Of a DNA stretch of 64,000 bases, positions 1 to 64,000 are shown one piece after another. The stretch's first letter is position 1. The number at the start of each line of letters is the position of its first letter. This DNA is from Chryseobacterium rhizoplanae. GTDB taxonomy: Bacteria > Bacteroidota > Bacteroidia > Flavobacteriales > Weeksellaceae. The translations under genes were made by a program, and so were the position numbers. The DNA lies in the NCBI RefSeq assembly GCF_900182655.1, contig NZ_FXTC01000002.1, forward strand, positions 248,001 through 312,000, given 5' to 3'. The notes under the pieces were generated by a model, which was not told the origin of the DNA, ran no database searches, and was given only the letters and a program-made list of their open reading frames with translations.

Positions 1-1178
1 TTGAAATCGAACGGGCTTTGCTGGAAACAGCCAAGAACAGCCCGAATATTGAAATTCTTGACCATCATTATGTCATCGATATCATTACCCAACACCATGT
101 TCCCGGAAAAGAACTCAACGAAGGTGACATCCATTGCTATGGCGCTTACATCCTGGATGAAAAGTCCAAGACCATCAAAAAAATCACTTCCAAAATAACA
201 CTGGCTGCCACTGGAGGCGCAGGACATGTTTATAAAAACACCACCAATCCTACCATCGCTACCGGAGACGGAATTGCTTTCGTAGCCCGTGCCAAAGGAA
301 AAGTTTCCAATATGCAGTATTACCAGTTTCATCCAACAGCTTTGTACAGTAAAATGGATGGAATGTTGTTTTTAATTTCAGAAGCCGTTCGTGGAGATGG
401 AGCAAAATTAAAAACCAAAAGAGGCGAAAAATTCATGCATAAATATGATGAGCGTGAAGAATTAGCATCCAGAGATATTGTGGCAAGAGCCATCGACGCC
501 GAAATGAAAATTACCGGAGACGAATTTGTTGGTTTAGACTGCAAGGAAATGAACCATGAAAAATTCTTAGAACATTTCCCTAATATTTATAAAAAATGCA
601 GAGACGAAGGAATTGATCCCTTCACTCAATTAATTCCCGTTGTACCGGCCTGTCACTATTTAATGGGAGGTATTGAAGTTGACAGAGACGGACAGTCCTC
701 CATCAGAAACCTTTTTGCTGTAGGTGAATGTACCAACTCAGGACTTCACGGAGCCAACAGACTTGCTTCCAATTCATTACTTGAAGGCTTGGTTTTCGGA
801 CACAATGCTGCCATGAAAACCGTAGAACTTCTGAATGAAAACAATTTTAACTTTGATGATCTGAAAGCCGTTCCGGAATGGAATGAAGAAGGAATGAAAA
901 TCATGGACGAAATGGTAATTGTAAGCTATCTCAGAAAACAGCTTCAGGAAATGATGAGCGATCTGGTAGGTATTGTAAGGAGTAACCGACGTTTGAATAT
1001 GGCTCTGCAAAAACATCAGGAAATTGCCGCTGCCGTAGACGAGATCTACCATTACTCTATTCTTTCTCCGCAATTATCGGAATTAAGAAACCTTACAACC
1101 GTTGCCCACCTCATCATTACCCAATCTATGGAAATGACAGAGAATAAAGGAGCATTTTATAATAAAGATTTAGCCTAA
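1..1178 (+). CDS. nadB: L-aspartate oxidase, C-terminal part (5' end outside window)
   Basis: FAD enzyme that oxidises L-aspartate to iminoaspartate, the first step of de novo NAD synthesis. The frame is open from base 3 to the TAA at 1176-1178, so the gene starts upstream of the window and the N-terminal FAD-binding Rossmann motif is not visible. Seen here are the glycine-rich ATGGAGHVY segment, the QFHPTALY block, the RGDGAKL substrate-region block, the ASRDIVARAID helix, and the late FAD-contact block NLFAVGECTNSGLHGANRLA; together they fit NadB rather than fumarate reductase, an assignment supported by nadC following 12 bp later. The apparent ATG at 18 is internal: in-frame codons EIERAL precede it. 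No frameshift seen. Confidence 0.95.
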   Translation, partial: EIERALLETAKNSPNIEILDHHYVIDIITQHHVPGKELNEGDIHCYGAYILDEKSKTIKKITSKITLAATGGAGHVYKNTTNPTIATGDGIAFVARAKGKVSNMQYYQFHPTALYSKMDGMLFLISEAVRGDGAKLKTKRGEKFMHKYDEREELASRDIVARAIDAEMKITGDEFVGLDCKEMNHEKFLEHFPNIYKKCRDEGIDPFTQLIPVVPACHYLMGGIEVDRDGQSSIRNLFAVGECTNSGLHGANRLASNSLLEGLVFGHNAAMKTVELLNENNFNFDDLKAVPEWNEEGMKIMDEMVIVSYLRKQLQEMMSDLVGIVRSNRRLNMALQKHQEIAAAVDEIYHYSILSPQLSELRNLTTVAHLIITQSMEMTENKGAFYNKDLA

Positions 1179-1190
1179 AAGTACCACACA

Positions 1191-2051
1191 ATGAAAAGAC
1201 CAGCATACGTAACAGATAAAGCATTAAAGACATTTATAAAAAACGCACTTGAGGAAGATATTCAGGACGGAGACCACTCTACCCTATCTACTATTCCACA
1301 GGATCTTGTACAAAGTGCAAAGCTTTTAGTAAAACAGGACTGCATTCTTGCAGGAGTTGAGCTGGCAGAAATCATTTTCAAGACTTTTGACAAAAATCTG
1401 AAAGTAGAAGTTTTCATTAAAGATGGAACTCCTTGCAAATTCGGAGATGTTGCTCTTATTGTAACAGGAAGTGCAAAATCTATCCTTTCCACGGAAAGAT
1501 TTGTACTTAACTGTATGCAGAGGATGAGCGGTATTGCCACCCTTACCCACGACTGGGACTCAAGGTTGGTAGGCACAAAAACTAAACTTTTAGATACAAG
1601 AAAAACAACTCCTAACTTCAGGATGTGTGAAAAATGGGCAGTTGCCATAGGTGGCGGAACTAATCACAGATATGGCCTTTATGACATGATTATGCTGAAA
1701 GATAATCACATTGATTACAACGGAAGCATTACCAATGCAGTGGCAATGGCCAAAGACTACGTTAAAAAGAACAAAAAAAAGTTAAAAATAGAGGTTGAAA
1801 CAAGAAACCTTGCAGAAGTTCAGGAAGCCATCAATGCAAAGGTCGACAGAATTATGCTTGACAACATGGATGTAAAGACCATGAAGGAAGCTGTAAAAAT
1901 GATCAACGGTTCATGTGAGTCTGAAGCTTCAGGCGGAATTACCCGCGATATGCTTAAAGAAATTGCTTCCACAGGCGTTACATTCATCTCTGTAGGGGCC
2001 CTTACACACTCTGCTGAGAATATAGATTTGAGTCTCAAAGCAGTGAAATAG
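1191..2051 (+). CDS. nadC: nicotinate-nucleotide diphosphorylase (carboxylating), quinolinate phosphoribosyltransferase
   Basis: Converts quinolinate and PRPP to nicotinate mononucleotide, CO2 and PPi. The 286-aa length is typical for the family. Visible signatures are LLDTRKTTPNFR (about 133-144), GGGTNHRYGLYDMIMLKDNH (about 154-173), VETR in the alpha/beta barrel, DRIMLDNM, ESEASGGI and the C-terminal FISVGALTHS phosphate-binding segment. It follows nadB by 12 bp and is almost certainly co-transcribed with it; a stem-loop follows the stop. nadA is not in view. Confidence 0.97.
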   Translation: MKRPAYVTDKALKTFIKNALEEDIQDGDHSTLSTIPQDLVQSAKLLVKQDCILAGVELAEIIFKTFDKNLKVEVFIKDGTPCKFGDVALIVTGSAKSILSTERFVLNCMQRMSGIATLTHDWDSRLVGTKTKLLDTRKTTPNFRMCEKWAVAIGGGTNHRYGLYDMIMLKDNHIDYNGSITNAVAMAKDYVKKNKKKLKIEVETRNLAEVQEAINAKVDRIMLDNMDVKTMKEAVKMINGSCESEASGGITRDMLKEIASTGVTFISVGALTHSAENIDLSLKAVK

Positions 2052-2053
2052 CG

Positions 2054-2096
2054 TTGAATTTTTAACAAAAACACCCCCACTTTGTTAAAAATTCAA
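2054..2096 (+). terminator. 16-bp perfect stem-loop after nadC
   Basis: TTGAATTTTTAACAAA (2054-2069) pairs perfectly with TTTGTTAAAAATTCAA (2081-2096) around an 11-base C-rich loop. It lies directly behind the nadC stop. The T-tract after the stem is weak, so efficiency is uncertain. Confidence 0.6.
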
Positions 2097-2210
2097 TAAC
2101 ATGACTTTTTTCATAAAAAATTCTATTTTTTAGCCATAACACTGAATTTCAAACTATTAACATTATTAAGACTGATTAAAAATTAACATTAAGTTAATAA
2201 TAGTTAAATT

Positions 2211-2218
2211 TTATTTTG
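2211..2218 (+). promoter_or_regulatory. weak candidate -7 box for the TonB receptor
   Basis: TTATTTTG has one mismatch to TAnnTTTG and lies 41 bp before the receptor ATG. No TTG is present at the usual spacing. The rest of 2097-2210 is A/T-rich with no other recognised element. Confidence 0.3.
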
Positions 2219-2259
2219 CGAATTTTGCAGAAAATTAAATCTAATTATTACTAACGATT

Positions 2260-4806
2260 ATGAAATTAATCAACAAATCGATGCTATCTGCAGTAATTAC
2301 ATTATCTACAGCTAGTGTTTATTATGCACAACAAGTTCAGGATACTGTAAAAACAAAATCCAATGATATTGAACAAGTTGTATTAACTGGTGTTGCTGAT
2401 ATCGCTAAAGATAGAAAGACTCCAGTAGCAGTTTCAACAATTAAGGAAGCTCAAATTGTTGAAAAATTAGGAAATCAGGAATTCCCTGAAATCCTTAACA
2501 CTACGCCATCTGTATATGCAACTAAAGGTGGTGGTGGATTTGGAGACTCTAAGCTAAACATTAGAGGATTCAGTCAAAACAACATTGCTGTAATGGTAAA
2601 TGGTATGCCAGTTAATGACATGGAAAACGGTTCTGTTTACTGGTCAAACTGGGCTGGATTATCTGACGTAACCTCTGCAATGCAAGTTCAAAGAGGTTTG
2701 GGTTCATCCAAATTAGCAATTGCATCTATTGGGGGGACTGTAAACATCTTAACCAGATCCTCTGATAAAAAACAAGGAGGAATTGTTTCTTTAGGAGTAG
2801 GTAATAATGACTATGTAAAATCTCTATTTGCTTATAACACTGGTAAATCTGAGAAAGGATGGTCTTCTTCATTCTTGATGAGTAGAACAGCAGGTTCTAT
2901 GTATGCAGATGGAACTAAATTCGAAGGATACAACTACTATTTTGCATTAGGATATCAGAAACCTGGAGGTAACCATGATTTCCAATTCACAATCACTGGA
3001 GCTCCACAATGGCACAATCAAAGATCTTATGCATCAACAATTGACAACTATATTCTTTACAACCAGGACCATGATGGAACACCTGATAGAAAATACAACT
3101 CTGATTGGGGATATTTAAACGGTAGAGAATATTCTGCAAGAGTAAATTATTACCACAAACCAGTAATGTCTTTAAACTGGGATTGGAGAATAAGCGAAAA
3201 ATCAAAACTTAATACTGTTGTTTACGCTTCTTTTGGTAGAGGTGGAGGAACCAATACAACAGGTACAGCAAATGGTAAAGCTTTAAGTACTTTCAGAGAT
3301 CCTAATACAGGACTTTATAATTTTGATGCAATTTATGCAGCCAACCAAGCTTCTAACCCTACGAAAGGGATCTTAATCAGAAATGCTTCTATTAACTCTC
3401 ACAACTGGTTTGGATTAATCTCATCTTTCAACCATACCTTCAATGAAAATTTCAAAATCAGCGCTGGTGTTGACGCAAGATATTATCAAGGATACCATTA
3501 TCAAGTAGTTAGTGATTTATTAGGAGGTTCTGGATATCTTGACAAAAACAACAAAAATATTGGGAATAATACTGTAACAGCAACTGAAGGTACAGATCCA
3601 AAATGGAATCCTTTCGGAGGTAAATTAATGGATATCAATAATAGAATTGGTTATAGCAATGATTCTAACGTCCTTTGGTATGGAGCATTTGGTCAATTGG
3701 AGTATACAAAAAATGATTTTTCTGCGTTTGTACAAGGATCAGTTTCTAACCAAGGATTCCAAAGAATAGATAACTTTATCATTGATAATGTTACTAAATC
3801 TAAGAATGGTACCATCATGCCTACAACAACTGATTATAAGAACCTAACTGGTTACAACATTAAAGGGGGATTAAACTATAACATCAACGAACACCATAAT
3901 GTATTTGGTAATGTTGGTTACTATGAGAAACAACCTTTCTTTAATTCAATCTATAGAAGTAATGAAAATGTAGTTTCGCCTGATGCAACCAATGAAAAAA
4001 TCTTTGGAGTTGAATTAGGATACGGATTTAGATCTTCTAAATTCAATGCTAACGTAAACATTTATAGAACTACTTGGGATGACAGATATCAAAGAAAGAC
4101 AGGATTATCTTATACTGATCCTGCAACAAATGTAAGAACAACTTACTATGCTGAAATCAATGGTCTTAGTGAAGTTCACCAAGGTATTGAATTTGACGCT
4201 AACTTAGTTCTTAACAAGTTCTTATCTGCATACGGGATGTTCTCAGTTGGAGACTGGCATTATAACGGAACAGCAAACGCAACATTATTCAATGATGCAG
4301 ATAACTCTCCATTCAACTTACCAGGCACTACATCTAATGAAACTACATTAAATCTAGACAAAGTGAAAGTAGGAGAATCTGCTCAGATGACTGCAGCATT
4401 AGGTATCACTGTTACTCCTGTTAAAGATTTGAAAGTAGATATGAACTGGAGATATGCTAATAAATTATATTCTTCACTAGATGTATACTCTTATAGCAGC
4501 GCATCTGCTAAAGGAGCATTACAACTTCCTGACTATCATTTATTTGACCTGGGAATTTCTTATAAAATCAAACTAAAAAACCCTTCTCAATTCTTTACAA
4601 TCAGAGGAAATGTTTACAACTTGTTTGATACAACTTATATCGCGGAATCTCTAACAGCTATTCATGCTGATGATAAAAGTGGTACTGCGGCTAATGCTCC
4701 AACTTACGAACAAGCAGGTAAGTTATATAAAGGGGTTGCTACAGGTAACCAGGTGTATTTCGGATTCGGAAGAACATGGGCAGCAACATTATCATTCAAC
4801 TTCTAA
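2260..4806 (+). CDS. TonB-dependent outer-membrane receptor
   Basis: Outer-membrane active transporter of 848 aa; the substrate is unknown. A signal peptide (roughly residues 1-24, ending YYA) is followed by a short linker, the plug domain (about 40-160; QVVLTG entry, LNIRGFSQNN, VMVNGMPVND, QVQRGLGSSK and GGTVNILT) and a 22-strand-type barrel ending in the terminal aromatic SFNF signature. There is no carboxypeptidase-like N-terminal domain and no adjacent SusD, so it is not a typical SusC glycan importer. The plug motif GMPVNDMENGSVYWSNW occurs in a Bacteroidota receptor subgroup, but I cannot assign a ligand. It is a single-gene unit, followed by a strong terminator. Its codon use looks AT-richer (many gga/tta/aca) than the neighbouring asd, consistent with high expression. 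Confidence 0.93.
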   Translation: MKLINKSMLSAVITLSTASVYYAQQVQDTVKTKSNDIEQVVLTGVADIAKDRKTPVAVSTIKEAQIVEKLGNQEFPEILNTTPSVYATKGGGGFGDSKLNIRGFSQNNIAVMVNGMPVNDMENGSVYWSNWAGLSDVTSAMQVQRGLGSSKLAIASIGGTVNILTRSSDKKQGGIVSLGVGNNDYVKSLFAYNTGKSEKGWSSSFLMSRTAGSMYADGTKFEGYNYYFALGYQKPGGNHDFQFTITGAPQWHNQRSYASTIDNYILYNQDHDGTPDRKYNSDWGYLNGREYSARVNYYHKPVMSLNWDWRISEKSKLNTVVYASFGRGGGTNTTGTANGKALSTFRDPNTGLYNFDAIYAANQASNPTKGILIRNASINSHNWFGLISSFNHTFNENFKISAGVDARYYQGYHYQVVSDLLGGSGYLDKNNKNIGNNTVTATEGTDPKWNPFGGKLMDINNRIGYSNDSNVLWYGAFGQLEYTKNDFSAFVQGSVSNQGFQRIDNFIIDNVTKSKNGTIMPTTTDYKNLTGYNIKGGLNYNINEHHNVFGNVGYYEKQPFFNSIYRSNENVVSPDATNEKIFGVELGYGFRSSKFNANVNIYRTTWDDRYQRKTGLSYTDPATNVRTTYYAEINGLSEVHQGIEFDANLVLNKFLSAYGMFSVGDWHYNGTANATLFNDADNSPFNLPGTTSNETTLNLDKVKVGESAQMTAALGITVTPVKDLKVDMNWRYANKLYSSLDVYSYSSASAKGALQLPDYHLFDLGISYKIKLKNPSQFFTIRGNVYNLFDTTYIAESLTAIHADDKSGTAANAPTYEQAGKLYKGVATGNQVYFGFGRTWAATLSFNF

Positions 4807-4837
4807 TAATATCACAATATTAGATTTTATAAATATC

Positions 4838-4864
4838 AATCCCGGCTTTGAGCCGGGATTTTTG
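4838..4864 (+). terminator. rho-independent terminator of the TonB receptor
   Basis: AATCCCGGCT (4838-4847), loop TTG, AGCCGGGATT (4851-4860), then a T run. The loop TTG may double as the -33 element of the next gene. Confidence 0.9.
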
Positions 4865-4873
4865 TTATCTTTG
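4848..4873 (+). promoter_or_regulatory. promoter of the small membrane protein gene
   Basis: A perfect -7 box TATCTTTG lies at 4866-4873, 19 bp before the ATG at 4893. The only nearby TTG (4848-4850) is 15 bp upstream, slightly short of the usual 17-23, and sits in the preceding terminator loop. Confidence 0.55.
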
Positions 4874-4892
4874 TGTACAAAAAAATAGGATT

Positions 4893-5324
4893 ATGGATTT
4901 TTACAACATTTTACTTAATGCCCACAAAGGTTTCGGGTATCTTGAAATTCTTTTGGTAACATTATTTATCATTGCACTTTTAGCTACCATGTTCGGTTTC
5001 AGTGGAAAAGTGAACAAATTTTTGAAGAAAACAACCCTTTTCACAATGATTTTCTTCCACGTTCAGTTTTTATTGGGAATTATTATGTTGATCACAACTT
5101 TTAGCAAAGGATTAAACATGGGAGAAGTAATGAAAAATGCAGCATTGAGATTTCAATATGTTGAACACCCATTCTCTATGCTTATTGCAGCAGTTTTGAT
5201 GACTATCGTCAACAAAAAAGTAAAATCCAATGACACTATTTCTTTAGGAGTAGTGATTATGGGACTGATTGCAGTAGGTTTATTTGCATTCGCGTTCCCT
5301 TGGACAAGAGTCTTTGGGGCTTAA
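4893..5324 (+). CDS. small four-helix membrane protein, cytochrome b-like (function unknown)
   Basis: Integral membrane protein of 143 aa with four predicted transmembrane helices (about 15-33, 48-68, 86-104 and 118-137). Histidines lie at HKGFGY near residue 10, FFHVQF in helix 2 and EHPF before helix 3, the kind of pattern seen in small cytochrome b-type or SirB-like proteins; heme binding is inference. I chose the ATG at 4893 (MDFYNILLNAH) rather than the in-frame ATG at 4848 because the longer version would run through the preceding terminator and the TATCTTTG promoter box. It is monocistronic or co-transcribed with asd 66 bp downstream. Confidence 0.75.
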   Translation: MDFYNILLNAHKGFGYLEILLVTLFIIALLATMFGFSGKVNKFLKKTTLFTMIFFHVQFLLGIIMLITTFSKGLNMGEVMKNAALRFQYVEHPFSMLIAAVLMTIVNKKVKSNDTISLGVVIMGLIAVGLFAFAFPWTRVFGA

Positions 5325-5390
5325 ACAGACAAAGAAATTATATGCGTTATAATTTATAAATAGTTTAATCTTAAATTTTTAATTAAATCA

Positions 5391-6383
5391 ATGAAAGTAG
5401 CTGTAGTAGGTTCAACAGGAATGGTTGGACAAGTTATGCTTAAAGTTTTGGAGGAGAGAAACTTCCCTGTAACAGAATTAATTCCGGTAGCATCCGAAAG
5501 ATCTGTAGGCAAGAAGGTGAAGTATAAACAGAAGGAATTTACCATCGTAAGCATGAAGGACGCTATAGCTGCCAAACCGGATATTGCAATCTTCTCTGCA
5601 GGTGGTTCTACTTCCCTTGAATTTGCCCCTTTATTTGCAGAAGCAGGAATCACAGTAATTGATAATTCTTCTGCATGGAGAATGGACCCTGATAAAAAAC
5701 TGGTAGTTCCTGAGATCAATGCTGATGTTTTAACGAAAGAAGATAAAATCATTGCAAATCCGAACTGTTCTACCATTCAATTGGTAATGGTTTTAGGACC
5801 CTTGAACAAAAAATATGATTTAAAAAGAGTAATTGTTTCTACTTACCAGTCTGTAACAGGAACTGGTAAAGCTGCTGTAGACCAGTTAAACGGTGAAATC
5901 AGCGGAGATGATTCTATCGCAAAAGTATATCCTTATCAGATTTTCAAAAATGCATTGCCACACTGTGATGTATTTGCTGATGATGATTACACCAAAGAAG
6001 AGATTAAACTGATGAAGGAGCCTAAAAAGATTTTAGGAGACGATACCTTTAACTTAACAGCAACTGCTGTAAGAGTTCCGGTTCAGGGAGGACATTCTGA
6101 AAGTGTGAACATTGAATTCGAAAATGAATTTGAACTGGACGAAGTAAGAAAAATCTTATCCGAAACTCCTGGGGTAATTGTAATGGATGATGTGAAAAAC
6201 AACCAGTACCCGATGCCTTTATATTCAGAAGGAAAAGATGAGGTGTTCGTAGGAAGAATCAGAAGAGATCTTTCACAGCCCAAAACGCTCAACCTCTGGA
6301 TTGTTGCTGACAATCTGAGGAAAGGAGCAGCAACAAACGCTGTACAAATCGCAGAATACCTTGTAGCAAACAACTTAGTATAA
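5391..6383 (+). CDS. asd: aspartate-semialdehyde dehydrogenase
   Basis: NADPH-dependent reduction of aspartyl-4-phosphate to aspartate semialdehyde, the branch point for lysine/diaminopimelate, threonine and methionine. The 330 residues show an N-terminal VGSTGMVGQ dinucleotide-binding motif (6-14), FSAGGSTS (68-75), the catalytic NPNCSTIQ with Cys126, TYQSVTGTGK (151-160) and the general-base histidine in VPVQGGHSE (His235). Length and motif order are those of the bacterial Gram-negative-type enzyme. A stem-loop terminator follows. Confidence 0.97.
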   Translation: MKVAVVGSTGMVGQVMLKVLEERNFPVTELIPVASERSVGKKVKYKQKEFTIVSMKDAIAAKPDIAIFSAGGSTSLEFAPLFAEAGITVIDNSSAWRMDPDKKLVVPEINADVLTKEDKIIANPNCSTIQLVMVLGPLNKKYDLKRVIVSTYQSVTGTGKAAVDQLNGEISGDDSIAKVYPYQIFKNALPHCDVFADDDYTKEEIKLMKEPKKILGDDTFNLTATAVRVPVQGGHSESVNIEFENEFELDEVRKILSETPGVIVMDDVKNNQYPMPLYSEGKDEVFVGRIRRDLSQPKTLNLWIVADNLRKGAATNAVQIAEYLVANNLV

Positions 6384-6394
6384 ACTAACAAAAT

Positions 6395-6427
6395 AAAAAA
6401 GAGTCTCAAAATTGAGATTCTTTTTTT
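6395..6427 (+). terminator. rho-independent terminator after asd
   Basis: An A-run and GAGTCTCAA (6401-6409) pair with TTGAGATTC (6412-6420, one G-U pair), followed by at least eight T. Confidence 0.85.
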
Positions 6428-6440
6428 TATCAAACTCTAT

Positions 6441-7439
6441 ATGAATACCCAGAAAAATACCCACAAAGAGAAAATAGGATTCCAAAAACTTATTGCAGTG
6501 TTTGGAGTTATCCTTTTTATCGGAAAGATTATTGCCTGGAAACTCACCAATTCCGATGCTGTCTTTTCCGATGCTATGGAAAGTGTCGTGAATGTCATCA
6601 GTGCATTCATGGGATTATATTCACTTCATCTTGCGGCCAAGCCTAAAGATGAGGACCATCCATACGGCCATGGGAAAGTAGAATTTGTGACTTCCGGTAT
6701 TGAAGGAGCTCTTATTGCTATTGCCGGTGTTATGATTATCTATGAAGGGGTTCACAGTCTTATCGTAGGAAAAACACTGAGTAAAATAGATCTTGGGATA
6801 TGGATCATTGCTGCCACGGCAATCATTAATTATCTATTGGGATATATTTCTATAAAAAAAGGGAAAAGAGAAAACTCTCTGGTTCTTATCTCATCCGGGA
6901 AACACCTTCAATCCGATACCATTACCACCCTTGGAGTAGTTCTAAGTTTAGTCATTGTTTATTTTACTAAAATTTATTGGCTGGATTCAGCAGTAGCATT
7001 ATCTTTTGGACTTTACATCATATTTGTAGGCTATAAAATCGTCCGAAAATCTTTAAGTGGTATCATGGATGAGCAGGACCCTGAAATACTGAATCAGGTC
7101 ATCAGAATCCTTGAAGGAAACAGACAGATCGAATGGATTGATGTACACAATATGAAAATACAGCAATTCGGTTCTTCCCTGCATATTGATGCCCACATTA
7201 CCCTTCCATGGTATTATGACCTTCGTGATGCCCACAGTGAAATGGAAAAGGTAATCATCCTCCTTGCCAAAAATATGAAACGAAGCATTGAGTTCAATTT
7301 TCATATGGATGATTGTAAACCGATTTCATGCCCGGTCTGCCAGATCAAAGACTGCCCTGTCCGTGAAAAAGATTTTGTCAAACGTGTAGAATGGACTCCG
7401 GAGAATGTAACCAGTGTAGATAAACACACCGTAGAATAA
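6441..7439 (+). CDS. cation diffusion facilitator (CDF) family metal transporter
   Basis: Inner-membrane divalent-cation/proton antiporter exporting Zn, Fe, Mn or similar. In 332 residues there are about six transmembrane helices with the helix-2 metal site SDAMESVVNV (about 43-52), the loop motif HPYGHGKVE, and the second site HLQSDT in helix 5, followed by a cytoplasmic domain (about 215-300) of the CDF dimerisation type (DVHNMKIQQFG...HIDAHITLP). Unusual is a C-terminal extension with four cysteines spaced C-x4-C-x2-C-x5-C, which could bind an extra metal ion. It is separated from asd by a terminator and converges with the exosortase pair 9 bp away. Confidence 0.9.
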   Translation: MNTQKNTHKEKIGFQKLIAVFGVILFIGKIIAWKLTNSDAVFSDAMESVVNVISAFMGLYSLHLAAKPKDEDHPYGHGKVEFVTSGIEGALIAIAGVMIIYEGVHSLIVGKTLSKIDLGIWIIAATAIINYLLGYISIKKGKRENSLVLISSGKHLQSDTITTLGVVLSLVIVYFTKIYWLDSAVALSFGLYIIFVGYKIVRKSLSGIMDEQDPEILNQVIRILEGNRQIEWIDVHNMKIQQFGSSLHIDAHITLPWYYDLRDAHSEMEKVIILLAKNMKRSIEFNFHMDDCKPISCPVCQIKDCPVREKDFVKRVEWTPENVTSVDKHTVE

Positions 7440-7448
7440 TACATTCAC

Positions 7449-7889
7449 TTATCTTTCCTCTTTATCCATCATCTGCTTTCTGTAATAAAACATAGGAACA
7501 ATAAGCAGTATAATCAAAGGCTGGATTACAAACCTTCTCATATAGAAAGAAAAAAGATATCCTATTTCAAATTTATCATGAATACAGTACAGGTAAATGG
7601 GTAATGTAATAGCAAAGACAACAATGATCATCACTGCACCCTGCAATGTCCATTGTTTGTTTTTGAATAAACCATGAATGATCAGGCAGGAAAACAAAAG
7701 ATTTAAAACGAATCTAAACAAATGTCCGCCAATCAGTTTTCCCCATTCAAATGCAGGGAATTCAATATGTTTATTCGCTTCATGGAAATAACCGAGGAAA
7801 GGATCATAAAAAAGAGTATCCTCCAGAGCTCTCACCCCAATCAATCCGCAGATTCCTGCTATAATCAGAAGCCAATTAAGAATTTTCAT
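7449..7889 (-). CDS. exosortase F-associated membrane protein
   Basis: Membrane protein of 146 aa with about four transmembrane helices (around 3-20, 55-72, 85-103 and 117-135). Its start overlaps the xrtF stop by 14 bp, and it matches my recollection of the short partner that accompanies XrtF in Flavobacteriia. Charged loops (ANKHIEFPAFEWGK; HDKFEIGY) lie between helices. Biochemical role unknown; presumably it assists the exosortase in recognising or handling C-terminal sorting signals. Translational coupling with xrtF is likely given the overlap. Confidence 0.8.
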   Translation of the reverse strand: MKILNWLLIIAGICGLIGVRALEDTLFYDPFLGYFHEANKHIEFPAFEWGKLIGGHLFRFVLNLLFSCLIIHGLFKNKQWTLQGAVMIIVVFAITLPIYLYCIHDKFEIGYLFSFYMRRFVIQPLIILLIVPMFYYRKQMMDKEER

Positions 7890-8406
7890 GTTTTAATGCA
7901 AAAAATTTAATCCAGATCAGCCAAAGCACAACGACGCTTCCATAAATAATGGCAGGAAAAATAAAATCATGGAATATTTTACCATATTCTTTATGGTCTG
8001 TCATGACAATATTCAACCCTACGATTCTCAGAAGATTCATGATATACAGGATAATCAACCCCGCCCCAACAAAGACAAAGGTTTTCATTCCTTTATAAAA
8101 AGCGAAAACGAAAGAAACAAACAAAATGATCACAGAAACAGCATTACAGCCCTCCACCATTCTTGTCTCATAGCGTTGTTTTACATAAAACCAAACCTGC
8201 TCATTCTTTACGTCATCATAAAGCTCCGTAGGATAACCTATGCTATTCTGCACAGCAGCTACCTGATTGGCAATTATTCTTGAAAAAGAATCCAACCCGG
8301 CATCTTTACCACTATTCAGATAGAACTGATAGGCAAAAAGCAATACCAGGTAAATAATAATGAAACGCAATAAAATACCTAAAACAGGTTTAAAGTCTTT
8401 CAACAT
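7876..8406 (-). CDS. xrtF: exosortase family protein XrtF
   Basis: Multi-pass membrane cysteine transpeptidase-like enzyme of the exosortase/archaeosortase superfamily. The three invariant catalytic positions are all present: Cys87 in EGCNAVS, Arg127 in NLLRIVG and His146 in FHDFIFP. The 176-aa length is right for the compact XrtF subgroup. Exosortases cleave and process C-terminal tripartite sorting signals on exported proteins; the substrates of XrtF are not established as far as I know, and no obvious PEP-CTERM-like tail is encoded in this window. It forms an overlapping pair with the downstream partner. The -7 box ends only 4 bp before the ATG, so the mRNA may be leaderless. Confidence 0.9.
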   Translation of the reverse strand: MLKDFKPVLGILLRFIIIYLVLLFAYQFYLNSGKDAGLDSFSRIIANQVAAVQNSIGYPTELYDDVKNEQVWFYVKQRYETRMVEGCNAVSVIILFVSFVFAFYKGMKTFVFVGAGLIILYIMNLLRIVGLNIVMTDHKEYGKIFHDFIFPAIIYGSVVVLWLIWIKFFALKHENS

Positions 8407-8410
8407 TCTG

Positions 8411-8418
8411 CAAAGATA
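8411..8418 (-). promoter_or_regulatory. -7 box of xrtF, immediately before the start codon
   Basis: On the - strand TATCTTTG, a perfect TAnnTTTG match, ends 4 bases before the ATG (8406). No TTG at standard spacing. The expected start of transcription coincides with the A of the ATG. Confidence 0.55.
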
Positions 8419-8628
8419 AAAATTAGCCTGTAATATCCTGAATTTGAATCAAGAAACTTAAAAAACACCCATCAGATCTTTCGATTATGGAATATAATAC
8501 TGTAAAATTTTCTTTAAAATTCTCCATAAAATAAATATTCAACACTTTTTTATTCCTTCATTATAACGGTCTCTTCTCTTCACATTTTCACTTCGTTAAA
8601 CTATAATTCCCAACTCACGTTTATTTAG

Positions 8629-8636
8629 TATATTTG
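8629..8636 (+). promoter_or_regulatory. -7 box of the AmgK-like kinase gene
   Basis: TATATTTG matches TAnnTTTG exactly and ends 10 bp before the ATG at 8647. No TTG at the -33 position. The remainder of 8419-8628 is A/T-rich without a recognised element. Confidence 0.5.
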
Positions 8637-8646
8637 TTTCCATATT

Positions 8647-9672
8647 ATGACTTCTGAAAACGCAAAACGATTTTTTGAAAACCACTTGGGTAAAAAATCT
8701 TCCGAATTCGTCACATTAGCTCAAAGTGGCTCTGCGAGGGTAAATTTTCTGGCCACTGCCGGCACTGAAAAATACATCATCACCTACAATGAAAATATCC
8801 CTGAAAATGAAAGTTTCCTTTACTATTCTGAGTTATTTTCAAATTTGAAACTCAATACCCCTTCTATTCTTGCTGTTTCTGATGACAGAAAAATGTACAT
8901 CCAGGAGTTTTTGGGACAACATACCCTTTCTGAGATTATTACAAAAGAACAACAATCTTCCACTGTAAGATCTTTGGTACAGCAGACATTGGAAAGACTT
9001 TTCCAAATGCAGATACAGACACAGGGAAAAATTGATTTTTCAAAAACCTTTGAATACGAAAGTTATGATGAGCTTCCTGTGATTCATGATCTTTATTATT
9101 TTAAAAATTTTGTAGCTGATGTCCTGGAACTTGAATACAACAAATCAACACTTTTAAAGGAATTCAAAAAAATCGCTTTACTCATTGAAAACATTGAGCC
9201 TAAAGGAATTATGATCCGTGATTTCCAGGCAAGAAATATCATGGTGAATGAAAAGAATGAAGTTTCTTTCATTGATTACCAGTCTGCAATGAAGGGCCCG
9301 TTAATGTACGACGTCATCTCCTTTCTTTTTCAGGCTAAAGCAAATTTCACCGATGATTTTAAACAGGAAATGCTGGAATTTTATATTCAGCAGTTTGAAA
9401 ATTCTGAAACAAGGATTCAATTGAAAGATGCGGTAATGCCTATTCAGATGATGAGATTTTTACAGGTATTGGGAGCTTATGGATTCCGGGGACTGATTCA
9501 GAGAAAACAGCATTTTATGGCCAGTCTGGAAAAAGGAATTCAGAATATTACACAATTTGCCGGCTCATGGGAGCACATGAATGATTATCCTGAACTGAAA
9601 AAAGTAATTCACCAGCTGACCTCAGACAGAGCAAAGCAAAAAATTGAGGAAATTATAAATTCAAACCATTAA
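8647..9672 (+). CDS. AmgK-like N-acetylmuramate/N-acetylglucosamine kinase (phosphotransferase family)
   Basis: APH-fold kinase of 341 aa. The catalytic loop reads IRDFQARNIM (190-199) with Asp192 and Asn197, and the metal-binding DFG-equivalent is FIDYQSA (Asp210). An RDF(H/Q)(S/A)RN catalytic loop resembles AmgK, the anomeric sugar kinase that phosphorylates MurNAc/GlcNAc at C1 for peptidoglycan recycling, rather than antibiotic kinases. Context supports this: a MurU-like nucleotidyltransferase lies 1 kb downstream, and AmgK and MurU act consecutively to yield UDP-MurNAc. An aminoglycoside-resistance role is unlikely. The last codons (N-H-stop) lie inside the left repeat that flanks the next gene. 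Substrate is inferred, not shown. Confidence 0.75.
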   Translation: MTSENAKRFFENHLGKKSSEFVTLAQSGSARVNFLATAGTEKYIITYNENIPENESFLYYSELFSNLKLNTPSILAVSDDRKMYIQEFLGQHTLSEIITKEQQSSTVRSLVQQTLERLFQMQIQTQGKIDFSKTFEYESYDELPVIHDLYYFKNFVADVLELEYNKSTLLKEFKKIALLIENIEPKGIMIRDFQARNIMVNEKNEVSFIDYQSAMKGPLMYDVISFLFQAKANFTDDFKQEMLEFYIQQFENSETRIQLKDAVMPIQMMRFLQVLGAYGFRGLIQRKQHFMASLEKGIQNITQFAGSWEHMNDYPELKKVIHQLTSDRAKQKIEEIINSNH

Positions 9673-9700
9673 GAAAACTTTAAGTCATTAAGAATATTAA
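9663..9700. repeat. left inverted repeat flanking the GxxExxY gene (CTTAA family)
   Basis: AAACCATTAAG (9663-9673) is the exact reverse complement of CTTAATGGTTT at 10156-10166. The adjacent 9669-9692 is, reverse-complemented, almost identical (23 of 24) to 34812-34835 upstream of birA. The repeat overlaps the stop codon of the preceding kinase gene. Confidence 0.7.
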
Positions 9701-9704
9701 GGTT

Positions 9705-10109
9705 ATGACCAAAAAAGAAATTACCCAACTGTCATATGAAATTACAGGCTTTGCTATTAAAGTCCATAAGGCTCTTGGTCCTGGTCTCCTTGAAAGTGTC
9801 TATGAAGAATGTCTAAAGATTGAACTTATTAAAAATGGCTATGATGTTAAACAGCAGCTGTATTTCCCAATCAATTATGAAGGGATAGAAATTGAAACAA
9901 AACTTGTTGTAGATCTCCTCGTCAACGATACAATTATTATAGAGTTAAAAGCTGTAGAAGAAGTCTTACCAATACATGAGGCACAACTACTCACTTACAT
10001 GAAAGTTCTTAAAAAGCCACAAGGCCTTCTTATTAACTTTTTTACGAACAATATTACCAAGTCAATGAAACCCTTTATTAATGATTTTTTTAAAGAACTT
10101 CCTGACTAA
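9705..10109 (+). CDS. GxxExxY family protein (PDDEXK-like nuclease fold)
   Basis: Small protein of 134 aa with the family motif GPGLLESVYEECL (25-37, GLLESVY being GxxExxY). The region VVDLLVNDTIIIELK supplies an Asp70 and Glu80-x-Lys82 arrangement like the PD-(D/E)xK nuclease core; nuclease activity is inference. The function of this family is unknown to me. The gene splits an otherwise tight AmgK-RapZ-MurU group and is bounded on both sides by an 11-bp perfect inverted repeat within longer degenerate CTTAA-rich arms, which suggests that it arrived as a small mobile cassette. No transposase is present. Confidence 0.85.
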   Translation: MTKKEITQLSYEITGFAIKVHKALGPGLLESVYEECLKIELIKNGYDVKQQLYFPINYEGIEIETKLVVDLLVNDTIIIELKAVEEVLPIHEAQLLTYMKVLKKPQGLLINFFTNNITKSMKPFINDFFKELPD

Positions 10110-10126
10110 ATTTTGATTTATCAAAA

Positions 10127-10166
10127 TCTTAACTTACCTTAAAAACTAAATAAGCCTTAATGGTTT
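10127..10166. repeat. right inverted repeat flanking the GxxExxY gene
   Basis: CTTAA units recur and end in CTTAATGGTTT (10156-10166), the exact inverse of 9663-9673. The inner part aligns to the left arm only with gaps. Confidence 0.65.
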
Positions 10167-10184
10167 AAAAATAAAAATATAGAA

Positions 10185-10592
10185 ATGCTACACATCGAGA
10201 TACACAGTTTTTCATACAAGAAAGGGGGAATTCCTAAAGACAATTCAGGAAACGGCGGAGGTTTCGCTTTTGACTGCCGTGGAATTTTAAACCCAGGAAG
10301 AATTGAAGAATATAAAATTCAGACCGGAAATGACATCGGAGTTCAGGAATATCTGGAAACAAAAACAGAAATGCCAAAGTTTCTGAAACTGGTAAAATCC
10401 ATTGTTTCAATTAATATCGATAACTATCTTGAGAGAGGATTTGAGCATCTGCAGATTAACTTCGGATGTACCGGCGGACAGCATAGATCAGTATATTGTG
10501 CCATAAAAATTGCTGAATTTATCAAAGAAAAATATCCTGAAGGAACGGAAATCACCCTTCAGCATGATGAACAACCGCAACTGAATTCATAA
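10185..10592 (+). CDS. stand-alone RapZ C-terminal domain protein
   Basis: The 135-aa protein corresponds to only the C-terminal half of RapZ. The hallmark GCTGGQHRSVY is at 94-104, preceded by the FDCRGILNPG block (29-38). In E. coli the RapZ C-terminal domain senses glucosamine-6-phosphate and directs RNase E to the GlmZ sRNA; the N-terminal P-loop domain is absent here. Its position between an AmgK-like kinase and a MurU-like enzyme suggests a role in sensing or handling amino-sugar phosphates during cell-wall recycling. RNA-related function in Bacteroidota is not established. A palindromic repeat begins 3 bp after the stop. Confidence 0.85.
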   Translation: MLHIEIHSFSYKKGGIPKDNSGNGGGFAFDCRGILNPGRIEEYKIQTGNDIGVQEYLETKTEMPKFLKLVKSIVSINIDNYLERGFEHLQINFGCTGGQHRSVYCAIKIAEFIKEKYPEGTEITLQHDEQPQLNS

Positions 10593-10594
10593 AA

Positions 10595-10695
10595 GATAAG
10601 CGATGATTGATAAATGATTATTTTTTCACTGTTATTTTAATGATCATTTATTAATTATAAAAGTTTTATCATTCATCAACTATCATTTACCAATT
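10595..10695. repeat. palindromic dispersed repeat, ATCATTTATCAATCATC family (copy without ORF)
   Basis: The left arm starts GATAAGCGATGATTGATAAA and ends ATGAT at 10618. Right-arm segments at 10632-10648 (TGATCATTTATTAATTA) and 10667-10695 (TTATCATTCATCAACTATC...) are imperfect inverses. The left arm matches the inverse of the repeat at 43280-43303 with one mismatch. It occupies almost the whole gap between the RapZ-domain gene and the MurU-like gene. Confidence 0.7.
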
Positions 10696-10703
10696 ATAAA
10701 AAA

Positions 10704-11417
10704 ATGAAAGCTCTAATTTTCGCAGCAGGAAAAGGAACCAGGTTGAAACCGTTTACAGATCACCATCCGAAAGCGTTGGCAAAAGTAAACGAAATTCCGC
10801 TTCTGGAAAGAAATATAAATTACCTGAAAAGTTTCGGCATAAAGGATTTTGTCATCAACATTCATCATTTTGGAGATCAGATTATTGATTTTTTAAATAA
10901 AAACAATAATTTCGGATGCAGGATCGAAATCTCTGATGAAACCAATGAGCTCCTTGAAACAGGCGGTGGCTTGATTTTTGCGAGAAAATTTCTTGATCAT
11001 GGAGAAGATTTTTTGATCATGAATGCGGATATTCTCACAGACCTGAACATCAATGCGTTGGTGGAATACCACAAAAAGATAAAAGATTTTGCTACTTTAG
11101 CGGTTTCCGACAGGGAAAGCTCAAGAAAACTCCTTTTCAATGATGATATGGTTTTGAGAGGCTGGCTGAATGTACAAACTGGTGAACAAAGGCTGGCGGA
11201 ATTCAATAAAGGCTTTAAAGCGCTTGCTTTCAGCGGAATTCATTGTATCAATCCTACGATCTTCGAAAAAATAAAAAGAACAGGCAAATTTTCTGTTATG
11301 GAAGAATATCTGGACCTGATGCAGACCGAACATATACACGGTTTTGTGCATGACAGTATTCTTATCGACGTCGGAAGACCTTCATCTATAACAGAAGCCG
11401 AAAAACACTTTAAATAA
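10704..11417 (+). CDS. MurU-like sugar-1-phosphate nucleotidyltransferase
   Basis: GT-A fold NTP transferase of 237 aa with the signature AAGKGTRLKPFTDHHPKAL (7-25), the LLETGGGLI acceptor-sugar segment and the metal-binding MNADILTD. Length and motifs resemble MurU (MurNAc-1-phosphate uridylyltransferase), which uses the product of AmgK. Together with the upstream AmgK-like kinase it would convert MurNAc to UDP-MurNAc and bypass de novo MurA/MurB synthesis. A mannose-1-phosphate or glucose-1-phosphate nucleotidyltransferase cannot be excluded from motifs alone. The LOG-family gene begins 8 bp downstream, so they are probably co-transcribed. Confidence 0.78.
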   Translation: MKALIFAAGKGTRLKPFTDHHPKALAKVNEIPLLERNINYLKSFGIKDFVINIHHFGDQIIDFLNKNNNFGCRIEISDETNELLETGGGLIFARKFLDHGEDFLIMNADILTDLNINALVEYHKKIKDFATLAVSDRESSRKLLFNDDMVLRGWLNVQTGEQRLAEFNKGFKALAFSGIHCINPTIFEKIKRTGKFSVMEEYLDLMQTEHIHGFVHDSILIDVGRPSSITEAEKHFK

Positions 11418-11425
11418 ATTTTGCA

Positions 11426-12178
11426 ATGGAAATTGATGGAACTAGGGATGAAAGTTTAATAAATCCGGAACTTGACATTAACGAAACAAAACTACATAAC
11501 AGTTTCAGACAAAAAACCTGGGACGAAACAATCGCTAAAGACAGCTGGATGGTCTTCAAGGTCATGGCTGAATTTGTAGACGGTTATGAGAAACTTGCCA
11601 AGATTGGTCCATGTGTTTCTATATTTGGTTCTGCCCGCTTGAAGCCGGAGAACAAGTATTACGAAATGGCGGTAGATATTGCGGAAAAAATCACGAAAAT
11701 AGGCTTCGGAATCATCACCGGAGGTGGTCCCGGTGTTATGGAAGCAGGAAACAAAGGAGCATTCAATGCTAAAGGAAAATCTATCGGATTGAATATTGAT
11801 CTTCCTTTTGAGCAGCATTTTAATCCTTATATCAATAAATCCTATTCTATGAATTTTGATTACTTTTTCGTGAGAAAAGTAATGTTTGTAAAATATTCTC
11901 AGGGGTTTGTAGTAATGCCAGGTGGTTTCGGAACTTTAGATGAGCTTACTGAAGCAATGACTCTTATTCAAACCAACAAAATAGGAAAATTCCCAATTGT
12001 TCTGGTAGGAAGCGAATTCTGGGGAGGATTATTAGATTGGTTCAAGGCAACTTTGTTGAAAGAAGGAATGATTGCTGAAGATGATTTGGATCTTTATCGT
12101 GTGGTAGATACCGCTGACGAGGCTGTAGCACATATTAAAGCCTTTTATGATAAATATTCTGTGAATGTAAATTTTTAA
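11426..12178 (+). CDS. LOG family protein (nucleoside 5'-monophosphate phosphoribohydrolase-like)
   Basis: Rossmann-fold protein of 250 aa with the diagnostic GGGPGVMEAGNKGA and PGGFGTLDELTE motifs of the LOG/TIGR00730 family. Characterised members release the base from (cytokinin) nucleoside monophosphates; in bacteria they are often general nucleotide phosphoribohydrolases. An N-terminal extension of about 55 residues (DESLINPELDINETKLHN...) precedes the core, as in the longer bacterial subgroup. It lies 8 bp after the MurU-like gene; no clear functional link is visible. Confidence 0.88.
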   Translation: MEIDGTRDESLINPELDINETKLHNSFRQKTWDETIAKDSWMVFKVMAEFVDGYEKLAKIGPCVSIFGSARLKPENKYYEMAVDIAEKITKIGFGIITGGGPGVMEAGNKGAFNAKGKSIGLNIDLPFEQHFNPYINKSYSMNFDYFFVRKVMFVKYSQGFVVMPGGFGTLDELTEAMTLIQTNKIGKFPIVLVGSEFWGGLLDWFKATLLKEGMIAEDDLDLYRVVDTADEAVAHIKAFYDKYSVNVNF

Positions 12179-12236
12179 TTGGCATATTATTTGTGACTTA
12201 TAACTAGCAAGTATGATTGTAAATCTATTAATTAAG

Positions 12237-12707
12237 ATGAAAAAACTTTTATATATATCAGGAATTTTAACATTTTTTGTGTTAATGAGTTTTATGTATG
12301 TAGACTTTTTCTCTTCAATGACCAAAGTGGATTATGTTGATGGAAGCAAGACATTGAAGTTTACCACAAAAATGAATACAAGCCACATCTCTGATGCCAT
12401 CAAGATCAACCCCAATACGGCTGGATTTGAAGCGGAGGTAAAAAAATATGTGAACAATAATTTTGATGTGTTTGTCAATGGTGCTCCTAAAACAATAACC
12501 TTCACCGGAAGTCAGGTCAGTGGAGAAACTGTATGGGTATATTTTGAAACCGGAGGTGTTTCAGATATCAATACCTTAAAGATTAAAAATACGATCCTCT
12601 TAAGCGCTTTTCCTAAGCAGATCAATCTGGTGAATATCGCCTACAAAGGCAGCCAGAAAACAATGAACTTCCAAAGAGGAAAAGAAGTGAATGAGGTTTC
12701 TTTTTAA
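12237..12707 (+). CDS. DUF6702 family exported protein
   Basis: A 156-aa protein with an N-terminal membrane/signal segment (about 3-20) and a compact beta-rich domain showing the family pattern: TKVDYVDGSKTLKFTTKM, YVNNNFDVFVNG, ETVWVYFE and QINLVNI. Found in Bacteroidota; function unknown. I chose the ATG at 12237 (MKKLLYISG) over the ATG at 12213 because the residues MIVNLLIK before it are atypical for a signal peptide. It is followed by a terminator. Whether it is transcribed with the LOG gene 58 bp upstream is unclear. Confidence 0.75.
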   Translation: MKKLLYISGILTFFVLMSFMYVDFFSSMTKVDYVDGSKTLKFTTKMNTSHISDAIKINPNTAGFEAEVKKYVNNNFDVFVNGAPKTITFTGSQVSGETVWVYFETGGVSDINTLKIKNTILLSAFPKQINLVNIAYKGSQKTMNFQRGKEVNEVSF

Positions 12708-12738
12708 CGTGAATTAGATTTAACCATTATAAAATGGG

Positions 12739-12774
12739 TACCCTGGAAAGTAAAATTTTCAGGGTATTTTTTTG
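12739..12774 (+). terminator. rho-independent terminator after the DUF6702 gene
   Basis: TACCCTGGAAA (12739-12749) pairs with TTTTCAGGGTA (12757-12767, imperfect inner part), followed by seven or more T. Confidence 0.85.
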
Positions 12775-12872
12775 TTGAAACAAAAAAACTCACATTAAAG
12801 AGATTAATTACGTACAAATACTTAACTGTGATTTTCAGCATTTACACTGTAATATTTTCATTATCAGCAATG

Positions 12873-12880
12873 TACATTTG
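12873..12880 (+). promoter_or_regulatory. candidate -7 box of the AidA/PixA gene
   Basis: TACATTTG fits TAnnTTTG perfectly but lies 102 bp before the ATG, giving a leader near 95 nt; no consensus TTG. I see no other gene in 12775-12982. Confidence 0.4.
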
Positions 12881-12982
12881 TATTGTAATTACAACCACAC
12901 GTGAAGCCGGAATCACTTTAATAACGGGGCGAAATCTGAAAAGCCAAATGAGTAAGAAATACCAAACTAAAAACGAAATATC

Positions 12983-13534
12983 ATGGACGATGCAACACTT
13001 AAATCATCGAGTCAGGCAATAGATATCCTGATCGTAATTGACACGGATTATGTACGGGCAAATTATAAAAGCCCAAGTACGGATCCAAACAGACCTGTAG
13101 GAATTGACCATAACAGCCAGCATATGATTGTTTCAAATGCCAATGCTATCTCAGGACAGGGTTCTGCTGATCTGAACTTCAGCGCAAGAGCCGGAGATAC
13201 AGTTTCATTCAGAGGAACATCTATCTACCAGAATTCGGATGACGCAGTTATTATTTATAATATTAAATACTGGTCAGGAGATCAGGTTTTTAATAATTTC
13301 GTATATAATTCTGTCAGAAGAAAGCAAGCTGCTGTACCAGATGTAAATTCTTTGAACGGCCTTCCTGCCACCTCTGCAGATATCAGCTTTGCCAGTATTG
13401 ACTCAAAAGTAAGATCTACTGGAAAAGAGAACTTCTATGTACAGTTCGGACTCTACATTTTAGACCCGAATGACAGTAACAAACAGATTTTATACGGGTA
13501 CTTTTACTGGGATCCAACAATTACGGTTAAGTAA
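12983..13534 (+). CDS. AidA/PixA (inclusion body) family protein
   Basis: A 183-aa protein without signal peptide. The family pattern is visible: AIDILIVIDTDYVRANY near the N-terminus, GIDHNSQHMIV, ARAGDTVSFRGTSI and YFYWDPTITV at the end. Related proteins are PixA, which forms crystalline inclusions in Xenorhabdus, and AidA of Burkholderia/Ralstonia; the molecular role is unclear. It is a solitary gene between strong terminators, with a comparatively long untranslated leader. The ATG at 12983 starts directly before the first conserved strand, and no better upstream start is in frame. Confidence 0.8.
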   Translation: MDDATLKSSSQAIDILIVIDTDYVRANYKSPSTDPNRPVGIDHNSQHMIVSNANAISGQGSADLNFSARAGDTVSFRGTSIYQNSDDAVIIYNIKYWSGDQVFNNFVYNSVRRKQAAVPDVNSLNGLPATSADISFASIDSKVRSTGKENFYVQFGLYILDPNDSNKQILYGYFYWDPTITVK

Positions 13535-13560
13535 ACGAAAATAAAACCTCTTATAAATAA

Positions 13561-13595
13561 AATCGGGCAGCTCGTACGAGCTGCCCGATTTTTAT
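13561..13595. terminator. bidirectional terminator between convergent genes
   Basis: AATCGGGCAGCTCGT (13561-13575) is followed directly by its exact inverse ACGAGCTGCCCGATT (13576-13590), with T's on one side and A's on the other. It serves the AidA gene (+) and the DUF5689 gene (-). Confidence 0.92.
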
Positions 13596-13628
13596 AAAGT
13601 GTATTAGAATATATTGTATCCTAATGCA

Positions 13629-15053
13629 TTACTCAATTTTAATATTATCAATCTGAAGATCATATATTCCGTCTTTTCCTGTTTTTAGGGCAAACATAGT
13701 TTTTCCAGAGGTAACGTTAAGATCGGTAAGACCTGTAAGAGTAAGCTCAACCAGTCTCCATTGTCCGTTCGTGTTGATAGATCCGTTATATGAATTCGTA
13801 CTTTCTGGGCTTAAAGTAGCCCCTGTAGAGAATGTTCCTAAATTGAATGTATAGAAAGCAGACGTATTAGGAAGAAGCGGTGTTGCTCTATACACATTAA
13901 AAGAAAGTGATTTTCCTGATGCCGTACCTTTGATATACATTGTAATTCTCTTTGGAGCCGCTGGTATTCCTGACGCAGCATTCGCCGTAAATACATAGTC
14001 ATTATTGGCAGGTGTACCTTTAATCTGAAGGGAATTTGTACCGTTATACCCCAAACCAATACCTTGAGATGCATAAGGCATAAGCCCAAAGCTATTTAAA
14101 CTTGACAGGAAAGATGCCCAGTTTTCAAAATCAGAGCTCGGGAAAAGATTTACGGCAGTAGCAGAAGGAAGTTCCGGCTCCCCTGGAGTGAATCTGGCGT
14201 TAGGGAAGTTGATATCATTAAGATCTCTTATATAAGCCTGATCTGTGAAAACCGTTGCATTATTTGAGCTTGTAAAACGGCTTAAAACAAGAACGATATC
14301 ACCACTTTTTTCATATTTAGGAGCGATCGGAGATTTTCCAAAAGTTGAAAAGTTACTGAAACGAAGATCTAATCTACCTGCTTTTTTATCCGTAATATAA
14401 CGATCCCCTGTAGCTGATTCGTCAGCAAAGTTCTTTGTCAATTCAGGCTCTTCAAACTGAACGTTTTTTATTTTCACAAGCTGGTTAATGTGCGCACCGT
14501 TTTTCAGAGCATCAGAGATAAAGTTGAATTCTAATGGTTTCATTGCGGCTACTACAGGCTTCTGTCCGTCGCAAACTCTTGCCATGTAATTTGAAACTTT
14601 ATTTGGGTTGATTCTACCGATAGGATAGTTAGGATCATAAGTACCTACTTTAATGTTTCCATTAACTCCCTGAACGATCAATCCTTTAAGGTTGATTCTT
14701 ACCAAAGCTCCTACTGGATAATCAAGATATTGATTGCTGCCGTCGATATCAATCTCAATACCTTGAGTTGGGTTTTCAGGCTTATCCTGAAGGAACATCA
14801 TTTTGTAAAGATTTCCGGATTCATCACTTGAAGAAACGTAAGCTTCTACGATGAAATCTTCTTTAATGATATCAGCTTCAACAGGTTTTGCTTTTGCAAT
14901 GGTTGTAATTTCAGATAACTGGTGATTAGCCGCAGCAAATTTGTTGGTACATTTAATTTCCGGCACATCATAATCATCAGTTTTTACACAAGACGAGATT
15001 GCCAGCATTGAAATGGCACTAAAGATCGCCGCTTTAAAATATATATTTTTCAT
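13629..15053 (-). CDS. DUF5689 domain lipoprotein
   Basis: Surface or periplasmic lipoprotein of 474 aa. The signal peptide ends in the lipobox LAISSC, with Cys22 as the lipidated residue. Residues about 40-275 form the DUF5689 region (EDFIVEAYVSSSDESGN, VRINLKGLIVQG, LVLSRFT), which has an OB-fold-like character. A C-terminal jelly-roll-like module (about 305-474: SSDFENW...ITMYIKG...DLQIDNIKIE) resembles a carbohydrate-binding module. It is encoded 26 bp after a TonB receptor, so it probably forms the surface lipoprotein partner of that receptor, analogous to SusD. The ligand is unknown; the divergent nuclease gene suggests a nucleic acid or phosphoester. Confidence 0.82.
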   Translation of the reverse strand: MKNIYFKAAIFSAISMLAISSCVKTDDYDVPEIKCTNKFAAANHQLSEITTIAKAKPVEADIIKEDFIVEAYVSSSDESGNLYKMMFLQDKPENPTQGIEIDIDGSNQYLDYPVGALVRINLKGLIVQGVNGNIKVGTYDPNYPIGRINPNKVSNYMARVCDGQKPVVAAMKPLEFNFISDALKNGAHINQLVKIKNVQFEEPELTKNFADESATGDRYITDKKAGRLDLRFSNFSTFGKSPIAPKYEKSGDIVLVLSRFTSSNNATVFTDQAYIRDLNDINFPNARFTPGEPELPSATAVNLFPSSDFENWASFLSSLNSFGLMPYASQGIGLGYNGTNSLQIKGTPANNDYVFTANAASGIPAAPKRITMYIKGTASGKSLSFNVYRATPLLPNTSAFYTFNLGTFSTGATLSPESTNSYNGSINTNGQWRLVELTLTGLTDLNVTSGKTMFALKTGKDGIYDLQIDNIKIE

Positions 15054-15079
15054 TGTTTTCGATTTTTAATTTTAATTTT

Positions 15080-17956
15080 TTAGAATCTGAATTGAAGGTT
15101 AACAAAATAGGATCTACCCTGGTTATACCAATATTTAGGAGCGAATACCATGTTTCCGCTGTCGTAATCATTAGCATAGTCAGTATAGTTAACATTTCTC
15201 GTCTGCTCAAATCCTCCTGTAATAAAGTTTCTGTTATTAAGGATATTATTTACCGATGCAGACACCAATACATAATACTTACCAATCAGCCAGGATTTAC
15301 CTGCATTCACATTGAAGAAGAATGCTGAAGGTAATTTTGTAGGAGTCAGAATTCTTGCAAGTTCTTCCTCTGTTACGTTATCATAAGGAACTCCCGGTGT
15401 ATTAGGGTTTGTATAGAATCTTTCTGTTCTGGTTACCGGAGAAGGGTCAAGGAACGAATGTCCGAAGTAGTTCCACGTAGCTCCTACCCACCAATATTTA
15501 GGGCTGCTGTAACGAAGACCTAATGTATATGCCTCCTGAGGTGTTCCTCCCTGTCTGTAGTTTTTAAGGGTAGCCTCTCCCATATTGGTATAAGATCTTG
15601 ATACGATATTTCCGTTTCCGTCAAGTTCTCTGAACGTTCCTACAGCATCAGATGCAAAATAAACGGTAGGGTTATTAGTATAAGTATATTGTCCTACACT
15701 TAGTAATCCGCTGGCTGTCAAGGTAGGAGTAAGTTTCACCTGTGCACCAAGTTCGATCCCCATATTTCTCTTATTAGCCCCCGCCAATACCTGTGTAATG
15801 AAAGCTCCATCCTGAACAGGAGTCTGATCTCCGCTTTCCGTCAGAGTAGTCAGCTTAACTCCCTGTGCGAAATATCTTTGTACACTTGTTTCGTTTTGAG
15901 TATTAACAAGGTAACCTGTCAATCTAAGTTTTACAATCGGAGTAGAAATTACATAACTCAAATCGTTGGCATCAACAACAACATTCTTGATTCCCGGAGT
16001 GGTAACACCGCTTACTCTTGTATTAAAATAAATATCATTTAAGAAAGGAGACTGTGAGAAGTAAGCTCCGTTATAAACCAGGAAGTTTCTACCATTGATT
16101 TTATACGTAACCTGACCTTTAACCCCTGCATTCCAGAAGTTTTGGTCTGCTCCTTTTCCGTAAGAAGACTCATACAGATAATGCTGGAATAAACCTTCTC
16201 TGCTGTTCGTTGTATATCCGAATAATCCGGAAACAAAAACATCAAATTTCCCTGTTGAAAATTTGAAAGCAGGATTTACTTTAAATTCCTGTCTTCTGAA
16301 AATATAGCTGTACCCGATTTTGTCCCCTTCTCTTTTGGCAACATCCGTATCATTTTCTCTTGTATTAAATTTTCCCCAAACACTTCCTGCAGTTGTATTG
16401 GATGCAAACGGATCCATATTCAGTGCAAAATCAGCTCCTAAAAGATCGTTTACTTCTCTGTACTGTTCAGATCTGTAGTTCTGGTAAGATAAGTTTAAAA
16501 TAAAACGGGAGGTATCGCTAAAGTTATAAGTATAGTGTGTAGAGACATTCCATACTTTATCATCTTTTACGTCGTCCACAAGATAATAAGCAGCTCTTCT
16601 CCCTCCAAACATAGCATTATACTCTACGTTTCTGTTGGCATTATAAAGATTATCCCAGTTGATCTGTGTATGCGACTGATCATCATTGGTCCACCAGTCT
16701 CTTGTAATTCCGACATTGGCAGCTTGTTCCGGAGACGGATTTGTATAGTTTAACCAATAGCTTGGTAAGTTACGGTAATAGGTCGGAGACGGGTTATTAG
16801 CTCTGTACCAATCAAGCCTCGAACTGTATTCTTTACCAAACTGGTAAGAAACAGAGGTCCATAACTGAGAGTTTTTATTGATTTTCCAGAAATCCTGCAA
16901 TTGGATCATGGGCTGGAAACCTCTTTTCACTCTTTCATTTCTTTTATCTCCATTTTGCCATCCCCAATAAGAGTTATAGTGAACACCTCGGAAATCATAG
17001 ACTTCCTGAGTACTTGGACTTGAAGAGCTTCTCGCATATTTGGAACCAATGGCGTTTAAAGTCATGGTATGGCTGTCGCTGAATTTCTTCTCAATACCAA
17101 TATATCCACTGTACGCATCATAAGCAGTACCATCCTGAATCCCTTCCTGTGCCCATCTTCTTGCGATCATTCCTGTAAATGCCCATCCGTTCTTATTCAT
17201 TCCGGAAGAGAATCTGTAAGACAATCTGTTCGTATAATTTCTGTTGGTCAGAGAGTACGTCAATTGACTTCCTTTTCTGTACTCGCTGGCTCTGGTATTC
17301 TTATAAAATACTCCGGTAGTTCCTCCGAAAGCATATTCAGAAGGTGCATGATTAGCTGCAATTTCCGGGTAACGGGTAATTTCGTTCAATCCTCCCCAGG
17401 TACTAAAGTCTACATCTCCATTATCTGCAGCGGCCATAGAAACCCCGTTGATCATATTCTCCCCTGTTCTGCTATCAATTCCTCTTGGGCGGAACCAGTA
17501 GGGTCCTAAATCGAAACTTGCAATTCTGTTGAATACATCCTGAGAAGACTGTAGTAATCCTACTGTTGCAGTTTGCTGTGCACCACCGCTATCACTTTCT
17601 CCCGAATCTTCTATGATAGCAAGTCCCTGATCTGCACCGTTCAATGCAGAATAAAGAGTAATTACTCCAAGATCTTTTCTCTTCTCATCACTGGTTACAT
17701 CAAATTCAAAAATTTTAGTTTCAAAATTTGGTTTTGTAACCATAATCTGATAATGTCCTGGCATCAAATCCGTAAATTGAAAATATCCGATTTTGTCCGC
17801 CTTTGCATCATTTCCTGCTCCTTTTAAATCTACACTTGCTTGCTCAACAGGCTTTCCTTCCGCATCCTTAAGATACGCAAACACTGTTGTCTGCGCATAA
17901 TAATATGAAGCAGGCAGCAAAGTAAATAAAGAGATCAATGATAATTTTTTAATCAT
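15080..17956 (-). CDS. TonB-dependent receptor with N-terminal carboxypeptidase-regulatory-like domain
   Basis: Outer-membrane transporter of 958 aa. A signal peptide (about 1-21, ending YYAQ) is followed by a CarboxypepD_reg-like beta-sandwich (about 25-100; GKPVEQASVDLKG, DLMPGHYQIMV), a plug-like region (about 130-230; VGLLQSSQDVFN, RPRGIDSRTGENMINGV) and a long barrel ending FVNLQFRF. It is the first gene of a two-gene operon with the DUF5689 lipoprotein and is divergent from a secreted endonuclease/exonuclease/phosphatase-family enzyme. The trio looks like an uptake locus, possibly for DNA/RNA fragments; this is inference from neighbours only. Confidence 0.92.
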   Translation of the reverse strand: MIKKLSLISLFTLLPASYYYAQTTVFAYLKDAEGKPVEQASVDLKGAGNDAKADKIGYFQFTDLMPGHYQIMVTKPNFETKIFEFDVTSDEKRKDLGVITLYSALNGADQGLAIIEDSGESDSGGAQQTATVGLLQSSQDVFNRIASFDLGPYWFRPRGIDSRTGENMINGVSMAAADNGDVDFSTWGGLNEITRYPEIAANHAPSEYAFGGTTGVFYKNTRASEYRKGSQLTYSLTNRNYTNRLSYRFSSGMNKNGWAFTGMIARRWAQEGIQDGTAYDAYSGYIGIEKKFSDSHTMTLNAIGSKYARSSSSPSTQEVYDFRGVHYNSYWGWQNGDKRNERVKRGFQPMIQLQDFWKINKNSQLWTSVSYQFGKEYSSRLDWYRANNPSPTYYRNLPSYWLNYTNPSPEQAANVGITRDWWTNDDQSHTQINWDNLYNANRNVEYNAMFGGRRAAYYLVDDVKDDKVWNVSTHYTYNFSDTSRFILNLSYQNYRSEQYREVNDLLGADFALNMDPFASNTTAGSVWGKFNTRENDTDVAKREGDKIGYSYIFRRQEFKVNPAFKFSTGKFDVFVSGLFGYTTNSREGLFQHYLYESSYGKGADQNFWNAGVKGQVTYKINGRNFLVYNGAYFSQSPFLNDIYFNTRVSGVTTPGIKNVVVDANDLSYVISTPIVKLRLTGYLVNTQNETSVQRYFAQGVKLTTLTESGDQTPVQDGAFITQVLAGANKRNMGIELGAQVKLTPTLTASGLLSVGQYTYTNNPTVYFASDAVGTFRELDGNGNIVSRSYTNMGEATLKNYRQGGTPQEAYTLGLRYSSPKYWWVGATWNYFGHSFLDPSPVTRTERFYTNPNTPGVPYDNVTEEELARILTPTKLPSAFFFNVNAGKSWLIGKYYVLVSASVNNILNNRNFITGGFEQTRNVNYTDYANDYDSGNMVFAPKYWYNQGRSYFVNLQFRF

Positions 17957-18017
17957 GAGTATGTTTATTTTTTAATACTTTTCTTATTAGTTTTCAACAG
18001 TTTAAAAGTTGGGGGCA

Positions 18018-18025
18018 CAAATTTA
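18018..18025 (-). promoter_or_regulatory. -7 box of the TonB receptor/DUF5689 operon
   Basis: On the - strand TAAATTTG is an exact TAnnTTTG match 61 bp before the receptor ATG. No TTG at the normal spacing. Confidence 0.5.
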
Positions 18026-18163
18026 ATCAAATTTTGTAATTCACCACTTTTTTAACCATATTTTTCCTTAACACTGCAAGGTTTTAAGAATCATTATATA
18101 ATTGACGCTAAGACAATTGCTCTTAAATTTACAAATATTTAAAACGTAGTGAATTAAAAAAAG

Positions 18164-18171
18164 TAAATTTG
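18164..18171 (+). promoter_or_regulatory. -7 box of the secreted nuclease-fold gene
   Basis: TAAATTTG, an exact match, lies 34 bp before the ATG at 18206. Box sequences of the two divergent units are identical, but no TTG is found upstream. Confidence 0.5.
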
Positions 18172-18205
18172 TAAATTAAATAGTATTAATAATAACTCAA
18201 AGAGG

Positions 18206-19396
18206 ATGAAGAGATTTTCGAGTCTGTTTGCCATCATTATTTCGATCATGGCATTTTCACAGCAACAGGGAAAACTGAGAAAAGTAGCTACTGTAGGTTT
18301 TTTAAACGTAGAAAACCTTTGGGACACTATCCGTTCAGCGGATTATATTGATGGGACCAAAGACATTAAAAATCCTGCTTTTCACAGAAGTATTCCTATA
18401 GATTCTATCAAATTCCTGGAAGCTGAAAAATATGAAGGACCATGGAGCGACGGTGCTCTGATTGGTAAAAAAGTAGTTAGAGAGCAAGGTGGTTCTGAAG
18501 AATTTACCCCAAAAAGTGCAAAGAACTACGGGACTAAAATTTACAAAGCAAAATTAGCCAATGAAGCCAAAGTAATTTCTGAAATGGGAGCACAGTATAC
18601 TAAAACGGCTCCGGCAGTAGTTGGATTAATTGAGGTTGAAAACAGACAGGTTATTCAGGATCTGATCAACGAACCTGCTTTAAAGAAATATGATTACGGA
18701 ATCATTCATTACAACTCTTATGATTACAGAGGGATTGACGTTGCATTGATCTATCAGAAAAGAAGATTCACCCCTACCAATTCATTAAAAAAAGAACTGA
18801 AAATATACGGTGACAACGGAAGAAGAGAGTATACGAGAGATATCCTTGTTGTAACAGGGTTTTTAGATAATGAAAAAGTGGCATTCTTTATGAACCACTG
18901 GCCTTCAAGAAGAGGAGGTGAAGCAATTTCTCTACCTAAAAGAAATGCAGCTGCAGCTTTATTAAAACAACAAATGGACAGTATAAGAGCCGCAGACCCA
19001 ACAACGAAGCTTTTTGCAATGGGTGACTTTAATGATGATCCTGTAAGCCCAAGTTTAAAAAACCACCTGAAAGCTCAGGCAGCACCTAAAGATCTAAGTG
19101 AAGAAACACCTTACCTGAATCTGATGTATCCTTTATATAAGAAAGGCGTGGCATCTCTTGCCTATCAGGATGCACCCAACCTGTTTGACCAGATTATTGT
19201 TTCTAAAAACGTAATTTCAGATCAGGTAACTAAAGAATATTCGGTGTACAAAACAGAAATTTTTGCCCCGGCTTATTTAGTTAATAAAGAAGGAAATTAT
19301 AAAGGATATCCTTTCAGATCCTGGAATGGAGATCAGTTTACAGGAGGCTACAGTGACCACTTCCCGGCATTCGTAGTTCTTCAGAAAGAACCATAA
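18206..19396 (+). CDS. secreted endonuclease/exonuclease/phosphatase (EEP) family protein
   Basis: Exported metal-dependent phosphoesterase of 396 aa. A signal peptide (about 1-19, ending AFSQ) precedes the EEP fold. Motifs in order are GFLNVENLWDT (metal-binding Asn/Glu), VGLIEVEN (catalytic Glu), DYRGIDVALIY, FFMNHWPSRRGGE, the MGDFNDDP active-site Asp/Asn pair, and the C-terminal GGYSDHFPAFV Asp-His pair. All catalytic positions are present. Likely substrates are nucleic acids, but the fold also serves lipid and sugar-phosphate phosphatases. It is transcribed divergently from a TonB receptor/DUF5689 operon and is followed by a terminator. A ready-for-import role upstream of that receptor is inferred. 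Confidence 0.85.
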   Translation: MKRFSSLFAIIISIMAFSQQQGKLRKVATVGFLNVENLWDTIRSADYIDGTKDIKNPAFHRSIPIDSIKFLEAEKYEGPWSDGALIGKKVVREQGGSEEFTPKSAKNYGTKIYKAKLANEAKVISEMGAQYTKTAPAVVGLIEVENRQVIQDLINEPALKKYDYGIIHYNSYDYRGIDVALIYQKRRFTPTNSLKKELKIYGDNGRREYTRDILVVTGFLDNEKVAFFMNHWPSRRGGEAISLPKRNAAAALLKQQMDSIRAADPTTKLFAMGDFNDDPVSPSLKNHLKAQAAPKDLSEETPYLNLMYPLYKKGVASLAYQDAPNLFDQIIVSKNVISDQVTKEYSVYKTEIFAPAYLVNKEGNYKGYPFRSWNGDQFTGGYSDHFPAFVVLQKEP

Positions 19397-19403
19397 ATAA
19401 GTT

Positions 19404-19430
19404 AGGCACTCTTATTGGAGTGCTTTTTTT
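19404..19430 (+). terminator. rho-independent terminator after the EEP gene
   Basis: GCACTC (19406-19411), loop TTATTG, GAGTGC (19418-19423), then seven T. Confidence 0.85.
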
Positions 19431-19447
19431 ATATAAATACCTTCATC

Positions 19448-19867
19448 ATGAAAAATATTATTTTATTGGTATTGATCGCATTGATACCTTACAGCTGTTT
19501 TTCTCAGGAATCACCAAAGAAAGATAAAGAACAACATGAAATGAAGCCTTCCAAAAACGAAGACGGAGAATGGGATCTTACGGTCATTGATACACAATTC
19601 GATTATTTTTTGAGCGCTGTTGCCAAGCCCATCAGCCAGTATACAGAATCTTATCTGAAGACAAAAAACACATTTTTGGTGAACGAATGGAACAGTTATT
19701 ATAATTCCGGGAGATACAGAAATATCATAGAATCCGGAATAGATTATGATCCTCAGGAAAATTATGGGATCAAGTTTGAATATAAATTATACCAGGTTTT
19801 TGTATATGTAAACTGGAAATACAAACTAAGGCTGAATGGTTTATCCGGAAGCGATGCCATAAGATAA
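19448..19867 (+). CDS. DUF6146 family exported protein
   Basis: A 139-aa protein with an N-terminal signal segment (MKNIILLVLIALIPYSC); Cys17 could be lipidated, but PYSC is a poor lipobox, so secretion by ordinary signal peptidase (FSQ) is equally possible. The rest shows the family pattern FLSAVAKPISQYTESYL, NTFLVNEWNSYY and IDYDPQENYGIKFEYKLYQ. Function unknown. The ATG at 19448 is preferred over 19415 because the latter overlaps the terminator of the preceding gene. It converges with the superoxide dismutase gene. Confidence 0.75.
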   Translation: MKNIILLVLIALIPYSCFSQESPKKDKEQHEMKPSKNEDGEWDLTVIDTQFDYFLSAVAKPISQYTESYLKTKNTFLVNEWNSYYNSGRYRNIIESGIDYDPQENYGIKFEYKLYQVFVYVNWKYKLRLNGLSGSDAIR

Positions 19868-19888
19868 ATTTTAAATAATACTCAATAA

Positions 19889-19917
19889 AAAAGGTTCAGA
19901 ATTGCTCTGAACCTTTT
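19889..19917. terminator. bidirectional terminator between DUF6146 gene and sod
   Basis: AAAAGGTTCAGA (19889-19900), loop ATTGC, TCTGAACCTTTT (19906-19917): a perfect 12-bp stem with A/T flanks on both sides. Confidence 0.9.
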
Positions 19918-19939
19918 CATTTTTTATAATAGCTGAAAA

Positions 19940-20536
19940 TTATTTATTGAATAATTCTTCTACTTTATCCCAGTTTACTACATCGAAGAATGCAGAAACA
20001 TAGTCAGGTCTTCTGTTTTGGTAGTTTAAATAATAAGCGTGCTCCCAAACATCTAATCCTAAAACCGGAGTTCCTTTAACGTCTGCTACAGGCATTAATG
20101 GGTTATCCTGGTTGGGTGTAGAAGAAACAGATACAGAACCGTCAGCATTTTTTACTAACCAAGCCCATCCTGAACCGAATCTTGTTTTAGCAGCATCAGA
20201 AAAATCAGTTTTGAATTTCTCAAGACCTCCGTAATTTTCGATCGCAGCTTTTACATTTCCTACAGGCTCTTTGCTTCCTCCCGGAGTTAAAATTTCCCAG
20301 AATAATGAGTGATTGAAGTGTCCTCCTCCATTATTTCTTACTGCTGGTTTATCAGTTCCTGTCTGGCAGATTTCTTCGATAGTTTTTCCTGCTAGTTCAG
20401 TTCCTTCAATTGCTTTATTTAAATTGTCAATGTATGCCTGGTGGTGTTTTGTATGGTGGATTTCCATAGTTCTTGCATCAATAGTTGGCTCTAATGCATC
20501 ATATGCATATCCTAGTTTTGGTAATTCAAATGACAT
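19940..20536 (-). CDS. sodA: superoxide dismutase (Mn/Fe family)
   Basis: Cytoplasmic enzyme (198 aa, no signal peptide) dismutating superoxide. Metal ligands are His27 (MEIHHTKHH), His76 ([11 protein letters not shown]), Asp162 and His166 ([16 protein letters not shown]). The [10 protein letters not shown] sequence together with Gln143 in TPNQDNPLM is characteristic of the Mn-dependent branch, although cambialistic activity is possible. It is single-copy and monocistronic, with an unusually complete Bacteroidota promoter and terminators on both sides, consistent with independent strong expression. Confidence 0.95.
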
Positions 20537-20561
20537 AATTTTTATTTTTAATGTTATATTC

Positions 20562-20592
20562 CAAAATTAGCCAATATTTAAGGGATTATCAA
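20562..20592 (-). promoter_or_regulatory. complete promoter of sod (TTG-N20-TAATTTTG)
   Basis: On the - strand the -33 TTG is at 20590-20592 and the -7 TAATTTTG at 20562-20569, separated by 20 bp. Expected transcription start is near 20557, giving a leader of about 20 nt. Confidence 0.8.
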
Positions 20593-20677
20593 GGATTGAA
20601 TATTACTTTAATAAATCTTTAACATTGATATATTGATTTAGAATGAATTACGTTTTAAAATATTTATCTCCATGACA

Positions 20678-20709
20678 ATAAAAAGCACGAACCCAATGGC
20701 CCGTGCTTT
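20678..20709 (-). terminator. rho-independent terminator after rho
   Basis: Read on the - strand, AAAGCACG pairs with CGTGCTTT around a 12-base loop and is followed by TTATTGT. Located 25 bp downstream of the rho stop. Confidence 0.8.
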
Positions 20710-20733
20710 CTATTAAACAATAATTAAATTAAT

Positions 20734-22566
20734 TTATTTATTCATAGACATCAGGAATTCTTCATTATTAAGAGTTCCTTTAATGTTTTTATTTACAAAT
20801 TCCATTGCTTCCACAGGATTCATTTCAGAAAGGTATTTTCTGAAGATCCACATTCTCTGAGAAGTTACTTCATCCAGAAGAAGATCATCTCTACGGGTGC
20901 TTGAAGAAATTAAGTCGATAGCAGGATAAATTCTTCTGTTAGCAATTTTTCTGTCTAACTGAAGCTCCATGTTACCTGTACCTTTAAATTCTTCAAAGAT
21001 TACTTCATCCATTTTAGAACCTGTATCAATCAATGCAGTGGCAATGATCGTAAGAGATCCTCCTCCCTCGATTTTTCTTGCTGCACCAAAGAACCTTTTC
21101 GGCTTGTGAAGAGCATTGGCATCTACCCCACCGGAAAGAACTTTACCTGATGCAGGAGTAACCGTGTTGTATGCTCTTGCCAATCTCGTGATTGAATCCA
21201 GTAAGATAACAACATCATGCCCGCACTCAACCATTCTCTGTGCTTTCGCCAGAACAAGGTTAGCTACTTTCACATGTTTTTCAGCTGCTTCGTCAAATGT
21301 AGAAGCAATAACTTCTGCATTTACACTTCTTTCCATATCAGTAACCTCTTCCGGACGTTCATCGATCAAAAGAACCATCATGTATACTTCCGGGTGGTTA
21401 GCAGCAATAGAGTTGGCGATATCTTTCAGCAACATCGTCTTACCTGTTTTAGGCTGGGCCACGATCATTGCTCTCTGTCCTTTTCCAATAGGTGCAAATA
21501 GGTCTACAATTCTTGTAGAAACCGTAGATTCGCTTCCTGCAAGATTGAATTTTTCCTCAGGGAAAAGCGGTGTAAGGTATTCAAAAGCTACACGGTCTTT
21601 AATGAACGCAAGATCGCGACCATTAACTTCTGTAGGTTTTAATAGTGAAAAATATTTCTCTCCTTCTTTTGGAAGTCTTACAATCCCTTTTACAGTATCT
21701 CCGGTTTTCAACCCATAATTTCTAATCTGAGCAGTAGATACATACACATCATCAGGAGAAGAGATATAACTGAAATCTGAAGAACGCAAAAATCCGTAGT
21801 TATCCGGTAATATTTCCAAAACCCCTTCAATACTTACCAAACCATCGAAATTAAATTCTTTTTTATGGTCATGCTGCTCCTCTGCCTTTTCAGAATGTCT
21901 GTTCTGATTTTGGTTTTGATGCTGCTGGTGCTGGTTTTGGTTTTGATTTTTATGTTGGTTTCCACTGTTCTGTGGATGGTTGTGTCCTTTTTGAGGTCTG
22001 TTAGCCTGTTGTTGAGGATTGTTAGGCTTTTCTTCAGCCTGAGCAGGCTCTTGAGATTCTGTGTTTTTTGGAGCTTCTGTTTTTTCCTGAGATACTTCTG
22101 CGTTACCTATATTGGTAGAAACTCTTTTTCTTTTCTTTTTAGCCTGGGCGCTTGCTGCAGATTCTTCTGTTATTACAGCTGCTTCAGCTTTGGGCTCTTC
22201 CGGTTTTACTTCTTCAGAGGCGGATACCTTTTCTTCTACTTTCTCTTCTGCTTTAGGTTCTTCTGCCGGAGCTTTTGGGTTTGTGTTTGTATTTGTTTTT
22301 GGCTTGGCTGCTGGTTTCTTCGGAGCAGCTTTTCTTGCCGGGGCTTTAACAGGTTTATCTGCTGGGGCCTCTTCAGTAGTTATACTGGTGGTTTCTGTGG
22401 CGTTGAAATAATCTTTTGCAACTTTAGGGTTAGAAGCCTGAAAGTCAAGAATAGCAAAGATCTTGTCATTTTCATTGCTGGTTCTTGCAACTTTAACGCC
22501 TAAATCTTTTAAGATTTTAGTCAGTTCCGTTACGGATTTTGACCTTAACGTTTCTATGTTAAACAT
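20734..22566 (-). CDS. rho: transcription termination factor Rho with long disordered insert
   Basis: Hexameric RNA-dependent ATPase/helicase, 610 aa versus about 420 for the E. coli protein. Residues 1-50 are the N-terminal helical Rho_N domain. Residues about 57-237 are a low-complexity insert: an Ala/Pro/Lys/Glu-rich half, then an Asn/Gln/His-rich half. From about 240 come the OB-fold RNA-binding domain ([16 protein letters not shown]), the P-loop AQPKTGKT (370-377), [22 protein letters not shown] and the R-loop/arginine-finger region [10 protein letters not shown]. Insert-containing Rho is normal in Bacteroidota; work on Bacteroides thetaiotaomicron linked the insert to phase separation. 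It has a complete promoter and a leader near 73 nt. Confidence 0.97.
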
Positions 22567-22644
22567 ATTTATGTAAAAATGTAATTAATTGTGAGTAAGA
22601 AAAGTAAGTCCGGTGACTTTTGTTTTCAAGTACATTGTATAATG

Positions 22645-22674
22645 CAAATCTACACTTATTTTTGAATTGTGCAA
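22645..22674 (-). promoter_or_regulatory. rho promoter (TTG-N19-TAGATTTG)
   Basis: On the - strand the -33 TTG is at 22672-22674 and the -7 TAGATTTG at 22645-22652, spacing 19 bp. It overlaps the divergent promoter of the DUF4293 gene. Confidence 0.78.
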
Positions 22675-22691
22675 AATTTATGTTATTTTTG
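22662..22691 (+). promoter_or_regulatory. promoter of the DUF4293 gene (TTG-N19-TATTTTTG)
   Basis: The -33 TTG is at 22662-22664 and the -7 TATTTTTG at 22684-22691, with the optimal 19-bp spacing; the ATG follows 18 bp later. The -33 regions of this and the rho promoter interleave over 22662-22674. Confidence 0.8.
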
Positions 22692-22709
22692 CCAAGAATT
22701 TAATATTCA

Positions 22710-23099
22710 ATGCTACAGAGAATACAAACAATATGGACGTTATTAGCAGTTTTAGCTGCTGTTTTCCTTTTTATAACAGGACAGGATGTTGTTATTTCAG
22801 ACAGTATTCCTTTACTTAATATTGGAAGTATACTGCTTGTAATCATTGGAGCATTAAGTATTTTTAGTTTCAAAAACAGAAAAAGACAAATTTTGCTGAA
22901 TACCATCAGCATCATTATAAACGTTTTGTTGATTGGTGTATTGGCGTACTGGTTACTAAACTTATCCGGAGGAATTCAGATTCCTGAGAAGGGTATTGAG
23001 CCGATTTTCCCATTGATTGCGGTAATATGTCTGCTTATTGCAAACATGTATATCCGTAAAGATGAGAGGCTCGTAAAATCTGTAGACAGACTTCGATAG
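22710..23099 (+). CDS. DUF4293 family membrane protein
   Basis: A 129-aa integral membrane protein with four helices (about 8-24, 35-52, 63-82 and 95-112), beginning MLQRIQTIWTLLA as is typical for the family. Its position divergent from rho is, in my recollection, conserved in Bacteroidota. No catalytic residues are apparent; function unknown. It has its own complete promoter and terminator. Confidence 0.82.
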   Translation: MLQRIQTIWTLLAVLAAVFLFITGQDVVISDSIPLLNIGSILLVIIGALSIFSFKNRKRQILLNTISIIINVLLIGVLAYWLLNLSGGIQIPEKGIEPIFPLIAVICLLIANMYIRKDERLVKSVDRLR

Positions 23100-23123
23100 C
23101 CTTACAACGATTTTTTGAGTGAG

Positions 23124-23151
23124 AACAGCTTCTTTTAGGAGCTGTTTTTTT
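23124..23151 (+). terminator. rho-independent terminator after the DUF4293 gene
   Basis: ACAGCTTC (23125-23132) pairs with GGAGCTGT (23138-23145) and is followed by seven T. Confidence 0.85.
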
Positions 23152-23230
23152 ATTTCCCACATATTCTGTAATTTCAATGCAACTTTTTGATCAAAACCAC
23201 GACAGATCATATAATTTTTAATAAAAGACA

Positions 23231-24151
23231 ATGAAAAAGCTAACCTATCTTACTTTATCACTATTCTCCATATTTACCTTTGCACAGGAAGTTTCCAAAG
23301 AAAAAGTAAAAACAGTTCTTTCCACTCTTGCTTCAGACGAAATGAAGGGCCGTGAAATTGGAACTCAGGAAAATGAAAATGCTGCCAACTACATTGCTAA
23401 GCTCTTCAAAGAAAATAATCTGGAATACTGTACCGGAAAATCCTATCTGGTACCATTTGATTATAATGGGAAAACAGTATACAATGTCTGCGGGGTCAAA
23501 AAGGGAAAGACAGATCAGTATCTTGGATTTTCAGGGCATTTTGATCATATCGGCACCAGTGACAAAAGTGGTGACAACATTTATAACGGAGCAGATGATG
23601 ATGCCAGCGGAATTACAACTCTGGTAGGCATTGCCGATTATTTTAAAAATAAAAAGCCTGAATTCTCAATGGTCTTCATGGCGTTCAATGGAGAAGAAAA
23701 AGGAATGTTGGGTTCAAGAGCAATTTCAACGGACAAAAACCTGGATCCTATCTATAATAAGATGACTGCCCTTTTCAATTTTGAAATGGTAGCTACAGAA
23801 TCGCAATGGGGAAAAAATGCATTATACATGACGGGAGACGGATTCTCCGATCTTGATGAGCTTTTCAATAAAAACGCTGTAAACGGATTAAAAATCAATG
23901 CAGATCCCTATGCAAAACAACAGCTGTTTTACCGTTCAGACAATGTCAGCTTTGTAAAAAAGAAAATCATTGCCCATTCATTCTCTACCGTTGATATGAC
24001 GAAAGCTTCTCATTATCACCATGAAAATGATGATATCAACATCGTAGATTTCGATAATATGACACAGATTATCAATAATTTTGGAAAAACGCTGGATAAA
24101 CTGAATCCTAAAAATTTCAATCCAAAGTATAACGATCAGGTGAAATTTTAA
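23231..24151 (+). CDS. M28 family zinc aminopeptidase, exported
   Basis: Secreted metallopeptidase of 306 aa. A signal peptide ends FTFAQ (about 1-19). The two-zinc site of family M28 is visible: GHFDHIG (His103), GADDDASG (bridging Asp near 122), NGEEKGMLGS (catalytic Glu155 and ligand Glu156), FNFEMVA, and the late histidine in the ASHYHHENDD segment. Overall length fits the short aminopeptidase type. Single-gene unit; a terminator follows. Substrate specificity cannot be told. Confidence 0.9.
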   Translation: MKKLTYLTLSLFSIFTFAQEVSKEKVKTVLSTLASDEMKGREIGTQENENAANYIAKLFKENNLEYCTGKSYLVPFDYNGKTVYNVCGVKKGKTDQYLGFSGHFDHIGTSDKSGDNIYNGADDDASGITTLVGIADYFKNKKPEFSMVFMAFNGEEKGMLGSRAISTDKNLDPIYNKMTALFNFEMVATESQWGKNALYMTGDGFSDLDELFNKNAVNGLKINADPYAKQQLFYRSDNVSFVKKKIIAHSFSTVDMTKASHYHHENDDINIVDFDNMTQIINNFGKTLDKLNPKNFNPKYNDQVKF

Positions 24152-24168
24152 TTAAACTATCCTATAAA

Positions 24169-24195
24169 GAACCGCTTTTCCAGCGGTTTTCTTTG
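24169..24195 (+). terminator. rho-independent terminator after the M28 peptidase
   Basis: AACCGCT (24170-24176) pairs with AGCGGTT (24182-24188), followed by TTCTTTG. Confidence 0.75.
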
Positions 24196-24358
24196 TTAAA
24201 CAGCCACAGTCTTTTATTTTTTAATATTGAATTTCAATGTCCGGTTATTTAATAAAAAATAAAGTACAATACTCCTGAGTTGTAACAAAAAGACATTTTT
24301 TGAAACATATCCATTAAAGTAAAACAGGATTAAGAACGTCTTATCTTTTAATTTTACG

Positions 24359-24366
24359 TAATTTTG
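24359..24366 (+). promoter_or_regulatory. -7 box of the ABC exporter gene
   Basis: TAATTTTG, an exact match, ends 20 bp before the ATG at 24387; no TTG at standard spacing. The remainder of 24196-24358 contains nothing else recognised. Confidence 0.55.
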
Positions 24367-24386
24367 CTATCCAATTTTTTCATTGA

Positions 24387-26225
24387 ATGAACCAATATAT
24401 TAAAATACTGAAGTTCGCAAGACCTCACCAAAAATACATCTACGGAAGTTTGTTTTTCAACCTTATGTATTCTGTATTTCAGATTGCTTCCCTTGGGACT
24501 ATTCTACCGGTTTTGGGGATGCTTTTCGGAACCATAGAGGCTAAAAAATACAGTCATCCTCCTGTTTATTCAGGAGAGATTTTAGATTTTTTCTCTTATG
24601 CAAAAGAATATGCCAATTATTACGTTCAGACTTTAGTAACTGAGCATGGAGCCCTTAATGTTTTGGCATGGCTTTGCGTGATAACGGCTTTTATGTTTTT
24701 ACTGAGAAATCTTTTCAGATATTTAGGTTCATTTTTACTGATCAATTATCGTGTAGGGGTTACTAAAGACCTTCGTGGAGCGATGTACAGAAAGATTCTT
24801 GCTTTACCTGTTTCCTTTTTTACGGAAAGCAGAAAGGGAGATCTGATGTCCCGTATGTCAAATGACGTGGGTGAAGTAGAAGGTAATATATTGGGAAGTT
24901 TAGTGGAATTAATCAATGCACCTTTCATGTTGATAAGCACATTGGTAACTCTTTTCTTCTTAAGTACCGAGATGACTCTTTTCTCACTTCTGGTATTACC
25001 TGTAATGGGAACGATGATTGCTTTAATAGGAAAAAGCCTGAAAAAAGATTCTCATGAAGCTCAGAATGAAATGGGAACTATTTTTTCAATTGTAGATGAA
25101 ACATTGAAGTCTACAAAAGTGATTAAGATCTTCAGTGCCGAAAAAATAATGGACAACCGTTTTATGCAGTCCATGCAGAGATGGATCAACAGTTCCATAA
25201 GATTAGGTAGAAAAAAAGAACTGGCATCTCCGATGAGCGAATTTTTAGGTTCGGTTACGTTCTTAATTATCGCCTGGTATGGTGGAAAACAAATTATTGT
25301 AGAACAAAGTATTTCACCAGCTGACTTCTTGGTTTTCCTGGGGATTTTCTTCCAGATTTTACCTCCTGTGAAAAGTTTGTCACAATCAATTTCGAATGTA
25401 CAGAAGGGAGAAGCTTCTCTTGAAAGAGTATTAGCCATTCTGGATGCTGATGTAAAAATTGATGAAATAGCAAATCCTGTTTCTATCTCAACGCTAAATA
25501 GTTCAATCGAGTTTAATAATATTGGTTTTTACTACGATAAAGACCATACCATCCTTAAAAACTTCTCACTTTCTATTCCAAAAGGCAAAACAGTTGCTCT
25601 TGTTGGGCAAAGTGGAAGTGGTAAAACAACCATTGCCAATCTTTTAGCAAGGTTCTATGATGTTTCTGAAGGAGAAATCATGATTGACGGCACGAATATT
25701 AAACATTTAAAATTAAATGAATACCGCAAGCTTCTGGGTATGGTAACCCAGGAATCTGTATTATTCAATGATTCCGTTTACAATAATATTCTGATGGGTA
25801 AACCTGATGCTACAAGAGAAGAAGTGATTGCTGCCGCAAAAATTGCCAATGCAGATGCATTTATCACAAGACTTCCTGAAGGATATGATTCCAATATCGG
25901 AGATGATGGAGGTAAGCTTTCCGGAGGTCAGAAGCAGAGAGTTTCTATTGCGAGAGCTGTATTGAAAAATCCACCAATTATGATTCTGGATGAAGCAACC
26001 TCTGCACTGGATACGGAATCTGAAAGATTTGTACAGGATGCACTGGAGAAAATGATGGAAAACAGAACTTCCCTGGTAATTGCCCACCGTCTTTCAACGA
26101 TTCAGAAAGCAGACTGGATCGTAGTGATGGAAAAAGGTGATATTGTAGAACAGGGAACACATCATGACCTGATCGCTAAAAAAGGAATGTATAACAAACT
26201 TGTTGAACTTCAAAACTTCGACTAA
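24387..26225 (+). CDS. ABC exporter, MsbA-like half-transporter (permease-ATPase fusion)
   Basis: Homodimeric inner-membrane exporter of 612 aa. The N-terminal six-helix transmembrane domain (about 18-340) is followed by an ATPase domain with Walker A GQSGSGKT (407-414), signature LSGGQKQR, Walker B IMILDEATSALD and the H-loop IAHRLSTI. The architecture matches lipid A/phospholipid flippases of the MsbA type and multidrug exporters; in Bacteroidota this conserved single copy is often named for lipid A export, but the substrate is inferred. The small DUF1801-like gene follows 18 bp downstream, probably in the same transcript. Confidence 0.9.
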   Translation: MNQYIKILKFARPHQKYIYGSLFFNLMYSVFQIASLGTILPVLGMLFGTIEAKKYSHPPVYSGEILDFFSYAKEYANYYVQTLVTEHGALNVLAWLCVITAFMFLLRNLFRYLGSFLLINYRVGVTKDLRGAMYRKILALPVSFFTESRKGDLMSRMSNDVGEVEGNILGSLVELINAPFMLISTLVTLFFLSTEMTLFSLLVLPVMGTMIALIGKSLKKDSHEAQNEMGTIFSIVDETLKSTKVIKIFSAEKIMDNRFMQSMQRWINSSIRLGRKKELASPMSEFLGSVTFLIIAWYGGKQIIVEQSISPADFLVFLGIFFQILPPVKSLSQSISNVQKGEASLERVLAILDADVKIDEIANPVSISTLNSSIEFNNIGFYYDKDHTILKNFSLSIPKGKTVALVGQSGSGKTTIANLLARFYDVSEGEIMIDGTNIKHLKLNEYRKLLGMVTQESVLFNDSVYNNILMGKPDATREEVIAAAKIANADAFITRLPEGYDSNIGDDGGKLSGGQKQRVSIARAVLKNPPIMILDEATSALDTESERFVQDALEKMMENRTSLVIAHRLSTIQKADWIVVMEKGDIVEQGTHHDLIAKKGMYNKLVELQNFD

Positions 26226-26243
26226 GATTTTAATTTAATTAAA

Positions 26244-26591
26244 ATGAACCCCATACAAGAGTATTTCTACAGAATCGAAGAGCCTGAGAGAAGTACTCTT
26301 TTATTTTTACGTGATTCTATTTTAGCCTCCGATCCCGAAAACATTACGGAAACATTCAGTTTCGGGCTTCCTTTTATCAAGTACAAAAAGAAAATGCTGT
26401 GCTATTTTTATTACAGCAAAAAATACAAGAAACATTATATCAGCTTTTACCACGGTGACAAACTTGATTATCCGGAGCTGATTATGGATGGCAGAAAGAA
26501 GTTTAAAATCCTCTTGATTGATCCTGAAGAAAATCTTCCGGTAGAATTCATAGTAAGCCTCACGGAAGAGATTAAAAAGTATATAAAATAA
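26244..26591 (+). CDS. DUF1801-like small protein
   Basis: Cytoplasmic protein of 115 aa with the pattern of YdhG/DUF1801 proteins: an N-terminal helical stretch (PIQEYFYRIEEPERSTLLFLRD), TETFSFGLPFIKYKKKMLCYF and ISFYHGDKLDYPEL. Related proteins have been proposed as iron chaperones without firm proof. It is translated directly after the ABC exporter. Family membership moderately certain; function unknown. Confidence 0.68.
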   Translation: MNPIQEYFYRIEEPERSTLLFLRDSILASDPENITETFSFGLPFIKYKKKMLCYFYYSKKYKKHYISFYHGDKLDYPELIMDGRKKFKILLIDPEENLPVEFIVSLTEEIKKYIK

Positions 26592-26620
26592 AAAACTCCG
26601 GCACGAATCATCGTACCGGA
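26590..26620 (-). terminator. terminator of the large secreted protein gene
   Basis: CTCCGGCACGA (26595-26605) and TCGTACCGGAG (26610-26620) form an 11-bp stem with one mismatch. On the - strand it is followed by a T run, so it ends the 26641-28443 gene; the + side lacks T's. Confidence 0.75.
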
Positions 26621-26640
26621 GCCCTCTTTAAAAAACTTTA

Positions 26641-28443
26641 TCATTGTGTGTTTATTCCACTGAATTCAGCCTGTTTGATTGCCCAAGCGATCATATTGGC
26701 AAAAAGAATCGAATTCTGCACCTGCATTGATCCTGTTGCATATCCGTTTCCCGCATATCCGTAAGAAGATTTCTGAACCGGGAAATACCCTCCCGAACCC
26801 GGTGCTACAAAAGGTTCAATGGTATTGCTTGTATATTGATTTCCATTCGCATTTTCATTACTTAAAAAACCACCATCGCCAAACCATATAAAGTTTAAAC
26901 TGGTATTTCTTAATCCCGAAATTCCTGTTCTTACCGTTGTACTGTTGATTGGCTGAGCATAGCTATAAGGAACAAATCCACTTGTCAATCCGGAAATATT
27001 GACAGTTGTAGAGGCATCCTCCCCCCAGTTTTTACCTCTTACATCCCCAAAAGGTCCGTTAAGGATAGGATCATCAGAATTGGTAAGAGCATAAACAGAA
27101 CCTGCACTGCCTCCATAAGAAGCTGAAATGGTAGGATCAGAGAATATTCCTCTGAATAAGTTCTGCGCCGTACCTGTATCATCTGTCATGGCAATTACAA
27201 CTCCTTTTTTATTAAGATAAGAAGCAATATAACCTGCATCTGTAGCATTAGGTGTATAGTTATAGCCAATGACAACAATATCGGGCTTATTATTAAGAGC
27301 TGTCTGAAGAGCTGCTGATGAAGGTGAGTTTCCTAAAGATATATGGGTAAAACCTTCATATTTGACAATACTTGAGGCTGTTATTCCAAAATTCGTCGGA
27401 GCATCCATCAGACTTCGTGAAGGACCGGTGTAAGCACTATATCCGTAAGCTGTTTCTAATCCTATATGAAGTACTGTCTTCTTAGGAATTACAACCACTA
27501 CATTTACAGAGCAGGTTGTAGATACTCCTCCCTGGCTGTCTGAAGTGATAGTGATCGTTTTCACCGATGTAGAAGATGGTGTTCCTGTTCCGCCTAATGT
27601 TATATTTTGATTTCCTGTAGCTGTAAATGTTCCTGATCCACTGAAAGAAATTCCGTCAACTGTATTGGATGTAATGGTGTAGCTTCCTAATGTTGAAACA
27701 TTCACCGGTAACGTAATGGTATTGGACGCAGTAAGAGCCGTTCCTACTTTGTACACGCCATTTACTGTTGCATTTCCACAGCTCATGGTATATGTTCCTG
27801 CAGGACTCAATACCGTAATTGAGATCGCCGGAGTACAGGTAACAGCAGCTCCATTGGCTTCAAGTGATACGTTATCTATCTGGATATTCTGAGGAGTTCC
27901 CTGTCCCGGAATCTGTATCGTTTGTGTTCCGGTATTCAAAAACACTCCCGTTCCGTAAAAGTTATATCCGTTTGTTGTAGTTCCGGAAATCGTGTAGTTG
28001 CCAACTTTTGTAACGTTGACCGTTATAGTCAGATAATTAGAATTCGTAAGCTCTTTTCCTTTTACATAGCTTCCCATTGCTTTAGATGTGGAGCAATCTA
28101 TAGTAAAAACAGATTTTCCCATCTGCCCGCAGACACTTTTCCATTCGTTATCCGCAAGACTCCAGTAATTAAAACAATCTTCTGTAGTATTATAAACTGT
28201 CAGTCCGTCATCTTTGGATTGATTAATTACAATAGCATTTCGTTGTGCTTCCGTAAGCCGTGGAATCAGCACTCCTTTGTTGTTATTTCCTGAGATAACA
28301 TCCAAAACAGAATTAGCATTAGGGGTAGTAGTATTAATTCCTACCGCTCCATTATTAGCTTGTGAATAAAATTGTCCAAAGGCAAAGAGCAACGCTATCA
28401 GTAAGACCTTGATTGGGGGAATTGTAAATTTTGTTTCCATCAT
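26641..28443 (-). CDS. large secreted protein with two Ig-like repeats and C-terminal ThuA/GATase-like region
   Basis: Exported protein of 600 aa, function unknown. A signal segment (about 12-28, FGQFYSQA) is followed by the motif AVGINTTTPNANSVLDV (about 33-49), common at the start of Bacteroidota surface proteins. Two tandem beta-sandwich repeats follow (about 115-210 and 215-318), sharing the pattern YTI(S/T)..T..G..F.G.G.F...G.Q.I...G.GTP. The C-terminal 270 residues (KKTVLHIGLETAYGYS..., PDIVVIGYNY, KKGVVIAMTDDTG, VRGKNWGEDAS, FIWFGDGGF) look like a flavodoxin/glutamine-amidotransferase-type fold. No T9SS tail is seen. A complete promoter and a conserved 32-bp site shared with the adjacent regulator gene lie upstream. 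Confidence 0.78.
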   Translation of the reverse strand: MMETKFTIPPIKVLLIALLFAFGQFYSQANNGAVGINTTTPNANSVLDVISGNNNKGVLIPRLTEAQRNAIVINQSKDDGLTVYNTTEDCFNYWSLADNEWKSVCGQMGKSVFTIDCSTSKAMGSYVKGKELTNSNYLTITVNVTKVGNYTISGTTTNGYNFYGTGVFLNTGTQTIQIPGQGTPQNIQIDNVSLEANGAAVTCTPAISITVLSPAGTYTMSCGNATVNGVYKVGTALTASNTITLPVNVSTLGSYTITSNTVDGISFSGSGTFTATGNQNITLGGTGTPSSTSVKTITITSDSQGGVSTTCSVNVVVVIPKKTVLHIGLETAYGYSAYTGPSRSLMDAPTNFGITASSIVKYEGFTHISLGNSPSSAALQTALNNKPDIVVIGYNYTPNATDAGYIASYLNKKGVVIAMTDDTGTAQNLFRGIFSDPTISASYGGSAGSVYALTNSDDPILNGPFGDVRGKNWGEDASTTVNISGLTSGFVPYSYAQPINSTTVRTGISGLRNTSLNFIWFGDGGFLSNENANGNQYTSNTIEPFVAPGSGGYFPVQKSSYGYAGNGYATGSMQVQNSILFANMIAWAIKQAEFSGINTQ

Positions 28444-28499
28444 TTTAAAGTTATAATTGTTTAATGATTAAAATTTTTGACTAAGTCATTTAACCATCA

Positions 28500-28527
28500 C
28501 AAAATTATAACCCTCAGGCAATTACAA
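28500..28527 (-). promoter_or_regulatory. promoter of the large secreted protein gene (TTG-N17-TAATTTTG)
   Basis: On the - strand the -33 TTG is at 28525-28527 and the -7 TAATTTTG at 28500-28507. The expected start is near 28495, with a leader of about 50 nt. Confidence 0.75.
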
Positions 28528-28539
28528 ATTAATTCTCAC

Positions 28540-28571
28540 TACGCAATACTACTCACGCGTAGTAAAACTCA
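28540..28571 (-). promoter_or_regulatory. conserved 32-bp operator, copy 1
   Basis: This 32-bp stretch matches 29947-29978 at 29 of 32 positions. It contains the 7-bp inverted repeat ACTACGC (28538-28544)/GCGTAGT (28557-28563) and lies 12 bp upstream of the -33 box, the usual place for an activator. Confidence 0.65.
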
Positions 28572-28638
28572 CAAAAACAAAAATACCTCCCCACCAGTGC
28601 CCAACATTATGTATGAGTAACAAAAATCAAAATTTTGT

Positions 28639-29631
28639 CTAAATTTTAATCAAAAAGCTGTTGATATTGATCTCAGAGGAGATATTAAGTTTTTTTCTAA
28701 TCCTGTATTTTTTACTCTCCACAGCCCGAATGCTGTTATTAGTACACTGCGCTATTTTCTTGGTATCAAAATCAAGCTTCATCAAAGCACAGAAATACAG
28801 TTCAGAATGAATAAGGTTAGGATTTATTTTTAAAACATCGGGTATAAAATGAGGGAAAAATACCTGGAATTTTTCAAAAAACATGGGAGAATTACTTTCT
28901 GCCAGGCTTAAAATCTCCTCAATATTCTCTTCTGAAAGATGGTTGATAAACATTTGATGTTTCATCAGTTCCGTATTTGTTTTTACCAGATCTTTAATGG
29001 TAGAATCTTTCTCTTTTTTATCAGAAATCAAGCCATGAATCAGCGCATCTTTCTGAGTAATAAAAACGATATCCATCAGGAAAGAGGCAACGGAAAATAA
29101 AATATTAAGCAACTTTATTGTTTTAAAATCCCCGGCTTCTATAAATTGACTCTTAGGCAAGAAGTCAAAATCAAAATACAGAACTACAATAAAATTAATA
29201 CTGATCATAAATGTAATGAAAAAGATGGCAAAAGCATCTTTTTTATAGTTCAGGAAGAATGGGACAGCAAACAAAAGACAAAAATAAAAATACTCTACCC
29301 CTGCATTTTTATAAGTATAAATATTAAAGAAATTCACTATAAAAGTCAGTAAGACAAATATAAAGAGGATAAAAGTTTTCAAGACTTTCCTAAACCGTTT
29401 TGTCTTCCCTTTTAGTGCCATTAGAAACAACCAGAAAAAGGTAATAACCGTAAGAAATGTTGAGATCAGCATATCCCCGAAAAAAGTAATAATAAAAACG
29501 GAATAAAACAGGAAGATGAGAAACAATAAAAGCAGATAACGATTAATAAGATTCAGATAGTTACTGTCAAAATCATCGTTCATTTTCTCCGTTTCATTAT
29601 TGATCATCTTATAGAAAAACTTATAAATCAT
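28639..29631 (-). CDS. membrane-anchored LuxR-type helix-turn-helix regulator
   Basis: A 330-aa protein: six or so hydrophobic helices in residues 30-210, a coiled linker (about 215-250) and a C-terminal DNA-binding domain (about 270-330). In the latter, HSELYFCALMKLDFDTKKIA and RAVESKKYRIRKKLNI match the LuxR-type HTH pattern. It has no receiver or kinase domain, so the membrane part is probably the sensor. Such regulators are frequent in Chryseobacterium-like genomes. The nearly identical 32-bp sites ahead of this gene and of the adjacent secreted protein gene suggest that it controls both. The start is uncertain: ATG codons at residues 1, 9 and 17 are all plausible. Confidence 0.8.
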   Translation of the reverse strand: MIYKFFYKMINNETEKMNDDFDSNYLNLINRYLLLLFLIFLFYSVFIITFFGDMLISTFLTVITFFWLFLMALKGKTKRFRKVLKTFILFIFVLLTFIVNFFNIYTYKNAGVEYFYFCLLFAVPFFLNYKKDAFAIFFITFMISINFIVVLYFDFDFLPKSQFIEAGDFKTIKLLNILFSVASFLMDIVFITQKDALIHGLISDKKEKDSTIKDLVKTNTELMKHQMFINHLSEENIEEILSLAESNSPMFFEKFQVFFPHFIPDVLKINPNLIHSELYFCALMKLDFDTKKIAQCTNNSIRAVESKKYRIRKKLNISSEININSFLIKI

Positions 29632-29905
29632 CGTGTAGTTTTTTTATGTTTTCACAAGCCCAGGTTGGCATTTGTACTACTGAAAGCATAAATTTTCCAA
29701 TATTAACAGCTTTTAAATAAAAACTCACAAAACAAAATATAGGTCTGTAATTTTTAGCGATAAAAGAATATGATTTGTGTTTTCCAGTTACAATTTACTA
29801 AAATCCAACATTAAAATAATCAAATAAAAAAGCATTTTTATAAAAATTAATACTGTTTGTTCTATCTCATTTAAAAGTATCAATAGCTTGTGTTTTTTTA
29901 ACAGG

Positions 29906-29913
29906 CAAAGTTA
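29906..29913 (-). promoter_or_regulatory. -7 box of the HTH regulator transcript
   Basis: TAACTTTG on the - strand is an exact TAnnTTTG match, 33 bp downstream of operator copy 2. The same element-to-box distance is 32 bp at copy 1. No TTG -33 is present. Confidence 0.55.
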
Positions 29914-29946
29914 TTTAATACAAACAAAAAAGCATTCTTTGCTATA

Positions 29947-29978
29947 TACGCAATATTACTCATGCGTAGTTAAACTCA
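29947..29978 (-). promoter_or_regulatory. conserved 32-bp operator, copy 2
   Basis: Matches 28540-28571 at 29 of 32 positions (differences: two C/T and one A/T). It keeps the TACGC...GCGTA core, but the outer inverted-repeat bases are lost on one side. Confidence 0.65.
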
Positions 29979-30011
29979 AAATGAGCAGATTACTCTTTCT
30001 ATCCATCAAAT

Positions 30012-30040
30012 AAAAAAGAGAGCCATGAAGGCTCTCTTTT
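30012..30040 (-). terminator. terminator of the LUD-cdsA-psd operon
   Basis: AAAAGAGAGCC (30014-30024), loop ATGAA, GGCTCTCTTTT (30030-30040); on the - strand a T run follows the stem. Confidence 0.88.
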
Positions 30041-30062
30041 CAGTTTATATTCGATAAGAATC

Positions 30063-30719
30063 TTAATTTTCTTTCAGTTTGGCAATAACATCCAAACCTC
30101 CTTTTGTAATATCTCCGATCTTACAGATAATCTCAGTGTCCAAAGGCAGGAATACATCCATTCTGGACCCGAATTTAATAAATCCGAACTCATGCCCGGC
30201 TTTTGCTTTATCACCTTCATTACAATAGAAAACAATCCTTCTTGCCACATATCCGGCAATCTGTCTGAAAACTACTTTATGATGGGTTAAAGTTTGTACG
30301 GCTACAGTGGTTCTCTCATTTTCTGTAGAAGACTTTTCATGCCAGGCTACCAGATATTTTCCCGGATGGTACTTTTTGTAAATCACCTCACCCGAAACCG
30401 GATATCTGCAGATGTGAACATTCAGCGGGGACATAAAAATAGAAACCTGAATGGCTTTCCCTTTTATAAATTCATCTTCATCCACTTCTTTGATCATTAC
30501 CACTTTTCCGTCCACCGGAGCGATCACGTTTTCTTTATGATCCAGGATATTACGATCCGGAACTCTGAAAAACCAGAAAACTAAACTGTAAATAACCAAC
30601 AAAGGCATAATGATCAGCAGGGACCATATTTTAAGGAAATAAATTGCTAAAGCTCCCAAAATAATAAAAAGTATGGTCGCAACGGTAATTGTTCCTTTTG
30701 ATTCTCTATGTAATTTCAT
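30063..30719 (-). CDS. psd: phosphatidylserine decarboxylase (short, archaeal-like type)
   Basis: Membrane-associated pyruvoyl enzyme making phosphatidylethanolamine from phosphatidylserine, 218 aa. Two N-terminal transmembrane helices (about 12-28 and 31-50) precede the domain with IAPVDGKV (66-73), MSPLNVHICRYP and the self-cleavage motif KFGSR, where Gly184-Ser185 is the expected processing site giving the pyruvoyl group. Its position 4 bp after cdsA fits: CdsA makes CDP-diacylglycerol, the precursor of phosphatidylserine. The phosphatidylserine synthase gene is not in view. Confidence 0.95.
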   Translation of the reverse strand: MKLHRESKGTITVATILFIILGALAIYFLKIWSLLIIMPLLVIYSLVFWFFRVPDRNILDHKENVIAPVDGKVVMIKEVDEDEFIKGKAIQVSIFMSPLNVHICRYPVSGEVIYKKYHPGKYLVAWHEKSSTENERTTVAVQTLTHHKVVFRQIAGYVARRIVFYCNEGDKAKAGHEFGFIKFGSRMDVFLPLDTEIICKIGDITKGGLDVIAKLKEN

Positions 30720-30723
30720 GAGA

Positions 30724-31596
30724 CTAAATAAATTTTTCTAAAATAAAGTACAAATATACGACAGGAACGCAGATAATAAAACTATCCAGTCTGTCTAAAA
30801 CTCCCCCATGCCCCGGAATGATGTTTCCGCTGTCTTTCACACCGAAATTTCTTTTCAGTTGGCTTTCTACCAAATCGCCTAACGGAGCAAAAGCAGCCAC
30901 TAAAAATCCTACAACCATCCAGTTCCCTCTCAGTTCAGGCTGATAATGCTCAATAAAGTAGGATAAAACCAATGTAAGCACTACACCTCCCGCATATCCT
31001 TCCCATGTTTTTTTAGGGGAAATTTTAGGGGCCATTTTATGTTTGCCAAAAAACTTTCCTACCAGATAAGCAAAGGTATCGCTGCTCCAGATGAGGATAA
31101 ACAAGAATAAAACTTCCAGTGAGAAAGTATCACTATAGCTGGAGAACTTTGGCAGTCCCAATGCAAAACTGAATGGGAGCGCTACGTAAATAACGGTAAA
31201 AATAAGTTTTCCGCTGTCAAAGTATAATTCGTTGGGATATTTGAATAAAGTAACCACAGCAATCCCAATCAGAGCAAGCGCCAGTATTTCACTGAGCCTG
31301 AAATCAAAAAAGAAATCGTGGCTGAAATATCTTTTGGAAAAAATATAGAATATAAAAATGACCAATGGATATACGATCCATTTTTCATAGCCGTTTCCAA
31401 ACTTCATGATTTTAACACATTCCCAGGTTCCCACAATCAGTAACAGACTCATTAAGCCATAAAAAAGATACTGTTGTTTGATAAGGCCAGGGGCAATGTT
31501 GTTCAACAGCTGCGCTCCCAACGGAGTCGAACAAAGAATAATGACGGCTACATATACTATACCTGATACGGTTCTTTGAATGAGATTTTTATCCAA
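30724..31596 (-). CDS. cdsA: phosphatidate cytidylyltransferase
   Basis: Integral membrane enzyme (290 aa, about eight transmembrane helices) converting phosphatidate and CTP to CDP-diacylglycerol. The CdsA signature is present near the C-terminus: SPKKTWEGYAGG, APLGDLVESQLKR and the IPGHGGVLDRLDS metal-binding block. It sits between a LUD-domain gene (25 bp upstream) and psd (4 bp downstream) in one operon devoted to phospholipid synthesis. Confidence 0.96.
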   Translation of the reverse strand: MDKNLIQRTVSGIVYVAVIILCSTPLGAQLLNNIAPGLIKQQYLFYGLMSLLLIVGTWECVKIMKFGNGYEKWIVYPLVIFIFYIFSKRYFSHDFFFDFRLSEILALALIGIAVVTLFKYPNELYFDSGKLIFTVIYVALPFSFALGLPKFSSYSDTFSLEVLFLFILIWSSDTFAYLVGKFFGKHKMAPKISPKKTWEGYAGGVVLTLVLSYFIEHYQPELRGNWMVVGFLVAAFAPLGDLVESQLKRNFGVKDSGNIIPGHGGVLDRLDSFIICVPVVYLYFILEKFI

Positions 31597-31621
31597 AATT
31601 TAAAATTTAGAAGTGGTTTGC

Positions 31622-32203
31622 TTAATCTTCAAGCAGCAATAAAAACAGTTTTGTATTGGAATTGGAAGAACTGTCCATTTTCGACTGGCTTCCGCTGATG
31701 GAAGTAAGGTTCTTGATATTTCCGTTTCTTTTTATTTTTCCCATGGCATCATTCAGGTTGTTCACAATCTGAGAAACATTGGCAATGATGATAATTCTAT
31801 CAGGAAGTCTTGAAGAATGATAGTGAAGAATATTATTATGCGAAAGCATGATTCTGCCATCATAGGCGATCAGGTATTCACAAGTGATGAATGCGGCATC
31901 ATTAGACGGCTGCAGTTCTGATGTGTAAGAAGTCTTCACAACGTTCAAAAAGTTATGAAGTTCTTTATCCCAACAGAAAAGGTTGTGGATACCCTCTATT
32001 TTGATAATTTGATTTAAAGTTTGTAGAGCCTCCGCTTCATCTGCACAATAATTAAAAAATCCCCCCGAATGCGTAAATAATTGCGCAAACTTATAGTCAA
32101 GATCCGCATTTTTCAGCGAATCCCCAAGCTTCTCCAGGCTCTGTTTGTCCTCTTCTTCAGGCTGGTTGGTAAGTTTGCTTACAATCCTCTTGAATAAATT
32201 CAA
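31622..32203 (-). CDS. LUD domain (LutC/YkgG-like) protein, TTG start
   Basis: A 193-aa protein with the LUD fold pattern: EALQTLNQIIKIEGIHNLFCWD, SNDAAFITCEYLIAYDGRIMLSH, and SSRLPDRIIIIANVSQIV. LutC proteins act in lactate oxidation, but this stand-alone form linked to cdsA and ftsH is a separate Bacteroidota lineage with unknown function. The start codon is TTG (32201-32203): an in-frame stop lies three codons upstream (32210-32212) and there is no ATG before residue 150. A promoter box lies 27 bp upstream. The C-terminus is low-complexity Ser/Asn (SGSQSKMDSSSNSN). Confidence 0.78.
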   Translation of the reverse strand: MNLFKRIVSKLTNQPEEEDKQSLEKLGDSLKNADLDYKFAQLFTHSGGFFNYCADEAEALQTLNQIIKIEGIHNLFCWDKELHNFLNVVKTSYTSELQPSNDAAFITCEYLIAYDGRIMLSHNNILHYHSSRLPDRIIIIANVSQIVNNLNDAMGKIKRNGNIKNLTSISGSQSKMDSSSNSNTKLFLLLLED

Positions 32204-32230
32204 CTTAATCTATTTTTAGTCAACTTTATA

Positions 32231-32263
32231 CAAAAATAGAAAATAAATTACAATAGAGTCCAA
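32231..32263 (-). promoter_or_regulatory. promoter of the LUD-cdsA-psd operon (TTG-N22-TATTTTTG)
   Basis: On the - strand the -7 TATTTTTG is at 32231-32238 and a TTG at 32261-32263, spacing 22 bp. The transcription start would fall about 20 nt before the TTG start codon. Confidence 0.6.
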
Positions 32264-32281
32264 AATATCTCTTTAAATATG

Positions 32282-32316
32282 AAAAAACCTGACAATTTTG
32301 GAATTGTCAGGTTTTT
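32282..32316. terminator. strong bidirectional-type terminator after ftsH
   Basis: AAAACCTGACAATT (32284-32297), loop TTGG, AATTGTCAGGTTTT (32302-32315): a perfect 14-bp stem. It separates the rsfS-ftsH unit from the LUD operon. Confidence 0.92.
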
Positions 32317-32339
32317 ATAAGGTTTATTTTTTAAGAATC

Positions 32340-34361
32340 TTAAAGCTGTGTCGGGCTTTCTGGAGCCTGTATTTCGCTTTCTTCTTCTTTATCTTTGATC
32401 TGAGGTGTTTCCACTGCTACCGGCTGATCTTTTTCAGGAATCGTATTGGTAACAGGTTTCTCTGTCAATTCAGGATCCCATGCTCTTTTTCCGAATATTT
32501 CTTCTAAGTCTTCACGGAAGATCACTTCTTTTTCCAGCAATTTATTGGCCAGAGCATCCAGTTTATCCTTATTTTCTTCAAGAATCCTTACTGCTCTTTC
32601 GTACTGATTTTCGATAATCAATTTGATCTCTGCATCAATTTTAGTAGCGGTTTCTTCAGAATAAGGTTTTCCGAAATTATACTCAGACTGGCCTGAACTG
32701 TCGTAGTAAGAAATATTACCAATATTCGGGCTTAATCCGTAGATTGTTACCATTGCCTGGGCTCTCTTCGTTACTGTTTCAAGATCAGAAAGTGCTCCTG
32801 TAGAGATATTATTGAAGATTACCTGCTCTGCTGCTCTACCTCCCAGTGTTGCACACATTTCGTCCAGCATCTGCTCAGTAGTGGTCAACTGTCTTTCTTC
32901 CGGAAGATACCATGCTGCTCCTAAAGAACGTCCTCTTGGAACAATGGTTACTTTCAGAAGTGGTGATGCATGTTCTACCAACCATGAGATGGTAGCGTGA
33001 CCTGCCTCATGATAAGCAACTCTTCTTTTTTCAGATGGCTTGATGGCCATATTTTTCTTTTCAAGTCCACCGATAATTCTGTCTACGGCATCCAGGAAGT
33101 CCTGTTTTGTAACAGAAGTATGGTTATATCTTGCTGCGATTAATGCTGCTTCATTACAAACATTAGCAATATCTGCCCCACTGAATCCAGGAGTTTGTTT
33201 TGCTAAGAAATCTCTGTCTACATTATCATCAAGCTTGATTTTTTTCAAGTGAACGTCAAAAATCTGTCTTCTTTCGTGAAGTTCCGGAAGATCCACATAG
33301 ATAGAACGGTCAAAACGACCTGCTCTCATTAATGCTTTGTCAAGAATATCCGCTCTGTTGGTAGCCGCCATTACAATTACATTGACGTCTGTTCCAAAAC
33401 CATCCATTTCGGTAAGAAGCTGGTTCAATGTATTTTCTCTTTCGTCATTTCCGCCAGAGAAATTATTTTTTCCTCTTGCACGTCCGATAGCGTCAATCTC
33501 GTCAATAAAGATGATCGCCGGAGATTTTGCTTTAGCCTGAGCAAAAAGGTCTCTTACTCTGGAAGCTCCTACCCCAACAAACATTTCAACGAAATCAGAA
33601 CCTGAAAGTGAGAAGAACGGAACTTTAGCTTCACCTGCAACGGCTTTTGCCAATAACGTTTTACCCGTTCCCGGAGGGCCTACTAAAAGTACACCTTTAG
33701 GAATTTTACCTCCCAGTTTTGTATATTTTTCAGAGTTTTTCAAGAAATCCACAACTTCCTGAACTTCTTCTTTAGCTCCTTCCAATCCTGCAACATCTTT
33801 AAATGTCACCTGGATTCTTTCTTTTTCGTCAAAAAGCTTTGCTTTAGATTTACCGATAGAGAAGATTTGTCCGCCAGGGCCTCCACCGCCGCCCATCTTT
33901 CTGAAAAGAAGGAAGTAGAATAATCCCAGAATCGAAATCCAAACCAGTGCAGGAACTAAAATATCCATTAATGCACTTTTCCCTGTTCCGTAATCTTTTG
34001 TAGTTTTAATAACCGGATTGCTGGCTTTTACCTGCTCAAATTTCTGAAGAAAAAGTTGAAGGTCTCCATATTTCACAGAAAAATCTGCTTTAGGAGCCAT
34101 TTCAAAGGCAGAAAGAGGGTTATTTTCTTTTCCGGCTTTGGAAACCATTGCCGATTTTGCTTCTTTTGTTAGGAAAACATCAGCTTTCTCTATGTCTTTG
34201 TATATAATTATATTCTGGACTTTCCCCGCCTGCATTTCTCTAAAGAAACCATCCTCATCAATAGATTTTGCACTGTCACCTCCAAGGAAATTGGAGCCAA
34301 AGAAGAGCAAAAGAGCTATGATTGCAATTGGAAAGAACCAGTTGAATCCTTTATTATTCAT
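32340..34361 (-). CDS. ftsH: ATP-dependent zinc metalloprotease FtsH
   Basis: Membrane-anchored AAA+ protease of 673 aa that degrades misfolded and regulatory membrane proteins. The first transmembrane helix spans about 8-26, a periplasmic domain follows, and the second helix is at about 133-153. The AAA+ module has Walker A GPPGTGKT (228-235), Walker [10 protein letters not shown], and the second region of homology MRAGRFDR. The zinc site is HEAGH (451-455). The C-terminal tail is acidic and Pro/Glu-rich ([19 protein letters not shown]). It lies 21 bp behind rsfS in the same operon. Confidence 0.98.
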
Positions 34362-34382
34362 TTAGACTTTTTAAAATTTTTA

Positions 34383-34748
34383 TTATTGATTTTCAATTTT
34401 GGTAATGACTGCGTCACCCCAAAGCTCTTCTATATCATAGTACTCACGTACCTGCTTCTGAAATATATGAACCACCACTGAAACGTAATCTACCAATACC
34501 CACATTGCATTTTCAGTACCTTCTACATGCCAAGGTCTGTCCTGCAGTTCGTTTCTTACTTTTTTCTCAACACTTCCTGCCAATGCAGCTACCTGTGTAT
34601 TTGAGTTTCCGCTACATATCACGAACGTTTCTGCTACGGAGTTTTCGATGTTGGAAAGATCGAAGATCATAATGTCTTCTCCTTTTACATCCTGGATAGC
34701 TTCAACGATTTTATCTATTAACGCTTGTTTTTCTGCTGTTTTATTCAT
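34383..34748 (-). CDS. rsfS: ribosome silencing factor RsfS
   Basis: A 121-aa protein that binds ribosomal protein uL14 and blocks subunit joining under nutrient limitation. The family motifs are present: DIMIFDLSNIENSVAETFVI, GNSNTQVAALA, RPWHVEG and WVLVDYVSVVVHIF, with the final YYDIEELWGDA. Length is normal. First gene of the rsfS-ftsH unit, divergent from birA. Confidence 0.96.
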   Translation of the reverse strand: MNKTAEKQALIDKIVEAIQDVKGEDIMIFDLSNIENSVAETFVICSGNSNTQVAALAGSVEKKVRNELQDRPWHVEGTENAMWVLVDYVSVVVHIFQKQVREYYDIEELWGDAVITKIENQ

Positions 34749-34768
34749 TAAAAAAATACTATAATCTG

Positions 34769-34776
34769 CAAATTTA
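34769..34776 (-). promoter_or_regulatory. -7 box of the rsfS-ftsH operon
   Basis: On the - strand TAAATTTG is an exact match ending 20 bp before the rsfS ATG; no TTG at the standard distance. Confidence 0.5.
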
Positions 34777-34811
34777 TTGTTTTTTCTTTACTTTAACCTT
34801 ACTTTTACCCT

Positions 34812-34835
34812 CTTAATGTCTTAAAGTTTTCTTAA
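34812..34835. repeat. solo CTTAA-family repeat upstream of birA
   Basis: This stretch (CTTAATGTCTTAAAGTTTTC, then TTAA) is 23 of 24 identical to the inverse of 9669-9692 beside the GxxExxY gene. It abuts the birA start codon at 34836. Confidence 0.7.
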
Positions 34836-35549
34836 ATGAGCCAACTCTTCTATCTGAAAGAATGTTCTTCTACTAATGACGAAATATCAAAGTTTTTACT
34901 TTACGAAAATTCAGATTTTATCGGACTGCATACTTTTAATCAAACTAAAGGTCGTGGTCAGTATGGAAATGTCTGGACTCAAACTGCCGGAAAAAACCTG
35001 GCTTACACGCTGGCAGTCAATACTCAGAACATCTTGTGCTCTGACTTTATATTCAATTATTATACCGCAATGGTTATCCGGGATTTCCTTGCCAAATTGT
35101 CTGAATCAGAGGTAAAAATCAAATGGCCGAATGATATTATCCTTAAAGGTAAAAAAATCGTTGGAATTTTAATAGAAAAGAAAAAAATTAATCAAAATAA
35201 TTATTTTATCATAGGAGCCGGAATTAATATTCTTCAGGACAAATTTGATGAAATATCCAATGCAGGATCACTCCTGACGCAGACAGGCATCCCATTCGAC
35301 CTGGAAGAAGTTTCATTAAATCTTCATGAATATGTGTCTGAGAAGCTTAAAAACATTCCTTCTGATCAGGAAATTCTGGATGGATTCAATGCAAACCTTT
35401 TCAGAAAAGACCAGATCTCTGTCTTTGAAATTGAAAAACAGCGCCAAAATGGCATCATCCGAAATGCAGACGAAAAGGGTGAACTCTGGATCGAACTGGA
35501 AGACGGAATGCGTTCTTTTTATCACAAAGAAGTAAAATTGCTTTACTGA
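34836..35549 (+). CDS. birA: biotin--[acetyl-CoA-carboxylase] ligase
   Basis: Activates biotin to biotinyl-AMP and transfers it to the biotin carboxyl carrier protein. The 237-aa catalytic-only form lacks the N-terminal HTH repressor domain. Motifs: STNDE, the biotinyl-AMP loop GRGQYGNVW (39-47), KWPNDI (96-101), KIVGILIE and GAGINI. A dispersed repeat directly abuts the ATG, leaving no room for a conventional leader element, so the ribosome-binding context is repeat-derived. Its 3' end overlaps the convergent lptF/G-type gene by 7 bp. Confidence 0.95.
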   Translation: MSQLFYLKECSSTNDEISKFLLYENSDFIGLHTFNQTKGRGQYGNVWTQTAGKNLAYTLAVNTQNILCSDFIFNYYTAMVIRDFLAKLSESEVKIKWPNDIILKGKKIVGILIEKKKINQNNYFIIGAGINILQDKFDEISNAGSLLTQTGIPFDLEEVSLNLHEYVSEKLKNIPSDQEILDGFNANLFRKDQISVFEIEKQRQNGIIRNADEKGELWIELEDGMRSFYHKEVKLLY

Positions 35550-36655
35550 TTGGCTCTTTTGATATACAGATAAAGGGTAAGCGGCAAAAACACCATATTT
35601 GGCAGCCACATGGCTACTGCAGGAGACAAACTTTTATTTTCTGAAACTACTTTCAAAGCCTCAAAAGAAAACACAAAGATAAAGGCCAATGAGATTCCTA
35701 TTGCCAGGTTGATCCCCAATCCTCCTCTTTTCTTTTGTGATGAAAGAGAAAGTGCCAGGAATGTCAGAATAATGATAGAAACAGGCATTGATGTTCTTTG
35801 ATGAAGCTCATTCAGATAAGAATTCAGGTTACTGTTTCCTCTTGCCTTTTCCCTTTCAATGAATTTCAGAAGCTCGGGCGTTGTTTTATTTTGACCCAAA
35901 AGTTCATTAGGGAAAAGTTCTTCCGGAGAGTGCCCGTAGTTTTTCCTTAATTCTATTCCGTTACCGAGTTTTTCGGTATTGTCTTTATTGATTGTTTTTT
36001 CCAGATAATTATTGAGAACAAACTGTTTTTTGGCTTTATCCCAATACACTTCGCTTGCTTTCAGCTCGTAGGTCATTTTTCTGTCTTTATCATATTTCTG
36101 ATAAACGAAACTTGATCCTCTTTTTTCTCTTTTATTCCAGGAATCAACGAAGATATATTCTGTTTTGCTTAGCTGTGAAGAGGCTGGAGCAGTTCCTAAA
36201 ATCTTTTCTTTATTGGCGGCATTATAGGTATAAGCCTCCAGTTCATTTTTCTTGATATTCGCCCATGGAAGAACCATATGATACACCACAAGGGCTATCA
36301 AACCAATAAAAATGGAGGTTACCAAATAGGGTTTTGAAAACCTGTAAAAACTGGCTCCACTACTGATAATGGCTACAATTTCAGTGTTATTTGCCATCCT
36401 GGAGGTAAAATAAATTACTGAAATAAACACCAGAATGGAAAGGAAAGTCACCACAAGATTAATAATCCAGAAGGGATAAAAATGTACCAGGAAATACATC
36501 AGATCCAGCTTCGGATCAATGGCCTTGGCATTTTCTATCCTTGGAATCTTTTGCTGAACATCGATTACCAATACGACTATAGACAATAATACCAGCATGA
36601 AACTGAAAGTTCCAAGGTATTTTTTTATGATATATCTGTCTACAATTTTAAGCAT
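35543..36655 (-). CDS. LptF/LptG family permease
   Basis: Inner-membrane permease (370 aa) of the LptBFG ABC complex that extracts lipopolysaccharide for transport to the outer membrane. Helices lie at about 12-34, 55-80, 98-120 and three more near the C-terminus (about 275-355), with a periplasmic beta-jellyroll between (about 130-270). N-terminal DRYIIKKYLGTF is typical. Motifs do not decide between LptF and LptG. It follows tgt by 6 bp and is convergent, by a 7-bp overlap, with birA. Confidence 0.9.
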   Translation of the reverse strand: MLKIVDRYIIKKYLGTFSFMLVLLSIVVLVIDVQQKIPRIENAKAIDPKLDLMYFLVHFYPFWIINLVVTFLSILVFISVIYFTSRMANNTEIVAIISSGASFYRFSKPYLVTSIFIGLIALVVYHMVLPWANIKKNELEAYTYNAANKEKILGTAPASSQLSKTEYIFVDSWNKREKRGSSFVYQKYDKDRKMTYELKASEVYWDKAKKQFVLNNYLEKTINKDNTEKLGNGIELRKNYGHSPEELFPNELLGQNKTTPELLKFIEREKARGNSNLNSYLNELHQRTSMPVSIIILTFLALSLSSQKKRGGLGINLAIGISLAFIFVFSFEALKVVSENKSLSPAVAMWLPNMVFLPLTLYLYIKRANQ

Positions 36656-36661
36656 AATCTC

Positions 36662-37792
36662 TTATAGTCTTTGTCTAAGAACCGGCACTATGGAGTTTTT
36701 CCATTCGTAGAAATCTCCGGCAATAATATGTTCTCTGGCTACTTTCACCAGATCCAGATAGAATGCAAGATTATGAATCGAAGCAATCTGTTTTGCCAGA
36801 TATTCTTTAGATACAAACAGGTGGCGAAGATACGCTTTTGAATATTCACGATCTACAAAACTGGTTCCAAATTCATCCAAAGGCGAAAAGTCACGCTTCC
36901 ATTTTTCATTTTTAAGGTTCATCACCCCCTGCCATGTGAAGAGCATTGCATTTCTTGCATTTCTTGTTGGCATTACACAATCCATCATATCAATTCCTAA
37001 TCCGATAGATTCAAGGATATTCCATGGAGTTCCTACTCCCATCAGATATCTTGGTTTTTCTTTTGGAAGGATATCTGTCACTTCATCTGTAATTCTGTAC
37101 ATTTCTTCTTCAGGCTCTCCAACGGAAAGTCCACCGATGGCATTTCCTTCGGCACCTGCTTCAGAAATAACTTCTGCAGAAATTTTTCTAAGGTCAGAAT
37201 AAGTAGAGCCCTGAACAATTGGGAAAAGTCTTTGCTTATACCCATACAGTTCAGGATTATCATTTGTCCATTCAATACATCTTTTCAGCCAACGGTGCGT
37301 AAGCTCCATAGATGATTTTGCCTGGTTATAATCACAAGGATAAGGAGTACATTCATCAAAAGCCATGAAAATATCGGCTCCGATCTGTCTTTGAATCTCC
37401 ATTGATCTTTCCGGGGAGAACATGTGGTAACTTCCGTCGATATGAGATTTGAATCTCGCTCCTTCTTCTGTCATTTTTCTGTTACTCGCCAGTGAAAATA
37501 CCTGAAAGCCTCCTGAATCGGTAAGAATAGGAAGATCCCAGTTCATGAATTTATGTAAACCACCTGCATCCTGCATTGTCTCCATACCCGGACGAAGGTA
37601 AAGGTGGTAAGTATTCCCCAGAATAATCTGCGCTTTAATGTCTTCTTTTAATTCTCTCTGATGAACTGTTTTTACACTTGCTACAGTTCCCACAGGCATA
37701 AAAATAGGAGTTTGAATCTTCCCGTGATCTGTGGTAATTTCCCCTGCTCTTGCTTTTCCTTCAGAGGTTTTTTCTATATTAAAAAATTTCAT
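36662..37792 (-). CDS. tgt: tRNA-guanine(34) transglycosylase, zinc-site cysteines absent
   Basis: Exchanges guanine-34 of GUN-anticodon tRNAs for a queuine precursor; 376 aa, normal length. Catalytic and substrate residues are intact: LTDSGGFQVFSL with Asp92, IVQGSTY, GGLSVGEP and MDCVMPTRNARN, with the nucleophile Asp271. Unusual: the canonical Zn motif Cys-x-Cys-x2-Cys just before the YSRAYL(H/R)HL helix is replaced here by LDEFGTSFVDREYSKAYLRH (305-324) without any cysteine, although the later histidine in ASIHNLAF (His340) remains. The enzyme may fold without zinc. Whether this is lineage-wide is unknown to me. Second-last gene of the mannosyltransferase-DUF4296-tgt-lpt run. Confidence 0.95.
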   Translation of the reverse strand: MKFFNIEKTSEGKARAGEITTDHGKIQTPIFMPVGTVASVKTVHQRELKEDIKAQIILGNTYHLYLRPGMETMQDAGGLHKFMNWDLPILTDSGGFQVFSLASNRKMTEEGARFKSHIDGSYHMFSPERSMEIQRQIGADIFMAFDECTPYPCDYNQAKSSMELTHRWLKRCIEWTNDNPELYGYKQRLFPIVQGSTYSDLRKISAEVISEAGAEGNAIGGLSVGEPEEEMYRITDEVTDILPKEKPRYLMGVGTPWNILESIGLGIDMMDCVMPTRNARNAMLFTWQGVMNLKNEKWKRDFSPLDEFGTSFVDREYSKAYLRHLFVSKEYLAKQIASIHNLAFYLDLVKVAREHIIAGDFYEWKNSIVPVLRQRL

Positions 37793-37858
37793 CTTTCTAC
37801 TTTTTTAATTCACCTTGTTATCAGTGATTTCTTACAGGTTAGAAACTCCGGCCGCGCT

Positions 37859-38227
37859 TTACCTCACCAAAGAGGGTACCACCCCGTTCTGTTTCAGTTT
37901 ATCCTTTATGTATTTATCTGCTTTGGGATCTTTTTTCAGCAGTATTTGCTGTGCATCATTGGTAATCCCATCCATTTCTTCTTTGATCACATAGTATTTG
38001 AAACTTTCTACAAAGTCTTCAGATTTCACTTTATGTGATTTCAGGACAGCTCTTGTACCGGCTTCCATATTTTTGTCAGGATATACAAAGATCGCCTGAT
38101 CATTGATCGCAAGATCTGCAATGATTTCCGCCATTATATCTTTATCGATCAGATTTTTAGGCTTATCGATATAATCGCTGCACGAAAGCATGCCCAGCAA
38201 AACGAAAATAAAGATCAGCTTTTTCAT
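37859..38227 (-). CDS. DUF4296 lipoprotein
   Basis: A 122-aa lipoprotein: signal peptide with lipobox GMLSC (Cys16). The rest is helical with the family pattern DKDIMAEIIADLAINDQAIF, GTRAVLKSHKVKSEDFVESFKYY and NDAQQILLKKDP. Found next to polyprenol-phosphate mannosyltransferase genes in Flavobacteriia, by recollection. Function unknown; possibly an envelope assembly factor. It lies 79 bp after the mannosyltransferase gene and 66 bp before tgt, so co-transcription is likely. Confidence 0.82.
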   Translation of the reverse strand: MKKLIFIFVLLGMLSCSDYIDKPKNLIDKDIMAEIIADLAINDQAIFVYPDKNMEAGTRAVLKSHKVKSEDFVESFKYYVIKEEMDGITNDAQQILLKKDPKADKYIKDKLKQNGVVPSLVR

Positions 38228-38306
38228 CAGTTAATTTTTTTATTTTTTATGACCTTATGGAACTTCACATACACTTCTTCTGTCAGAAAAATATTTATGC
38301 TGCGTC

Positions 38307-39023
38307 TCATAGTCTATTGATGATTGATTTCCACTTTAAGTTTAATACTCCAAAAACCGCTTCATGAATAATTCCACCGTTCATTTTGCTTTCTCCTAAA
38401 ATTCTGTTGGTAAATATAATAGGAACCTCCACAATTCTGAAGCCTTTCTTGAATGCTCTGAATTTCATTTCTATCTGAAACCCATACCCCTTTAATCTTA
38501 CATTATCCAACCCTATTTCTTCCAGTACTTTTCTTGAAAAACAGACAAATCCTGCTGTAGTATCATGAATCGGAAGACCTAATACAAATCTTACGTATTT
38601 TGATGCAAAATAAGAAAGCAGTACTCTTCCCATGGGCCAGTTGACCACATTCACTCCTTTTGAGTATCGGGAACCTATAGCCATATCTGCATTTCTGCAT
38701 GCTTCAAACAGCTTCGGCAGATCATTAGGATTATGGGAAAAATCGGCATCCATCTCAAAAATATAATCGTATTTATTTTCAATAGCCCATTTAAATCCAT
38801 GAATATATGCCTTTCCCAACCCGTCTTTTACATGTCTTATGGACAGATGTAAATAGTGCGGATGTTTCTTCTGCAGTTCTTTTACAACCTCTGCTGTTCC
38901 GTCCGGGGAAGTATCATCCACAACTAAGATATGAAAGTCGTCCTCCAATGCAAAAACCGCGGAAATAATATTTTCAATATTTTCCTTTTCGTTGTATGTG
39001 GGGATAATGACGAGTTTTTTCAT
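38307..39023 (-). CDS. polyprenol monophosphomannose synthase (DPM1-like GT2)
   Basis: Glycosyltransferase family 2 enzyme that moves mannose from GDP-mannose to polyprenyl phosphate, 238 aa from the chosen start. Motifs: IIPTYNEKENI, VVDDTSPDGTAE, the metal-binding EMDADFSHNP and IHDTTAGFVCF, ending in FTNRILGESKM. No transmembrane C-terminal domain, as in stand-alone DPM1. I chose the ATG at 39023 (MKKLVIIPTYN); the longer frame from 39068 would contain the TATCTTTG promoter box at 39033-39040 and adds an unconserved basic leader. The mRNA leader would be only about 5 nt. Confidence 0.92.
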   Translation of the reverse strand: MKKLVIIPTYNEKENIENIISAVFALEDDFHILVVDDTSPDGTAEVVKELQKKHPHYLHLSIRHVKDGLGKAYIHGFKWAIENKYDYIFEMDADFSHNPNDLPKLFEACRNADMAIGSRYSKGVNVVNWPMGRVLLSYFASKYVRFVLGLPIHDTTAGFVCFSRKVLEEIGLDNVRLKGYGFQIEMKFRAFKKGFRIVEVPIIFTNRILGESKMNGGIIHEAVFGVLNLKWKSIINRL

Positions 39024-39032
39024 TTCAGTTTG

Positions 39033-39040
39033 CAAAGATA
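39033..39040 (-). promoter_or_regulatory. -7 box of the mannosyltransferase operon, 9 bp before the ATG
   Basis: TATCTTTG on the - strand. A TTG lies 25 bp upstream (39066-39068), slightly too far. Implies a very short or absent leader. Confidence 0.55.
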
Positions 39041-39077
39041 GTTTATTTAACCTTTTTATTTTATACAAAATAATCTA

Positions 39078-39193
39078 TAATTTTGCAAAAATATTTCTCG
39101 GGGATTAAGCGGATGAAACAGAAACTTTTATTCAACAGATCTGGACAATACGTAAAATCGATGAGAGCAAATATTTTAACTGCGGATACATGA
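39078..39193 (+). other. promoter box followed by a 26-codon ORF, possible small gene or leader
   Basis: An exact -7 box TAATTTTG (39078-39085) precedes ATG 39113, a 26-codon ORF (MKQKLLFNRSGQYVKSMRAN...) ending at 39193. The sequence from 39090 to 39240 is less A/T-rich than typical intergenic DNA. It may encode a small peptide, an RNA, or simply be the leader of the DUF4271-hemD transcript. I recognise no riboswitch. Confidence 0.35.
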
Positions 39194-39265
39194 AACAGGT
39201 GACAGGAAAATCTGTGCCGGATTGTGCTATCAGAAGTTAAATAATAAATAATAAAAACTTAAATT

Positions 39266-39934
39266 TTGCCATCATCACAACACTTCATCAATCACGTAAG
39301 AATACCTGAGAATAATGACTGGGTAATCTTTATCCTCGTGGGCTGTATATTTTTATATGTTTTTATGATGAACGTCATAGAAAGGGATGCCAGTCTCAGG
39401 GATTTTCTGCTTCAAAAGTATTTTGATGCCAGCAACAACCTTCCCAGCTGGATCATCACTTCTTGTGTGACGACCCTCACCCTATCTGTTCTGATCTCAC
39501 AGTATATTCCTGTTGTACCGAAATATATTGCCGATCTTCAGCTTTTTGGGTATCAGCTTAATAAATTCGGGTATACTTTGCTGGCTGTGCTGTTTTTTTA
39601 TTTAATAAAATCAACATTTGGTTTTTTATTTTATCAAAGTATAGGGGATGGAAAAAAATGGACTATTTTTTATTTTACCTCCACAAAATTTTATTTTATC
39701 CTTACATTTTTGTTAATAATTCTTTGTGTAGCCCATTATTACTTCCCTATAGACAGAAATAAAATGTTCTTGTATTATTTGTGTTTCTTTTCTTTTGTAT
39801 TCATTTTCAAAGTTTTTTTCTATTTATTTCACAAGAACAAGATTCTTCCCGAAAAATGGTATTATAAATTTTTGTATATTTGCACCCTCCAAATCGCACC
39901 ATTATTATTGCTTTGGAAGTTGTTATTTTTTTAA
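39266..39934 (+). CDS. DUF4271 family membrane protein, TTG start
   Basis: Integral membrane protein of 222 aa with about six helices (20-38, 60-80, 98-122, 137-158, 168-188 and 200-220). The opening RIPENNDWVIFILVGCIFLY is the family's conserved N-terminal block, so translation must start before it; the only upstream initiation codon in frame is TTG at 39266 (next in-frame Met is residue 34). It precedes hemD by 3 bp, an arrangement I recall as conserved in Flavobacteriia. Function unknown. Confidence 0.78.
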   Translation: MPSSQHFINHVRIPENNDWVIFILVGCIFLYVFMMNVIERDASLRDFLLQKYFDASNNLPSWIITSCVTTLTLSVLISQYIPVVPKYIADLQLFGYQLNKFGYTLLAVLFFYLIKSTFGFLFYQSIGDGKKWTIFYFTSTKFYFILTFLLIILCVAHYYFPIDRNKMFLYYLCFFSFVFIFKVFFYLFHKNKILPEKWYYKFLYICTLQIAPLLLLWKLLFF

Positions 39935-39937
39935 TAA

Positions 39938-40687
39938 ATGTCAATGATGAGAATAAAGTCTATATTGGTTTCTCAACCAGCGCCTAGTGAGTCTTCTCCA
40001 TATTTGGATATAGCGAAGAAGGAAAAAATAAAGATTGATTTCCGTCCATTTATCCACGTCGAAGGGGTTGACAATAAAGAGCTCAGAACACAGAAAATAG
40101 ATCTGACGCAGTATACCGGTATTATTTTTACCAGTAAAAATGCGATTGACCATTACTTCAGACTTGCGGAAGAACTTCGTTTTGCCGTTCCGGATACAAT
40201 GAGATATATCTGCCAGTCGGAAGCAATTGCCAACTACCTTCAAAAGCATATTGTGTACAGAAAAAGAAAAATCAGCTTTGGGGAGAAAAATTTCTCAGAC
40301 CTGCTTCCTCTTTTCAAAAAATTCCCAACTGAAAAATATCTGTTGCCATCTTCAGATGTTTTAAGTCCGGATATTGTGAAAACTATGGATGCATCTAATG
40401 CAGACTGGACAAGAGCAATCATGTACCGTACGGTATGCAGCGACCTTACCGATATCAACATTAAAGATTATGATATGTTGATCTTCTTCAGTCCGCAGGG
40501 AATCAAATCTCTACAACAAAATTTCCCTGACTTCAAGCAGGATGAAACCAAGATCGGAGTTTTCGGAAACACGACATTGGCTGCTGCAGAAGAAGCTGGA
40601 TTAACAGTAGATTTAATGGCACCTACGAAGGAGACTCCTTCCATGACAATGGCCCTTGAAAAGTATATTAAAGCACTTCATAAATAG
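39938..40687 (+). CDS. hemD: uroporphyrinogen-III synthase
   Basis: Cyclises hydroxymethylbilane to uroporphyrinogen III in heme and siroheme synthesis, 249 aa. The bilobed family is weakly conserved; visible are SILVSQPAP, YTGIIFTSKNAIDHYF, MRYICQSEAIANYL, PSSDVLSPDI, AIMYRTVCSDL, DMLIFFSPQGIKSL and the final APTKETPSMTMALEKYI. The start could also be Met3 or Met4. Follows DUF4271 by 3 bp and is closed by a terminator. Confidence 0.9.
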   Translation: MSMMRIKSILVSQPAPSESSPYLDIAKKEKIKIDFRPFIHVEGVDNKELRTQKIDLTQYTGIIFTSKNAIDHYFRLAEELRFAVPDTMRYICQSEAIANYLQKHIVYRKRKISFGEKNFSDLLPLFKKFPTEKYLLPSSDVLSPDIVKTMDASNADWTRAIMYRTVCSDLTDINIKDYDMLIFFSPQGIKSLQQNFPDFKQDETKIGVFGNTTLAAAEEAGLTVDLMAPTKETPSMTMALEKYIKALHK

Positions 40688-40710
40688 TCTTTAATTATAA
40701 AAATACCATC

Positions 40711-40747
40711 AACCATCTTTTCAATAAAGGAAAGATGGTTTTTTTTT
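40711..40747 (+). terminator. rho-independent terminator after hemD
   Basis: AACCATCTTT (40711-40720) pairs perfectly with AAAGATGGTT (40731-40740), followed by nine T. Confidence 0.9.
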
Positions 40748-40858
40748 ACCTAAATTTGAACGAAAATTAACATTGAATGAGACGTCTGCATAAATTGCTT
40801 ACTTTCAGAAGGAAAGTCTAAAGACAAACTCTGTTCAATAAAAAATCAAAATATCCGG

Positions 40859-42904
40859 ATGAAAGCTCCACAGGCAAAAAAAATAGAAAAAATAATAGAA
40901 ACCCACGGCGATAAAAGGATCGATAATTACTTTTGGCTGAATGAAAGGGAAAACCCTGAAGTCATCAAATATATTGAGGAAGAAAATGCCTACGAAGAAT
41001 TCATCATGAAAGACACAGAAGCTCTTCAGGAAGAGCTTTTTGAAGAGATGAAAGCCCGTTATAAAAAGGATGATGAATCTCTGCCATATTTCTTTAATGA
41101 ATACTGGTATATTGTACGCTATGAGGAAGGCAAGGAGTATCCTATTTTCTGCAGAAAGCACAAAAGCCTTGACAACGAGGAAGAAATTGTGCTTGACGTT
41201 AATATGTTGGCGGAAGGCAAAGAATTTTTTGAAGTAGGAAGTGTAGCCGTAAGCCCTGGTAATGAACTGGCTTCTTTTTCTTCTGATGACGTAGGAAGAA
41301 GAATTTATACGCTTAATTTTAAAAATTTAAAAACCGGAGAAATCCTTCCGGACACTATTCCAAATACAACAGGAAAAGCAGTTTGGGCAAATGACAACCA
41401 GCATGTTTTTTACATTAGAAAAGACAAGAGTCTCCGTGCTTTTCAGGTATACAGACATCAATTAGGAACTGATTCTTCGGAAGATGTCCTGATTTTCCAT
41501 GAAAAGGATGATACTTTTGACGTCAATGTATTTAAGACAAAATCTTTACAATATATTTTTATTGCAAGTTCAAGCACTATTTCTGATGAACACCGCTTCA
41601 TCCCTTCTGACAATGTATTTGCAGAATGGACAGTAATACAGCCAAGAATAGACGATCTTGAATATTCAGTAGAGCATTACGAAGATGAATTCTACATCAT
41701 TACCAATGCTGATGATGCCATCAACTTTAAAATTGTAAAAGCAAAGATTGATAATTGTGGTATGGAAAACTGGGTAGATGTTATTCCACACCGCGCGGAA
41801 GTTTTGTTAGAGGGCTTTGAAATTTTCAAAGATTATCTGGTTCTTGAGGAAAGAGAAAGAGGACTGCTTCAGATCAAAATTATTGATGAGAAGACGCAGG
41901 AATCTTATTATTTACCATTCTCCGATCCTACTTATACAGCTTATATCGGAATTAATCTGGAATTTGATACAGAAATTTTACGTTACGGTTATACCTCTCT
42001 TACACAACCTAGTTCTACGTATGAGTATAATATGAAAGACAAAACCACAAAACTTCTGAAACAACAGGAAGTGCTGGGTGGAAAATTTGTTCCTGAAAAT
42101 TATATTTCAGAAAGAATATGGGCAGATTCGAGGGATGGAAAGACCAAAGTTCCTATTTCATTAGTCTACCATAAAGACACTAAAAAATCAGCTGACACTC
42201 CACTTCTTCTGTATGGATATGGAAGTTATGGGCATACGGTTGACGCCAGCTTTTCCAATGTAAGATTATCTATTCTTGACAGAGGCTTTATTTATGCTAT
42301 TGCTCACATCCGTGGTGGAGAGTATTTGGGAAGAGAATGGTATGAGGACGGGAAAATGTTATTCAAGAAAAATACATTCTTTGATTTTATAGATGCAGGG
42401 AAACATTTAATCAAAGAAAACTATACTTCATCGAGACATATGTATGCGATGGGAGGAAGTGCCGGAGGTCTGTTGGTAGGTGCTGTGGTCAATTACGAAC
42501 CTCAGTTATTCAACGGAATTGTGGCACAGGTTCCTTTCGTAGACGTTGTTTCCACAATGCTGGATGATACGATTCCTTTGACTACCGGAGAATATGATGA
42601 ATGGGGAAATCCAAATGATGAAGAATACTACCATTATATGAAAGACTATTCTCCATATGATAATGTAGAAGCTAAAGATTATCCACATATGCTGATCACA
42701 ACAGGATTCCACGATTCACAGGTGCAGTATTGGGAACCTGCCAAATGGACGGCAAAACTTAGAGAACTAAAGACAGACAATAATATTTTAGTCTTTAAAA
42801 CCGACATGAGTTCCGGACACGGAGGAGCAAGCGGAAGATTTGAATCTCTGAAAGAAGACGCATTAGAGTATGCATTTCTGTTGAAAATAAATGATAATTC
42901 ATAA
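40859..42904 (+). CDS. oligopeptidase B-like prolyl oligopeptidase family protein (S9A)
   Basis: Cytoplasmic serine peptidase of 681 aa with no signal peptide. An N-terminal propeller domain (about 70-400) is followed by the alpha/beta-hydrolase: IAHIRGGEYLGREWYEDGK, catalytic GGSAGGLL with Ser534, an Asp in the segment before ITTGFHDSQV, and His654 in SSGHGGASGR. The IRGGEYLGR block and length are those of oligopeptidase B, which cleaves after basic residues. The last four residues (NDNS) and stop are encoded by the left repeat arm bordering the four-helix-bundle gene, so the natural C-terminus may have been altered when that element inserted. Confidence 0.92.
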   Translation: MKAPQAKKIEKIIETHGDKRIDNYFWLNERENPEVIKYIEEENAYEEFIMKDTEALQEELFEEMKARYKKDDESLPYFFNEYWYIVRYEEGKEYPIFCRKHKSLDNEEEIVLDVNMLAEGKEFFEVGSVAVSPGNELASFSSDDVGRRIYTLNFKNLKTGEILPDTIPNTTGKAVWANDNQHVFYIRKDKSLRAFQVYRHQLGTDSSEDVLIFHEKDDTFDVNVFKTKSLQYIFIASSSTISDEHRFIPSDNVFAEWTVIQPRIDDLEYSVEHYEDEFYIITNADDAINFKIVKAKIDNCGMENWVDVIPHRAEVLLEGFEIFKDYLVLEERERGLLQIKIIDEKTQESYYLPFSDPTYTAYIGINLEFDTEILRYGYTSLTQPSSTYEYNMKDKTTKLLKQQEVLGGKFVPENYISERIWADSRDGKTKVPISLVYHKDTKKSADTPLLLYGYGSYGHTVDASFSNVRLSILDRGFIYAIAHIRGGEYLGREWYEDGKMLFKKNTFFDFIDAGKHLIKENYTSSRHMYAMGGSAGGLLVGAVVNYEPQLFNGIVAQVPFVDVVSTMLDDTIPLTTGEYDEWGNPNDEEYYHYMKDYSPYDNVEAKDYPHMLITTGFHDSQVQYWEPAKWTAKLRELKTDNNILVFKTDMSSGHGGASGRFESLKEDALEYAFLLKINDNS

Positions 42905-42918
42905 ATGATCAATGATGG
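42885..42918. repeat. left inverted-repeat arm of the four-helix-bundle element
   Basis: AATAAATGATAATTCATAAA and following TGATCAATGATGG form an imperfect inverse of 43278-43310. It spans the peptidase stop codon and the start codon of the enclosed gene. Confidence 0.6.
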
Positions 42919-43274
42919 ATAGCCCTGATTATAACACAATTTTTGCTTCTAAAACAAAGCAGCTAGCCGTCACTATTATTAAGGAATTATCTAAACAGCC
43001 CTATAACGAAGCGTTTTCAGTTATCAGAAAGCAAATATACAGATCTTCTACTTCCATGGCAGCCAATTACAGAGCCATGTGTAGAGCAAGATCAAAAGCT
43101 GAAAGATTTTCTAAAATATCTATAGTGATAGAGGAAACTGATGAAACTTTATTTTGGCTTGAAATGTTGGAAGAACTGGAATATGTTCAAAAAACAATTT
43201 TAACAGATATAAAAACAAACACTGAAGAAATACTGAAAGTAACTTCTTCGTACAGAAAAATGCTAAAGGAATGA
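42912..43274 (+). CDS. four-helix-bundle protein (S23 / 23S rRNA intervening-sequence protein family)
   Basis: A 120-aa all-helical protein. The family signature is clear: helix 1 with FASKTKQLAVTIIKEL, then FSVIRKQIYRSSTSMAANYR, RARSKAERFSKISIVIEETDE and TLFWLEMLEEL. Relatives are encoded inside intervening sequences of 23S rRNA genes (Leptospira, Coxiella) and also as accessory proteins of diversity-generating retroelements (Avd); no reverse transcriptase or rRNA is here. The gene is framed by inverted repeats whose sequence recurs, without a gene, at 10595-10695 and 46011-46086. Met1 or Met2 may be the start. Confidence 0.9.
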   Translation: MMDSPDYNTIFASKTKQLAVTIIKELSKQPYNEAFSVIRKQIYRSSTSMAANYRAMCRARSKAERFSKISIVIEETDETLFWLEMLEELEYVQKTILTDIKTNTEEILKVTSSYRKMLKE

Positions 43275-43275
43275 C

Positions 43276-43312
43276 TTTATCATTTATCAATCATCACTTA
43301 TTATTTATCAAA
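43276..43312. repeat. right inverted-repeat arm of the four-helix-bundle element
   Basis: TTTATCATTTATCAATCATC followed by ACTTATTATTTATCAAATTAT. Its inverse matches the left arm of the repeat at 10595-10618 with one mismatch over about 23 bases. It reaches to the ATG of the next gene. Confidence 0.7.
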
Positions 43313-43314
43313 TT

Positions 43315-43656
43315 ATGATCAACGAGTCCGAATATTGGAAAAAAATAGAACAGTTCTTCGAAGACAATTTCCAGACAGAGAAGAACCCGCCCATTGAAAC
43401 CCTTTTATTTTTGATCGGGTTGCAGGAATTGGGAAGCGGCCAGCAGAAATATACTAAAGAAGACAAGGTAAACCTGATTCATATTGCTGTGTGCAGACTG
43501 CTTGAGCCTTTTGGCTATTATAAATTCACACACTATGAAGACGGATGGCCTCAGTTTGACAAACTCGAAGACCTTCCGGAATTAAAGCCCAATGAGCAGA
43601 GCTTGCTTATGAAAAAGGCGATCATTCACTACTTCCAGGAAGAAGAACTTTTGTAA
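43315..43656 (+). CDS. conserved-looking hypothetical protein
   Basis: A 113-aa soluble, acidic protein that I do not recognise. Visible features are a helical N-terminus (SEYWKKIEQFFEDNF), PPIETLLFLIGLQELG, YTKEDKVNLIHIAVCRLL, and an aromatic segment (EPFGYYKFTHYEDGWPQFDKLEDLP), with a helical end. There is no signal peptide or catalytic motif. It ends before a strong terminator and probably belonged to the oligopeptidase transcript before the four-helix-bundle element inserted between them. Confidence 0.72.
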   Translation: MINESEYWKKIEQFFEDNFQTEKNPPIETLLFLIGLQELGSGQQKYTKEDKVNLIHIAVCRLLEPFGYYKFTHYEDGWPQFDKLEDLPELKPNEQSLLMKKAIIHYFQEEELL

Positions 43657-43700
43657 AAGCTGGAAAAAAGAAGCAAGAAGTTAATAACTTCCGATAAATA

Positions 43701-43735
43701 AGAAGAGGGTTTTCCGTGGAAAACCCTCTTCTTTA
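43701..43735. terminator. strong bidirectional terminator
   Basis: AGAAGAGGGTTTTCC (43701-43715), loop GT, GGAAAACCCTCTTCT (43718-43732), with T's beyond. It lies between convergent genes. Confidence 0.92.
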
Positions 43736-43766
43736 TAAATAACTGTATTCTATATATTTTCAAATT

Positions 43767-44258
43767 TTATCCAATCAGTTCTTCAAGTTGACTGAGTCCC
43801 ATAGTAAAGCCTTCTTCAAACCCCATATCCAATATTTTCTTCATAACATCCTGGGAATGGTAATGGATATTGATCGTCACTTTGGTTCCCTCTTCTACTC
43901 CGGTAAAGCCAAGCAGCCATTTTGATCTTGGAAAATCTTCATTGATATTTCCTTTTTCATCGCAAAAAGCACTCATCCAGTCAAGACTTCTGTGTTCCGT
44001 AATTTCGCCATACTGAGACTGCGCATACATAGGCCCTTTTTCACCGTTTGGCCCTACCATTGCGTACATCCAGATTCCACCTTCTCTGAAATCCTGTTTT
44101 ACCGTTTCACACCTCCAGGGTTTAGGTCCCCACCATTGATCCAGTAATTCGGATTTGGTAAAATGATCCCATACTGTTGAAACATCAGCCTTATAGATTT
44201 TCATGACATAAATAGAGGCTGCATCAAAATCTTTGTTGAAAATGATATTAGATTCCAT
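43767..44258 (-). CDS. SRPBCC / AHSA1-like domain protein
   Basis: A 163-aa START-like ligand-binding fold protein. The pattern of the activator-of-Hsp90-like SRPBCC group is visible: KIYKADVSTVWDHFTKSELLDQWWGPKPWRCETVKQDF, with FREGGIWMYAM, and GFTGVEEGTKVTINIHYHS, ending in a C-terminal helix (GFTMGLSQLEELI). These domains bind hydrophobic ligands or act in toxin/aromatic metabolism; no specific role is indicated. Single gene, convergent with the neighbour. Confidence 0.82.
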   Translation of the reverse strand: MESNIIFNKDFDAASIYVMKIYKADVSTVWDHFTKSELLDQWWGPKPWRCETVKQDFREGGIWMYAMVGPNGEKGPMYAQSQYGEITEHRSLDWMSAFCDEKGNINEDFPRSKWLLGFTGVEEGTKVTINIHYHSQDVMKKILDMGFEEGFTMGLSQLEELIG

Positions 44259-44459
44259 ATATTTTTATTTTTAATAAAGTTAGCACTTTATTTATTGAAA
44301 GGGACTTTTCATATGACAAGTAAAAGATAATTCATAAATAATTGTTAAAAAACACTCTTTTAAGAAAAATAAAACAATTATTTGGCTCGTTTTTTGTTTA
44401 TGAAGTCTTAAAACAATTAATTTTAACATTCATTTTTCCAAAACATATATAATTAAATA

Positions 44460-46004
44460 ATGAATAACAAATTCATCCCAATAATTTCAGTGTTTATGAC
44501 AATCTCACTGATTGTCTTTGTGACGCTTCAATTTTATTGGTTGAAAGGCTACTACGGTGTACTGGAACAGGATTTTTCAAATAAAGTGTATGCAGTTTTG
44601 GAAAGTACTTCAAAAAGTATTGAAGAGATTGAAGCCGACAAATACCTGAATCAGGATTATAAGGATTTTAGAAAAAATATTCTTGCGAACAGCAAACAGC
44701 CTTCTTTAACGACTATTCAACAGGTCGAAGATTCCGGTACTCAGAGACAGATTATTTACTCCAAAAATATTATTGAAAAAACGCAGCTTCCGATTTCTCA
44801 AAAAGGAGATTCTATCAAGCTGACAACATTATATACTGACGAGGCAGCCTATAAAATAAAAAGAGATACCACCAATCGTGAACTTCTTACTACAGATATC
44901 AATCAGGAAATTGAAACCGGAGATTACTCGATGAAAGAATTTGTGAAAGTATATGGCAATAATCTTCCTATCACCAAAAGAGTGGATCCAAAAACGCTTG
45001 ATTCCGTGATTGCTAAGGAACTTAAAATAAGAGGAATATCTGCCAAGTTCGGATATGGAGTTCTTGACCGCAATAACAAGCTTACAAGCATTGTGAATAA
45101 AGCTTACAAAGAGAAAAAAGACAGTAACATCTACAGCTTTCCACTTTTTGCAGATAAAAAAAACACCCTGTACAGTCTCGCATTGGTTTTTCCTAAAAAA
45201 GAATACTCACTGGCGATGAATAACTGGCCAATGCTTTTAGGAACATTTCTTTCCCTTCTTACGATTCTTGGAATTTATATTATTTCCATCAATTATATGA
45301 TGAGGCAGAAAAAGCTTGCTGAGGTAAAAACAGACTTCATCAATAACATGTCTCATGAGTTCAAAACACCACTGGCAACCATTTCTGTAGCAACAGATTC
45401 TTTGGCAAATGACAAAATTGCCACCAATCCGGATAAGGTAAAATATTACTCGGAACTGATCAAGCAGGAGAATTTAAGGATGAAAAAGCAGGTGGAAAAC
45501 GTGCTTAACATGTCCAAACTTGAAAGAAATGAAGTAGAACTGTTTTTAAAAGAAACCAATGTAAGGGAATTGATCAAAAGGACTACAGAATCTTTCAATC
45601 TGATTGTACAGCAAAGAAACGGTTCGCTTACCCAGAAATTCAATGCCACCCATTATAATTTTAAAATAGACGAATTCCACATTTCAAACATGCTGGTCAA
45701 CTTACTGGATAATGCCAATAAATATTCTCCTGAAGCACCGGAAATACATGTGGAAACAAGAAATGAAGGACACTGGTATATCATTGAAATTTCCGATAAG
45801 GGAATGGGAATGGATACTCAGAATAAAACCAAAATTTTCGAAAAATTCTTCAGGGAAGAAACCGGAAATATTCACAACGTAAAAGGACAGGGATTAGGCC
45901 TTTCCTATGTAAAGAAAATTGTAGAACTGCACAAAGGACAGATTATCGTAGACTCTCATAAAGGAAATGGAAGTACGTTCACGATAAAACTGCCAATGAG
46001 TTAG
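44460..46004 (+). CDS. two-component sensor histidine kinase
   Basis: Membrane sensor kinase of 514 aa. Helix 1 at about 9-27, a periplasmic sensor of about 225 residues without recognised domain, helix 2 at about 257-278, then directly the dimerisation domain with H-box NNMSHEFKTPLATI (phospho-acceptor His299) and the ATPase with the N-box LLDNANKYS, G1 box EISDKGMGM, F-box KIFEKFFR and G2 box GQGLGLSYVKK. No HAMP domain is evident. The cognate regulator gene is 163 bp downstream, and a palindromic repeat fills the gap. The adjacent metal-binding genes suggest a metal or envelope signal, by inference. Confidence 0.93.
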   Translation: MNNKFIPIISVFMTISLIVFVTLQFYWLKGYYGVLEQDFSNKVYAVLESTSKSIEEIEADKYLNQDYKDFRKNILANSKQPSLTTIQQVEDSGTQRQIIYSKNIIEKTQLPISQKGDSIKLTTLYTDEAAYKIKRDTTNRELLTTDINQEIETGDYSMKEFVKVYGNNLPITKRVDPKTLDSVIAKELKIRGISAKFGYGVLDRNNKLTSIVNKAYKEKKDSNIYSFPLFADKKNTLYSLALVFPKKEYSLAMNNWPMLLGTFLSLLTILGIYIISINYMMRQKKLAEVKTDFINNMSHEFKTPLATISVATDSLANDKIATNPDKVKYYSELIKQENLRMKKQVENVLNMSKLERNEVELFLKETNVRELIKRTTESFNLIVQQRNGSLTQKFNATHYNFKIDEFHISNMLVNLLDNANKYSPEAPEIHVETRNEGHWYIIEISDKGMGMDTQNKTKIFEKFFREETGNIHNVKGQGLGLSYVKKIVELHKGQIIVDSHKGNGSTFTIKLPMS

Positions 46005-46010
46005 AAAAAT

Positions 46011-46086
46011 AAATGATAGATGATAAGCGATAAATGATAAAAAGATCTCTTTCATATCAACCATCATTTATCATTCATCAATTATA
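46011..46086. repeat. palindromic dispersed repeat between kinase and regulator genes (copy without ORF)
   Basis: Left arm AAATGATAGATGATAAGCGA (46011-46030) continuing TAAATGATAAAA; right arm CATCATTTATCATTCATCAA (46062-46081) then TTATAG. The arms are imperfect inverses and share GATAAGCGAT and ATCATTTATCA with the copies at 10595 and 43278. Confidence 0.7.
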
Positions 46087-46167
46087 GAGTTTAAACCAAA
46101 TATCAAAATATAGAAGATAGAGTGAGGAAGTTCATTCTTAATTGTTAATTATTAATTATTAAAAGTT

Positions 46168-46854
46168 ATGAGCAACAGAATATTATTAGTAGAGGACGAT
46201 CAGAGTTTCGGGGCGGTGCTTAAAGATTATTTAACCATCAATAATTTTGAAGTAACACTGGCCACTGATGGGGAGCAGGGACTTAAAGAATTTACAGAAA
46301 ATGAATTCGACATCTGCATATTTGACGTAATGATGCCTAAAAAAGACGGATTTTCATTGGCAGAAGATGTAAAAAAGATTGATAAAAATACACCGATCAT
46401 ATTCCTTACAGCAAGAAATATGAGAGAAGATATTTTGAAAGGATACCAGCTGGGAGCTGATGATTATATCACAAAACCTTTCGATACTGAGCTTCTTTTA
46501 TACAAAATCAAGGCTATTCTGCAGAGAAGTTCTACATTGGAAAATGAAGAGCAGGAGCAGTTTAAGATCAGCAATATTTTCTTTGACTCTATGCTGAGAC
46601 AGTTGAAAGTAGGTGATAAAGAATACAAACTTTCTCCTAAAGAAAATGAATTACTGAAGCTTCTGTGTATCCACAGAAACGATTTCATGCCTAGAGATCT
46701 TGCTTTAAGAAAAATCTGGAAAAAAGAAAATTACTTTACAGCAAGAAGTATGGACGTATATATTGCAAAACTTCGTAAATTATTAAAAGACGACGAAGGA
46801 TTGGAAATCATCAACGTTCACGGAGAAGGATTTAGACTTTTGGTAAAAAATTAA
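46168..46854 (+). CDS. OmpR/PhoB-family response regulator
   Basis: A 228-aa DNA-binding regulator. Receiver domain (1-120) with the acidic pair VEDDQS (9-12), phospho-acceptor Asp53 in CIFDVMMPKKDG, the Thr in FLTARN and the Lys in YITKPFD. Winged-helix domain (about 130-228) with YKLSPKENELLKLL, RKIWKKENYFTARSMDVYIAKLRKLL and NVHGEGFRLL. It pairs with the upstream histidine kinase. The next genes encode metal-binding envelope proteins, which are plausible targets. Confidence 0.96.
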   Translation: MSNRILLVEDDQSFGAVLKDYLTINNFEVTLATDGEQGLKEFTENEFDICIFDVMMPKKDGFSLAEDVKKIDKNTPIIFLTARNMREDILKGYQLGADDYITKPFDTELLLYKIKAILQRSSTLENEEQEQFKISNIFFDSMLRQLKVGDKEYKLSPKENELLKLLCIHRNDFMPRDLALRKIWKKENYFTARSMDVYIAKLRKLLKDDEGLEIINVHGEGFRLLVKN

Positions 46855-46880
46855 TCCAAAAATCAAATTATAAGTATAAA

Positions 46881-46918
46881 ATTAGCAAAACAATTGAAAA
46901 TGTTTTGCTAATTTTGTT
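46881..46918 (+). terminator. stem-loop after the response regulator, overlapping the next promoter
   Basis: ATTAGCAAAACA (46881-46892), loop ATTGAAAA, TGTTTTGCTAAT (46901-46912), then TTTGTTT. The right arm contributes the first bases of the -7 box TAATTTTG (46909-46916). Confidence 0.7.
46909..46916 (+). promoter_or_regulatory. -7 box of the His/Cys-repeat lipoprotein gene
   Basis: TAATTTTG exact; ATG follows 10 bp later (or 16 bp for the second Met). The nearest TTG (46894-46896) is only 12 bp upstream and sits in the stem-loop. Confidence 0.5.
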
Positions 46919-46926
46919 TCATACCC

Positions 46927-47571
46927 ATGGATATGAAGAATACATTTATAGGTTTGATCGCCGTATCACTATTAGCTGCATCTTGCAAAAAAGATGAAAA
47001 AGCAACTTATTTAAAAGAAGAAGCCAATGCCGGGCAGCCCAGCGTTGCTCTTAATACAACTTCAAAAACAGCATTAATGGACCAAGCAGGTATTCCATCT
47101 GCGTCTACTCCTGCACCAATAGCTACTGCCCCAGGTATGAATCCTCCACACGGACAACCTGGCCACCGATGCGACATTCCGGTAGGGCAACCGCTGAACA
47201 GCAAGCCCGCTGTTGCAGCTTCTGCTTCACAAAATATAAATACAAACGGAAATAATATTGTTCAGATTGATCCTAATGCGGTATCACCGGGAAAAATCAC
47301 TCTTGATACTAACGGAAAACAGGTAAAAACAGCTCCGGGGATGAACCCTCCACACGGACAGCCCGGACACCGGTGTGATATTCCTGTAGGGCAACCGCTA
47401 AACAGCAAACCCGCGCCAGCTCCTCAACCGGCTCAAAATGTAGTACAGACAGCTCCTGCCCCAGCACCGGCAACACAGAATCTGGCTATGGGAGAAAAAC
47501 CCAAGCTAAACCCTGCACACGGAGAACCTTGGCACAGCTGTTCTCTAAAAGTTGGTGATCCTTTGCCATAA
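46927..47571 (+). CDS. lipoprotein with repeated His/Cys motif (NPPHGQPGHRCDIPVGQPL)
   Basis: A 214-aa envelope lipoprotein: lipobox LLAASC with Cys20 (numbering from Met1; Met3 is an alternative start). Two identical 28-residue repeats (about 68-95 and 136-163) contain MNPPHGQPGHRCDIPVG, and a third degenerate copy ends the protein (about 191-214, LNPAHGEPWHSCSL). Spacers are Pro/Ala/Gln-rich and probably disordered. Each repeat offers two His and one Cys spaced for transition-metal binding. It lies between a two-component system and a HMA-domain TonB receptor, so a periplasmic or surface metal-binding role is likely, not proved. Confidence 0.82.
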   Translation: MDMKNTFIGLIAVSLLAASCKKDEKATYLKEEANAGQPSVALNTTSKTALMDQAGIPSASTPAPIATAPGMNPPHGQPGHRCDIPVGQPLNSKPAVAASASQNINTNGNNIVQIDPNAVSPGKITLDTNGKQVKTAPGMNPPHGQPGHRCDIPVGQPLNSKPAPAPQPAQNVVQTAPAPAPATQNLAMGEKPKLNPAHGEPWHSCSLKVGDPLP

Positions 47572-47585
47572 ATTTCTTATTTTTG
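47552..47585 (+). promoter_or_regulatory. promoter of the Cys-rich small protein (TTG-N23-TATTTTTG)
   Basis: TTG at 47552-47554 and an exact -7 box at 47578-47585. The box ends 5 bp before the ATG, so the transcript is probably leaderless. The -33 lies inside the preceding coding sequence. Confidence 0.6.
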
Positions 47586-47590
47586 CAGAT

Positions 47591-47953
47591 ATGAAGCTGT
47601 TTCACCTACTTGCAATTGTATTTTGCCTGGGAGTTTTTTTAATTCCCAAGGACAATTTCTATGCGCAGGCAATGCAGGAAACATGCTGTAAAGCAGAATC
47701 TTCTAAAAAAACGGACTGCTGCAAAAACCATTCTTCAAAAAAAGACAGCAAACATGACAAAACAAAATCATGTAATGATGACTGCTGCTCATCATGTGTT
47801 GCCTGCTATACTTTTATTGAAACTCCTTTCTCAAAAAATCTACGTCTGGAACTGTCTTATTACAAAGCGAATAAGAATGCTCAGTTCCGATATTCAGATC
47901 CTTATCTTTCAGACCGTTTAAAGGAAATCTGGCAACCGCCAAAGATAGGTTAA
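47591..47953 (+). CDS. exported cysteine-rich small protein (resembles the HYC_CC_PP group)
   Basis: A 120-aa protein with a signal peptide (about 1-26, ending YAQA). The middle third is Cys/Lys/Ser/His-rich, with pairs in QETCCKAE, TDCCKNHS and NDDCCSSCVAC. A short C-terminal part ends SDRLKEIWQPPKIG. The CC pairs and terminal PP recall a small Bacteroidota family that accompanies HMA-TonB receptors, but this name is tentative. The cluster of nine or so cysteines strongly suggests soft-metal binding. I chose the ATG at 47591; the frame from 47552 lies inside the preceding gene. Confidence 0.72.
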   Translation: MKLFHLLAIVFCLGVFLIPKDNFYAQAMQETCCKAESSKKTDCCKNHSSKKDSKHDKTKSCNDDCCSSCVACYTFIETPFSKNLRLELSYYKANKNAQFRYSDPYLSDRLKEIWQPPKIG

Positions 47954-48022
47954 TTAAAATACCATGGGTTCATTATGCTCTGTAATGGACTGATTTTTAA
48001 TTAATTTAAACTTTTAAACAAA

Positions 48023-50728
48023 ATGAAATTACCAATTTCCAGGTTGATACTTGGTGCATTATTCTTATTTACACAATTTATATCTGCTCAGACACTTTCA
48101 AAAAATCAGTTCAAGGTAAAAGGGAACTGCGAAATGTGCAAAACCAGAATTGAAAGTGCTGCCAAAAAAGCAGGGGCAAAAACAGCTGTCTACTCTGTTG
48201 ATCTTCAAACTTTAACGTTAGAAACAGACAAGGTATCTGCAGATGATATTCTGCAAAAAGTGGCTGAAGCAGGCCATGATAATGAAAAATTCAAGGCTCC
48301 GGATACTGTTTACAATAGTCTTCCGGGATGTTGTCTGTATAACAGAGATCTACAGCCATCTCAGGCGGAAACCCATCACGAACATCATGCAAACACCAAT
48401 GCTTTTGATAAAAAAGAAAATGAATTTTATGTTAGGGGAAACTGTGCTTCCTGTAAGGCAAGAATTGAAGAGGCTTCAAAAAGTGCAGGTGCAGATACCG
48501 CAGAATGGAATGCAGAAAAGCAAACCGTTACTTTAAATTTTGACCCGTCAAAAACTTCGGCTGATAAGATTTTAAAAGCGATTGCCGATGCTGGTCATGA
48601 TAATGAAAAATATAAAACCTCGGATGCAACATACAACGCCCTTCCTGGATGCTGCCTGTATGACAGAGATTTTACTTTTGGTGAAGCCAATCCAAAGGTA
48701 CATTACCAAGAAGAAACAAAGCCAGGAGATCATAAAGACCACGAGACTTCACCTGCTAAAGAAGACCATTCCCAACATGAAAAAAACATTGATGGTGTAG
48801 TGGTAACAGGTTCTAAAGCAGCAACTTCTTTAAGCAAGAAAGAAGCTGGCCTTGTTTTTAATATTGATAAAAAAGAGCTTTTAAAGGCAGCTTGTTGTAA
48901 TCTGTCTGAAAGTTTTGAGACCAATGCAACGGTAGATGTTTCTTTCAGTAATGCCGTTACCGGAACAAAACAGCTGAAAATGCTCGGTCTGGATCAGAAA
49001 TATACAAGCTTAACGAAAGAACAATTGCCCGAAATCAGAGGTTTAGCTTCTGCTTATGGATTAAATTTCATTCCGGGAAGATGGATCGAAAGTATCCAGC
49101 TTACTAAGGGAGGAAGCACCGTTACAAATGGTTACGAAAGCATCACAGGCCAGATTAATACTGAACTTTTGAAGAATGCAAAAACTCCGGAAACTTCGTT
49201 GAACCTTTTTTCTGACTTCAACGGAAGAGCGGAAGTGAATATTACCAATGTTTCTCCCATCAATGATAAATGGTCTCAGACTTTCCTTCTTCACGGGAAC
49301 GGAACTTTCGGGAATACGGATATGAATAATGACGGTTTTCTGGACAGACCGAAGGGAACTCAGATCAATGCCGCTTATTTGTTGAATTATAATGACCTTG
49401 AAAAATCAGGATTCGGATCTCACTTCGGAATTAATTTTATCAGAGATGAGAGAACAGCAGGGCAAATTGGTTTTGATAAAAAACTGGCTCAGGACAAACA
49501 GCCTTTTTATGGAGTAGGAATTGATATTTCAAGATTTCAGGTTTGGAATAAGACCGGATATGTTTTTAAAGGAAAACCTTACCAGAGTATCGGGTGGATG
49601 AACCAGTATGTGTATCACCAGCAGGATAGTTTCTTCGGACTGAGAAATTATGCTGGGCAGCAGCACACGTATTATTCCAATTTAATCTTTGAAAGCATTA
49701 TCGGGAATACCAATCATAAGTACAAAGCCGGAGCAAGTTTTTTATATGACGGTTATAAGGAAACCTATTTATTAAACGACCTGAAAAGAAATGAAATTGT
49801 ACCGGGAATCTTTGCTGAGTATACTTTAACCGGTTTAAAATATACTTTAGTAGCAGGAACCAGAGTGGATTTCCATAATCTGGCAGGAACTCAGTTTACA
49901 CCAAGGCTAAATTTCAAGTATGATTTCACGCCTCAGACTATTTTAAGACTTTCAGCAGGAAGAGGGTTCAGAACAGCGAATGTATTTGCGGAAAGCCAAC
50001 AGTATTTTGCATCGAACAGAGCCATTAACATTTTATCCAACGGAGGAAATATTTACGGTCTAAAACCTGAAATTGCCTGGAATTACGGTGCAAGTTTACA
50101 ACAGGAATTCAAATTATTCGGAAGAAAATCCAGCATCATTGCTGATTTCTTCAGAACAGATTTCCAGGATCAGGTGTTGGTGGATCTTGACAAATCTCCT
50201 CAGCAGCTGACATTCTATAATCTGGAAGGAAAATCTTTTGCAAACTCATTCCAGACTCAGTGGGATTTCACTCCTTTCAAAAACTTTGATGTAAGACTTG
50301 CTTATAAGTATTATGATGTACAGGCAGATTATATTGGCGGAAGAAGAGAAGTACCTTTCATGGCGAAGCACAGAGGATTTGTGAATTTAGCCTATTCTAC
50401 CAATAAAAATAACAATGGAGGATTCTGGAGTTTTGATACGACATTAAACTGGGTAGGAAAACAGAGACTTCCTGATACTTCAGGTAATCCGGCAGAATTT
50501 CAGTTACCAACATATTCTGAATCTTATGCAGTTCTTAATGCTCAGATTTCAAGAAACTTCAATAAAAAGATCAGAGCTTACGTAGGTGGAGAAAACCTTA
50601 CTTCTTATTATCAGAAAAATGCGATTGTTGATTTTAAAAATCCTTTCGGGAATTATTTTGACGGAGGAATGGTGTATGCCCCGATCATGAAGGCGAACTT
50701 CTATGTGGGACTGGATGTGACGTTTTAA
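48023..50728 (+). CDS. TonB-dependent receptor with two N-terminal HMA domains
   Basis: Outer-membrane receptor of 901 aa. Signal peptide about 1-22. Two tandem heavy-metal-associated domains follow: residues about 28-107 with GNCEMCK (Cys36, Cys39) and 134-213 with GNCASCK (Cys141, Cys144); each ends in LPGCCLY (Cys103/104, Cys210/211). A His-rich linker (ETHHEHHAN; HYQEETKPGDHKDHE) leads to the plug (about 255-390), which itself has a CC pair in KAACCNLSESF, and to the barrel ending FYVGLDVTF. The fusion points to metal binding, most likely copper, at the periplasmic face before or during transport. It lies downstream of the Cys-rich protein and is followed by a terminator. Confidence 0.9.
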   Translation: MKLPISRLILGALFLFTQFISAQTLSKNQFKVKGNCEMCKTRIESAAKKAGAKTAVYSVDLQTLTLETDKVSADDILQKVAEAGHDNEKFKAPDTVYNSLPGCCLYNRDLQPSQAETHHEHHANTNAFDKKENEFYVRGNCASCKARIEEASKSAGADTAEWNAEKQTVTLNFDPSKTSADKILKAIADAGHDNEKYKTSDATYNALPGCCLYDRDFTFGEANPKVHYQEETKPGDHKDHETSPAKEDHSQHEKNIDGVVVTGSKAATSLSKKEAGLVFNIDKKELLKAACCNLSESFETNATVDVSFSNAVTGTKQLKMLGLDQKYTSLTKEQLPEIRGLASAYGLNFIPGRWIESIQLTKGGSTVTNGYESITGQINTELLKNAKTPETSLNLFSDFNGRAEVNITNVSPINDKWSQTFLLHGNGTFGNTDMNNDGFLDRPKGTQINAAYLLNYNDLEKSGFGSHFGINFIRDERTAGQIGFDKKLAQDKQPFYGVGIDISRFQVWNKTGYVFKGKPYQSIGWMNQYVYHQQDSFFGLRNYAGQQHTYYSNLIFESIIGNTNHKYKAGASFLYDGYKETYLLNDLKRNEIVPGIFAEYTLTGLKYTLVAGTRVDFHNLAGTQFTPRLNFKYDFTPQTILRLSAGRGFRTANVFAESQQYFASNRAINILSNGGNIYGLKPEIAWNYGASLQQEFKLFGRKSSIIADFFRTDFQDQVLVDLDKSPQQLTFYNLEGKSFANSFQTQWDFTPFKNFDVRLAYKYYDVQADYIGGRREVPFMAKHRGFVNLAYSTNKNNNGGFWSFDTTLNWVGKQRLPDTSGNPAEFQLPTYSESYAVLNAQISRNFNKKIRAYVGGENLTSYYQKNAIVDFKNPFGNYFDGGMVYAPIMKANFYVGLDVTF

Positions 50729-50804
50729 ATCCCTGAATAGAAGAAACAAAGTCTTATAGGCTTATGCAACCAATAAAGTTCACATCAGATCTTTTAAATA
50801 GTAG

Positions 50805-50834
50805 AAAACAGTATCAATCTGATACTGTTTTTTC
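50805..50834 (+). terminator. rho-independent terminator after the HMA-TonB receptor
   Basis: AAACAGTATCA (50806-50816), loop ATC, TGATACTGTTT (50820-50830), then T's. Confidence 0.88.
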
Positions 50835-50898
50835 ATTTTTATTAAAAAAAAATCATCATCAAATCAAAAAAATACTATATTTACACTTTCTTATATGT

Positions 50899-51660
50899 AT
50901 GAACATACCCAATCAGGATTTTACAATTGATCATAACAGCAAACTCCCTCTGCATGTACAAGTAGAGGAGCTTTTTCGTAAACTTATCCAAATGGAAATT
51001 TATAAAAAAGGGGCTTTATTACCTAAAGAAGTAGATCTTGCCAATCTGTGGGGAGTGTCCAGGAACACCATCCGTCAGGCGACTAACAAGCTTGAGAATG
51101 AAGGTTTGATCCTTCGTAAAAAAGGGATCGGAACCCGTGTTGCTGAAAAGAAAAGTCTGGTAACAGGTCTGGATCATTGGTACAGCTTTACGAGGGAAAT
51201 GCAGGAAAAAGGAATCCATGTCATCAATCAGTTGCTGAAAACAACTATGGTGCAGCCTAATGAAGAGATATGTAATTTCTTTCTTTGTGCGCCGGATAAA
51301 AAAATATTCAAACTTTCAAAGTTAAAGGGAGAAAGCTCAGGAGATCCGATTGTTTATTTTGAAAGCTACTTCCATCCAAGAATCGGGGTTGATAAAAATG
51401 ATGACTTCAATATGCCGTTATACAGTATGCTGCAGGAAAATCATGGAGTCACCGTACATCGTTCCCGGGAAAATATAAGTGCCTGCCAGGCTGGTTCTGT
51501 AATAGGAAAAAAACTGAAAGTATCTGCTTCTTTTCCTGTATTGAAACGTGAGCGTTTTGTATATGACATCAATGGTAAACCAGTAGAATATAATGTAGGG
51601 TATTACCGTTCAGATAAGTTTACGTATACCATAGATATTAATAAATCTCCGGGAAGTTAA
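50899..51660 (+). CDS. GntR-family (HutC/UTRA) transcriptional regulator
   Basis: A 253-aa repressor-type regulator. N-terminal winged helix (about 10-80: LPLHVQVEELFRKLI, LLPKEVDLANLWGVSRNTIRQATNKLENEGLI) and a C-terminal UTRA effector-binding domain (about 95-250: LVTGLDHWYSFTREMQEKG, KLKGESSGDPIVYFESYFHP, LKRERFVYDINGKPVEYNVGYYR). UTRA domains sense small ligands, often phosphorylated sugars. It leads the mannoside locus, so the likely effector is a mannose derivative. The ATG at 50899 is chosen; the frame from 50764 would include the preceding terminator. Confidence 0.92.
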   Translation: MNIPNQDFTIDHNSKLPLHVQVEELFRKLIQMEIYKKGALLPKEVDLANLWGVSRNTIRQATNKLENEGLILRKKGIGTRVAEKKSLVTGLDHWYSFTREMQEKGIHVINQLLKTTMVQPNEEICNFFLCAPDKKIFKLSKLKGESSGDPIVYFESYFHPRIGVDKNDDFNMPLYSMLQENHGVTVHRSRENISACQAGSVIGKKLKVSASFPVLKRERFVYDINGKPVEYNVGYYRSDKFTYTIDINKSPGS

Positions 51661-51679
51661 TCCCTTTTTTTAACTATAA

Positions 51680-51703
51680 ATATGTTCAAACATTCTAACA
51701 TAT
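51680..51703. promoter_or_regulatory. candidate operator between the GntR gene and the GH38 gene
   Basis: ATATGTT (51680-51686) and AACATAT (51697-51703) form a perfect 7-bp inverted repeat with a 10-bp spacer, 20 bp before the GH38 ATG. No TAnnTTTG box is seen in this gap. Confidence 0.45.
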
Positions 51704-51722
51704 AATTATAAAAACTAAGCTT

Positions 51723-54700
51723 ATGTATAACAGGTATTTTCTTTTGCTTGTATCTTTCCTGATAAGCAATATTGCAAATGGTCAGAAAAAAGTGCCCTAT
51801 TTTGGCAATGTAGAGGTCATTAACGGATATAACCGTGAAATAACAGGTGAAAACATTGATTATTTCTCTGCTTTTCCAGATCATGCTACCCGTGCACTTC
51901 TTACCCGTACCACAGATGGCGCCAAAACGATAGAATGGGAAACGGCTCCTGTGCCGCAAAAGAATACCGGTCCTTATATATATTTTAACTGGTTGGTTTC
52001 ACATTCATCAGGAACCAGTGGAGGAATCCGAAATTTTAATCTGTACATCGATGATCAGAAAGCATTAACCCTCAACACCTACCCTGCCAATCAACGTCCG
52101 GATTGGATATCCAAAGCTGCTGACAGTACTGCTTTTGTATTTCACCAAACCAAGGTGGATGGTCTGAAAGATTCTTATGGAATTGCCTACTTACGCGTTC
52201 CGGTCAGTAAAATAACTCCGGGGAAACCACTCCGTTTAAAACTGGTAGGACAAGCTCAGAACAGCCGGGACTGGTTTATGACCTATAAATTTACTTTTGA
52301 AGAAAAAATAGACGCTGCTTCTACTCCTTTTATCCTGAAAGACGGAAAGCGGCTGATCACTCTTACCACTTTACATTTTGGTCCGGATCAAAAGATAACG
52401 GCAACAATCAACGGTAAAGACATTCATTCTTTCACCATGCCGGATGGAATCAAAACGTTTGATATCCCAGTTACCCTGTCATCGGAAGGAGGTTCAGTAC
52501 AATTGGTAGTGACCTCAGGAAAAAAGGAACTTTTCCGTAAAAATATTGAAGCCGGAAAAGTTGTTCCGCGCACGCTCTATTTTATTCATCATTCTCATAC
52601 CGATGTAGGATATTCTCATCTGCAGGCCGAGGTAGAAAAAATTCATACCCAAAATATCTACGATGCCATTAAAATGGTTGAAGAGACCAAAAACCTTCCG
52701 GAAGAAGCCCGTTTTAAATGGAATGTTGAAGCGCTTTGGGATGTGGAAAATTTTATGAAAAATGCGACTGCAGAGGATAAAAAATCGTTTGTAAAAGCTG
52801 TAAAGGAAGGAGGAATCGGTCTTTCTGCCATGTATGGAAATATTTTAACGGGACTGAGCCAGCCGGAAGAATTGTTCCACTACACAGAATATGCTCAAAA
52901 ACTTGAAAAGGAGTTTGGTTTAAAGATCAACAGTGCGATGATGTCTGATGTACCGGGATTTGCCTGGGCATTGGTTCCTGCTTTAACATCATCCGGAGTA
53001 AAATATTTTTCCAGCGGACCTAATTATTTAGGAAAAACAAATCCTTATCTGGGAGACCGTGTAGGAAATTTTGTGAAAAACTGGGGTGATAAACCTGTAT
53101 GGTGGCAATCTCCTTCCGGAAAAGAAAAAATATTATTCTGGACGGCGGGAAGAGGATATTCTTCATGGCACGGAGTACATCCGGGAGCTGTATTTGAGAC
53201 CGGACAGAAAAAAATTGCTGAGTATCTGAATGATCTTACCCAAACTAACTATCCGTATGATATGGTACAGTGGCGCTATAATATTGTAGCAGACAACGGC
53301 CCGATAGATCCTTCGGTTTCCAGATTTGTAGATGAATGGAATAAAAAATATACTTCGCCTAAGATCATCTTGAGCACAAATGAGAAGATGTTTGAAGTAT
53401 TTGAAAAGAAATATGGTAATGAGATCCCTGTAGTAAAAGGTGATATCAGTCCTTATTGGGAAGATGGTGCGATGTCCACGGCAAAAGAAGAGGGCATCAA
53501 CCGGAGCAGCAGCCTGAAATTACAGCAGCTTACTACGCTTTATGCCATGCTGAACCCTGCTCAATATAATCATCAGAATTTTTATGAAGCCTGGAGAAAT
53601 GTAATTCTGTTCCATGAGCATACATGGGGAGCTTTCAACAGTATTACGGCTCCTGATCTTCCATTCGTGGCAGATCAGTGGAAAGTGAAAAGACAGTTTT
53701 CACTTGATGGTAATTCTATTGCAGAAAAATTAGAAAAAGAACTGTTGCAGCCTCTCACCGATTCTTCTTCTAAAACAATTGCTGTTTTCAACACCTCATC
53801 ATGGACAAGAAGCGGTATGGTCACAATTCCGGAAACGGCTTGGGGAAATGCTGTTCAGGATATTGCAGGAAATAAAATTCCTCTTCAGAAATTGCAGAAC
53901 GGAACAATGGTATTCTTTGCTAAAGATATTCCTGCATTAGGATCTGCTGTCTATACTGTTATTAAAAATAAAGTGATATCCCAAAAATCTTTTACCGTTA
54001 CAGATACCGGAATCTCCAATGGAAAAGTGTCTTTGACGTGGGATCTTAAGACAGGAAGTATTGCCCGCTTTACAGATAACAATTCAACAAATTATGCAGG
54101 AAGCTTCAATAATCAGGGATTGAACAGTTATTGGTATGTACCGGGATCTGACCCGAAGGAAGCGATATCAAATGCCAATGTACAGGTAAAAGTATTGGAA
54201 AATGGTCCTGTGATCGCTAAAGTTTCAATTACATCAGAAGCTCCAGGAGCTAAAAAATTAGAAAGAATCATTACACTGACAGCCGGAAGTGATGAAGTAG
54301 TGCTGGAAAATATTGTAGATAAAAAACCTGTCCGGACAAAAGAATCTGTTCATTTTGGCTTTCCTTTCAATTCAGATTTTAAAAATATTACAATAGATGC
54401 CGGTTATGGAACGATGAAATATCTTACAGATCAGCTTCCCGGCTCGAATATGGATTACTGGTACAGCCGCCGATGGGTAGATGCCTCTTCCGGACAAAAG
54501 GGAATGCAGTGGATGATGCTGGAAACACCATTGATTGAAGCAGCAGAAATGATTGATGAAAGAATGACAATTGACAACAGCCATAAGAAATGGAAAGATC
54601 AGGGAACCCCGGGAACGACAAACTGGTTCAGCTATGCGATGAACAACTACTGGCATACCAATTATAAAGCAGATCAGGAAGGTCCCGTGCATTATCATTA

Positions 54701-55049
54701 TACACTACGTCCTCATGCTGCTTTTGATGCCGTAGAAAATGAAAAGTCCGCCACTGCTTTTACACAGCCTCTTATCGCCATTCCTGTCAAAGAAAAAACA
54801 CCTGCCGGAAAAAGTCTTTTCCGTATGAATAATGACAATATTGTTGTAACAAGTGTTACCCCACAGGAAGATAAGAGTTTCCTTATCAGACTTTACAACC
54901 CTTCTGAAAGTGAGCAAACAACTGCTTTTGTATGGGAACAGCTGAAACCTTCAAAGATTATTGAGCTTAAAAGTGGGAAAGTATTATCTCCTGACGAAAA
55001 GATTAGTTTATCCGGAATGGATGTAATAGAAATCAGATTAGTTTTTTGA
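51723..55049 (+). CDS. glycoside hydrolase family 38-type alpha-mannosidase, exported
   Basis: Large (1108 aa) secreted glycosidase with a signal peptide (about 1-20, ending ANGQ). Residues about 20-280 form an extra beta-rich N-terminal region. The GH38 catalytic domain starts at YFIHHSHTDVGYS (His289, His292 and Asp294: zinc site) and contains the probable nucleophile Asp409 in MMSDVPGF. A middle helical region and long C-terminal beta domains (about 650-1108) follow. GH38 enzymes release alpha-mannose from N-glycans or mannans. It is upstream of a ROK kinase, phosphomannose isomerase and sugar porter in one operon, so released mannose would feed directly into central metabolism. Confidence 0.85.
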   Translation: MYNRYFLLLVSFLISNIANGQKKVPYFGNVEVINGYNREITGENIDYFSAFPDHATRALLTRTTDGAKTIEWETAPVPQKNTGPYIYFNWLVSHSSGTSGGIRNFNLYIDDQKALTLNTYPANQRPDWISKAADSTAFVFHQTKVDGLKDSYGIAYLRVPVSKITPGKPLRLKLVGQAQNSRDWFMTYKFTFEEKIDAASTPFILKDGKRLITLTTLHFGPDQKITATINGKDIHSFTMPDGIKTFDIPVTLSSEGGSVQLVVTSGKKELFRKNIEAGKVVPRTLYFIHHSHTDVGYSHLQAEVEKIHTQNIYDAIKMVEETKNLPEEARFKWNVEALWDVENFMKNATAEDKKSFVKAVKEGGIGLSAMYGNILTGLSQPEELFHYTEYAQKLEKEFGLKINSAMMSDVPGFAWALVPALTSSGVKYFSSGPNYLGKTNPYLGDRVGNFVKNWGDKPVWWQSPSGKEKILFWTAGRGYSSWHGVHPGAVFETGQKKIAEYLNDLTQTNYPYDMVQWRYNIVADNGPIDPSVSRFVDEWNKKYTSPKIILSTNEKMFEVFEKKYGNEIPVVKGDISPYWEDGAMSTAKEEGINRSSSLKLQQLTTLYAMLNPAQYNHQNFYEAWRNVILFHEHTWGAFNSITAPDLPFVADQWKVKRQFSLDGNSIAEKLEKELLQPLTDSSSKTIAVFNTSSWTRSGMVTIPETAWGNAVQDIAGNKIPLQKLQNGTMVFFAKDIPALGSAVYTVIKNKVISQKSFTVTDTGISNGKVSLTWDLKTGSIARFTDNNSTNYAGSFNNQGLNSYWYVPGSDPKEAISNANVQVKVLENGPVIAKVSITSEAPGAKKLERIITLTAGSDEVVLENIVDKKPVRTKESVHFGFPFNSDFKNITIDAGYGTMKYLTDQLPGSNMDYWYSRRWVDASSGQKGMQWMMLETPLIEAAEMIDERMTIDNSHKKWKDQGTPGTTNWFSYAMNNYWHTNYKADQEGPVHYHYTLRPHAAFDAVENEKSATAFTQPLIAIPVKEKTPAGKSLFRMNNDNIVVTSVTPQEDKSFLIRLYNPSESEQTTAFVWEQLKPSKIIELKSGKVLSPDEKISLSGMDVIEIRLVF

Positions 55050-55096
55050 TTTTAAATCAGAATTTATATTATTTAAAACATTTAAACCAAAAGCAG

Positions 55097-56035
55097 ATGT
55101 CAAAGCCAGTAATTGCTATAGACATGGGTGGAACCAGAATTAAAACAGGAATCATACAAGATGGTACAATCCTATATTCTGCATCCATTGATGCTCATTC
55201 CGGTAAAGGTCTCCGGCACAGACTTCCTTTCATACAGGAAACAGTGAAAAACATGTTACATCAACTTGGACTTTCCACCGCTGATATTGCGGGGTTGGGA
55301 ATAGCTTCTCCGGGTATTGTAGACAGTGTTCAGAAAAAAATTCTTTCTATTGATAAAAAATTCGGAGACGCTCCTGATATTAATCTGAATGAATGGTGTT
55401 CAAAGACATTTGACCTGCCTTTTACTCTGGAAAATGATGCCCGTTCTGCATTACTGGGAGAATGGAAATATGGAAATGCCAAAAATTATGAAAATATTGT
55501 TTTAATGACATTAGGAACCGGTATTGGAAGCGCTGCCATCATGGAGGGACAATTGCTGAAGGGTAAGCATTTCACAGCCGGCATATTGGGTGGACATTCT
55601 GTAATTAATTATACAGGAGATTCCTGCAACTGCGGAAATAAAGGCTGTGTGGAAACTGAAGCTTCTACATGGAATCTTCCGGCAATGGCAAGAACACAAA
55701 AAAATTTCACCGAAAGTAAGCTCTCCGCATCACCCGTTATTGATTATGAACTTGTTTTCAGACTCGCTGATGAAGGTGACACTACAGCTTTACATCTACG
55801 TGATCAAAGTTTACAAGCATGGTCAGCAGGTGCCATTAACCTCATCCATTCCTATGATCCGGAAGTCCTTGTACTGACGGGTGGAATTATGGCCAGCAGT
55901 TCACAGATTATTCCTTATATCAAACAATATATAGACACTCACGCCTGGACTCCCTGGGGAAAGGTACATATCGAAGAAGGCGCATTTCCCGGCACTGCAG
56001 CTTTGCTGGGGATTGCACATCTTGTCAATCATTAA
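55097..56035 (+). CDS. ROK-family sugar kinase (with zinc motif)
   Basis: Cytoplasmic kinase, 312 aa from the chosen start (MSKPVIAIDMGGTRIKTG). ROK signatures: the N-terminal phosphate loop, TLGTGIGSAAI, and the structural zinc motif CNCGNKGCVETEAS. The catalytic Asp is in ENDARSA. In context it probably phosphorylates mannose (or a related hexose) to mannose-6-phosphate for the adjoining isomerase; glucose is also possible. The ATG at 55046, overlapping the GH38 stop, would add 17 unconserved residues, so 55097 is preferred. Confidence 0.9.
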   Translation: MSKPVIAIDMGGTRIKTGIIQDGTILYSASIDAHSGKGLRHRLPFIQETVKNMLHQLGLSTADIAGLGIASPGIVDSVQKKILSIDKKFGDAPDINLNEWCSKTFDLPFTLENDARSALLGEWKYGNAKNYENIVLMTLGTGIGSAAIMEGQLLKGKHFTAGILGGHSVINYTGDSCNCGNKGCVETEASTWNLPAMARTQKNFTESKLSASPVIDYELVFRLADEGDTTALHLRDQSLQAWSAGAINLIHSYDPEVLVLTGGIMASSSQIIPYIKQYIDTHAWTPWGKVHIEEGAFPGTAALLGIAHLVNH

Positions 56036-56046
56036 TAAAAATCAGA

Positions 56047-57801
56047 ATGAAATCAAATTTCAATAAGTTTCCTGTCATTAAAATACAAAACCATACCTGC
56101 GTAACAGGCTGGGAAAATATTTTCAGAGAACTCAAAAAAAATACCCCTAAAATAATTATCATTGAATGCTATCCAGGCGTTTTTCTCAAAGAAATCATTA
56201 GCTCAGCAAAGGAATTCTTAAATCCCGGATTGATCATTGATACTTCAGAAGCAATGAAACCTGAGGATAATATTGCTGCAATGGTACAGGAATATGTTAC
56301 AGATGATCCTGTATTCGGTTATATGACTCCGTTAGAACTTGAAGATTATTTTGAAGCTTCAAAAGTATTGGAAATTCAACAAAAAATTGATGAAAATAAG
56401 GACTGTACAGTAGTTATAGGCCCTGGAGCAACTTTGATTACCAGCCAGCCTGATCTTTCCATTTATGCTGATATGCCGAGATGGGGAATACAGATGCGCT
56501 TCCGAAACAATACGGCCTGTAACCTGGGCAGAACTAATTATACAGATGCTTTTTCTTACCAATACAAACATGCCTATTTTGTAGACTGGCGCGTCTGTGA
56601 CCGTTATAAAAAAAGAATTCTGAGGACTTGTCATTTTGTTTTGGATACCACCATTCCTCATCAACCCAAAATGATTAGTACCGATGCGCTGTTTGAAGCT
56701 CTTCAGCAGACCGTGCAACAGCCTTTCAGAGTGGTTCCTTTCTTTGATCCGGGACCATGGGGCGGACAATGGCTGAAAGAAGTCTGTGATCTGGACAGAA
56801 ATGCACCCAATTATGCATGGGGCTTCGATTGTGTACCGGAAGAAAACAGTTTGTTATTAGAATTTGGAGATCAGGTTGTGGAAATTCCATCGATCAATCT
56901 TGTATTTTTTCAGCCTGATGCCTTACTTGGAAAAGATGTCTATGAAGGGTTTGGGGATGAATTTCCTATTCGTTTTGACTTTCTGGATACCATGGAAGGT
57001 GGAAATTTAAGCTTACAGGTACATCCATTGAAAGAATATATCAAAGAAAAGTTCGGAATGTCTTATACCCAGGACGAAAGCTATTATATGCTGGATGCCG
57101 GAGACAATGCTTTTGTATATCTTGGACTGAAAGAAAATGTAAATCCCGATCATATGATGAAAGCGCTTACTGCGGCTCAAAATGGCAAGATCCCTTTTGA
57201 TGCTGAGGAATATGTACAAAAATGGCCTGTCCGCAAACATGATCATGTATCAATACCCGCAGGAACCATACATTGCTCTGGAGCCAATTCTGTAGTGTTG
57301 GAAATAAGTGCAACTCCTTATATTTTTACATTTAAGCTCTGGGATTGGGGAAGAATGGGACTGGATGGTAAACCTCGACCGATATCTCTTGACCATGGCA
57401 AAAAAGTAATTCAATGGGATCGTACTGCTTCATGGACCCAGCAACATATCCTTAACCTCACAGAACCGATTGCTGAAGGAGAAGGATGGCGGGAAGAACG
57501 TACCGGACTGGATGCCGGGTCATTTATTGAAACCCGCAGACATTGGTTTACCCAAAAAGTTCATCATCACACAGAAGGTGTTGTAAATGTTCTGAATCTT
57601 GTGGAGGGCCGTGAAGCAATTATTGAGAGCCCGGATAACAGTTTTGAGCCTTATATTATTCATTATGCTGAAACCTTTATTGTTCCGGCTCATGTAGGAG
57701 CTTATACCATTACTCCTCATGGTGAAAGCACAGGCAAGGAATGTGCTACGATAAAAGCCAGTGTCCGTACGGAAATGATTGCAGGTAAAGTTTTAAAATA
57801 A
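56047..57801 (+). CDS. class I mannose-6-phosphate isomerase with N-terminal kinase-like domain
   Basis: A 584-aa protein, about 200 residues longer than a standard isomerase. The C-terminal part (about 230-584) is the cupin isomerase: PFFDPGPWGGQW, the zinc ligands in LQVHPLKEY and ESYYMLDA, and IPAGTIHCSGANSVVLEIS. The N-terminal part (about 1-210) resembles a uridine-kinase-like fold (KIIIIECYPGVFLKEI at the P-loop position, VDWRVCDRYKKRILRTCHFVLD), but the Gly-rich Lys-Thr loop is absent, so kinase activity is doubtful. It would interconvert mannose-6-phosphate and fructose-6-phosphate. Starts 11 bp after the ROK gene, ends 5 bp before the transporter. Confidence 0.88.
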   Translation: MKSNFNKFPVIKIQNHTCVTGWENIFRELKKNTPKIIIIECYPGVFLKEIISSAKEFLNPGLIIDTSEAMKPEDNIAAMVQEYVTDDPVFGYMTPLELEDYFEASKVLEIQQKIDENKDCTVVIGPGATLITSQPDLSIYADMPRWGIQMRFRNNTACNLGRTNYTDAFSYQYKHAYFVDWRVCDRYKKRILRTCHFVLDTTIPHQPKMISTDALFEALQQTVQQPFRVVPFFDPGPWGGQWLKEVCDLDRNAPNYAWGFDCVPEENSLLLEFGDQVVEIPSINLVFFQPDALLGKDVYEGFGDEFPIRFDFLDTMEGGNLSLQVHPLKEYIKEKFGMSYTQDESYYMLDAGDNAFVYLGLKENVNPDHMMKALTAAQNGKIPFDAEEYVQKWPVRKHDHVSIPAGTIHCSGANSVVLEISATPYIFTFKLWDWGRMGLDGKPRPISLDHGKKVIQWDRTASWTQQHILNLTEPIAEGEGWREERTGLDAGSFIETRRHWFTQKVHHHTEGVVNVLNLVEGREAIIESPDNSFEPYIIHYAETFIVPAHVGAYTITPHGESTGKECATIKASVRTEMIAGKVLK

Positions 57802-57806
57802 ACGGT

Positions 57807-59159
57807 ATGTCAACAAACACCTCTTCAAATATTATTTATAAATCGACTCTGGTAGCTTCTGTGGGTGGTTTATTGTTCGGCTATGATACTGCTGTGATCT
57901 CAGGAGCTATTGGTTTTATGAAGATTTATTACCAGCTTTCTGATGTAATGACTGGCTGGGTAGCTTCCTGTGCTTTACTGGGCTGTATCATCGGAGCCAT
58001 GTATTCCGGGAAACTCAGTGATCAGGTGGGAAGGAAAAGAGTATTAATGCTTTCTGCCCTGTTATTCATCATTTCTTCTGTAGGAACAGCATTGGCCCCT
58101 AACCTCTGGATTTTTGTTATATTCCGGATTATTGGAGGTATGGGAATCGGGATTGCCTCCATGCTCTCTCCGATGTATATTTCAGAAATGGCACCAGCAG
58201 CAATTCGGGGACGTTTGATATCCATCTTTCAGCTGGGAATTGTGACAGGCATTCTTGTTATTTATTTTGTGAATGCTTACATCGCCGGTATTCATGATGA
58301 AAGCTGGAATATTTCTACGGGATGGCGCTGGATGTTCGGATCAGGAGTTATTCCTTCAATAATCTTTATTCTACTACTACTTAGTGTACCTGAAAGCCCT
58401 CGCTGGCTGGCAAAACAGAAACGGAACAATGAAGCATTAGCCATTCTTACACAGATTAATGGAACCCATGCGGCTCAAAAGGAACTGGAATCTATCAGTG
58501 AATCCCTGAAAGACGAAACTCCTTTTTCTTTTTCCGAGATAAAAGAACCCCAATTAAAACAGGCTCTTATTATTGGAATTTTGCTCGCTGTATTTTCACA
58601 GATCACGGGAATCAATGCGATTATGTATTATGCTCCTGAAATTTTCAAATCAACAGGTGTAGGATCGGATTCTGCCTTTATACAAACCATTCTTGTAGGA
58701 GTTATTAATCTGATCTTTACTTTTGTTGCTATAAAATATGTAGACCTCTGGGGCCGGAAAAAACTTCTTCTGCTGGGAATTTCCGGGATGGCTATCTGTC
58801 TTTTTATTGTAGGTTTTGCCTTTTATACCCAACAGCAGGGATATCTTGTTCTCATCGCAATTCTTGGTTATATTGCCTGCTTTGCTATGTCATTGGGGCC
58901 TTTGACATTTGTTGTTATTGCCGAGATTTTCCCTACAAAAGCCCGTGCTACGGCAATGTCTGTGGCTACATTTTTTCTTTGGCTGGCGGTGTTTCTGGTA
59001 TCTCAAACCTTTCCCGTGCTTATAGGATCTATCGGGAATGCTTATACATTCTGGATTTATATGATTGTTGCTGTAATTACTTTCCTCTTTATCTGGAAAA
59101 TGGTTCCGGAAACCAAAGGAAAAACACTGGAAGAGATAGAAAAAACCTGGGAAAAATAA
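57807..59159 (+). CDS. sugar porter family MFS transporter
   Basis: Inner-membrane symporter of 450 aa with twelve predicted helices. The sugar-porter subfamily motifs are clear: GYDTAVISGA in helix 1, DQVGRKRVLM after helix 2, PESPRWL at the end of helix 6, and PETKGKTLEEIE at the C-terminus. Its position as the last gene of the GH38-ROK-isomerase operon suggests uptake of mannose or a similar hexose. A bidirectional terminator follows. Confidence 0.93.
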   Translation: MSTNTSSNIIYKSTLVASVGGLLFGYDTAVISGAIGFMKIYYQLSDVMTGWVASCALLGCIIGAMYSGKLSDQVGRKRVLMLSALLFIISSVGTALAPNLWIFVIFRIIGGMGIGIASMLSPMYISEMAPAAIRGRLISIFQLGIVTGILVIYFVNAYIAGIHDESWNISTGWRWMFGSGVIPSIIFILLLLSVPESPRWLAKQKRNNEALAILTQINGTHAAQKELESISESLKDETPFSFSEIKEPQLKQALIIGILLAVFSQITGINAIMYYAPEIFKSTGVGSDSAFIQTILVGVINLIFTFVAIKYVDLWGRKKLLLLGISGMAICLFIVGFAFYTQQQGYLVLIAILGYIACFAMSLGPLTFVVIAEIFPTKARATAMSVATFFLWLAVFLVSQTFPVLIGSIGNAYTFWIYMIVAVITFLFIWKMVPETKGKTLEEIEKTWEK

Positions 59160-59190
59160 GTACTATTATCTTATTTCCACTTCAATAAAA

Positions 59191-59232
59191 AAATCCCATT
59201 TTAGAGCCCTATGACCTGCTAAAATGGGATTT
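59191..59232. terminator. bidirectional terminator between the two mannoside operons
   Basis: AAATCCCATTTTAG (59191-59204) pairs perfectly with CTAAAATGGGATTT (59219-59232) around a 14-base loop; A/T runs on both sides. Confidence 0.88.
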
Positions 59233-59253
59233 GTAATATCTGCTTATTCCGGA

Positions 59254-59751
59254 TTATCTTCCAAAATCATCCTGTACTCTTACGATATCATCTTCATCGG
59301 AAGGATTGGAGGCATCAGTGTGCTGCCAGATTTCGGCAACGATACCCCAGCCTGCAAGACCGATTAATCTGTGTCTTTCACCCTGCTGAAGTTTTACCTG
59401 ATCTTTTGGTCCATATTCTCCTAATTCTCCTTCTTCATCAGTATTGCTTCTTTTGATTCCTACAGTTCCTTCCACTACCTGCCAGATTTCGGCTCTTCTG
59501 TGGTGATACTGCCAGCTTAATCTTGCTTCCGGAGCCACAATAAGGATTTTCGGGCTTAGCTTCCCTCCTATTCTCAGGCTGTCTACATCAATCCCATCAA
59601 AATACTGGTTGGCAAAATCCTGCGCCTGTGTTTCATCAATCACGAAGAATCCTCCCCATGGTCTTGTATCATCTTTTGCTGCAATGTTAAAACCTTGTTT
59701 CTGCAGCATGCTTCCCACTTTATCGAATATTTCTTTTTTTTCTGTACTCAT
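59254..59751 (-). CDS. cupin-domain sugar-phosphate isomerase-like protein
   Basis: A 165-aa single-domain cupin. RPWGGFFVIDE near residue 30, LSWQYHHRRAEIWQVVEGT (about 78-96) and QQGERHRLIGLAGWGIVAEIWQ supply the two cupin motifs, with His/His/Glu and a second His for metal. It resembles the isomerase half of bifunctional mannose-1-phosphate guanylyltransferase/phosphomannose isomerase (type II) and lies 24 bp after the GH92 gene. An isomerase role on mannose-6-phosphate is plausible. Similar proteins are sometimes named phosphoheptose isomerase, which the cupin fold does not support. Confidence 0.75.
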   Translation of the reverse strand: MSTEKKEIFDKVGSMLQKQGFNIAAKDDTRPWGGFFVIDETQAQDFANQYFDGIDVDSLRIGGKLSPKILIVAPEARLSWQYHHRRAEIWQVVEGTVGIKRSNTDEEGELGEYGPKDQVKLQQGERHRLIGLAGWGIVAEIWQHTDASNPSDEDDIVRVQDDFGR

Positions 59752-59775
59752 ACAGTGATATTTTTAAATTAAAAA

Positions 59776-62058
59776 TTATTTATTTGATTCTTCTTTTGAC
59801 ATTGAATACGGAAAATCTTTTTCCTGTGAACCTCTTTCTTTATTTGGTTTGTTATCCATTTTAAAGTCTAGCACAGCTCCTTTCATCAACTCTTTATGGC
59901 TCAGCCAGTTTTTGGAATAAGGCTGTTGGTTTACATTCAAAGATTTTACATATAAATTTTCAGAATTGTTTTCCGGAGCTTTTATTTCAATTTTCTTACC
60001 ATTTTCAAGATGAATGGTTGCTTCTTTAAATAATGGAGCTCCCAACACATACTGATCCGTTGCCGGCGTTACGGGATAAAATCCAAGGGCTGAGAAAATA
60101 TACCATGCGGAAGTCTGTCCGTTATCTTCATCTCCACAATATCCGTCCGGAGTGGCATGGTACAATTTATTCATTACTTGTCTTGCCCAATATTGTGTTT
60201 TGTAAGGCGCTCCTGCATAATTATACAGATAGATCATGTGCTGAATAGGCTGGTTTCCATGGGCATACTGCCCCATATTCATGATCTGCATTTCTCTGAT
60301 CTCATGGATAACACCACCATAATAGCTGTCATCAAAAACCGGCGGCAATGAGAAAACCTCATCGAGTTTGGCTTCAAATTTCTTTTTTCCACCCATCAGC
60401 TCTGACAAACCGTCAATATCCTGGAAAACAGACCATGTATAATGCCAGCTGTTTCCTTCTGTAAACGCATCTCCCCATTTGAAAGGATTGAAAGGTTTCT
60501 GGAAGTTCCCGTCTTTATTTTTACCACGCATCAAACCTGTTTCCTTGTCAAAGACATTTTTATAATTATAAGCTCTTTTCTTATAAATATCAATTTCTGA
60601 AGCGGGTTTCCCCAATGCTTTTCCTAACTGATAAATTGAAAAGTCGTCATAAGCGTACTCTAATGTTCTTGCCGCATTTTCATTGATTTTTACGTCGTAA
60701 GGAACATAACCCAATTCATTATAATACTTTACTCCTGCACGGCCTACTGCTTCTATAGGACCTTCATTATTCGCTCCGTGTTTTACGGCCTGCCAAAGAG
60801 CTTCCGCATCGTACCCGCGAAGTCCTTTGATGTAAGCATCTGCTACAACGGATGCAGAATTGTTTCCGATCATAATATCAGAATATCCCGGGCTGCTCCA
60901 CTCCGGTAAGAATCCGCCTTCTTTGTATGCATTAGCCAATCCTTCCTGCATTTCTACATTGATGCTTGGGTAAACAAGGTTCAGGAAAGGGTACAAAGCA
61001 CGGAAAGTATCCCAGAATCCGGTCCCTGCGAACATTCTTCCGTCTGCAATTTTACCGTTGTAAGGACTCCAGTGTTTTATTGTATTCTGAGCATCCACTT
61101 CATATAGTTTCTGCGGGAAGAATAGAGTTCTGTATAAAGAAGAGTAAAAGGTTCTCATCTGCTGATCTGTTCCTCCTTTTACATCTATTTTTCCTAATGT
61201 TTTGTTCCAGATATTTTTAGCATCGGTTTTTACCTGTTCGAAGTTTCTGGTTCCTATTTCTCTTTTCAGATTCAGTTCTGCCTGTTCAAAGCTGATGAAT
61301 GAAGAGGCTACTTTCGCATAAACCGTTTCTTTATTTTTAAGTTTAAAACCTACGACAGCTCCTGTATGATCGCTGGTAATTTCTAATTGGTCATTAACCA
61401 GTTTATCATCTTTCCAGGCTTTTGTCAGTTCAAAATCTTTATCAAACTGAACGACGAAATAGTTTTTAAAATTATCATATTTCCCGGTAGAATATTTTGT
61501 GGTATACCCAATAATTTTTCTTTCTTTAGGGAAAATCCTGATGTAAGAACCTTTGTTCAATGCATCTACGACGATGTAAGCACTGTCTGTTTTGGGAAAA
61601 TCAAATTTAAAATAGGAAGCTCTTTCTGTAGGTGTAAATTCTGTAGTAACATTGATGTCCGCAAGGTATACACTGTAGAAATAAGGCGTAGTAACCTCAG
61701 CTTTGTGGCTGAACCAACTTGCTCTTTCGTCTTCTTTAAATTTCACTTTTCCCACTCCCGGCATGATGGCAAATGCGCCGTAATCATTCATCCAGGGAGA
61801 AGGCTGATGCGTTTGTTTAAATCCTTTTATTTTATCTGCATCGTAGGTATAAGCCCATCCGTCATCCATTTTACCGGTCTGCGGTGTCCAGATATTCATT
61901 CCCCAGGGAAGTCCGACTGCCGGATAGGTATTTCCGTTGGATAAAGAAGGCTTGGACTGCGTTCCCATCAAAGGATTCACATAATCTACGGGAGATACAT
62001 TCTGACCAAAGGCCCAGGCCTGTAATAACAGGAAGCAGGTAGAAAATATAAACTTCAT
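59776..62058 (-). CDS. GH92 family alpha-mannosidase, exported
   Basis: Secreted exo-alpha-mannosidase of 760 aa; signal peptide about 1-18 (QAWAFGQ). GH92 features: an N-terminal beta-sandwich with DYVNPLMGTQ and GNTYPAVGLPWGMN, then the (alpha/alpha)6 catalytic barrel with the calcium and acid/base region: FWDTFRALYP, NSWHYTW and the hallmark GDEDNGQTSAWYIFSALGFYP. GH92 enzymes use Ca2+ and an inverting mechanism on alpha-1,2, 1,3 or 1,6 mannosides. It complements the GH38 enzyme facing it. Second gene of a ROK-GH92-cupin operon. No T9SS tail; the C-terminus is lysine/glutamate-rich. Confidence 0.93.
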   Translation of the reverse strand: MKFIFSTCFLLLQAWAFGQNVSPVDYVNPLMGTQSKPSLSNGNTYPAVGLPWGMNIWTPQTGKMDDGWAYTYDADKIKGFKQTHQPSPWMNDYGAFAIMPGVGKVKFKEDERASWFSHKAEVTTPYFYSVYLADINVTTEFTPTERASYFKFDFPKTDSAYIVVDALNKGSYIRIFPKERKIIGYTTKYSTGKYDNFKNYFVVQFDKDFELTKAWKDDKLVNDQLEITSDHTGAVVGFKLKNKETVYAKVASSFISFEQAELNLKREIGTRNFEQVKTDAKNIWNKTLGKIDVKGGTDQQMRTFYSSLYRTLFFPQKLYEVDAQNTIKHWSPYNGKIADGRMFAGTGFWDTFRALYPFLNLVYPSINVEMQEGLANAYKEGGFLPEWSSPGYSDIMIGNNSASVVADAYIKGLRGYDAEALWQAVKHGANNEGPIEAVGRAGVKYYNELGYVPYDVKINENAARTLEYAYDDFSIYQLGKALGKPASEIDIYKKRAYNYKNVFDKETGLMRGKNKDGNFQKPFNPFKWGDAFTEGNSWHYTWSVFQDIDGLSELMGGKKKFEAKLDEVFSLPPVFDDSYYGGVIHEIREMQIMNMGQYAHGNQPIQHMIYLYNYAGAPYKTQYWARQVMNKLYHATPDGYCGDEDNGQTSAWYIFSALGFYPVTPATDQYVLGAPLFKEATIHLENGKKIEIKAPENNSENLYVKSLNVNQQPYSKNWLSHKELMKGAVLDFKMDNKPNKERGSQEKDFPYSMSKEESNK

Positions 62059-62079
62059 TGTATCGTTTCGTTTGTTAAT

Positions 62080-62940
62080 TTATATAAGCTTTTTTAATGC
62101 ATAGCTGGCCGCTCCAAGAATGGCTGCATCTTCAAATATGGCAGAAATTTTAACCTGCAAGTTAATATTATTCTTTGTTAAATTCTGAATAAATCTTTGT
62201 TCAAAATAGGGATAAGCCTTGGCAATATTTCCTCCTATAACTAAAACTTCCGGTTTGTAATGATCTACATATTTCACGATAAATTCAGAGAAAGAATCTG
62301 CATACTCATCAAATATTTGGGTTTGTATTTCTGCTGGTTTATCCAACAATTCTTTAGTCCCTGAAATTTCTTCTCCGGTGAGTTCTTTATAACGATTCAC
62401 AAACCATCGTGTTGCCAGATAATCTTCACTGATAGAATCTTTAAAAGGAGAATCCCACAAGTCTTCATCGGTAGCAAATTCTCCATTGAAGAAGGTTGTT
62501 CCCAGTCCCGTACCGAGTGTCACTCCAAAAATTTTATTGAATCCCTGAGCGCATCCTCCGAATACCTCACCCTCCATGAAGGCTGCCGCATCATTTACAA
62601 AATGAATCTGTGCCTGAGAAACAGAAAGTCTTTTGGCCAGCTCTTCTTTGATATTTACCTGATAGATATCGATGAATTTCCCCTGCTGCATCAATGATAT
62701 TCCATTTTCATAATCAAAAGGCCCTGGCATTGCAATCCCAACTAAAAGATCTTCTTTTACCAGATCATGGGCCACTTTATGAATGGCCGAAACCCATGCG
62801 GAGAAAATAACTTCTTTGTTTTCAAAAGCATCTACATGTTCTCTTACATAAGTGGATGAAATGATTTCACGTTTTTCCGGGTCTACCTGAGCCAGCGTGA
62901 TGTGTGATCCTCCGATATCTATTCCTACTATATTCTGCAT
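62080..62940 (-). CDS. ROK-family sugar kinase (without zinc motif)
   Basis: A 286-aa ROK kinase: phosphate loop GIDIGGSHITLA (5-16), VNDAAAF with catalytic Asp, and VTLGTGLGTTF. The CxCGxxGCxE zinc motif found in most bacterial ROK kinases, including the one at 55097, is missing; the corresponding region is DLWDSPFKDSISEDYLA. The two ROK proteins of this locus therefore belong to different subgroups and probably act on different sugars. First gene of the operon with GH92 21 bp downstream. Confidence 0.88.
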   Translation of the reverse strand: MQNIVGIDIGGSHITLAQVDPEKREIISSTYVREHVDAFENKEVIFSAWVSAIHKVAHDLVKEDLLVGIAMPGPFDYENGISLMQQGKFIDIYQVNIKEELAKRLSVSQAQIHFVNDAAAFMEGEVFGGCAQGFNKIFGVTLGTGLGTTFFNGEFATDEDLWDSPFKDSISEDYLATRWFVNRYKELTGEEISGTKELLDKPAEIQTQIFDEYADSFSEFIVKYVDHYKPEVLVIGGNIAKAYPYFEQRFIQNLTKNNINLQVKISAIFEDAAILGAASYALKKLI

Positions 62941-62973
62941 TATTTATTATTTTAAATTCAAACATCCTTTGAC

Positions 62974-63015
62974 TGAAAAAACAGACAAACAGGAATACAC
63001 CACCCTGTCTGTCTG
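62974..63015 (-). terminator. terminator of the LamG surface protein gene
   Basis: CAGACAAACAGG (62982-62993) pairs with CCTGTCTGTCTG (63004-63015) with one mismatch. On the - strand the stem is followed by TTTTTTC. It lies between the LamG gene and the ROK-GH92-cupin operon. Confidence 0.8.
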
Positions 63016-63071
63016 CTTTGTATTTCAGACTTTATATTATTAATTCCGATAACCATTTCATTATCTGAACT

Positions 63072-64000
63072 TTACTTTACAATCACTTTACCAGTCGATA
63101 GTACTTTACTGTTTGAGGATGTAATTTTGTAAATATAAGTACCACTGATTAAATCCTGTGTATTGACTGCGTTATTATTTTGATTAATACTCTGTTTTTT
63201 GAACAATTTTCCTGAAGCATCATACAATGCCACTTCACTTGCAGAGTTATCGCTGATAGCGAAATGAATATCATTTCCTCTTTTCACAGGATTCGGATAA
63301 ACAGTGCTGTTCTCTTTTACAGATTCAATATCTTTCACGGCAAGAGATGAAGTGCAGGCAACATCTGTTCTCCAGTTGGCATCTGTCATATTGATCAGGG
63401 TTGCAAAATGAGTGTTGGCTGTAGCATCTAAAGCTCCCATTCCACTTCCTTCATCCATTTTCCAGTTGGCTTCAAGTCCTGTGGAGTTGGCAGGAACATT
63501 ACAGTTATTGCTTACTATTTCCTGAGGAGTTAAGGCTCTTTTCCAAACTCTGAATTCATCCAGGAACCCATTGATTGTACGGGAATTATCATAATTTCTA
63601 CCCAGATAAAGAATACCGTTGGCATTGAAATTACCCGTCACTGCTGAACTTGCATCCAGGTTTCCATTGACATAAATTTTCATTGCTGCACCGTCATAAG
63701 TGGCTGCAATATGGTACCATGTATTGGTATTAAATGCTGTATTACTGTTAAGCTTCACCTGAGATGAACCAAAACTCAAAATAAACTGAAGTTTATTATT
63801 GGCCAGGTTTCCATCTCCGAAACGAAGCATTGCCGAGTTATTATCTCCCACTTCAATACCCATTACTGATGAAATATAAGGGAATCCTGTTTTGAAAGCA
63901 TTTACTTTTACCCATCCTTCAAATGTCATTGCATTTCCACTCAGGTTAAATTGACCTGCATTCAGATAGTGAGTACTCCCGTTAAAAGAAAGAGATCTTG
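63072..64000 (-). CDS. LamG-domain protein with T9SS C-terminal sorting domain (5' end outside window)
   Basis: The C-terminal 309 residues of a larger surface protein; the frame stays open to the window edge upstream of the internal Met at 63929. A concanavalin-like LamG jelly roll is visible (FNGSTHYLNAG...MTFEGWVK, TWYHIAATYDG, GFLDEFRVWKRALTPQEI). The last 80 or so residues form the type A T9SS sorting domain, starting VYPNPVKRGNDIHF, with DLISGTYIYKI and ending STGKVIVK. So the product is exported by type IX secretion and attached to the cell surface. Its position next to GH92 suggests glycan binding or an upstream catalytic domain not seen here. Confidence 0.9.
   Translation of the reverse strand, partial: RSLSFNGSTHYLNAGQFNLSGNAMTFEGWVKVNAFKTGFPYISSVMGIEVGDNNSAMLRFGDGNLANNKLQFILSFGSSQVKLNSNTAFNTNTWYHIAATYDGAAMKIYVNGNLDASSAVTGNFNANGILYLGRNYDNSRTINGFLDEFRVWKRALTPQEIVSNNCNVPANSTGLEANWKMDEGSGMGALDATANTHFATLINMTDANWRTDVACTSSLAVKDIESVKENSTVYPNPVKRGNDIHFAISDNSASEVALYDASGKLFKKQSINQNNNAVNTQDLISGTYIYKITSSNSKVLSTGKVIVK

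What the first reader, a model, noticed from the sequence alone, without database searches (positions are those of the whole stretch)
42885..43312. Four-helix-bundle gene inside an inverted-repeat cassette with empty relatives in the same window
The S23-type gene (42912-43274) is framed by arms built on ATCATTTATCAATCATC. The same sequence occurs as gene-less palindromes at 10595-10695 and 46011-46086; the right arm's inverse matches 10595-10618 with one mismatch over about 23 bases. All three sit between a stop codon and the next gene; at this locus the left arm even encodes the last residues and stop of the peptidase. S23 proteins are known from rRNA intervening sequences, which are also inverted-repeat bounded. 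This looks like a protein-coding intergenic intervening-sequence element with non-coding derivatives, mobilised by an unknown mechanism.
Basis: partly seen in the sequence, partly recalled or inferred. Interest (0 to 1): 0.72.

Follow-up and report, generated by a model that had tools for sequence, protein, structure and literature searches.

The report
Mobile S23 gene in heptad palindrome
In a Chryseobacterium-like genome, a small gene related to the proteins found inside ribosomal-RNA intervening sequences sits between two mirror-image arms built of 7-base repeats that fill the gap between two neighbouring genes; related species have the same gap empty, filled with a different version, or with a decayed version, so the unit is likely a small mobile element that lives between genes, and how it moves is not yet known.

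Summary
In 60 genus genomes (own included) the same junction is empty in 14 and has FHB sequence in 14 (10 intact, two types about 55% identical); of 16 short gene-less fillings, five keep sequence of the FHB type-B 3' end. In this genome 9 of 10 scored FHB genes have matching arms (z>=2), in a phylum draw 14 of 29, each with its own repeat. Similar FHB genes at different sites carry similar arms. A GxxExxY nuclease-family gene in this window is built alike. The FHB protein is under purifying selection and has the S23/Avd fold.

The parts
42888..42911 (+). left arm, 7-base units; carries the last peptidase codons and stop (to 42904) and abuts the FHB start
   Evidence: sequence; duplex with right arm; empty-site comparison
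42912..43274 (+). S23 / four-helix-bundle (FHB) protein gene, 120 aa
   Evidence: TIGR02436, PF05635; predicted fold like 2rld, 2gsc and, less strongly, Avd 4dwl
43275..43312 (+). right arm, 7-base units, ends at the start codon of the next gene
   Evidence: lag-7 z 2.5
40859..42904 (+). upstream gene, prolyl oligopeptidase family (S9); its C-terminus differs between empty and occupied sites
   Evidence: PF02897/PF00326
43315..43656 (+). downstream gene, 113 aa, no Pfam or NCBIfam match
   Evidence: synteny anchor
10593..10703 (.). gene-less period-7 palindrome filling the junction after a RapZ C-terminal-domain gene
   Evidence: lag-7 z 4.1, fold z -3.6; fold z -3.0; TAATGAG-type palindrome in relatives
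46008..46086 (.). gene-less period-7 palindrome between histidine kinase and response regulator genes
   Evidence: lag-7 z 5.9; fold z -4.8; several of 30 genomes lack it
9705..10109 (+). GxxExxY protein (PD-(D/E)XK nuclease superfamily), second cargo type, in its own inverted arms
   Evidence: PF13366 132.8 bits, TIGR04256 140.1 bits; inverted-repeat z 3.9 (L390); full-length, in pieces or unmatched among 30 genomes
9660..9704 (+). left arm of the GxxExxY cassette
   Evidence: inverted-repeat score 17 (L390)
10110..10169 (+). right arm of the GxxExxY cassette
   Evidence: L390

Best explanation
The S23/four-helix-bundle gene at 42912-43274 lies between two inverted arms of 7-base units that fill the junction between the peptidase gene and the next gene, and gene plus arms are likely one small mobile element of the intergenic space that would be transcribed with its operon and fold arm to arm, much like the S23-coding intervening sequences of 23S rRNA. 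Shown by calls: the arms and their period of 7; matching arms around 9 of 10 scored FHB genes of this genome; better pairing of cognate than of swapped arms at another site; purifying selection on the protein; empty, occupied, swapped and decayed states of the same junction; similar FHB genes at different sites carrying similar arms. Inferred: that the unit spreads as an element, that pairing acts at the RNA level (RNase III cutting of the operon transcript would be the expected outcome), and that the S23/Avd-fold protein binds its own arms and helps to keep or spread them. How new copies are made is not shown; exchange between species at an occupied junction can run by short-tract homologous recombination.
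For: Arms: in the own genome 10 of 11 FHB genes could be scored, 7 with inverted-repeat z>=3 and 9 with z>=2; of 54 other window genes 1 has z>=3 (the GxxExxY gene) and 4 z>=2, two of which border the FHB arms (Fisher for z>=3 1.5e-6). Phylum draw: 9 of 29 z>=3 and 14 of 29 z>=2, against 1 and 4 of 74 other genes in these and the own loci. FHB arms and gene-less palindromes share an excess at lags 7 and 14, absent in 105 control 50-mers. Covariation: at the second FHB site (27 species) cognate arm pairs are more stable than swapped ones, 4 of 20000 permutations as good; gene-less palindromes 0 of 20000 at each of two sites. Selection: dN/dS median 0.094 over 94 pairs, 18 of 27 genes intact. 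Turnover: of 60 genomes 14 empty, 14 with FHB sequence (10 intact), 32 other at this junction; at least 22, 15 and 9 state changes at three junctions. Unit: among 109 FHB entries at 37 sites, pairs at different sites with >=70% identical FHB have mean arm similarity 21-24, against about 8 for pairs under 50%; Chryseobacterium paridis and C. lathyri each hold copies at two sites. Orientation: 30 of 35 FHB genes lie in sense between two co-directional genes against 76 of 123 controls, p 0.005.
Against: Arm-to-arm closure is not the minimum-energy fold of this cassette, and its arm duplex is only modestly better than shuffled (26 of 1000). 15 of 29 phylum-draw FHB genes have z<2. In the first genus test arms swapped between species at one site scored nearly as well as cognate ones (15.1 against 15.4). 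Y1-transposase genes also lie in inverted repeats (9 of 29 with z>=3), so such flanks are not peculiar to FHB genes. No target-site duplication was recognised, and bases at the junction are replaced, not only added. Flanks are mosaics of short interspecies tracts, and in some trios a few flank sites match the same-allele relative. FHB proteins group by site (two sites). The high-identity pairs at different sites are few independent site pairs (4, 3 and 2 in the top bins). No transcript data.
Confidence: 0.55

Rival explanations
1. Ordinary intergenic allele exchange: FHB genes are old accessory operon genes with hairpin spacers; the patchy distribution comes from loss and from homologous recombination between species, without element mobility.
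For: FHB proteins group by site at the two sites treed. The peptidase flank is a mosaic of short tracts between species, e.g. G016 against G000 at 2-3% in the last 200 bases and 9-14% in the next 300 downstream. Occupied junctions lose the gene by internal deletion.
Against: Near-identical cassettes with the same octamer arms sit at different sites, both in one genome in two species. At the 10.6 kb junction G000 and G020 differ in the whole palindrome but agree against same-allele G002 at 8 of 8 diagnostic sites, the nearest 25 bases upstream and 27 downstream, so for that pair a tract would have to be very short. Nearest-by-flank neighbours share the class in only 17 of 40 and 27 of 60 genomes, unclassified ones counted as a class.
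Confidence: 0.25
2. Non-coding spacers only: the period-7 palindromes are mRNA stabilisers or terminators whose arms are kept by selection or by hairpin-templated correction, and FHB genes merely sit inside them.
For: Gene-less palindromes exist and pair better cognate than swapped. They fill whole junctions inside operons.
Against: The association with two unrelated gene families is far above controls, and FHB similarity predicts arm similarity between sites.
Confidence: 0.12
3. REP/RAYT system: the palindromes are REPINs moved by a Y1 transposase.
For: 53 of 60 genus genomes encode Y1_Tnp proteins; their genes also lie beside palindromes (9 of 29 with inverted-repeat z>=3).
Against: Those palindromes are of another kind (e.g. 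GGCTTTAGCC; GAGTCCCGAAGGGACG) with no lag-7 signal; 2 of 30 loci hold a single heptamer word.
Confidence: 0.03
4. The FHB protein is a DGR accessory protein (Avd) of a retroelement nearby.
For: Avd-like fold (4dwl TM 0.74, 8ub7 TM 0.75, but Foldseek E 0.03-0.04).
Against: The eight further neighbours scanned between 38.3 and 48 kb, and the two adjoining genes, show no reverse transcriptase; the closest solved relative by sequence is the S23-family protein 2rld.
Confidence: 0.02

Closest known systems
S23-coding intervening sequence (IVS) of 23S rRNA, e.g. Coxiella burnetii (PMC4990558, passages read)
   Same: about 430 nt, terminal complementary arms, an ORF of the same protein family; the ORF decays
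   Different: lies between protein genes, not in rRNA helix 45; arms are period-7 arrays that differ from copy to copy; FHB gene under purifying selection here; RNase III excision untested
REPIN/RAYT elements
   Same: intergenic palindromes beside a gene of one family plus gene-less palindromes elsewhere
   Different: no Y1 transposase, period-7 arms, different palindromes
MITEs and Correia/NEMIS-type RNase III substrates (recalled, from no call)
   Same: short inverted-repeat elements near gene ends
   Different: here a conserved protein is coded; no target duplication seen, no parent transposase found
TAACTGA intergenic heptamer repeats of Beggiatoaceae, Cyanobacteria and some Bacteroidetes (PMC4679880, passages read)
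   Same: heptamer unit, intergenic, patchy distribution that its authors read as horizontal spread without an evident mechanism
   Different: direct repeats of one fixed heptamer; the terms 'four helix', 'S23' and 'intervening' have 0 hits in that text
DGR accessory protein Avd; homology with PF05635 is noted in PMC10053308 (passage read)
   Same: fold
   Different: no RT among the neighbours scanned, about 10% identity

Membership tests
S23 / 23S_rRNA_IVP / TIGR02436 protein family | score over curated cut-off and four-helix bundle fold | tested here: met
rRNA intervening sequence (IVS) | located inside an rRNA gene | tested here: not met
   between an S9 peptidase gene and a 113-aa gene
rRNA intervening sequence (IVS) | complementary ends that form a closing stem | tested here: inconclusive
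   arm duplex -11.0 kcal/mol, 26 of 1000 shuffles as good; not the closing helix of the MFE fold; cognate arms pair better than swapped at another site
rRNA intervening sequence (IVS) | excised by RNase III | not testable with these tools
   needs RNA; shown in vitro for the Coxiella IVS (PMC4990558 passages)
Inverted-repeat transposable element / MITE | same unit at several sites, and empty orthologous sites | tested here: met
   14 of 60 empty at this junction; for another FHB type carA-carB, a second junction and a third
Inverted-repeat transposable element / MITE | target-site duplication | tested here: not met
   none seen by eye when empty and occupied junctions are compared at this site
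Inverted-repeat transposable element / MITE | transposase, own or in trans | tested here: inconclusive
   none among the neighbours scanned; Y1_Tnp disfavoured by palindrome type; other transposases not sought
REPIN/RAYT | palindromes of the same kind flank the Y1 transposase gene | tested here: not met
   29 scored loci
DGR (Avd) | linked reverse transcriptase and template/variable repeats | tested here: not met
   no RT among the ten neighbours scanned; repeats not sought

The most novel reading that the evidence does not exclude
A transposase-free counterpart of RAYT/REPIN: S23/Avd-fold proteins and GxxExxY nucleases are the helper genes of palindromic intergenic elements whose arms are tandem oligomers kept complementary while their sequence drifts freely; gene-less palindromes are the passengers, and the rRNA intervening sequences known for decades are just the members that landed in rRNA.
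Probability: 0.3. Interest if true: 0.88.

Novelty: new variant of a known kind. Interest (0 to 1): 0.7.

Why it matters
S23/four-helix-bundle genes occur in 111 of 148 Bacteroidota genomes drawn, and the Coxiella paper says that the S23p family has no known function (passage). If they belong to stem-bounded intergenic elements, they gain a testable role (arm-binding, RNA processing or spread), the origin of rRNA intervening sequences gets a possible reservoir, and a common class of operon spacers becomes recognisable. A second, nuclease-family cargo with the same build (genes in 73 of 148 genomes) points to the arms as the unit under selection.

Tried and rejected
RAYT/REPIN and DGR: rejected as above. 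Rfam: only a sub-threshold SAM-II match at 43218-43276 (20.4 bits against a gathering score of 44), taken as chance. Flank linkage: pooled trio counts show no decline towards the junction; single trios are mixed; windowed divergence shows mosaic tracts, so recombination stays a live rival. Period 7 is not found in GxxExxY arms, which show a weak broad excess at lags 8-12: same build, different unit. Stop codons in all three frames of the left arm as the reason for a unit length not divisible by 3: above shuffles in the own genome (10 of 200 as good), at the second site and at 10.6 kb (0 of 200 each), not phylum-wide (51 of 200); not claimed. Origin of the 16 short gene-less fillings: FHB-derived only in five, G079 not supported, the other ten not (G059 resembles the arm alone). 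PADLOC: FHB none; GxxExxY a weak Cas4 match, E 1.3e-4. Literature: 10 full-text searches of an open-access library; I read the listings, and passages of six papers. None of these ties four-helix-bundle genes outside rRNA to inverted heptamer arms; subscription papers are not covered.
Full report
WHAT IS THERE. The gene at 42912-43274 codes a 120-aa protein over the curated cut-offs of TIGR02436 and PF05635. Its predicted structure (mean pLDDT 92.9) matches the S23-family protein 2rld (query TM 0.68-0.81, E down to 1.2e-5), Xcc0516 2gsc (0.76-0.80, E from 1.6e-3) and, more weakly by E-value, the DGR protein Avd 4dwl (0.69-0.74, E from 0.026). It lies between an S9 peptidase gene and a 113-aa gene of unknown family, all in one direction. 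The left arm (42888-42911) and right arm (43275-43312) are inverted versions of a 7-base unit. The left arm is read as the C-terminus of the peptidase.

SAME JUNCTION IN RELATIVES. I located the peptidase in 60 genus genomes, own included, and read the junction in all 60. Fourteen are empty: the two genes overlap by 4 or 8 bases. Fourteen have a tblastn match to the FHB protein: 10 with an intact gene, 3 broken, 1 remnant of 24 residues. Sixteen have 21-120 bases without such a match. Of these, G032, G007, G061 and G065 match FHB type B coding sequence against at least one of three references in at most 1 of 200 shuffles, G015 in 3 of 200; the 3' end with arm matches in 0 of 200 against all three in these five; G079 and the other ten are not supported as FHB derivatives. 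Sixteen have 191-252 bases, several visibly with a short ORF. The intact genes are of two types, A (80-100% to ours) and B (50-57%). On a tree of flanking genes of three other junctions (one on another contig, two about 3 and 32 kb away on this one), types A, B, empty and remnant all occur within one well-supported clade of eight close species; at least 22 changes of state are needed, with all other fillings as one state and G079 counted as a remnant (some inner branches are weak, 17 of 60 rows have under half of the columns).

OTHER JUNCTIONS. At the second FHB site of this genome, 27 of 60 genomes have FHB sequence, 23 a GATAAAT-type gene-less palindrome, 2 a TAATGAG-type one and 8 were not classified; at least 15 changes among the 52 classified. 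At the 10.6 kb palindrome, 20 of 40 have a TAATGAG type, 11 a GAT type and 9 were not classified, at least 9 changes among the 31; these two counts are on a tree that includes the sites' own flanks. None of the 40, and none of 30 at 46 kb, has an FHB match to four query types; several at 46 kb lack the palindrome (the simple classifier put some visible palindromes in its short class, so its 46 kb counts are not used). The nearest relative by flank often has the other class. For G000 against G020 at 10.6 kb the flanks agree against G002 at 8 of 8 diagnostic sites within 105 bases upstream and 60 downstream, although the palindromes are wholly different; against other same-allele relatives one or two downstream sites, and for G016 also a 3-base indel at the stop, go the other way, and in the G006 trios one to four sites do, save in one comparison with none in the stretch beyond position 75. 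Windowed divergence shows mosaic tracts in the peptidase gene, so short-tract recombination between species is likely in this genus and may carry alleles between species.

ARMS AROUND FHB GENES. The own genome has 11 TIGR02436 genes. Ten were scored (one with an internal stop was not called): 9 have inverted-repeat z>=2, L355 has none. Of 54 other window genes one has z>=3, the GxxExxY gene, and four z>=2, of which two are the peptidase and the gene after the cassette, which share its arms. The phylum search gave the best-scoring loci of its genomes, 30 with one of our own; of the other 29, some near duplicates, 14 have z>=2, against 4 of 74 other genes in these and the own loci. Automatic start calls and more distant arms may explain some misses (by eye); I did not re-score them. 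In 43 genus loci, broken ones included, the cognate mean score is 15.4 against 9.5 for arms from different sites and 15.1 for arms of other species at the same site. Five Omnitrophota loci (L311-L315) score 10-19. The oligomer differs between cassettes at different sites. Lag-7 and lag-14 excess is seen in own, phylum and second-site FHB arms and in the gene-less palindromes of two junctions, not in 105 control segments.

ARMS CO-VARY AND TRAVEL WITH THE GENE. At the second site cognate arm duplexes average -28.6 kcal/mol against -26.0 for permuted ones, 4 of 20000 permutations as low; gene-less palindromes 0 of 20000 at two sites. Relatedness is not modelled, and hairpin-templated correction could give the same signal. 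Among 109 FHB entries at 37 sites (four own loci are entered twice), pairs at different sites with FHB identity of at least 70% (456 pairs, few independent site pairs) have mean arm similarity 21-24, those of 50-70% 11, the rest about 8. One FHB type with octamer arms of the AATGTAAC kind lies between carA and carB in Chryseobacterium, Elizabethkingia, Epilithonimonas, Kaistella and others, and in other species before a gene that I read as an acyl-CoA acetyltransferase (name recalled); C. paridis has both, C. lathyri has the first and a truncated second copy.

PROTEIN UNDER SELECTION, SENSE ORIENTATION. dN/dS is 0.094 (median of 94 pairs, 18 intact of 27) at the second site against 0.014 for the upstream gene; at this junction 0.06-0.15 in 10 of 11 pairs with dS under 1.2, and 0.49 in one pair with dS 0.013. 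FHB genes lie in sense between co-directional neighbours in 30 of 35 called cases against 76 of 123 controls (p 0.005); GxxExxY 25 of 33, p 0.10. Selection against harmful insertions would also give such a bias.

SECOND CARGO. The gene at 9705-10109 is a GxxExxY protein of the PD-(D/E)XK superfamily. Of 34 such loci 33 were scored, one at a wrong start: 18 have z>=3, with arm scores up to 35. At its junction a match over the full length is found in G000, G027, G060 and G077, pieces in G005, G004 and G016, none in the other 23 of 30 genomes. GxxExxY arms lack the period of 7. Control for specificity: Y1-transposase genes of the genus also lie in inverted repeats (9 of 29 z>=3), without period 7.

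MECHANISM. I commit to a stem-bounded intergenic element related in build to the rRNA intervening sequences: transcribed with the operon, folded arm to arm, with a protein that probably binds the arms. The Coxiella IVS (428 nt, terminal 28-bp stem, S23 ORF, RNase III cleavage in vitro; passages of PMC4990558) is the closest model, and its authors mention mobility only as a hypothesis. Transcription, excision, arm-binding and the copying step are all inferred here.

LIMITS. Search genomes are one per species and unnamed; no strain-level data, no RNA. The genus name is inferred from 92-97% identical proteins in named Chryseobacterium records. Absence from print rests on 10 searches of an open-access library.

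Noticed in passing
window 9705-10109: GxxExxY (PD-(D/E)XK) gene in its own inverted arms; matched over full length in 4, in pieces in 3, unmatched in 23 of 30 genomes at the same junction.
   Followed up: partly
L311 (Omnitrophica MAG): An FHB cassette with different arms lies between carA and carB, the same junction as one FHB type of Chryseobacterium: independent reuse of a junction, transfer, or contamination.
   Followed up: no
L321, L331 against L275-L302: One junction cluster (before a gene that I read as an acyl-CoA acetyltransferase, name recalled) holds different FHB types with different arms in distant Bacteroidota: junctions may be reused.
   Followed up: no
G000:C3:127955-127999, C3:138906-138957, C3:253030-253074 (L015, L020, L027): Plain tandem arrays of related heptamers, (ATCAATT)n and (ATCATTC)n, not inverted.
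   Followed up: no
peptidase junction in G017, G022, G013 and others (L092, L096, L114): 16 of 60 genomes have 191-252 bases at this junction; several visibly hold a short ORF with a hydrophobic start.
   Followed up: no
second FHB site, gene-less allele (e.g. L194, L224): The gene-less palindrome keeps a similar loop (CAATGGCCAAGAATTTGCTTAAGCAG in many) across distant species; function unknown.
   Followed up: no
G000:C1:810838-811155 and C1:812658-813002: One FHB gene lies about 1.5 kb from a Y1 transposase gene; similar neighbours in G005 and G034.
   Followed up: no
Flavobacterium columnare (PMC5524665, table passage): A four helix bundle gene listed between guanylate kinase and nicotinate mononucleotide adenylyltransferase genes, with gaps of about 35 bases in strain 94-081; arms not examined.
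   Followed up: no
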